Below are positions 1 through 25,630 of a stretch of 25,630 bases of DNA, piece by piece (positions within the stretch are counted from its first letter, which is position 1; each line of letters begins with the position of its first letter). A model generated the notes under the pieces. The model had not been told where the DNA came from. It saw only the letters and a program-made list of their open reading frames with translations, and did no database searches. Where the stretch lies: IMG/VR virus record IMGVR_UViG_3300030419_003817, positions 65,311 to 90,940 of that record; one strand, 5' to 3'. Source of the DNA: a virus. A program made the translations under genes and the position numbers.

Positions 1-1305
1 GGCGGCCGCCGCACCTGCTTCTAAACGAATAATGTATGCGGTTGTCATATATGGTTGTAGGTTTGTGTGTCCTTCACCACCACCCACACTAGTACTTGTT
101 CCAGTTCCCGACACATTACCACTACCAGTGATTGTAGACTGTGTTGATGGACCGTTGGGATATACTGCTCCCCAAGTGCTGGTGCTTGTTGCGGCGGGGT
201 GAGTATAAAAGTCCGCAGGTGATTGGTTTTGAACATGTTCTGTTTTTAATTTACCTGCCATAGTGCTTGCACTGATTGAAATTGTTGTGCTATGAGTGTG
301 TGCAGGTAATTGTGTTTCGCTTAATATTACCTCATCAACACCGCCAATTTGTGCAAGTTGATACTCAACACCAGATGCATATTCACCACCACCAATCATA
401 ACCCTACCTCTAAGGTCTGGTTTCTTTACACTCGTTATTGTGGCATTTGTTGGAATAGAAAAGTTAACCGTTGTTGATGTACCCGCCATTGTGTATGTTA
501 CAGTTACATCTTCAATCGTATTAAACTTTCTGGTGTGGGGAATGTTTCCATCCATATGCTGTACATCAAGAACAGCAGTTCTTGTATCATTGTTCCATGA
601 TAGTAGAGTTCCAGTAACACTTAAATCTGAATCAACTTGAGAAAAGGTAGCAGAATCTACATCTGTTAAATCTACTGTTGACTCGTTTGAGAAAACAACT
701 GTTTGGTGGAAACCATATCTTCTACCAACTCGATTATAATAATCTCCGTATGTGTTTACAGAAACTGCTTTTCCATCACATTCAGACCATGTTGCAGGAA
801 TATCTGAAGTAAGTCCTGCGTATGGTAAAATTGTTCCGACTGGTTGAACACCATCTAGACTTACAGTTGATTTACCACCAATAACTGTTCCAATATATCC
901 AGATACAAGGGCACGATTACCATCTTGTCTAACCAACATAGGTTTAATAACAGAACCACCATCAGTGGGAGGAACTGATACCAGTTTACCTGACTCACTA
1001 TCTGATAAGAAGAATACATCATTTGCACCACCCGTTACACCATACGATTCCTCAAAGTTACCAGTTTCAATTTCACCCTGATACACAACGACAAATTCAT
1101 CAGAGGAAATAACCTCTTCAATAACACCAACTGCTTCGGCGTTTTCTGGAGTGTCTGCCATAGCACCAGTCCATCCATTACCACTGATTAAGTCATAACG
1201 AACGGCCTGTCCTGCAACAAATCCGTGACTTGTTTGTGTGTGGGCATTACGAATGGACTTACCATCACCGGCGGCCGCTACTAGTTTAAATGCACTATAT
1301 CCCAT
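1..1305 (-). CDS. Collar-domain tail fibre protein (3' end cut by window edge)
   Basis: Probable short tail fibre or fibre tip that contacts the host. I read 435 codons without a stop from an ATG at 1305-1303 to the window edge, so the C-terminus is missing. Residues about 22-140 form a beta-rich module (HGFVAGQAVRYDL, then GYIGTVIGG) that recurs in the neighbouring fibre gene. From about residue 156 there is a phage tail-collar pattern: GTILPYAG, then W-S-E-C-D-G, a tyrosine/glycine-rich stretch, DLRGRVMIGGGEY, LPAHTHS and NLQPYMTTAYIIRLE. These are the hallmarks of the Pfam Collar family (T4 gp12 and microcystin-dependent-protein relatives). A GGAG Shine-Dalgarno lies 10 bases before the start, and a TATAAATA late promoter octamer lies just upstream. 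The visible end is alanine-rich (EAGAAAA), so more protein follows. Family confidence is high; the exact role (gp12-like or distal fibre) is inferred. Confidence 0.85.
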   Translation of the reverse strand, partial: MGYSAFKLVAAAGDGKSIRNAHTQTSHGFVAGQAVRYDLISGNGWTGAMADTPENAEAVGVIEEVISSDEFVVVYQGEIETGNFEESYGVTGGANDVFFLSDSESGKLVSVPPTDGGSVIKPMLVRQDGNRALVSGYIGTVIGGKSTVSLDGVQPVGTILPYAGLTSDIPATWSECDGKAVSVNTYGDYYNRVGRRYGFHQTVVFSNESTVDLTDVDSATFSQVDSDLSVTGTLLSWNNDTRTAVLDVQHMDGNIPHTRKFNTIEDVTVTYTMAGTSTTVNFSIPTNATITSVKKPDLRGRVMIGGGEYASGVEYQLAQIGGVDEVILSETQLPAHTHSTTISISASTMAGKLKTEHVQNQSPADFYTHPAATSTSTWGAVYPNGPSTQSTITGSGNVSGTGTSTSVGGGEGHTNLQPYMTTAYIIRLEAGAAAA

Positions 1306-1324
1306 TTATATTCTTCTCCAAATG

Positions 1325-1332
1325 TATTTATA
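1325..1332 (-). promoter_or_regulatory. T4-type late promoter octamer TATAAATA
   Basis: Reading the minus strand gives an exact TATAAATA, the consensus late promoter of T4-like phages, which is recognised by the phage late sigma factor gp55. It overlaps the stop codon of the 1238-residue fibre gene and lies 20 bases before the ATG of the collar-domain gene. This would let the last fibre gene be transcribed separately. A caution: the predicted transcript start near 1319 would place the Shine-Dalgarno at the very 5' end of a leader of about 14 bases. Because the octamer is AT-rich, a chance match is possible. Confidence 0.45.
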
Positions 1333-4300
1333 TCTCTGCATCTGCTGTCCAATACCAAGTTGAATCAATTGGGTTACTAGTATGGTCATTTGTTCGCATC
1401 GAGAAAAAAGTAACTCCAGTATCAGATACACCAGTAAGTGCATCTACTTCAACATTATCATCTGGGGAGGGAAGTGCATCAAACACATTTCCTCTTTCAC
1501 CATCTTTTGGACTATAAATGAGAACTTCAGGAACTGCTCTCATGGTGCCTTTGTATCTGAAACTAGGACCACCTGACCCTTGCCATTCTTCTTTCAAACA
1601 TCCAGGCGTACTCCAGTACTCAAAAAGTTCAGTAGTAACAGCATCATCCTTAACCTCTGTTGTACTATTGAAACCACCTAAGGCCGCATCATCACTTCCA
1701 GGCGGTAAGTGTTGAGGAATCGATTTCTGGAAATATCTTTCACACCTTTGAAGTGTAATTTCCTTTGGAAGACTTTCAAATTGTGTTGCACGCCTTCCTC
1801 TTTCAAGTTGAACTTGTGCAAAATGCATCTCACCATGCCAACCAACAGTTGTTGTAGAATCAGGACGAAGGTCCAATTGCCAGAATCCTTTCCCTGCGGT
1901 GACACCTCGTCCCTTTTGGTCTAGTTGTCCTTTAATTGAAGGAACAGTATATGTGTGTTTATATTTTTGCCAATCTTCGGTCACAACAAATGTAGGACCT
2001 GTAAGACCTAATGATGTAAACTTAAATCCAAGTTCCGAACCATGTAGTGGTGAACCTTCGAAAGCGTCACTTGTGGCATCGGTGTTTGCGAGGTTTGAAC
2101 CCACACCATCTGAAAATGCTGAAAGATTTGCTTTTATTCTGTCTACTGTTGATGTTCCAGAAAAATCTACATCTGATAATTTTCTATAATAAAAACTTAG
2201 TGTAATACTTTCATCATCAAAAGTTGTAACATCTTCAATTCTTTGAGAAAGTGCTTGGTCGTTTCCTGCGACAGATACATTATGTTTTAAATAATATTTA
2301 GCAGATGCCGCTCCAGATGGAAGTGTCGTTGTCGAGGAATTATAATCAAATATTCCCCGTGTTATAGCATATGTATCGCTCGACCTGTTGGTAATTTTCC
2401 AACGGTCACATGTGTATGCCTGGTCTTTGATGATATCAGCATCTGCTTGTGCCCCACCTCTTTGTCCAAGAGGAGAAACATATGGGTTTGCCCTTACCTG
2501 CTCTAAAGATGCAAGAGAGTTTGTGAGTGTACCCGTGATTGTATTGTCATTACCAAATGTGTTTCCTCTCTGCCACACATCAAAGTTACCATTGATGAGA
2601 CTGTTTCGATAAACACCAAATGGTTTTGGAATAAGAACAGTTGGGTCGTCTACATAGAATCCTTCGCAATCTATTCTAATTGAATAGTCGTAAACTCCTT
2701 CGCCCTCCGTTTCATTGAAGTAACTCGCAACGGCAAGCATGATATGAGAACCATCAGTGTCTGGGTCGATTGGAAGAACAACCGTAACTTGTTCTTCTTC
2801 TTCGTTATTCACGGCACTTGGGTCAAGGGAACTTATAAAGTTATCCACTGTCAACCAATTTTCATCGTTTGACACAAACCTATCTTCATCATACTTATCT
2901 GCCCACATGAATAGTTGCGTATTAGCCCCCGTGTTCATATTATGATGAATTCTAAGTTGTATAAATTTAGCATCTTGAGGAATACTAACTCTACTATTGG
3001 GTAATCCAAATCCAGTTTTGGATTTGTGGTCTGCGTCAATTTCGCCGATTGGATTGCCTACATTATCAATAGCGTCATACTGAGTTGAAACAGGCCAACC
3101 CTGACTATTATATTCGTCTAATGCTCTTGAACCTGTGTAGTAGTTACCATTACCAGAGTCGTAAAGAGCGGCAAGGTCTGCACCTGTTTGTGTATTGGGG
3201 TCCCAAATCCCTGTATTTGCTCCACCAAACGAATATTTTTGAACTGGTTTTGAAGCAATATTTCCATCAATTGCTATATGATAAGCACACACATGTGTGT
3301 TGGTTAGAAAATGACCAATGGGTAAGTTTGGATGGTAGGGGTTAGGAATCTTACTGATATCATATCCAGATATAATTGGATGAATCTCGTCACTACGAGT
3401 ATTTCCAAAACCCACATTTTTGAAGAAACCAATAAACTTTCGAACAGGTTTAAAGGTCAATCCCTCTAACTCAGGTTTATCAGTTTCTTCAACACCACTT
3501 ACAACATTACCACGATAACCAAGAACATACCCAGAAGAACTGGTTGTTGCATTTATCATCGGTTTTTCAACAGAACCTATTGAATTTGGTGGAGTCAAAG
3601 TCAAACTTGCGGCAGTTGTGCTTCCTGCACTATTAGCAGAGAGATAATAAACTGCACCTGCACTTAAACCATCTCCTTGTATTAACCCACCAACACCAGT
3701 AATATATCCTGCTGAAGCAATTTTAAATTTGTTTTCATCATCACCAACTGGTGTTTGTATAACAATACCAACTGTCTCTGCTTCCCTCTCACTGTTTGCT
3801 TGTGCTTTGGTATAACTTCCGCCAGTGACGCCCATATCATATCGAATAACATCACCAACTTTAAAGGTGTGTCCAATTTGTTCAATTGTAACTTGATTAC
3901 TTTGTCCCGCCGCGGCCTGTTGTACAGCATCTACAATTTCACCACCAATATAATTTGTTATTAGTGCTTTGTTTCCTTCGAGTGCCACAATGATTGGTTT
4001 TCGAATGTTACCTGCGGCCTGTGGCGCTCCACCATTCAGATGACCAGGACTTGTAGTATCAAGGAAGTATGCGTGACCTGGGGATAATTCTGTTACTCCT
4101 GTTGGGAGAACTCCAGAAAAGTCTCCTTCAATCTCGCCACTAAACTGAATATCAAAAGTTGTTCCACTAATCACATTCGATACAACACCAATAATTTCTG
4201 ATGCTTCTTTTGATGTTGCGATGCCAGCAGTGTAACCATTCCCATCAACTCTTTGGTATACTGCCATACCAAAGGTAAGACCGTGATTTGCTTGAGATAT

Positions 4301-5044
4301 TCTCTTGTGATGTCCACCTTTAAGGAATCGTACTCGGCCATCATCCGAAACTCTAAAGATTTCAGTGGTTGCACCTGCAATACTACTTGCACTTAGACCA
4401 CTATATTTGAATACAATATCTTTATAGTTTCCAGTAGAACCCGCAGGGAAAACATTATCACGATTTGCAAATGATACTTCAAGTGCTTCGCTTCCCGCAG
4501 TATTTCCAATAAGAACTCTCTGGTCACCCGAAAGAAGTCTCTTTCCTTCTTTGATTAGAACATGTTCGCTACTCTTCCAGTAGTTATCATCAAGGTTGTT
4601 AATTCCTTCTGGGGCAACAACGGTATACAACCAAGAAGCAGTTACACCTGTTGGGGATTCCTTTACCTTAATCAGTAAACCACCACCACCGGCAGTACTA
4701 ATTCCTGCGGGAGTGGCGCCTTCAGCAGTTGCACCAAGAACAATATTCCAATCATCGATTGTGAGTTCTCTTGAGTTTACTGTGGTGACTGGACCATTAA
4801 ACACCACAGAACCGTCAAAGTTCATGTTCTTCTTTACAGTGCTGTCTATTTCAATATTCAGTACACCAGAAGAATCTGTACCGGCAGAAATACCATCACC
4901 AGTCGTTCCAATGCTGTACATCTTCAAGCGATTTAACTTATCAATAATATCTCGGTTCGTTAGTGTGAACCACTCATTGAATGTGTCGCTGAGAACTAGG
5001 TCAGGAATTTGATATGTATTAAATTGTGGTCCAGTTGCTACCAT
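1328..5044 (-). CDS. Large tail fibre protein with jelly-roll-like C-terminus
   Basis: 1238 residues; a structural fibre that probably binds the host surface. The N-terminus (FNEWFTLTNRDIIDKLNRLK) followed by a stretch like TTVNSRELTIDDWNIVLG is the usual start of marine T4-like fibre proteins: a short attachment segment, then a beta-structured stem. Residues about 245-370 and 383-518 are two copies of a module that also occurs once in the collar gene downstream. From about residue 806 the pattern NSLINGNFDVWQRG, then DRWKI, a beta-sandwich region, VQLERGRRATQFE and CERYFQKS matches the C-terminal jelly-roll, carbohydrate-binding-like module found in many phage fibres and head fibres. The start is ATG at 5044-5042, with GGAG 13 bases upstream inside the end of the small preceding gene. 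The receptor is unknown. It could be a proximal or whole long fibre; T4 gp34-37 similarity is not obvious. Confidence 0.8.
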   Translation of the reverse strand: MVATGPQFNTYQIPDLVLSDTFNEWFTLTNRDIIDKLNRLKMYSIGTTGDGISAGTDSSGVLNIEIDSTVKKNMNFDGSVVFNGPVTTVNSRELTIDDWNIVLGATAEGATPAGISTAGGGGLLIKVKESPTGVTASWLYTVVAPEGINNLDDNYWKSSEHVLIKEGKRLLSGDQRVLIGNTAGSEALEVSFANRDNVFPAGSTGNYKDIVFKYSGLSASSIAGATTEIFRVSDDGRVRFLKGGHHKRISQANHGLTFGMAVYQRVDGNGYTAGIATSKEASEIIGVVSNVISGTTFDIQFSGEIEGDFSGVLPTGVTELSPGHAYFLDTTSPGHLNGGAPQAAGNIRKPIIVALEGNKALITNYIGGEIVDAVQQAAAGQSNQVTIEQIGHTFKVGDVIRYDMGVTGGSYTKAQANSEREAETVGIVIQTPVGDDENKFKIASAGYITGVGGLIQGDGLSAGAVYYLSANSAGSTTAASLTLTPPNSIGSVEKPMINATTSSSGYVLGYRGNVVSGVEETDKPELEGLTFKPVRKFIGFFKNVGFGNTRSDEIHPIISGYDISKIPNPYHPNLPIGHFLTNTHVCAYHIAIDGNIASKPVQKYSFGGANTGIWDPNTQTGADLAALYDSGNGNYYTGSRALDEYNSQGWPVSTQYDAIDNVGNPIGEIDADHKSKTGFGLPNSRVSIPQDAKFIQLRIHHNMNTGANTQLFMWADKYDEDRFVSNDENWLTVDNFISSLDPSAVNNEEEEQVTVVLPIDPDTDGSHIMLAVASYFNETEGEGVYDYSIRIDCEGFYVDDPTVLIPKPFGVYRNSLINGNFDVWQRGNTFGNDNTITGTLTNSLASLEQVRANPYVSPLGQRGGAQADADIIKDQAYTCDRWKITNRSSDTYAITRGIFDYNSSTTTLPSGAASAKYYLKHNVSVAGNDQALSQRIEDVTTFDDESITLSFYYRKLSDVDFSGTSTVDRIKANLSAFSDGVGSNLANTDATSDAFEGSPLHGSELGFKFTSLGLTGPTFVVTEDWQKYKHTYTVPSIKGQLDQKGRGVTAGKGFWQLDLRPDSTTTVGWHGEMHFAQVQLERGRRATQFESLPKEITLQRCERYFQKSIPQHLPPGSDDAALGGFNSTTEVKDDAVTTELFEYWSTPGCLKEEWQGSGGPSFRYKGTMRAVPEVLIYSPKDGERGNVFDALPSPDDNVEVDALTGVSDTGVTFFSMRTNDHTSNPIDSTWYWTADAEI

Positions 5045-5047
5045 TTT

Positions 5048-5254
5048 TTACTTTCGCTCCAATAGTTCTTTTAACATGTTTTTAATCTCTGAAACATCAC
5101 TCTTTATGATATTTATTTCTTTTGAATTTCTTTCTATCTGTTCTTTTGATTCTTTTTCTTTTTTATGAACATTAAATGCGGCAGAATCGATATTGAAAAT
5201 TGCTCCACTGCTAGGGTCTCGAACAAGATTTGGTTTATTATGAATAGGTCTCAT
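5048..5254 (-). CDS. Small coiled-coil protein of the fibre operon
   Basis: About 68 residues from the ATG at 5254-5252. An in-frame TTG at 5266-5264 would add four residues and overlap the preceding stop, but I prefer the ATG because the MRPIHNKPNLVRDPSSGAI start resembles the short N-terminus of comparable small proteins I associate with marine T4-like phages (HK-x-x-LVRD-x-x-SGAI). The N-terminal third has this compact motif. The rest (KKEKESKEQIERNSKEINI, then VSEIKNMLKELLERK) is highly charged with leucine/isoleucine heptads, a probable coiled coil. It sits between the DUF4815-type protein and the long fibre, 8 bases after one and 3 bases before the other. A role as a fibre assembly helper or small structural part is an inference from position only; the function is unknown. 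Confidence 0.75.
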   Translation of the reverse strand: MRPIHNKPNLVRDPSSGAIFNIDSAAFNVHKKEKESKEQIERNSKEINIIKSDVSEIKNMLKELLERK

Positions 5255-5262
5255 ATTTATTC

Positions 5263-8200
5263 TCAATCTAGTGCAAGGACTCTTAAATCTCTAACGACTG
5301 GAGGGACATCTTGTTCTCCAAACAAACAAATCTTAATAACGAACGATGTTATATTAGAAACGGCAACATCTTCATAATCATCACTCGATAACCTATATTC
5401 TACTTCTCTAAAATCAAAATTACTAGTAGACACAAAACTATCACCAGAAGTTTGCATTTCGACATATGGTAAATAGTCCATATTTTCGTTGCTTCCGTAA
5501 CTTGTATATTTTGCAAAAATCTTAATATCCGAACCAGTTGGTTTATACACATCCAACAATACTCTCAAATCACTTGCTGACATTCCATCAGGCAAAGATA
5601 CTCTTCGAGTTATATATCTTGCTCGTGCGGCATCAAGTCCAGAAACCGTTGGAAGTTTTTCATTTATTATTCTTGTTCCTGTAAACTCATTTATACTATT
5701 TTCTACACAAGTTATATTCATCAACTTAGAGTCAATAACAGGAGAAATTGCAGTAGTTGTTGGTGAATATTTTAAGGTGCTAGTCAAAGTAAAGTCTGCT
5801 TCAGATTTACGAATAGTTTTAAGTGGGACTTCTGCGCCTTTTGATATATTTTGATTTAAAACCACATCGAAGGAGTTTGCGTTTTGTATACTTACACTAT
5901 GGTCCATCAATTCTTCTGATGGGTTTATTGTGTGAGTATTAATTCTGAATGTATCACATTCCATTTTTCTTGCGGAGATTGGTCCAGAAAGATTATGGTT
6001 TTTAAATATTACCGTTGCGTTAGATGCTTCAAACTCACAACGATTAATTTTAAACATCAAATCTGTGGTTAAATCTATGGTTGACACACTTTCGTTTTGT
6101 GGGTGGAATAATGAACCAGTATATGGGTCAGATGTAATTCTGTTCTGTGTTCCCATATTATTTTCCCCAATAGTGGCGGCATACAATTCATATTCATCAC
6201 TGTTTGCAGACAAAACAAATGCGTAGTCTCCACCCTCCAGATATATTGGAGATGAGAATTTGAAATTAGTTTTCGTTGTGGGCATTTCTTCATCAACATT
6301 TACCTCAGATGAAAGTTTTACAACTTCAGATAGAGGGACTATGGTAGATGAGTGTGGATATCCATCAACGACTGGTCTAATTTGTAAAGTGACTGGGAGA
6401 TTTTCATCTTTGCTTGCAAAGTAAAGGTCTACACTGTGCAAGAACACACCAGATGGATATTGATTGGAGTCTACTGTGAATGTTTGTGCAAGTGGGTCGA
6501 CCCATAAACTATTTTTACGAGTGTTTAGTGTGTAATGTCTGCTGAATACATTACTTGCTATATTTTCAGAAGAAACGGATTGTCTTCTTATAACTGCTGG
6601 TCTTGTAGATACAACATTTGAACCTGCCCTTTGCGGTAAAATACCAGTTGCGTGATATACTGCTTCTGCTGATGTTACCGCGCCCTCTGCATTGTTGTTT
6701 GATTCATCCGTAAGTCTGAAGAGTTTTTGTCCAGTTGTAAATGTTCCTGATGGAATAGCAAACTGTAGATTTACTATAGAACCATTTGAGTCGGTTGTAA
6801 TTGTTCCACCCAATGAACCTCCACTTGGAGTGCAGTGTTCTGAAACATTTTCTTCATCAAAGAATGCATGAAGTGTTGTGTTTGGTTTTAGACCGTGTGC
6901 ATTTATAGTGAGTGTTTTAGGTCTTATAAACGGAACAATACTAACATCAACAATTTTATTGTTTACTTGTTTTTTAAGTTTGTGTGGTAAACTTCGTACC
7001 CTAACACCAGTTCTTGTTTTTGCTTCACCAATAGTTGGTGCTGTTCTTGAAATTAGGTGTGTATTGTTTTCTCTAAGTGTTTGAATGTTAAACTGTTTAT
7101 TTGATACACTTGGTGATTCAATGAAATCTTTACCGTCTGTGTTAAATATATCACTTTCATTGACTTCAATACCACACCATAAACTTTCCCAATGATTCCA
7201 TTGAGAACCCCATCCCTTAGAATTTAGTGCTTTAAGGTCTAAAGTTTCTTCTGAACCAACAGAAGTGTCATCATAATTGGCAACTTTCCAGTTGTCGTGT
7301 TCCCCACGAACATTAATTTTCACTACTGGTCTATAATCCACATCGAACCAAGTATCGCAAGGTGGGTCTAATGTTAAAGTACCAAGAAAATCAACAAGAT
7401 TAAACGGATTAATTTTCAATGTTTTGCTTGCTGAGGTTTGACTAACGAAACTAATAGGATTATCATCATCATAGTTCAATGTAATCAAACCATCTGAAGA
7501 TTGCTTATATCCCAAACTACCTGCTGTCAGACCCAAATCAATATTTTCAAAATGGAATGATGGTCTTAATTCACCCTCTTCTATGTCAATAGAAGCAACA
7601 AAGTCATTATCAGAAATGTCTGCAAACGAATAATTTTTAAAGTTGTCTACAACAACCCCCTTCTTAAAAGCAACTGAAGAACCATCATATGAGAGAATAT
7701 TTCTTCCCTCAGTATTGCTTTCAAGTTCTGATAATGTAGAATAGTATTCGATATTAGATATTCGTTTATCAAGATTGCCGATATCAGACATAGTATATCG
7801 TTGATTATTGATTAATTGAACTCTAACATCTTCAGCATTGTGAGTGTATGGAGGAACAGATAAAATATACAAAGATAAAGAATCTTCTCTGTCATTTGGT
7901 GCTTTTGGATTTAACGAGGGAACGCCTTTTATTATCTCAAAAGCATGGTCTTCTTCATTTATAGTTTTCTTTAAAACAATCTTATCAATTCTTGGGAGAT
8001 AATATTCATGAGATTCAAAGATTACATCACTTGAAAGAACACCTGTTCTTGGGAATCCACCACCAACAAGTGGGGCATCTTGTTCAACTGCCCCATCAAT
8101 TCTAGTCAAACGAGATGGTCTAAAGTCCAAAACATTTGCGAGGGACACAACTTTGTTGGTATCGGTTATTGTGTATAGAGGAATATCAACTAAATCAAAA

Positions 8201-11127
8201 CCCTGTGCAGTGTAGGAATCTACTGTAAAGGGTTGTCCAGAACCAGTATGTTCAAAGAAATCGTAATTGATATTAAGAGTGGTTACTACAGAACCATCCG
8301 CATCATAGTAATTTGCAACTTTGTCTGGTTTGATATACAAACGACCATAATCGTACCTATCATCTCTTTGACCATTATCAAATATAAAGTCAGACCTTCT
8401 ATCGACATCTGTTCCTGAAGCATTACCGGCAGTTCCACCAGTAAGTCCATTTATTCTATAGATGTCTGCGTGTGGAAGAATAAAGTAATGTCCAGTATCA
8501 TCTACTTGAACACCATCGTTTGCTCCATCTACAGCAATACCGCTATAGTCAAAGTTCGTAAGTGTTTTATTTCTTCTTAGATATGTTCCAACACCATCAT
8601 CATTTGCATCTCGAACTCTTACGGTGGCAACAAGAGTATAAACATCATCGTCATCTAATACTCTAAGGTTATCATCTGCTGAAGGAACTATTCCAGAAAT
8701 TCTTAAAGTCTTCTTTCCATCTGTTAATGAAACTGTATATTGTTCCTCTGTTAAATCTATAATATAACCTGATTGTGTTGACACCAAGAAGTAATTGTAT
8801 CGAAGAGTTACATTGCTTAGAACTTCGTTGCCAAGGTCGTCAGCAACACCCTCCCCCATAAAAGTGGTGTCGCCTATCGTTGAAAATATAAGTTCTGTGT
8901 CACCAAGTCCTAAGTTGGAGGTTAAAACATCTGACCTTGTGTATTCGAGAGTCCTTACACTCTTAACGAGTGGACCTTCTGGAATCGGCAAGATGAATGT
9001 ACTGCTTCCTTTAAGACCATCGGGGTCAATTGGGTGGTGTGCCCAACTACATCCGGCCGCTTCTCTTGATTCTGGTAAAGTCCAATTTAATTCATCTGGA
9101 TGTATTCCAGCAAACAATGCTTTATATCTGTTGTCATGTGGTAGAGGACTTCCTGTTGTTTCATCATAACCCCAGTTGTATTGATATTCTCCGTTTCTAT
9201 CAGCAACACGGCCATCGCTGTGGCTGTTAGCAGTGGGATATTCAGAATTGTTGGCGTCTTGAGGAACACCAATATTAGTATTCTCGGTGGTAACAGCATA
9301 TGTGTTTAGTGTGCCAGGGTCTATATCAGTAACACTAATCAGTGCTACATCTTCAATTCGGTGTCCAACCCAACTAAACACCGCCTGAGGTCTAACATCG
9401 TCTCGAATGTTTCCGTGGTGATTTGGTTTAAACATCTCTATATCATAAAGATAAATTCTATATGATGTATTTTCAGTGGCACCTATTTTTGGTTGTATTG
9501 TAAAAGTTTCAACCCCATCTGCAACCACTGCTCTTATTTTTGCTCTCCCAATGACAGGTGCAACATCAACAAACGATTTATCAGATGCCGCATTATCTCC
9601 AACCCCGTCAGTAGAAGAAGTGATTTGTTGCATATGTCTATCACCACCCCAAGGAACACCATTGGGGTGTGATTCAAAGAATAATGGGTAGCGGCGTTCT
9701 TGTACATCACTATTTGGGTCGATATTGCCTGGACCACCAAAATCATCAAACTGAGACGCAATCAGTTGGTCAGACACATTATAATCGTAATGTGGTAGTC
9801 GTCCGTGAAGATTTACTTCAGTTCCGTTTGCAATAACATCTGCTAGTTTTGAACCAAGACCAATACTGTTAAAATAGTCATCCTGAACCGCAGTGGCCGC
9901 ATCAAATGTTCTATTAAAGAGTGCTGATACTGGCCAAGCACCAGAAATGTATGTTCCAAGATTTCCTTCAATCTCTGCACTTCTTGATGTTTCTGTTGTT
10001 CTTGCCTTGTCTAAATCAAGGAAGTGTGTCTTCTGTGTCTCATATTCATGTCCATGAACATATGCTTTGCCAGGTTCGATACCAACTGCTACTTTTGCTT
10101 CGTCTCCACTGGTGCCCGAGTATACACCCCGATTTGTCCCATCGTTAATATGTTCTCTCACATCAATTCCAAAAGGAGTTACAGTATAAGAACCAGATTC
10201 ATCATAGGTTCGTCTTGCAAGAGTCTTCTCAAGTTCCGCATATTCTGTCTTTAAAATTCTTTTTGTTGGAAGACCGTTTTCATAACGAACAACTTCAATA
10301 AAATCTTTTGCGATTGTACTCTCTTGAGAAAGTTTAAGATTTATTAAATATCTGTCAGCACCCGGCGCATTGTAATTATAAGAACCGCTTGCGGGGTCTC
10401 TCAGAGTCAAATCTTGAGAATCTGATATTGAAGTTTTGTTTAAATTAAATCCTACATTTGTTGTTGGGTCTACAAAATTTCTTACCGTTGACGAGTCACC
10501 AGATAGACCAAACGGACAAAATCTTTGCATATCATTTTTTACGAAGTGACCATCAACATAAAAGATACCATCACTTACCGATACAATATTTGATTCACCA
10601 GAAAGACCATTTGAACCAAGAACTGAAGTTGCGTCCGTTGAGGTGGATGATACACTTGCAAATGTTCCGTTCCAAACTGCGCCTGGATATGATGATGTGA
10701 AGTTACTACCTTCCAAGAAACTCGAACCACTCAAGAAGGTAATAAAGAGAATTTTGTAATTGTCGTCCCCAGAATATGAATCAATCGCATGAACAACCTT
10801 TGCCCTTGTGGTTGTTCCAACCTGAGTAATTTCATATCCTATAAGTTGGTCAAGTGGTATATTATTACCATCGGTGTCCGCTACTTGAACTCGTTGATAG
10901 CGAATCTTTGTAGTAGCAATTTCTGCACCATATACTTTACTTCCATCTTTGAATATATGATTACCAAAACGCTCTATTTGGTTTTGAAGAATAGTTTGAA
11001 GTTGTGTGAGTTCTCTTGCTTGAACGGCATAACCAGGCCTGAACAAGACTTTAAGAAACTTCTTTGTCTCATCATAGTCATCAAAATATGGAGTTATATT
11101 GAAAACTGTTGGGTCATATGCCGGCAT
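5263..11127 (-). CDS. Giant DUF4815-type virion protein (baseplate/fibre connector)
   Basis: 1954 residues, the largest gene in the window. The N-terminus (YFDDYDETKKFLKVLFRPGY, then AVQARELTQLQTILQNQIER and FGNHIFKDGS) is the signature of the DUF4815 family of marine T4-like phage structural proteins. The C-terminus (FVIKICLFGEQDVPPVVRDL, then RVLALD) also matches the typical ending of that family. It follows gene 8, where T4 carries genes 9-11, so I infer that it links the baseplate wedges to the fibres and replaces some or all of gp9/10/11. The interior is a long run of beta-rich sequence (for example PLAQTFTVDSNQYPSGVFLH) without recognisable enzyme motifs. The start is ATG at 11127-11125, with GAGGAG 11 bases upstream. 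The family call is firm; the baseplate position is inferred. Confidence 0.85.
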   Translation of the reverse strand: MPAYDPTVFNITPYFDDYDETKKFLKVLFRPGYAVQARELTQLQTILQNQIERFGNHIFKDGSKVYGAEIATTKIRYQRVQVADTDGNNIPLDQLIGYEITQVGTTTRAKVVHAIDSYSGDDNYKILFITFLSGSSFLEGSNFTSSYPGAVWNGTFASVSSTSTDATSVLGSNGLSGESNIVSVSDGIFYVDGHFVKNDMQRFCPFGLSGDSSTVRNFVDPTTNVGFNLNKTSISDSQDLTLRDPASGSYNYNAPGADRYLINLKLSQESTIAKDFIEVVRYENGLPTKRILKTEYAELEKTLARRTYDESGSYTVTPFGIDVREHINDGTNRGVYSGTSGDEAKVAVGIEPGKAYVHGHEYETQKTHFLDLDKARTTETSRSAEIEGNLGTYISGAWPVSALFNRTFDAATAVQDDYFNSIGLGSKLADVIANGTEVNLHGRLPHYDYNVSDQLIASQFDDFGGPGNIDPNSDVQERRYPLFFESHPNGVPWGGDRHMQQITSSTDGVGDNAASDKSFVDVAPVIGRAKIRAVVADGVETFTIQPKIGATENTSYRIYLYDIEMFKPNHHGNIRDDVRPQAVFSWVGHRIEDVALISVTDIDPGTLNTYAVTTENTNIGVPQDANNSEYPTANSHSDGRVADRNGEYQYNWGYDETTGSPLPHDNRYKALFAGIHPDELNWTLPESREAAGCSWAHHPIDPDGLKGSSTFILPIPEGPLVKSVRTLEYTRSDVLTSNLGLGDTELIFSTIGDTTFMGEGVADDLGNEVLSNVTLRYNYFLVSTQSGYIIDLTEEQYTVSLTDGKKTLRISGIVPSADDNLRVLDDDDVYTLVATVRVRDANDDGVGTYLRRNKTLTNFDYSGIAVDGANDGVQVDDTGHYFILPHADIYRINGLTGGTAGNASGTDVDRRSDFIFDNGQRDDRYDYGRLYIKPDKVANYYDADGSVVTTLNINYDFFEHTGSGQPFTVDSYTAQGFDLVDIPLYTITDTNKVVSLANVLDFRPSRLTRIDGAVEQDAPLVGGGFPRTGVLSSDVIFESHEYYLPRIDKIVLKKTINEEDHAFEIIKGVPSLNPKAPNDREDSLSLYILSVPPYTHNAEDVRVQLINNQRYTMSDIGNLDKRISNIEYYSTLSELESNTEGRNILSYDGSSVAFKKGVVVDNFKNYSFADISDNDFVASIDIEEGELRPSFHFENIDLGLTAGSLGYKQSSDGLITLNYDDDNPISFVSQTSASKTLKINPFNLVDFLGTLTLDPPCDTWFDVDYRPVVKINVRGEHDNWKVANYDDTSVGSEETLDLKALNSKGWGSQWNHWESLWCGIEVNESDIFNTDGKDFIESPSVSNKQFNIQTLRENNTHLISRTAPTIGEAKTRTGVRVRSLPHKLKKQVNNKIVDVSIVPFIRPKTLTINAHGLKPNTTLHAFFDEENVSEHCTPSGGSLGGTITTDSNGSIVNLQFAIPSGTFTTGQKLFRLTDESNNNAEGAVTSAEAVYHATGILPQRAGSNVVSTRPAVIRRQSVSSENIASNVFSRHYTLNTRKNSLWVDPLAQTFTVDSNQYPSGVFLHSVDLYFASKDENLPVTLQIRPVVDGYPHSSTIVPLSEVVKLSSEVNVDEEMPTTKTNFKFSSPIYLEGGDYAFVLSANSDEYELYAATIGENNMGTQNRITSDPYTGSLFHPQNESVSTIDLTTDLMFKINRCEFEASNATVIFKNHNLSGPISARKMECDTFRINTHTINPSEELMDHSVSIQNANSFDVVLNQNISKGAEVPLKTIRKSEADFTLTSTLKYSPTTTAISPVIDSKLMNITCVENSINEFTGTRIINEKLPTVSGLDAARARYITRRVSLPDGMSASDLRVLLDVYKPTGSDIKIFAKYTSYGSNENMDYLPYVEMQTSGDSFVSTSNFDFREVEYRLSSDDYEDVAVSNITSFVIKICLFGEQDVPPVVRDLRVLALD

Positions 11128-11151
11128 AAAACATTATACTCCTCGTAAGTA

Positions 11152-13380
11152 TCAAAATCCGATTAAGATTTTAAATTCTTCCCTTTGTTCTAGGTTTCTT
11201 TTAATGGGTCTTATATTCTGTATGTATATAACTTCTCCAGACCCCACGACAAGTTCTGGAACTTCTATCTTAGTAATTGTATTTTCTCCCCCACCAACAT
11301 AAGAACCTCCTGTCCAAGAACCCACCACATTTGTTAGATACAACGCTCCAGTAGTACCACTAGTATACTCCCAATTTACAATATCTGCTGTTGTTTTTGT
11401 TAGGGTGCCTGTAGTTGAACCACCATCTTGTTGTGTGAACCCCGCATCTGTCGAAAATGTACTTGTGGACAAAGCAGAACCCGAAACTGTTAATTTATGT
11501 CTTTGGTCATACACTGGATTTTTATCATAATAATCCACCAGTTTATTAATTGATTTAATTCTACCATAATCTTGAGTGTTTCCTGCTATGGTTTGTAGAG
11601 AAAAGAATCCAGTTGAACCAGAGTTAAACTTCTTAACAAGTTCTCCACCCTCTGGACCAAAGTCAAAGAATGGAGGACCATAACCCGCACCAGAATCTGC
11701 ACCAGTTATTCCACCAGTTGTTCCAGAAAAACTATTTTCTCGAACCTCAATGATAAGTTCGTTTATGCTGTTATCCCATGTTTTTACTCTACCAACAGCA
11801 GTGTTTGCTGTTCCCCCACTTTCTTGAGTAACGGTTTCCCCTATGGTAAAATTACCACTACCCAGACTATCATCTACATTTACTCGAATTATATTTTTTT
11901 CCGTATTGGGACCAGAAAATCCACCTTTAATATCGGTAACTTGCAACAAACCATCCCCGTCACCTGATTGTTTCCAATCTACTACTCTCCCGACCGATAA
12001 TGTTGAAGAACCTAAAACATAATCGTTGACTTTAAAGTTTCCAGTATCATTGGAATAATCATAGTCAGAATCCATAATATTATATGGTTTTGTTATAACC
12101 AATTCAGTTATGCGGTCAAATTCAGTACCTGCGATTGTTCCCTCGTTAGGTCCAGTTGCTATAATTGGATTTTTAATAATACCAAATTGTCTAAAATCAT
12201 TATTGACTTCAAATTCACCACTCTCGTCTCCGTGAGTTTTAAGGGAAATTAATATATTAGAGGCCTCAAGTTCTTTAATTGGATTCGAACCGTGTCCATC
12301 ATATGGGGATATCTGTAAATCAATCTCTGAATCCGTGCTACCAGATGACCTTGATGTTGCTATCGTTGCGGTTGCATATTGGTAGTCACGGCCTATATCT
12401 AAAATCTTTAAATCTTTTATAGTTTTATTGCTATTCATTGTTGGAACTATTTTAGAACCAACACCATCACCACTCACTATAATTTCTGGTAAAATTAAAT
12501 AGGTGGTTTCGACATCACTGAGGTCAACATCTAAATTTTCTCGTAGTGTAGCGATTCTAGAAGAACCATCATAATCTACTATTCTTTTTACTTGTCCAAT
12601 TTCATTACCACGGCCACCATCGATATAAAGAACATAATTGTTGTAAGTATCATCAATAGAAGATGCGGCAGAATTTAAGACAACTTGATTTTGTCCTTTT
12701 TGATTTTGTGCCCCCATCCTCTCTCCAATTATTCTTGATTGGAGTGTTGCAGAACTATAGACAGAATCACCCGTTGTTGAAATTCTAACTTCATCAATCG
12801 ACCCTTTCACAGAACTGGTCTGAACCGTCCATTGTCTTGACCTCTCATCGTCTGGTTGTGATTCGTCTTTGATATATTCTACAGGCAACCACTCTTTTGT
12901 CATAAATCTATCTAAACGCTCACTAAGTGTATAAAGAAACTTCCAACGATAACCATCATCTGTGGTTAAAATTTCTGAACCTGTTCCTTCTGGTTTAGTT
13001 GTTGACTGGGAATTTGCGTTGTTGTAGATACATTTATATACATTGTTGTCTTCAGTTAAAACATAAAACTTTGTTGTGGTGGAAAATAAATCGGTGTCAT
13101 CATCATATTGTGAATATACCGTACCAGAAGTCCAATCATATCGGGGTACAACAAAACACAAATCGGACTCATCGATTTTCTTTAATACTAAGGCATTCCT
13201 CCAACTATAGTTGGAGTGGTATGTGGAGTCTGTGGATGCATCTGGACTATTTTCATTAGACCATGGTGAAACTTTACCAATAAACAAATGAAATTGGTCA
13301 TTAGAACTCTTTTCGAATTGAGAGTAGAAAGTCTCAGCGAAATGAGTCGAGAATCGGTTTCTATATGCATCGTTTGCCAT
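11152..13380 (-). CDS. 8: Baseplate wedge protein gp8, enlarged by an insertion
   Basis: 742 residues against about 334 in T4 gp8. The N-terminal part carries the T4 gp8 landmarks in order: HLFIGKVSPWSNENSP (T4 has FITFGRSEPWSSNEN), VVPRYDW (T4 VIPRRDW), KPEGTG and then DDGYRWKFLYTL (T4 GDGYVWEYLFEI). The C-terminus GEVIYIQNIRPI then EEFKILIGF aligns with T4 GEMIYMENRPPI then EEINILFTF. In between lies a long insertion of beta-rich repeats around residues 445, 507 and 640, of the type FTIGETVT then GRVKTWD. gp8 dimers tie gp10, gp7 and gp6 together in the T4 wedge. The start ATG is at 13380-13378, with CGGAGA upstream. The landmarks make the family call secure; the function of the insertion is unknown. 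Confidence 0.88.
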   Translation of the reverse strand: MANDAYRNRFSTHFAETFYSQFEKSSNDQFHLFIGKVSPWSNENSPDASTDSTYHSNYSWRNALVLKKIDESDLCFVVPRYDWTSGTVYSQYDDDTDLFSTTTKFYVLTEDNNVYKCIYNNANSQSTTKPEGTGSEILTTDDGYRWKFLYTLSERLDRFMTKEWLPVEYIKDESQPDDERSRQWTVQTSSVKGSIDEVRISTTGDSVYSSATLQSRIIGERMGAQNQKGQNQVVLNSAASSIDDTYNNYVLYIDGGRGNEIGQVKRIVDYDGSSRIATLRENLDVDLSDVETTYLILPEIIVSGDGVGSKIVPTMNSNKTIKDLKILDIGRDYQYATATIATSRSSGSTDSEIDLQISPYDGHGSNPIKELEASNILISLKTHGDESGEFEVNNDFRQFGIIKNPIIATGPNEGTIAGTEFDRITELVITKPYNIMDSDYDYSNDTGNFKVNDYVLGSSTLSVGRVVDWKQSGDGDGLLQVTDIKGGFSGPNTEKNIIRVNVDDSLGSGNFTIGETVTQESGGTANTAVGRVKTWDNSINELIIEVRENSFSGTTGGITGADSGAGYGPPFFDFGPEGGELVKKFNSGSTGFFSLQTIAGNTQDYGRIKSINKLVDYYDKNPVYDQRHKLTVSGSALSTSTFSTDAGFTQQDGGSTTGTLTKTTADIVNWEYTSGTTGALYLTNVVGSWTGGSYVGGGENTITKIEVPELVVGSGEVIYIQNIRPIKRNLEQREEFKILIGF

Positions 13381-13398
13381 AATACTATGTATCTCCGT

Positions 13399-15294
13399 TT
13401 ACCAAGTAAATCCACCAAGAGTTTCATTGATATTACTATAAGTTGTTCCGTGAGGTGAACTATAATTCGAATCCACAGGACCATAGTATGGGTCACCTTC
13501 ACTGCCTGGGTTTGAGTGGAAATGGAATCCAAATGGTAGTTCAATAAAGTTACCAATAGTTATTCCACCAAAACTAGTTCCTGCGGCAATATCATCAAGA
13601 TTTCTTGCATTTGGATGGTGATAGATTTCCCAGAAACTATAACCATAATATTGTGCGCCTGTTGGTCCATCACCCGCACCACCTGCTTGATGATTTGTAT
13701 CCGCAGAGAAACCTGCACTTGGTCCTCCTGCACCCGCAGTACCGAGAGGGAAGTCGCCAGGGTAGTGAGATGTGTAACCACCTTCGGGTACTGTTGCGAA
13801 TGTCATTCCACGAAGTCCAACGGTAAAATTAGTTCCTGTTGGACCTGTTGCAACTATAGGATTATAACCGAGCGGATATAAGTCTCCCTCTTCACCCAAC
13901 CAAAATCCACCACTCACCCCATCAGGTCCTTTTCTGTCGTTAGACCTCAAATCAAAAGTAGTCCCAAAGGTATATGGTGTATAATGTCCAATGAGTGGAA
14001 CTTCGTGTCTTTGGAATTGACTGTGAAATGGTAAGTCTTGTTCTGCCGCTCTAAAGATTGCAACATCACCAAACATTTTTAATCCAGCAGGGTGAACTAT
14101 ATTCTTTATAATATCACGATATTTTTCAATCGCCATTTCTGCTTTAATGACATATGAATAATCTTGATAGTAATCTCCGTCTTGAATTCTCTTATTTGAA
14201 CTTAACTTACCATCATTTCCTACATAAAACCCAACATACTCATTTAGTGTTTTTGGTTTTGCTTTCAATACCGCCCCAGAACCAGATGAAGAATTTACCG
14301 AACAGAAAAAATCACTCATGTAATTCACACCGAAGTTTTCTATTTTTAATGACACTATCTTTCCATCTCTATCGATTTTATTTACAAGTGCCTTTGCTCC
14401 AAATCCTCCCAATGAACCAGTTCCGCCGGTAAATCCACTTTTAAATTCAACTGAATCACCAACTGTGTAACTTTTACCGCCATCGAATATTTCAAATTCC
14501 CCAATTCCATTATAAACTTTTTCCTCTAGTCTTATATCGGTCGCTAAGTCACAATATATTTTTCGGTTTCGAGTAAAAGAACCACTTATACTACTAAGAT
14601 ACAACTCGGTTATTTCTATAGGACCAATTGAGTATTGCGTAACCTTGTCCACTGTTGCTCTTGATTTTTCAACTAAAGAATTTTCTTCATATTGAAATAC
14701 CTCTCGATTTTTCATTTTGAAGTTATCTGTTCCGTTTGTGGTTGTAATTTTTATAGTTTTTTCTTCTGTCCATTTACCATCTGATACTTTTAGTATATCT
14801 GTTTTTGGATAATAGAAATCAACAATTGCATCGTAAAGAATTCTGAAAAGAAACTCATATGATTTCTCAGTTCCCTTTGCTTCATAAAAATCTCGTATGT
14901 TTTTAATTATAGTTTTTTTATCAACAATGTTACCAGAGGAATCAGATGCTAATTCAATTGGGAATTTATTCAGGTATTCGCTCTTAAAGAAGTCGATATA
15001 ATCATCAATTGTATCATCGATATCAGACAATCCCTTTAATTGTGACATCATACTATAACCACTGTTTTTACTTTCCAACCATTCATAATATGCTTCAATA
15101 AATGATAAAAATTTTGGATGGTCGGCGGGGATAAAATCTGGAAGTTGTCCTTCAACAAAAGAAGAAATCTTAGGCACAACGCTGTCTTTTTCTGGTAATA
15201 CATACTTATCAAAATCTGTATGGGAGACATAGTTCTCAAAGATAATATCTTGAGGACGGTCTTTTACATTTAATGAAAGTAGTGTCGTTAACAT
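13399..15294 (-). CDS. Baseplate wedge protein at the gp7 position, glycine-rich tail
   Basis: 631 residues between gp6 and gp8, where T4 has gp7 (1032 residues). The N-terminal region (FVEGQLPDFIPADHPKFLSF, then IEAYYEWLESK, an acidic helical stretch and NKFPIEL) is a pattern I associate with cyanophage-type wedge proteins next to gp6 and gp8. Around residues 255-330 there is a beta module (DGGKSYTVGDSVEF, then GFGAKALVNKIDRDGKI) that resembles repeats in gp8. From about residue 470 to the end the protein is rich in Gly, Pro, Ser, Tyr and His with little predicted secondary structure (for example GTAGAGGPSAGFSADTNHQA), ending ETLGGFTW. The start ATG is at 15294-15292, 13 bases after the gp6 stop, with only a weak AAAGATAG ribosome site. 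Equivalence to gp7 is an inference from gene order. Confidence 0.65.
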   Translation of the reverse strand: MLTTLLSLNVKDRPQDIIFENYVSHTDFDKYVLPEKDSVVPKISSFVEGQLPDFIPADHPKFLSFIEAYYEWLESKNSGYSMMSQLKGLSDIDDTIDDYIDFFKSEYLNKFPIELASDSSGNIVDKKTIIKNIRDFYEAKGTEKSYEFLFRILYDAIVDFYYPKTDILKVSDGKWTEEKTIKITTTNGTDNFKMKNREVFQYEENSLVEKSRATVDKVTQYSIGPIEITELYLSSISGSFTRNRKIYCDLATDIRLEEKVYNGIGEFEIFDGGKSYTVGDSVEFKSGFTGGTGSLGGFGAKALVNKIDRDGKIVSLKIENFGVNYMSDFFCSVNSSSGSGAVLKAKPKTLNEYVGFYVGNDGKLSSNKRIQDGDYYQDYSYVIKAEMAIEKYRDIIKNIVHPAGLKMFGDVAIFRAAEQDLPFHSQFQRHEVPLIGHYTPYTFGTTFDLRSNDRKGPDGVSGGFWLGEEGDLYPLGYNPIVATGPTGTNFTVGLRGMTFATVPEGGYTSHYPGDFPLGTAGAGGPSAGFSADTNHQAGGAGDGPTGAQYYGYSFWEIYHHPNARNLDDIAAGTSFGGITIGNFIELPFGFHFHSNPGSEGDPYYGPVDSNYSSPHGTTYSNINETLGGFTW

Positions 15295-15307
15295 ATAGTG
15301 CTATCTT

Positions 15308-17224
15308 TTAATATGAAGATGATGTTCCAGATGAAGATGATGTTCCAGATGAAGATGATGTGGTTGACTGTGACGCAGATACAGAGGAAGCAACTGAACC
15401 AACTGCGGATATTGAATCGCTTGTAAATATTGAAGTTTTTATTGATTCACTGTCGTTTCTGTCGATTAAAAGTATATCTCTTTTTGATGCGATAATATCT
15501 AAAGTTCTTGGTTTTGCATTTATCTTTATGAAAGATTGTCCCTCTAACTGATTTGGAGCAAACGAAGTTAAAGTCACCAATCCTGTATCATAATTTACAG
15601 TTCCTATATTTTCTTGGAAAATTACTTTAATACTTCCACTGAATTCATACAATTGAATACGACCAAACCCATCATCTTCCATGTACGCTGTAGTCGTTTC
15701 TCCTGTCTTTTTCTTGTAAAGGAACGCATCACTTCGGATTGTTCCTGGCATATGTCCATCATGGGGATGTTCTAATGCATTGTTAAATTTAATATCATAT
15801 GTGGACGAAACACCAAACAAAGGACTCAACCGCTTCTGCATGGTTACAATAGACCTGTTGTTTGTAACAGATATATCAATTCTATTTAATTTGGTTGTAA
15901 ACACACTGTATAAAAAGTTATTGGTAAACTTTTCTAAATCGTTATCAGCATAAGACAAAATTTGTATCTTTGCAAGTGCCTCTATTTCTGCACTTGATAG
16001 TTTTGTTTTTGCTGGGTCATAATATATCTGAGAATCTACCAACAGATAAATGTAATCAGGGTCTACAACTTCGGGGATGATGGTCACAAGACTTTTATTC
16101 TTAATATAAGTATCAACAATTGATTTCTTTTCACCTTCACTAATCATAGTTCCAGTTTGTGGTTTGATTGCAACAAAAACCTTTCCATACTGGGGTGGGT
16201 CATTGTCCTCTCCACCCCAAACATAGATGGATTCTACATTGCTATAATCTTTCTTTATGTTTGTGGTGTAGTCATCCACAGTAACAGACCTGTTCTGTGA
16301 TTGATATGCCTTAGGAGCATAGAATCTAACCGATTCTGTATTTTCCTTTGCACCGCCACCCACTGCTTTCTGTTTTACAATAACACTTGCTCCACCAGAA
16401 CCAGACATTGTAAATGCTCTTGTTGAAGTAGAATCGTTACTACCAGTGTCGTTCGCATCTGGACCGTTTGTTTCGAAATATTCTATCATTACAAGATTAC
16501 CATCAGAAACTTTTTGACCCACAATACCATCACCGAAGTAAATTTCATAATAACCATTTTCTATTTCTTGAACCCAATAAGCATAGGATGTGTTGGTTAT
16601 GTCCAAGATGTTATCAGCGAGTGTCCATTCGTTTAAATAACCAGTTGTGTCTGTGACAGATGTTTGTACCCTAATATTCAACAATTGAGTATCAACTGTC
16701 TTGCTTGGAATTATAAATTTCTGCGAAGCATCTGATGAGTCCACAACATAAGTGTAATTCTTGTAAGAACCTTCATATATTTCTACATTTTCGGCAGTGA
16801 ATCCGTTAATAGTATGAGCAGAAGGATTCGTGAATGTAAATGAACTTCCATCGACACCTCTAGCAGTAAAAATACTTCTAGCAGGAACTACAGCATCTGT
16901 TTGTGCTGATGGGTATGAGATATCCACTGTTGCCTTTGCGGCACTGAAAGATGATGGAATATAACCTAAATGTTTTGCACGAGAAACTACAGATGGCCGA
17001 GTCACAGCAGTATCAAGGAACATTTCATTTGCAACCATGTTTGCATAAAATGCTTGGTAGTGTGTGTTGTATGCAAGGATGTCCAAAAGATGTGAAAGAG
17101 CAGAACCCTCAAAATCATAGTCGGTGAAAGTGGGTAGTGACTTTAAATAGTCTTTTAAACTTTCCTTAATACCATCAAAGTCTAAACTGGTTAATGGTGT
17201 ATCAATTGGTGAATCTGTTGCCAT
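15308..17224 (-). CDS. 6: Baseplate wedge protein gp6 (Baseplate_J family)
   Basis: 638 residues, close to T4 gp6 (660). gp6 forms the inner iris ring of the baseplate that triggers sheath contraction. Diagnostic segments are the N-terminal helix block (FTDYDFEGSALSHLLDILAY, then NTHYQAFYANMVANEMFLDT and a KHLGYIPSS stretch) and the central VTVDDYTTNIKKDYSNVESI followed by WGGEDNDPPQYGKVF, both highly characteristic of marine T4-like gp6. The start ATG (17224-17222) has GAGG 8 bases upstream, formed by the last codons of gene 25, so the two genes look translationally coupled. Unusually, the C-terminus ends in a serine-rich low-complexity tail (about 30 residues) encoded partly by an 18-base tandem repeat. 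No cysteines are visible. Identity is secure. Confidence 0.95.
   Translation of the reverse strand: MATDSPIDTPLTSLDFDGIKESLKDYLKSLPTFTDYDFEGSALSHLLDILAYNTHYQAFYANMVANEMFLDTAVTRPSVVSRAKHLGYIPSSFSAAKATVDISYPSAQTDAVVPARSIFTARGVDGSSFTFTNPSAHTINGFTAENVEIYEGSYKNYTYVVDSSDASQKFIIPSKTVDTQLLNIRVQTSVTDTTGYLNEWTLADNILDITNTSYAYWVQEIENGYYEIYFGDGIVGQKVSDGNLVMIEYFETNGPDANDTGSNDSTSTRAFTMSGSGGASVIVKQKAVGGGAKENTESVRFYAPKAYQSQNRSVTVDDYTTNIKKDYSNVESIYVWGGEDNDPPQYGKVFVAIKPQTGTMISEGEKKSIVDTYIKNKSLVTIIPEVVDPDYIYLLVDSQIYYDPAKTKLSSAEIEALAKIQILSYADNDLEKFTNNFLYSVFTTKLNRIDISVTNNRSIVTMQKRLSPLFGVSSTYDIKFNNALEHPHDGHMPGTIRSDAFLYKKKTGETTTAYMEDDGFGRIQLYEFSGSIKVIFQENIGTVNYDTGLVTLTSFAPNQLEGQSFIKINAKPRTLDIIASKRDILLIDRNDSESIKTSIFTSDSISAVGSVASSVSASQSTTSSSSGTSSSSGTSSSY
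15314..15361. repeat. 18-base tandem repeat, about 2.7 copies, in the gp6 3' end
   Basis: The unit TGAAGATGATGTTCCAGA occurs twice exactly (15314-15331 and 15332-15349) and then a third partial copy (15350-15361) before the sequence diverges. On the coding (minus) strand it encodes repeats of Ser-Ser-Ser-Ser-Gly-Thr at the very C-terminus of gp6. Exact short tandem repeats of this kind arise by slippage and can vary in copy number. Confidence 0.9.
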
Positions 17225-17227
17225 GGT

Positions 17228-17635
17228 TTACCTCAGTCTTTGCAATGCTGTGTTTAATGTTATCGTTTCTGTCTGGTTTACAATTGTAAAAATAATAGAA
17301 CACTCAAATGCATTCTTGTCAGGAAAAGCATAAACCTGAACATCAATCAGGTTTACTCTTGGTTCAAATTGAGAAATCAAATCCTTAATGTTTGACTGTA
17401 TCAAAGATGCGGTAATTGGTGTCACATTTTCAAACAACAGTCTTCGTAATCTAGAATTAATTTCTGGTCTAAATGGTCTTTCATATTTCGATGTAAATAT
17501 GAGATTTTTGAGAGACCTCTTAATTGCTTCGGCATCAAATTTACGAACGACATCCTTTGTGATTGGATGTCTGTCAAAGTTCATATCCAAATCAACAAAT
17601 CTATTATCGTTCGACCTATTTCTTTTATATGCCAT
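17228..17635 (-). CDS. 25: Baseplate wedge protein gp25
   Basis: 135 residues, matching T4 gp25 (132) in size. It carries the Glu-Pro-Arg motif conserved in gp25 and the type VI secretion homologue TssE, at residues 91-93 within QFEPRVNLIDVQV. Other family marks are NRFVDLDMNFDRHPITKDV near the start, the helical KRSLKNLIFTSKYERPFRPE block and SRLRRLLFEN. gp25 sits between gp6, gp53 and the first sheath ring and helps nucleate sheath assembly. Despite the old 'lysozyme-like' family name it is not expected to be an enzyme. It lies directly before gene 6 and 11 bases after the membrane GAF-like gene, without a clear Shine-Dalgarno. In T4 gene 25 lies in a different operon from gene 6, so its place here reflects a marine-type rearranged order. 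Confidence 0.95.
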   Translation of the reverse strand: MAYKRNRSNDNRFVDLDMNFDRHPITKDVVRKFDAEAIKRSLKNLIFTSKYERPFRPEINSRLRRLLFENVTPITASLIQSNIKDLISQFEPRVNLIDVQVYAFPDKNAFECSIIFTIVNQTETITLNTALQRLR

Positions 17636-17646
17636 ATTGTTTTTAT

Positions 17647-18276
17647 TTATGCCTCGTTCTTATCATGTTTATGACTTAACATTACAGAAATTAATCTTCT
17701 TGCATTGATTATATCACTCTTAATCTTCTCTTCATCAATATCATCTGTCTTCGACCAACTGCACCACTCGGACGAAAGATATCCAATAGTAAGAGTGTCC
17801 ATCTCATCTTTAATCGGAATCATAGAAAATGCCAAAACATGATTATAATCTAAATATCTCTTAAAGTTCGACTCCGGCATTTCGCCTACCATAATCAAAT
17901 GTGCATCATCCTTTGCGACATGTTTTAACATTTCTGTGTATCTTGTTAGAAGGACATCTTGCTGATTGTTGATAGTGGAAGAAACTCCCATTGCAATTGA
18001 CTCATGTGTTGTGGAGAATCTCTGCATTCCTGTTCCGTTATAATACTTTCCTCCATTATGAAACTGAACAATACTAGTTCTTGCAGAATCATGATTCAAT
18101 CGGAGTTCCGTAAGAATTTCATGAACCTGTGTGTGAATCTTCTCAAACTCAACTTGATTTCTAACCTTCTTCTTTTTCTTATGTCGTTTTAAAATAGTAG
18201 TAAGTGCCATAGCACCACCCCCAATGAGGGCGACTAACGCGGCACCAACTTCAACCCAAATTATACTATCTGACAT
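17647..18276 (-). CDS. Membrane-anchored protein with a probable GAF-like domain
   Basis: 209 residues. Residues about 5-28 (IIWVEVGAALVALIGGGAMA) form one transmembrane helix, followed by a strongly basic stop-transfer stretch (KRHKKKKK, about 30-37). By the positive-inside rule the rest of the protein would be cytoplasmic. Residues about 45-205 look like a GAF-type fold: a helix (HTQVHEILTELRLNHDSART), the strand and turn SIVQFHNGGKYYNGTG, a second helix near LLTRYTEML, then FSMIPIKDEMDTLTIGYLS and a final helix. GAF domains sense small molecules or mediate protein contacts; no ligand can be deduced. I do not recognise a T4 counterpart. Its place inside the baseplate operon, between the cysteine-rich protein and gp25, suggests late expression. 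It could act in the host membrane (lysis, superinfection control) or be virion-associated; neither is shown. An AGAGAG purine run precedes the ATG at 18276-18274. Confidence 0.7.
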   Translation of the reverse strand: MSDSIIWVEVGAALVALIGGGAMALTTILKRHKKKKKVRNQVEFEKIHTQVHEILTELRLNHDSARTSIVQFHNGGKYYNGTGMQRFSTTHESIAMGVSSTINNQQDVLLTRYTEMLKHVAKDDAHLIMVGEMPESNFKRYLDYNHVLAFSMIPIKDEMDTLTIGYLSSEWCSWSKTDDIDEEKIKSDIINARRLISVMLSHKHDKNEA

Positions 18277-18308
18277 AAACTCTCTCTACTTTCTCTCTAA
18301 TATGTATT

Positions 18309-21260
18309 CTAAAAGGTGCCGCCATCACACATAGAAGGCATTAATCCTTTGTCCGCAATGTACTGAAATCCTGATTTTTTATTTGACGGTTCTAATCCCG
18401 ATGTATCTCTTGTTGCAATATAAACTTTGTTGTTGTATTCTACGATATCATTTTTCTTGTATGATTTTTTTGTTGATGTTGATTGACCTCTCGGAGCATT
18501 TTCAAACTTACTGTAACTTCCTATCCAGTTAAAATCACTGTTACTACGAACAGCATTGCGAGGGACACCAAATTGGTCAAGATACTTTTGCTTTTTCCAA
18601 TCTGGCCATGCATCGTCCCACTCATCACGAGGGTCAACACTCTTTAATATACACTCGGGCGCACAGCATGTTTCTTCATAGGACTCTATCATATCTTTGA
18701 TTTTCTTATCAAAGTTGTTTGCATCTCGAAAACATTTCTCAAGAGCCCTTTCTGCATCACGAATCTCCCGTCTTAACTTATCACAAATTGGGTGAGTTGG
18801 TGCAAACACCTCACCAAATTTAGTAATACTCATATCACACCCTTGCTTTGCGGCCGCATCCTTGGCGATTATCAACAACATTTTATTGGTTAAACATATA
18901 CACCTCATCGTGTGTGCGAGTGTTGGCATAAAATTAAGAATCGATGCAATAAAACAACATGCCGCAGCCAGTTCGGCATCTTCGTCCCACTCCCCATACC
19001 AGTTTGGTTCGAATTCCATGTCCGTACAATCACACGCTTCGGGAGCAAGAACATTGATGCATTTATTCCGTTCATCTATTAATTCTTTCGCCCGCCTTTC
19101 ACATTCGTCAATTTCTCTTCGTAACTCTTCTATCTCATTTACGAAATCACTATTAGTAACATTTGCTCTTGCTTCACCAAATGTCCTGTCCAAAATGGGA
19201 TACAAGTCTTCCTCATAATGTTCTATATCGTGTATTAATTCATTAATCGTTTCACCACCACGATTTTGGAAAAATGACTTCATTAGTTCTTCATTAGATT
19301 GCATCTGTGTAAAAATTGTAATTAATGAAGTAGACCTATTAATTAAAGACTGTCCCTTTTGTATAATTTCATCATTTGTCGCCTGATGTGCGTTACACAA
19401 ATACTCTGGACGAACTCTTGCACCCCATTTTTTACAGAGATATTGTCCATCATCAAGTTCTTGATAAAAATGACAATTAGCACACTTTTGCTCACTGGGT
19501 GCGTATCTATATGTTTGTGGTAGTCTCAACGAGATGAGTGTTCCATCTTCTAGATGTCTCGGAGTTGGAGGAGGGACATATCTGAGAAGTTGATGGTATC
19601 CATCACAGTATTTGTTCATCACTTTTTGCAACTCGTCCGTCACACCTAATAACTCTTGAAGTTTCCTTTCCACTTCTCCGTGAAATTGTGTGACACCCAT
19701 CACAAGACCATTGGGCATAAAGTATGTTGTGCCACCTAGTATATGTGTATGATAACCAAGAGTGTCCTCTCCCTCTCTAGCGACATTGGGAGTAGGACTT
19801 GCGTTTACTGCATCTTCTTTGTTTCTATAAAGAGGGAAGTAACCGTCTAATTGAATAGGCGGTGCAATCCCACCGTTTTTATATTCTTCTTGTTCTTGTC
19901 GAATTTTTTCTCTTGTTTGATTGACAGCATCTGCCGCCATCTGAGTCAAGTGGTGTATCATCTCATTATGAGGTTGTAACCCACAACACACCAATCCAAG
20001 AAATTGTCTTCTCCATTCATCTGGCCAACTTTGTGGTAATCCATACTCGTCTTTTGATTCTACACCCCACTCTGAATCAGGTCTTATATCTGGTGGCCAT
20101 GAAATATCGACTGGGTATCCGTCTGGTTGTGGAAAATCTCTGAGACAGTCTCCACTGCCGGTTTTCAGATTAGGTTCATGTGGTTCAATTACGATATCAC
20201 CTTCGTGAATTAACATCGAACCATCTTCACCAAACTCTATATTATTTTCTCTAAACCAATCATCCTGTATACTTTTCAAGTTTTCAATTCTTCTTAGAAT
20301 TGGTGGTAAATTTAAAATAGGGTTTGGTGAATTAATTAAATTATCTGCAAGAGAACGAACATCCGATTCAAAAATTTCTGTAACTGGTTCGGATGCGGAG
20401 CGTTCATCAGGAGGACAACATGGTAGGTATGGATATAATTTAGAAAGAATAAGGTCTCTGTTTCCTTGAAGGAAACACTCAGCATTAATGTCATCACAGT
20501 CCTGATAATTGTCAGGTATAAACCATTCGGGGTCAAATGGTTCGTCCATTTCTCCAATTTCAGGACTAAAACATATTTCACAACCGCCTGCTGTAAGACC
20601 ATGATACCACTCATCGACCGTGGTTGCAAGTGACAGGGGTGTGTAGTTTCCACAATCGCAGGGAATTTCTCTACCAAATTTAACTTCCCATATACACACA
20701 GGAAGAGAGTCCTCGCCCCACTGACCGTTCATCGGGTCTTGATTTTGTAGATACGGCGTCAAAGTGCCGCGCCAGAAGGTAACGCCATCTGGATATGAAT
20801 TACTGATACATACAGATTGCTTCGTAACATATTGAATATGCATGTTAACGGATTTTAACAAATAGGGGGTTGTAGACCCTTCAACACGACAACGAGAATC
20901 TCCCATAGGAACTCTTTCGAGATTTTCTTTACCAATCGTAAACTTAATTCTTGCATGTACCGTTTGAAAACAAGTGCCTTTGTCTGTTCCAGATTCACCA
21001 TACAACAAAGGCACAACATCGCCTGGATATCCAGGCGAAGTAAGTTCGTCCGTGTTCACCATCGAGATGGGTGTCGAAGTTCCCATCGGAGTCTGCGGAG
21101 TAGTTGGAGTCTCCATTGGGGTCTGTGGAGTAGTTGGAGTCTCCATTGGGGTCTGTGGAGTAGTTGGTGTCGCAGGTGGCGGACTAGCAGGCACACTTGC
21201 GGGTGGAGTCGCAGGTGGTGGTGTGTAGTTGTTTTGATTTCCTCCAGTATGGTATGGCAT
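18309..21260 (-). CDS. Cysteine-rich modular tail protein with HiPIP-like motif and CBM-like C-terminus
   Basis: 983 residues; not recognised as any T4 protein. Visible parts in order are: a Pro/Thr-rich neck (about 12-65) with a 10-residue repeat of the type ETPTTPQTPM; a beta-rich cysteine-containing region (about 70-260, for example CDCGNYTPL and GGCEICFSPE); a central helical part; a four-cysteine cluster C593-x2-C596-x12-C609-x12-C622 (CANCHFY, then CKKWGARV and YLCNAH) resembling high-potential iron-sulphur or zinc-ribbon clusters; a coiled coil (EIEELRREIDECERRAKEL); a hydrophobic stretch near 763-802 with CC at 768-769; a second coiled coil; and a C-terminal segment (about 931-968, KKNDIVEYNNKVYIATRDTS) resembling CBM5/12 carbohydrate-binding modules. 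I count 35 cysteines, against few or none in neighbouring structural proteins. The position after the PAAR and 284-residue genes suggests a tail hub or tip part. Metal binding and sugar binding are inferences from motifs. Confidence 0.75.
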   Translation of the reverse strand: MPYHTGGNQNNYTPPPATPPASVPASPPPATPTTPQTPMETPTTPQTPMETPTTPQTPMGTSTPISMVNTDELTSPGYPGDVVPLLYGESGTDKGTCFQTVHARIKFTIGKENLERVPMGDSRCRVEGSTTPYLLKSVNMHIQYVTKQSVCISNSYPDGVTFWRGTLTPYLQNQDPMNGQWGEDSLPVCIWEVKFGREIPCDCGNYTPLSLATTVDEWYHGLTAGGCEICFSPEIGEMDEPFDPEWFIPDNYQDCDDINAECFLQGNRDLILSKLYPYLPCCPPDERSASEPVTEIFESDVRSLADNLINSPNPILNLPPILRRIENLKSIQDDWFRENNIEFGEDGSMLIHEGDIVIEPHEPNLKTGSGDCLRDFPQPDGYPVDISWPPDIRPDSEWGVESKDEYGLPQSWPDEWRRQFLGLVCCGLQPHNEMIHHLTQMAADAVNQTREKIRQEQEEYKNGGIAPPIQLDGYFPLYRNKEDAVNASPTPNVAREGEDTLGYHTHILGGTTYFMPNGLVMGVTQFHGEVERKLQELLGVTDELQKVMNKYCDGYHQLLRYVPPPTPRHLEDGTLISLRLPQTYRYAPSEQKCANCHFYQELDDGQYLCKKWGARVRPEYLCNAHQATNDEIIQKGQSLINRSTSLITIFTQMQSNEELMKSFFQNRGGETINELIHDIEHYEEDLYPILDRTFGEARANVTNSDFVNEIEELRREIDECERRAKELIDERNKCINVLAPEACDCTDMEFEPNWYGEWDEDAELAAACCFIASILNFMPTLAHTMRCICLTNKMLLIIAKDAAAKQGCDMSITKFGEVFAPTHPICDKLRREIRDAERALEKCFRDANNFDKKIKDMIESYEETCCAPECILKSVDPRDEWDDAWPDWKKQKYLDQFGVPRNAVRSNSDFNWIGSYSKFENAPRGQSTSTKKSYKKNDIVEYNNKVYIATRDTSGLEPSNKKSGFQYIADKGLMPSMCDGGTF
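21079..21172. repeat. 30-base tandem repeat, about three copies, coding a Pro/Thr neck
   Basis: Units begin at 21091, 21121 and 21151. The first two 30-base units differ at one position, the third matches over its first 17 bases, and a degenerate partial unit precedes them at 21079-21090. On the minus strand each unit encodes a 10-residue Pro/Thr block (ETPTTPQTPM). The array lies near the N-terminus of the 983-residue cysteine-rich protein and probably forms an extended linker. Confidence 0.9.
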
Positions 21261-21264
21261 CTAA

Positions 21265-22119
21265 TTACAGTCCCGACAATTGGTCTATGATTTCTGAAAT
21301 TCCTTGTCCAGATTGTTTTCCTAAAGCATCCTGCATGTTGTTCACTGCTCCCTTTAAAGAAGAAGTTGCTAACATATCATTAAAAAGGTAATTTGAAAAA
21401 CAATCATCCTCATCCTGCATCGAATTCATTATACCGATTGCTGAACTATGATTTGACACATAGTTAAGTGCCTCGGCAAATGCTGAATCATCCGAATTTA
21501 TGAATGATGTAATATTACTTGCATGTTCATTTAACACATTAGTTGCAGATGTGAGTTTTCCTGCCAAATCAAAACCACCAGAAGTAAGTTGCCCAAGTCC
21601 AACACCCTCTGGTAAAATATCAGAAGTAATTGAAGTTAATTGACTACTCACACCGCTAAACATTTCTCCTGCATTCTTTTGTAAACTTCCGTATATGTCT
21701 GTAAATCCTCCACCAAGACTGCCTTCCATTTGCTGTTTGATATGAGAATACGATTTTGCAATTGCAAATCTTTGACCAAACTCTTGTAGATTTTCTACAC
21801 CCACTCCAGATATTCTATCTACATGGGTTTTATAATTCATAATATTTCCCTGAAGGTCTTGAACACTTGAATATAAACTATTCACTTGGTTTGCTAAAGC
21901 AGGTTGTCCACTTGCTTGTAATAGTTGACCCACAGAACCCAATCGCTCTAGTGCGTTTGAAGCATCTGTGTCGAACATTGAAAATTCATTTTGGAAAGGA
22001 TTCATCAATCCACCACCACTAAGAATAGTATTAATTACTTCCTTCTGTTCGGGAATTAACTGACTGATACTTTCTTCTAAAGTATCACAATCTGTTGGAA
22101 ATATAAATTCTCTTGCCAT
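21265..22119 (-). CDS. Unrecognised helical protein after the PAAR gene
   Basis: 284 residues; I do not recognise the family. The sequence is mostly predicted helix with long amphipathic runs, Gln/Asn/Ser/Gly-rich linkers, no transmembrane segment and no enzyme motif (for example SVGQLLQASGQPALANQVNS, then LYSSVQDLQGNIMNY and FGQRFAIAKSYSHIKQQME). Only two cysteines are seen, one near the N-terminus (FIFPTDCDTLEES) and one in an acidic patch near the C-terminus (QDEDDCFSNYL). The start is ATG at 22119-22117 with AGGAG 7 bases upstream; that site overlaps the PAAR stop, implying coupled translation. Placement between the spike tip and the cysteine-rich protein suggests a virion or tail-hub assembly role, but this is only context. 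The stop is 4 bases before the next start. Confidence 0.75.
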   Translation of the reverse strand: MAREFIFPTDCDTLEESISQLIPEQKEVINTILSGGGLMNPFQNEFSMFDTDASNALERLGSVGQLLQASGQPALANQVNSLYSSVQDLQGNIMNYKTHVDRISGVGVENLQEFGQRFAIAKSYSHIKQQMEGSLGGGFTDIYGSLQKNAGEMFSGVSSQLTSITSDILPEGVGLGQLTSGGFDLAGKLTSATNVLNEHASNITSFINSDDSAFAEALNYVSNHSSAIGIMNSMQDEDDCFSNYLFNDMLATSSLKGAVNNMQDALGKQSGQGISEIIDQLSGL

Positions 22120-22126
22120 ATTTTAA

Positions 22127-22131
22127 CTCCT
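22127..22131 (-). promoter_or_regulatory. Shine-Dalgarno AGGAG for the 284-residue gene
   Basis: AGGAG on the minus strand lies 7 bases before the ATG at 22119 and overlaps the PAAR stop codon (TAG at 22132-22130). This supports the chosen start and translational coupling of the two genes. Confidence 0.75.
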
Positions 22132-22393
22132 ATCCCGCAAAAACATTTCCTGAACCAGTACTTGTATGACCGCATGATGCACTGTCACCCTGTCTACAAA
22201 CAGGAATCCCCTGAGCAAATACTGTGCTTGATGCTCCTACCATAATTGGACTGCTGTGTGGGGGAAGACCGTGTCCCGCAACAGGTCCTCCTAAAACCTG
22301 TGCAGGCGCTCCGTTCACAAAGACAGTTGTGTTTCCTCCTCCCAACTGCATACCTCCTGCTGTATCTGTTCCTACTCTTGCGATTCCTGGCAT
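22130..22393 (-). CDS. 5.4: PAAR-repeat spike tip protein (T4 gp5.4 counterpart)
   Basis: 87 residues, close to T4 gp5.4 (97). PAAR proteins form a sharp cone that caps the beta-helical spike and binds a metal ion near the apex. The sequence has the family layout: MPGIARVGTD, GGNTTVFVNGAPAQVLGGPV, then GHGLPPHSSPIMVGASSTVF and VCRQGDSASCGHTSTGSGNV. Candidate metal ligands are His41, His46, Cys66, Cys74 and His76. I chose the ATG at 22393-22391 because PAAR proteins start at this point and a strong AAGGAG lies 6 bases upstream. A longer in-frame opening to 22486 exists but overlaps the spike gene by some 80 bases and adds an unrelated leader. It directly follows gene 5, as expected for a spike-tip pair. 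Confidence 0.93.
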   Translation of the reverse strand: MPGIARVGTDTAGGMQLGGGNTTVFVNGAPAQVLGGPVAGHGLPPHSSPIMVGASSTVFAQGIPVCRQGDSASCGHTSTGSGNVFAG

Positions 22394-22399
22394 CGTTTT

Positions 22400-22405
22400 C
22401 TCCTT
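22400..22405 (-). promoter_or_regulatory. Shine-Dalgarno AAGGAG fixing the PAAR start
   Basis: An exact AAGGAG on the minus strand, 6 bases before the ATG at 22393, overlaps the stop codon of the spike gene (TAA at 22406-22404). It decides for the short PAAR start over the longer in-frame opening. Confidence 0.8.
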
Positions 22406-23531
22406 AAATAACCCCACCACCAACAGGTGGTTCACTAATGGTGTTCTGTCTTGGAATAGAGTTTGGTGGTTCTTGAACACCGGCACCAGAGTTTAAATAT
22501 ATGTTACCGTCTGCTTGAATTCGAAACTCACCTGCAAGTTTCCCAACACAATTCCCACCAGATATTGCAAAATCAACCAACCCTTCTTGGTCTCGAAGAA
22601 AGATACCATCTTGTGATTTTATAAAAGTGGTCTTATCACAATTTGTTGTTAAAAGTCCCTTTACATTTATCCTCGCATCTTCATCCACTGTTGCTGTTAA
22701 GTTTTTATGAATGTTTGCCGTAACATCACCGTCTACCTCGATGTCACTATTGCCCTTGACGAAAAATGTAGAATTGCCTTCTACAGTAACATTTACATTC
22801 CCTTGAATGTTAACATTCTTATCCCTGACAACAATCTCATAATCATCACCAACAACCTTTGTTACCCTTGAACCATCTGGATGAATCTCTTCGAATGTTC
22901 CTGATTTATGATAAGTATGAATTCGTTCTGCTTCGGGAGTATCATCAAACTCTTGAACATGTCCCGATTCAGTTGTATATACTTGATTGAGAGGATACTC
23001 CGCCGCATAAGGAACTTCAGGTTCAGACCATTTGTTGGTTTTTTCACCATCACTGTTCACATTGTTAGCAATCTCTACCTCTTCGATTCTGCTTTCTTCT
23101 TTAGAAACAACAATTGTTTCTTCCTTTATTCCTCTAGCAAGTCGATGTGTGTCTGGTTCGTCTGTCTCTTTTGGATATACTCCACTTGGGTCATTGAATC
23201 CCAGTTCTGTGTTTGCCTTTTCGGTGGGGATACCACCAATCGAACCAAAGATAACTGGTTGTTGTGCATCTTTACCATCTCGAAAGAATCCAACAACATG
23301 TGTACCCATAACCAAACCAGTTGGTGAATTACCAACACCACTAATCGAGGCATCTGTTATCGGTTGTATTGGATGTGCCCAAGGCAACTCTTCAGTTGGA
23401 ATGTCTTGTTTATTTGAGGAATGATATCCAAAAATTCTAACACGACAGCGGCCGAGTGCCAGAGGGTCTAAAACATCCTCCACAACTCCGTGAAACCAAA
23501 TAAAACCATCTTTTCCGAGATACTCACTCAT
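22404..23531 (-). CDS. 5: Baseplate spike gp5-like, without lysozyme domain
   Basis: 375 residues against 575 in T4 gp5. An N-terminal OB-fold (about 10-115) is marked by FIWFHGVVEDVLDPLALGRC, then WAHPIQPI, THVVGFFRDGKDAQQPVIFG and SIGG, the gp5/VgrG pattern. A linker follows (about 115-190, rich in Glu and Pro), then YHKSGTFEEIHPDGSRV and a triple beta-helix-type run of alternating residues (about 225-345, for example NVNIQGNVNVTVEGNSTFFV). The C-terminal tail is PPVGGGVI. T4 gp5 carries a lysozyme domain between OB-fold and helix; here the intervening segment is too short and lacks it, so this spike is expected to pierce mechanically. The start ATG (23531-23529) overlaps the stop of the small upstream gene as ATGA. 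Followed at once by the PAAR tip gene. Confidence 0.92.
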   Translation of the reverse strand: MSEYLGKDGFIWFHGVVEDVLDPLALGRCRVRIFGYHSSNKQDIPTEELPWAHPIQPITDASISGVGNSPTGLVMGTHVVGFFRDGKDAQQPVIFGSIGGIPTEKANTELGFNDPSGVYPKETDEPDTHRLARGIKEETIVVSKEESRIEEVEIANNVNSDGEKTNKWSEPEVPYAAEYPLNQVYTTESGHVQEFDDTPEAERIHTYHKSGTFEEIHPDGSRVTKVVGDDYEIVVRDKNVNIQGNVNVTVEGNSTFFVKGNSDIEVDGDVTANIHKNLTATVDEDARINVKGLLTTNCDKTTFIKSQDGIFLRDQEGLVDFAISGGNCVGKLAGEFRIQADGNIYLNSGAGVQEPPNSIPRQNTISEPPVGGGVI

Positions 23532-23689
23532 TTGTTATTGTTTATATCCTTTTCTTCCATCCACTCTTTTGCCCACTCTTCCCATTCTTTAAGTTCCTCT
23601 TCTGTATAGTCTTTATTGGTTGATTTTTTATCAACCTCTTCTTTGAATTTACGATAGTCCGAATGTTCGTCAAACTTTATGTAACGCAT
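23528..23689 (-). CDS. Tiny charged protein between the hub and spike genes
   Basis: 53 residues plus stop, read directly from the minus strand: starts MRYIKFDEHSDYRKFKEEVD and ends EEKDINNNK. The middle is rich in Glu, Lys and Trp (ELKEWEEWAKEWMEEK) and looks like one amphipathic, acidic helix. No family is recognised. Support for a real gene is a strong AAGGAG 7 bases before the ATG, an exact ATGA stop/start overlap with the spike gene, and the fact that it fills the only gap between two structural genes. An earlier ATG at 23694 is in another frame and stops after five codons. It could be a small assembly factor or chaperone for the hub or spike; this is inferred from position alone. Confidence 0.75.
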   Translation of the reverse strand: MRYIKFDEHSDYRKFKEEVDKKSTNKDYTEEELKEWEEWAKEWMEEKDINNNK

Positions 23690-23696
23690 TTCATCT

Positions 23697-23702
23697 CTCC
23701 TT
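23697..23702 (-). promoter_or_regulatory. Shine-Dalgarno AAGGAG for the tiny gene
   Basis: An exact AAGGAG on the minus strand lies 7 bases upstream of the ATG at 23689-23687. It follows directly on a self-complementary TTTATATAAA (23700-23709), in the 31-base gap after the hub gene. It is the main sequence evidence that the 53-residue reading frame is translated. Confidence 0.75.
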
Positions 23703-23720
23703 TATATAAATCTAAAAGCG

Positions 23721-25082
23721 TTAAGTGATAAATGTACTTTCATCGGGTATTGGTTTTGATAACGAGTCTCTTGATAATTCCAAAACCATTTCATGGGTTG
23801 GACCAACCCTATTTATTATGTGTTTGATGGAAGTCACCAAGAATCTTCCACTGATATTTGTGTCTGTTGCGGATTCAATTCTGTCATCGTGTATTTCAGA
23901 TGTCGGGATACTCAAAGTAACAACATCACCCACTTTTCTTCTTGTGTCCCCCGCAACTCTAATTTTATGTTTTTGTAATGACATTTGTTCCATTAAAGAT
24001 TTTCTGTGTAACAACCAATCTTCTTGGAAAAAGTTATCCTCTTCTGGTTCGGAGATTATATTTCCTTCAGAATCTCTTATTATATAAAGATGATTTTGTT
24101 TTGGTTTAAAGTGTATCATACTATCCGAGTGTGTGCTTAAAACATCATTTCTAGGAGGCATTAGTGGGTATTCATCTAAATGGTTTGCATTATTGAAATC
24201 CAAATTATAGGAATATGTGGTGGTGTCAAACTTCTTAAAGGTAATGTCGTGTGTTAGAAGAGTGGATGCCAACATACCTGTTTGAACATTTTCTAGTTTA
24301 TCAACATATTTTTCATTTGAGTATTCAATGACATCTGGAATTGTCATTGCCAAATTTTTACCCGAACCAACATCTTGACGGTCACCAACAGATACAATAT
24401 AATCCTCAAGGGACTCTCCCTGTGCTAGAGTGCTTAATGAAACATAATTGAACACACCATTGTCAGTAGATAAATTTTGAAACAAAACAAAATTTGCCTC
24501 TCTTTTACTTTCCTCTAGCGTCATGGTTCTTCTTGACAACCAATTGATACACTTAAATGGAGACCAGTATGGAGAAATGAATCTCATAAAGTTTCTGCTG
24601 TCTTCGATGTTTATGAGAGAACTAGGGAAGTATTCTTTCATAATCGTTGACACAATAGCAGAGGGTGTGCCATTAAATGACTTGCTACATTTTATATGAG
24701 AATCATGTAATAGTTCAGGAGATGCAAAATATAAAGTATATCCTTCATACTGAGGACCTTCTTGGTTGTTTAGTCTAGGAGAAGTTTTATAAACATCAAA
24801 TGTATGCTTTATATACTTGTCGGTAACAGCAGGAGTTTTAAATGTTATTTCAATTTCTTCTTGACCTATAATTGGAAAATGACCAATAAAGTTTGCTCCA
24901 TCCAGAATAAACAACTCTCCTTTTAAACAAGGAGCGAATAAATCTTCATATATGTGAACTTGGTCAAAAAGAGCAGAATGAAATAAAGAAAACTCAGCAG
25001 GCCGAGGGCCACCCAGTTTTGACCTTATGACGATATCTACAATCGTGACATCATTTGGTTTGACATAATCATCTAAAGGCAT
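23721..25082 (-). CDS. 27: Baseplate hub protein, gp27/VgrG-like
   Basis: 453 residues (T4 gp27 has 391). gp27 trimers form the central hub ring that connects the tail tube to the gp5 spike. Supporting features are an N-terminal half with the beta-barrel tempo of gp27/VgrG proteins (FSLFHSALFDQVHIYEDLFA, PCLKGELFILDG, then PIIGQEEIEITFKTP), a central helical segment SPYWSPFKCINWLSRRT, and a C-terminal second barrel with AGDTRRKVGDVVTLSIPTSE, then GRFLVTSIKHIINRVGPTHE and MVLELSRDSL, typical of this family. It is followed, with one tiny gene between, by the gp5-like spike, the expected partner. The start is ATG at 25082-25080, 16 bases after the preceding stop, with a weak ribosome site. The assignment rests on pattern and context rather than close identity to T4 gp27. 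Confidence 0.8.
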   Translation of the reverse strand: MPLDDYVKPNDVTIVDIVIRSKLGGPRPAEFSLFHSALFDQVHIYEDLFAPCLKGELFILDGANFIGHFPIIGQEEIEITFKTPAVTDKYIKHTFDVYKTSPRLNNQEGPQYEGYTLYFASPELLHDSHIKCSKSFNGTPSAIVSTIMKEYFPSSLINIEDSRNFMRFISPYWSPFKCINWLSRRTMTLEESKREANFVLFQNLSTDNGVFNYVSLSTLAQGESLEDYIVSVGDRQDVGSGKNLAMTIPDVIEYSNEKYVDKLENVQTGMLASTLLTHDITFKKFDTTTYSYNLDFNNANHLDEYPLMPPRNDVLSTHSDSMIHFKPKQNHLYIIRDSEGNIISEPEEDNFFQEDWLLHRKSLMEQMSLQKHKIRVAGDTRRKVGDVVTLSIPTSEIHDDRIESATDTNISGRFLVTSIKHIINRVGPTHEMVLELSRDSLSKPIPDESTFIT

Positions 25083-25098
25083 AATTTACACTCTATAC

Positions 25099-25630
25099 TT
25101 AAAATTTTACTTTATTTTTCAATAGATTTTGAAACTCTAATAATACGGGTTGTAGATACTCTGGTTTTAGAATTCTTATAGAACGGATATCATCATTTTT
25201 ATTCCACTCATACTCCTCATTTGATATTACATTTGTGAACGAAGGACTTCCGTTTACTCCCATGTAACTTGCTAATCTTGTTTCAGAAAATTTTGAAGCA
25301 GTAGTGGAGTGTGCGCCTGTGTGTCCAGTGTGACCCATTACAGCACCAGAAGATGTTGATAGCGGGTCAAGGTATTTTCTCTCTCCCTCAAGAGTAACAC
25401 CTATGCCAGTTAAATAATCTTCTTCAAAGTGATGAAGTCCTTTTCGATTTGGTGTGATTCTCATAATCATTGCATAATTAAAACTACCATCTGCCTTTGC
25501 AACACCAACAAAATCTCCAGTGGCAAAACTTCCATGAACATCGTTAACTTCTAGTTTTGAGTATTGTCTGTCCCAATTGTGAACAAGTGCTTTACTTTTA
25601 ATTCCACCTGTTCCTGTTACATCCGCATGA
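25099..25630 (-). CDS. 53: gp53-like baseplate wedge protein (5' end cut by window edge)
   Basis: The frame is open from the right window edge through to TAA at 25101-25099, about 176 codons; the start lies outside. The ATG at 25470 is internal, because the upstream sequence in the same frame stays protein-like (IKSKALVHNWDRQYSKLEV, then GSFATGDFVGV). The C-terminus EYEWNKNDDIRSIRILKPEY then LQPVLLEFQNLLK matches the tempo of the T4 gp53 C-terminus (NEKLRQIKII then NDLIRIMEK). Before it lies a beta-rich insertion with a GHTGHTGAHS stretch not found in T4 gp53. gp53 joins neighbouring wedges around the hub. Marine T4-like gp53 proteins often carry inserted domains, so this fits, but with the N-terminus missing the call is moderate. 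Confidence 0.6.
   Translation of the reverse strand, partial: HADVTGTGGIKSKALVHNWDRQYSKLEVNDVHGSFATGDFVGVAKADGSFNYAMIMRITPNRKGLHHFEEDYLTGIGVTLEGERKYLDPLSTSSGAVMGHTGHTGAHSTTASKFSETRLASYMGVNGSPSFTNVISNEEYEWNKNDDIRSIRILKPEYLQPVLLEFQNLLKNKVKF

Follow-up and report, generated by a model that had tools for sequence, protein, structure and literature searches.

Sequence comparisons suggest that phages reuse one HiPIP-like, putatively iron-sulphur domain across many unrelated proteins

Does a short run of four cysteines in a phage tail protein mark an iron-sulphur cluster, and does it belong to that protein alone? The question is raised by a 983-residue open reading frame (ORF P0001; 18309-21260, minus strand) in a 25,630-nucleotide stretch of viral DNA, referred to here as the window (positions 65,311 to 90,940 of IMG/VR record IMGVR_UViG_3300030419_003817). 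The record that contains it is 90.9 kb long and is a T4-like phage contig. A sequence-only reading of the window had likened the motif to high-potential iron-sulphur proteins (HiPIPs) and had named a zinc ribbon as the main alternative. The comparisons described below suggest that phages reuse one seemingly unstudied domain, predicted to hold iron and sulphur, in many unrelated proteins.

A four-cysteine module in a baseplate-region protein

The ORF, defined by its translation and its neighbouring genes, is uninterrupted over all 983 residues and lies among baseplate genes. A gp5-like baseplate hub (22404-23531, minus) is adjoined by a PAAR spike-tip protein (22130-22486, minus), followed by an ORF assigned to Pfam DUF7217 (21265-22119), the 983-residue ORF itself, a gp25-like wedge protein (17228-17635, minus) and a gp6-like wedge protein (15308-17224, minus). 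Because the listed PAAR ORF overlaps gp5, its true start probably lies closer to 22404. The gene order supports a baseplate protein, and with it the earlier assignment to the tail. An ORF of 1954 residues also lies in the baseplate/tail region (5263-11127, minus). A scan found no relatives of the DUF7217 gene, and whole-length relatives of the 983-residue protein were found neither in phage records, viral contigs, the PDB and PHROGs nor by blast of the region.

Orthologues were recognised by their ends at loci near gp6 relatives (L071, L074, L087, L089, L090, L091 and L092, some of which are overlapping copies of one contig). They start with M[SP]YHTG and a Pro-rich stretch and end in DGG[ST]F, with middle regions that vary; the L091 orthologue is cut at its start. 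The window protein opens with MPYHTG and a Pro/Thr-rich linker (21081-21260, minus), common to all but L091 of these orthologues, and its C-terminal part (residues 920-983; 18312-18503, minus) is CBM5/12-like below the cut-off and carries the same type of ending, DGGTF. Residues 462-529 (GYFPLY...GYHTHILGGTTYFMPNGLVMGVTQFHG; 19674-19877, minus) form a second shuffled module that is 51% identical to L090/L091. This segment contains GYHTH...MPNGLVMG...FHG, and its HxH could bind metal in a trimer. A Cys-rich helical region (residues 676-870; 18651-19235, minus) is weakly similar to a region of L071; it precedes the four-cysteine module in L071 and follows it in the window, a difference in order that indicates domain shuffling.

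The module itself occupies residues 571-628 (EDGTLISLRLPQTYRYAPSEQKCANC...CNAHQAT; 19377-19550, minus), as delimited by profile match and family alignment. Positions 19395-19484 on the minus strand encode CANCHFYQELDDGQYLCKKWGARVRPEYLC, residues 593-622, and translation bears out the originally proposed spacing C593-x2-C596-x12-C609-x12-C622. Translation and alignment make Cys593 (19482-19484), Cys596 (19473-19475) and Cys609 (19434-19436) the predicted cluster ligands 1 to 3, and alignment makes Cys622 (19395-19397), with Leu before it and His at +3, the predicted ligand 4 (all minus strand). Nine residues before Cys593, Tyr584 (19509-19511, minus) falls in a column that is nearly invariant in the family alignment. 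It may correspond to the tyrosine that HiPIPs conserve upstream of the first cysteine, Tyr14 of Iro (PMC10654088).

Cysteine spacing by itself is weak evidence here because the protein is cysteine-rich, with 35 cysteines among its 983 residues, many of them outside the module. The loose pattern C-x2-C-x8-16-C-x10-16-C turned up 327 times in 5000 shuffles, and no shuffle out of 5000 gave the pattern once aromatic and Asn positions were added. A profile built from 28 other phage copies, leaving out that of the window, found the window protein at E=7.6e-13, and the best of 500 shuffled copies reached 0.058 against the same profile. The four cysteines thus belong to a conserved domain rather than to a chance run.

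A phage domain family with HiPIP-like sequence

Weak matches in phage records proved to have the same arrangement: HTVC202P gp22, the prohead protease of Pontimonas phage phiPsal1, which carries its copy in the N-terminal part, and LR756508, an uncultured large phage. Searching viral contigs for a single codon form of C-G-N-C yielded at least 43 copies, and at least 64 distinct copies are known when other loci are included. The module sits near the N-terminus of prohead proteases (phrog_80) and at the C-terminus of portals (L101 and L235; phrog_145) and of a protein with a cytidyltransferase-family region (L154:261-2576, minus; phrog_395). It precedes a GPYHIHPDNGPMVGAQH region in a 363-residue protein (L237:2588-3679) weakly similar to a baseplate wedge family, and it also stands alone in small genes. 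All four cysteines are invariant in the 29 aligned copies, the window copy included.

When 17 whole records were searched, nine held exactly one copy and eight held none. This is only suggestive of one module per genome, since all nine were known beforehand to hold the module and records may be fragments. Seven of the matchless records had been reached through gp6 relatives; the eighth is that of Synechococcus phage S-SRM01, whose more PioC-like copy falls outside the profile and forms a 67-residue gene (L095:2965-3168) with the HiPIP-like ending DGWC. Bacterial genomes gave no match to portal-type copies and four copies of the protease type, on contigs of one Microbacteriaceae metagenome-assembled genome (MAG). 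A Variovorax frame from the latter scan was spurious. Pfam HIPIP run over the Microbacteriaceae MAG (G002) gave three matches, all below the cut-off, the first of them at the position of the module (L216). Cas4/RecB exonuclease matches from the first search were set aside as another type of cysteine cluster, judged by eye on one translated match. Provisionally, the family is well defined and apparently undescribed; the open-access literature, to which our survey was confined, contained nothing on point about HiPIPs in phages.

At the level of the family, the resemblance to HiPIPs is real. A profile of the 29 copies, the window copy among them, returned HiPIPs as its first 14 PDB matches, from E=6.9e-4, with the four cysteines aligned to the HiPIP ligands and the first non-HiPIP at E=4.3; HiPIP sequences are mutually related, and the 14 matches are not independent. 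The 28 phage copies without the window aligned by hhalign to a profile of nine HiPIP sequences, taken partly from pieces of HiPIP matches and partly from bacterial genomes, with probability 94.5 and score 40.3. None of 300 column shuffles with the cysteines held fixed reached that score (maximum 28.2) and the reversed alignment scored 14.3, so the similarity extends beyond the cysteine columns. Pfam HIPIP matched 20 of the 29 members at E<=1 (best 7.3e-6), and the LR756508 copy cleared its cut-off at 27.2 bits. A cellular HiPIP profile found S-SRM01 (2e-10, the closest to cellular HiPIPs of the phage copies tested), LR756508 (5e-7), a portal copy (1.6e-5) and others. Zinc families gave only stray single-member matches among the 29 (E 0.05-0.94), none significant.

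The nearest known family is accordingly PF01355, especially its small PioC/Iro-type members. They have four cysteines in the same order and at similar spacing, and the phage module shares the Asn of CxNC, the aromatic after CxxC and the upstream Tyr; most phage copies also have an aromatic before the fourth cysteine and W/Y at +3. The window copy departs from this pattern and is embedded in a baseplate-region protein, whereas cellular HiPIPs are small exported carriers. The residue before the last cysteine is Tyr or Trp in 60 of the 63 copies counted for residue use, among those listed, and Leu in the window; position +3 is Trp or Tyr in 61 of these 63 and His in the window; Gly two before the last cysteine occurs in just two of them. 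The Tyr-Leu-Cys ending that had been read from the window is correct, and it stands, with His at +3, where HiPIPs have G-[YW]-C and an aromatic. Every orthologue bears the module in a more HiPIP-like form, ending YWC..Y. The window copy scored 17.7-18.0 bits against Pfam HIPIP (cut-off 22), with only the half around the first CxxC aligned, and the cellular HiPIP profile found it weakly (0.036). Over the whole 90.9-kb record, the sub-cut-off match at the module was the single Pfam HIPIP match. With this score and its lost aromatics, the window copy is termed HiPIP-like rather than filed as a HiPIP.

Predicted structures are supportive of a HiPIP fold, though not decisive. When the window copy was modelled by AlphaFold from 29 sequences without templates (pLDDT 74.7; HiPIP structures were in AlphaFold's training), HiPIPs took ranks 1 to 3 in a Foldseek search of the PDB, with probabilities of 0.69-0.90 and TM up to 0.52, but at E values of 0.43-0.82 that are not significant. 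Lower ranks included a 4-hydroxyphenylacetate decarboxylase-type small subunit and benzylsuccinate synthase accessory subunits. A second, low-confidence model, of a standalone copy (pLDDT 66.6), had no HiPIP among its Foldseek matches. In a viral structure library, a 484-residue protein ranked first (E=5.7e-4); its length suggests that it is probably the phiPsal1 protease. Further matches were a mixture that included zinc-ribbon, zinc finger and rubredoxin-like names at similar Foldseek scores. Rank 20 was named 'High potential iron-sulfur protein like', which indicates that automated annotation had already picked up the resemblance.

Standalone copies and other cluster proteins

Standalone modules directly follow nrdB, overlapping its end, in five contigs (L163, L230, L232, L233 and L234). 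L163 and L232 show the whole order nrdA-thioredoxin-nrdB-module, with thioredoxin and NrdB assigned by Pfam; the L230 contig starts within nrdA, and L234 within nrdB. All that is left of nrdA in L233 is its final residues, at the contig start ~3.3 kb before thioredoxin, a gap that implies something between the two. In E. coli, the gene for the ferredoxin YfaE, which maintains the NrdB cofactor, lies after nrdB (PMC7082346, PMC5963079). The standalone phage module holds the same place (PMC5963079), but YfaE, a ferredoxin, has a different fold, and the analogy is one of gene position and excludes the window copy. By this analogy, the standalone copy more likely serves to carry electrons.

Small HiPIP-like [4Fe-4S] folds also serve in an accessory role in glycyl radical enzymes, as the subunits HPAD gamma, BSS beta and MASS beta/gamma (PMC12358834), and some of the Foldseek matches of the window model are of their class. 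They differ from the phage module in belonging to enzymes, and sequence similarity between the two was not detected. Among phage tails, iron-sulphur clusters are known from lambda gpL (PMC11101478) and from the hub of roseophage R4C, where four cysteines belong to a domain of two discrete segments (PMC10276861). The gpL-type [4Fe-4S] domain is found in the siphophage tail tip, in a different protein from that of the window, and general searches of PHROG, Pfam and the PDB did not return the gpL family for the window protein.

Cluster, zinc or disulphides

The alignments and profiles establish a conserved domain family with sequence similarity to HiPIPs; what the window copy binds is a matter of likelihood. 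The HiPIP-like reading first offered gains from the profile similarity, the neighbours of the AlphaFold model and the upstream Tyr; the Foldseek E values do not add to it, and the iron we infer. That the window domain is HiPIP-like and binds one [4Fe-4S] cluster seems to us about evenly poised between true and false. Host cluster machinery would load the cluster while the phage protein is still cytoplasmic. In the baseplate copy, the most likely role would be that of a small buried 'staple', stiffening the protein or docking it in the manner of the HiPIP-fold subunits of glycyl-radical enzymes, and a HiPIP-type burial of the cluster would fit an oxygen-exposed virion. The broader proposal of a mobile HiPIP-like [4Fe-4S] module, fused into prohead protease, portal and baseplate proteins and, where it is a separate gene behind nrdB, supplying phage ribonucleotide reductase with electrons, is tentative and somewhat doubtful as a whole.

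A single zinc ion in a ribbon-like knuckle would make the module a structural or protein-docking domain whose likeness to HiPIPs is convergent. Four cysteines within ~30 residues could hold zinc, the zinc-type names from the viral structure library point the same way, and the window copy is missing two conserved aromatics. Typical zinc ribbons, however, have CxxC...CxxC, whereas the third and fourth cysteines here are single and mostly 12 apart; each zinc family matches at most one of the 29 members, no zinc protein precedes E=4.3 in the PDB profile search, and the similarity to HiPIPs holds beyond the cysteine columns. We consider zinc unlikely. Two disulphides in the finished virion, with no metal, would be compatible with a protein of 35 cysteines, many beyond the module, stabilised by disulphides in oxic water. 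Prohead proteases and the small, cytoplasmic-type proteins encoded next to nrdB keep all four cysteines without exception, in settings where disulphides are unlikely, and disulphides leave the HiPIP similarity unexplained; this reading is improbable.

A redox-active cluster in the virion, either a baseplate switch thrown on meeting the cell envelope or electron carriage retained from a metabolic ancestor, is improbable too. Electron carriage is the job of HiPIPs, and the standalone form after nrdB in five contigs has the layout of E. coli nrdAB-yfaE. Against it, the window record, a fragment, gave no match to NrdB, no redox partner is suggested in the baseplate, and the domain sits in a structural-type protein. 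The original reading had also invoked the 'Ferrojan horse' idea of siderophore-receptor entry. No supporting evidence was found and the idea was dropped; most copies found lie in head or metabolic genes, and a module that also turns up in prohead proteases, in portals and in small genes next to nrdB speaks against receptor entry as the explanation.

Should the module bind a cluster, as the HiPIP-like reading predicts, iron-sulphur clusters would be a regular part of many phage proteins, virion proteins included, well beyond lambda-type tail tips. Phage assembly would then depend on clusters supplied by the host. Where the module stands alone behind nrdB, it offers a directly testable candidate mechanism by which certain phage ribonucleotide reductases may maintain an active cofactor.

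Follow-up and report, generated by a model that had tools for sequence, protein, structure and literature searches.

A putative HiPIP-like four-cysteine module in a baseplate-region protein and in portal, protease, and free-standing proteins of phages

Introduction

High-potential iron-sulphur proteins (HiPIPs, PF01355) are exported periplasmic electron carriers. Small HiPIP-like domains are also placed on large proteins among the accessory subunits of glycyl radical enzymes, i.e., HPAD (2y8n_B), BSS beta/gamma, and MASS beta/gamma, where their role is non-respiratory, i.e., structural or regulatory. These HiPIP-like [4Fe-4S] accessory subunits serve as a solubility aid, and one of them is prone to proteolysis without its cluster (PMC12358834, PMC12590467). 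In phage lambda, the cluster of gpL is held by Cys 173, 182, 205, and 212, i.e., with spacing of x8, x22, and x6 (PMC10721106).

Here, a four-cysteine module was analysed in a stretch of 25,630 nt (the window). The window makes up the final 25.6 kb of a 90.9-kb record of a marine T4-like virus. The module, aa 580-627 of a 983-aa protein, is somewhat more probably than otherwise a mobile phage-borne HiPIP-like domain, in which four cysteines would hold one [4Fe-4S] cluster as a structural knot.

Motif and Genomic Context

The ORF at 18309-21260 on the minus strand encodes a protein of 983 aa (P0001) with 35 cysteines (3.6%), and its motif region was translated as CANCHFYQELDDGQYLCKKWGARVRPEYLC. 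The first-pass annotation described a C593-x2-C596-x12-C609-x12-C622 motif here and likened it to HiPIPs. The residue numbers, spacing, and coordinates were all exact in the translation, and the four-cysteine motif is real. The module (LPQTYR...CNAHQA) was placed at 19380-19523 of the minus strand by alignments A3, A7, and A9, a HIPIP match, and a structure model. Four putative ligands were assigned on the same strand, i.e., C593 (19482-19484), C596 (19473-19475), C609 (19434-19436), and C622 (19395-19397), all of which were invariant in 36 aligned sequences.

Because the protein is so rich in cysteine, the bare spacing is just mildly improbable. The exact x2/x12/x12 spacing appeared in 0.12% of shuffled copies of the protein, any HiPIP-range spacing in 7%, and C-x-N-C-x-hydrophobic/aromatic with spaced V/I/L in 0.025%. 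It is homology that takes the motif beyond chance, because phage portal proteins share LPxxYR, which lies outside the search pattern. The 35 cysteines, some in CC pairs, would alternatively form disulphides or a broad metal surface on which the spacing is incidental. The cysteine count agrees with this, as does a 1245-aa neighbour with 158 cysteines in a related phage. However, other phages have the module as a discrete conserved unit of their proteins, and its match to HiPIPs extends beyond the cysteines; an incidental spacing is very hard to credit.

The gene of the protein lies in a minus-strand cluster of T4-like baseplate genes, which was recognized by Pfam and PHROGs. The cluster comprises a phrog_232 wedge protein, a phrog_350 tail protein, a gp5-like baseplate hub with OB domain (22404-23531), and a DUF7217 baseplate-region protein (21265-22119) as the upstream neighbour by Pfam. 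After the 983-aa protein follow a small protein, a gp25-like wedge subunit (17228-17635) as the downstream neighbour, gp6, and more wedge proteins. For gp6, the closest records were phages of Methylophilales, Pelagibacter, and cyanobacteria, with approximately 35-38% identity. The tail protein setting claimed in the first pass was thus borne out, and the gene order suggests that the 983-aa protein is part of the virion. No comparable gene is annotated between gp5 and gp25 in the cultured T4-like relatives HTVC008M, Melnitz-3, and Mosig, and a PF01355 search of HTVC008M and Melnitz-3 gave no match.

The whole P0001 had no match in 50,697 phage records or in IMG/VR 8-mers. Outside the module, clear relatives were found for a 59-aa segment only (aa 473-531; 19668-19844, minus strand; GYFPLY...YHTH...MPNG...TQFHG), in baseplate-region proteins of two other IMG/VR phages. 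This segment, GYFPLY...GYHTHILGGTTYFMPNG...TQFHG, contains an HxH motif, which is YHVH or YHIH in other marine phages. Some tail fibres use HxH motifs to bind iron. A CBM5/12-like segment was located at the C-terminus (aa 931-972; 18345-18470, minus strand), with a weak match also at the C-terminus of a homologue, L117. The L117 homologue has 269 aa, lies at the same place behind gp5, and is rich in Pro at its start and CBM5/12-like at its end. The four-cysteine module is absent from it, so the baseplate-region protein that carries the module here can do without it.

In the related record IMGVR_UViG_3300030060_006030 (L116), the 1245-aa protein with 158 cysteines is encoded at 1808-5542 in the tail region and shows CCNGECV-like runs. 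It adjoins a homologue of part of the 983-aa protein. Its start resembles the DUF7217 baseplate protein by eye, with no match in Pfam.

Distribution of the Module

A search with 60 aa around the motif gave weak matches, two of which were real relatives. One is gp22 of HTVC202P, a 68-aa pelagiphage protein with relatives encoded at 129 IMG/VR loci, and the other is the N-terminus of the prohead protease of Pontimonas phage phiPsal1. Both share the cysteines and an upstream [LM]P-x2-[YF]R element. A DNA pattern of the cysteines, Asn residues, an aromatic-type position, and Val gave nine matches in IMG/VR, i.e., five portal proteins carrying the module C-terminally and four that were not ORFs. 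The LPxxYR of these portals equals LPQTYR of the window, though it was absent from the search pattern. The portal and window modules showed 49% identity over 55 columns, with a pairwise E of 1e-12. Alignment-guided searches added portals in which the module is internal, between the portal core and the next domain, as well as more free-standing module proteins, the closest of them 54% identical. The portals were identified by Pfam (PF04860, E 1e-66 to 1e-77). The free-standing proteins, of about 70-150 aa, occur in pelagiphages and other phages.

In the alignment (n = 36), one Pro and the four cysteines were the only invariant residues, and Asn, Val, and Trp were conserved in at least 90%. The cysteine spacing was x2, then x7-15 between the second and third, and x12-13 between the third and fourth, and no member (0/36) had a Cys-to-His exchange. 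As judged from these alignments, a module of approximately 50 aa, LPxxYR...CxNC...C...V...C, is conserved across phage proteins.

The window domain searched alone in IMG/VR gave no confirmed match. In two pattern scans of 84,980 cellular genomes, 0 of 105 and 0 of 55 pattern matches were confirmed. Therefore, this form of the module appears to be phage-specific within reach of the patterns used. Matches in RecB/Cas4-like exonucleases of Rhizobium and others were Cys-rich nuclease tails without the LPxxYR lead-in, as judged from one translated case, and were discounted as coincidence or another kind of cluster. No named family for the module was found in PHROGs or NCBIfam, and no description of such a module in phages, or of a HiPIP in a phage, was found in the papers searched.

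Two further features were observed beside the module in other records. The portals L112, L114, L119, L125, and L110 have a second, unnamed domain in the C-terminal region, WRxExGRGGTxVGVxRAxQLVxxExLSxxTVxRMxSFFSRHxVDK...IAWxLWGGD. In L118, a 331-aa ORF separates a ferritin/Dps-like gene (2584-3018; PF00210, E 2.7e-24) from a downstream free-standing module (4001-4186), the closest one to that of the window. The ferritin-like gene, two genes upstream of the module, is a possible link to iron in this single case.

Sequence Profiles and Predicted Structure

The best Pfam family for the window domain was HIPIP, with 17.9-18.0 bits (18.0 for the 60-aa piece), which is below the GA of 22. The whole protein reached 14.5 bits against the same PF01355 cut-off, and the local match spans just the region of the first three cysteines. 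Among the 36 members, HIPIP was the commonest Pfam match (11/36, best 5.6e-4), and any zinc family was found in at most four. In a PDB profile search, HiPIPs occupied the top seven places (1hlq, E 5e-4), and they also led with earlier profiles. The profile-profile comparison with HiPIP gave a score of 40.2 (prob 95%) over 41 columns with all four cysteines aligned in the C-x2-C...C...C order of HiPIPs, whereas the best score in 200 column shuffles with the cysteines fixed was 20.0. Profiles A3, A7, and A9 were relied on, from which the jumbo-phage HIPIP member was left out; profile A1 contained it, and its E of 5e-5 is inflated for that reason.

This jumbo-phage member is a 131-aa ORF of a 484-kb uncultured phage (L004; LR756508.1, 3746-4141). 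It matched the window domain, scored 25.7 bits for HIPIP against the cut-off of 22, and conforms to the HiPIP signature. Its neighbours are RuvC-like and primase-like by eye. By its sequence, it would be a phage-encoded HiPIP-type protein outside the structural genes.

The HiPIP signature is PROSITE PS00596, which we take to be C-x(6,9)-[LIVM]-x(3)-G-[YW]-C-x(2)-[FYW]. The first pass had noted that the usual Gly-[Tyr/Trp]-Cys ending reads Tyr-Leu-Cys here, and this was seen in the window. The window copy departs from this signature at Gly, [YW], and the last aromatic, and the full signature was found in 1 of 38 sequences. The window copy is therefore best called HiPIP-like and not a strict HiPIP, being under the Pfam cut-off and deviating from the signature.

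The residues 565-632 (19365-19568) were modelled by AlphaFold with a mean pLDDT of 82.7. By VIA-align with 291 chains compared, all 10 PDB entries with Z of at least 2 were HiPIPs (nine) or 2y8n_B. The best match was 3h31 (Z 3.8, a low value; rmsd 3.7; 57 aligned). The HPAD small subunit 2y8n_B, with Z 2.2, was also listed for an earlier model, for which likewise only HiPIPs or 2y8n_B were found at Z of at least 2. Foldseek of the model against the PDB gave no match at E of 0.001 or below. Among viral structural neighbours in BFVD, a 484-aa protein, as long as the phiPsal1 protease, came first, and further down were proteins of phages with the names prohead protease, XkdF, portal, and Dps. The predicted structure proposed as a check thus gave a confident fold with neighbours of the HiPIP type, but with Z not above 3.8 and insignificant Foldseek E-values, and for this reason the HiPIP-like fold is probable and no more.

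It is conceivable that the window copy is decayed or metal-free, with the fold kept and cluster binding lost together with Trp and Gly. The window copy alone of 38 members has no final aromatic (His instead), and its signature is incomplete. However, the four cysteines, Asn, Val, LPxxYR, and the VRPEYLCNA stretch are all retained and the AlphaFold fold is confident, and we regard decay as improbable.

The HiPIP resemblance noted in the first pass was supported by both the profile and the structure comparisons, which are independent. Of the profile check proposed along with it, the lead of HiPIP over the zinc families stood, whereas the window domain itself stayed below the HIPIP cut-off.

Cofactor, Role, and Comparison with Known Systems

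The main alternative cofactor is zinc. The fold would be HiPIP-derived or a look-alike, the four cysteines would bind a single zinc, and the domain would serve structural protein-protein contacts. The module has a CxNCG-like first knuckle, as zinc ribbons commonly do. Weak matches were found to GATA, bL32, PHD, HVO_0649, and XAF1 zinc fingers, one BFVD structural neighbour is annotated as zinc ribbon, and zinc domains are frequent in phages. However, the profile-profile scores of bL32 (28.2), GATA (23.7), and rubredoxin (13.4) stayed below that of HiPIP, and the zinc templates aligned over 21-25 columns against 41 with all four cysteines for HiPIP. The structure comparison gave HiPIP-type [4Fe-4S] folds only at Z of at least 2, and the absence of Cys-to-His exchanges also speaks against zinc. 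A two-knuckle zinc ribbon was rejected, as the module of all members has a single CxxC. One CxxC and two lone cysteines are the layout of HiPIPs, whereas a zinc ribbon has two knuckles. A single zinc is thus the less likely cofactor, though it retains real weight, and [4Fe-4S] is favoured with modest confidence. Counted against [4Fe-4S] were the sub-cut-off HIPIP score and deviating signature of the window copy, the low Z, the weak zinc-finger matches, and the lack of PF01521 in the 91-kb record. This Fe-S assembly gene was found in none of 14 records, including that of the window, which is possibly a fragment.

Cluster binding, cluster type, virion location, and function of the module would, as we infer them, be as follows. 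Four invariant cysteines would hold one [4Fe-4S] cluster in a small HiPIP-like fold, and the cluster would tie the compact domain together, giving folding and resistance to proteolysis. Appended to portals, proteases, and baseplate proteins, the domain would offer a surface for assembly or interaction, in parallel to the HiPIP-like [4Fe-4S] subunits appended to glycyl radical enzymes. The likely role is that of a cluster-stabilised structural mini-domain, and electron transfer is at most conceivable. An iron-sulphur knot, or possibly a zinc one, may therefore be among the building parts of phage particles. In a broader and more tentative scenario, to which we give somewhat less than an even chance, marine tailed phages acquired a HiPIP-fold [4Fe-4S] domain as a mobile module and joined it to their portals, prohead proteases, and baseplate proteins, with host-made clusters in virions at several places and unrelated to that of gpL.

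If the module holds [4Fe-4S], phages of the iron-poor ocean would put clusters made by the host into structural proteins. The occurrence of iron-sulphur parts in virions would in that case extend beyond the gpL-type tail tip, and phages would need the cluster machinery of the host to assemble their particles. The free-standing members of approximately 70 aa are directly amenable to spectroscopy, and the unannotated tail that recurs on the portals of phages gains a name.

Compared with lambda gpL and the RcGTA hub, four cysteines are likewise found in a protein of the phage tail-tip or hub region. The link to the gpL cluster drawn in the first pass did not hold, since the x2/x12/x12 spacing here, and x2, x7-15, x12-13 in the family, is unlike x8, x22, x6, and a gpL-type tail-tip Fe-S domain was rejected on this spacing. 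A Ferrojan-horse role, also raised there, is unsupported because the known carriers are mostly head-assembly or free-standing proteins, i.e., mainly portals, one prohead protease, and small free-standing proteins. Zinc ribbons, bL32, and GATA knuckles have the CxNCG-like first knuckle in common with the module, but their second knuckle is missing from it, and their profile scores are lower over fewer columns.

HiPIPs share with the module the cysteine order, the CxNC core, and the hydrophobic-x3 before the last cysteine, with a profile match and a probable fold match over approximately 55 residues. Unlike HiPIPs, the phage module is fused to virion or baseplate-region proteins, has no Gly-[Tyr/Trp]-Cys in nearly all members, and has the conserved LPxxYR lead-in. 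No sequence match of the module to the accessory subunits of glycyl radical enzymes was found, and 2y8n_B was reached by structure only. These subunits are partners of enzymes, whereas the module belongs to phage structural proteins; as small HiPIP-like domains on large proteins, they nevertheless offer what may be the closest working analogy for the module.
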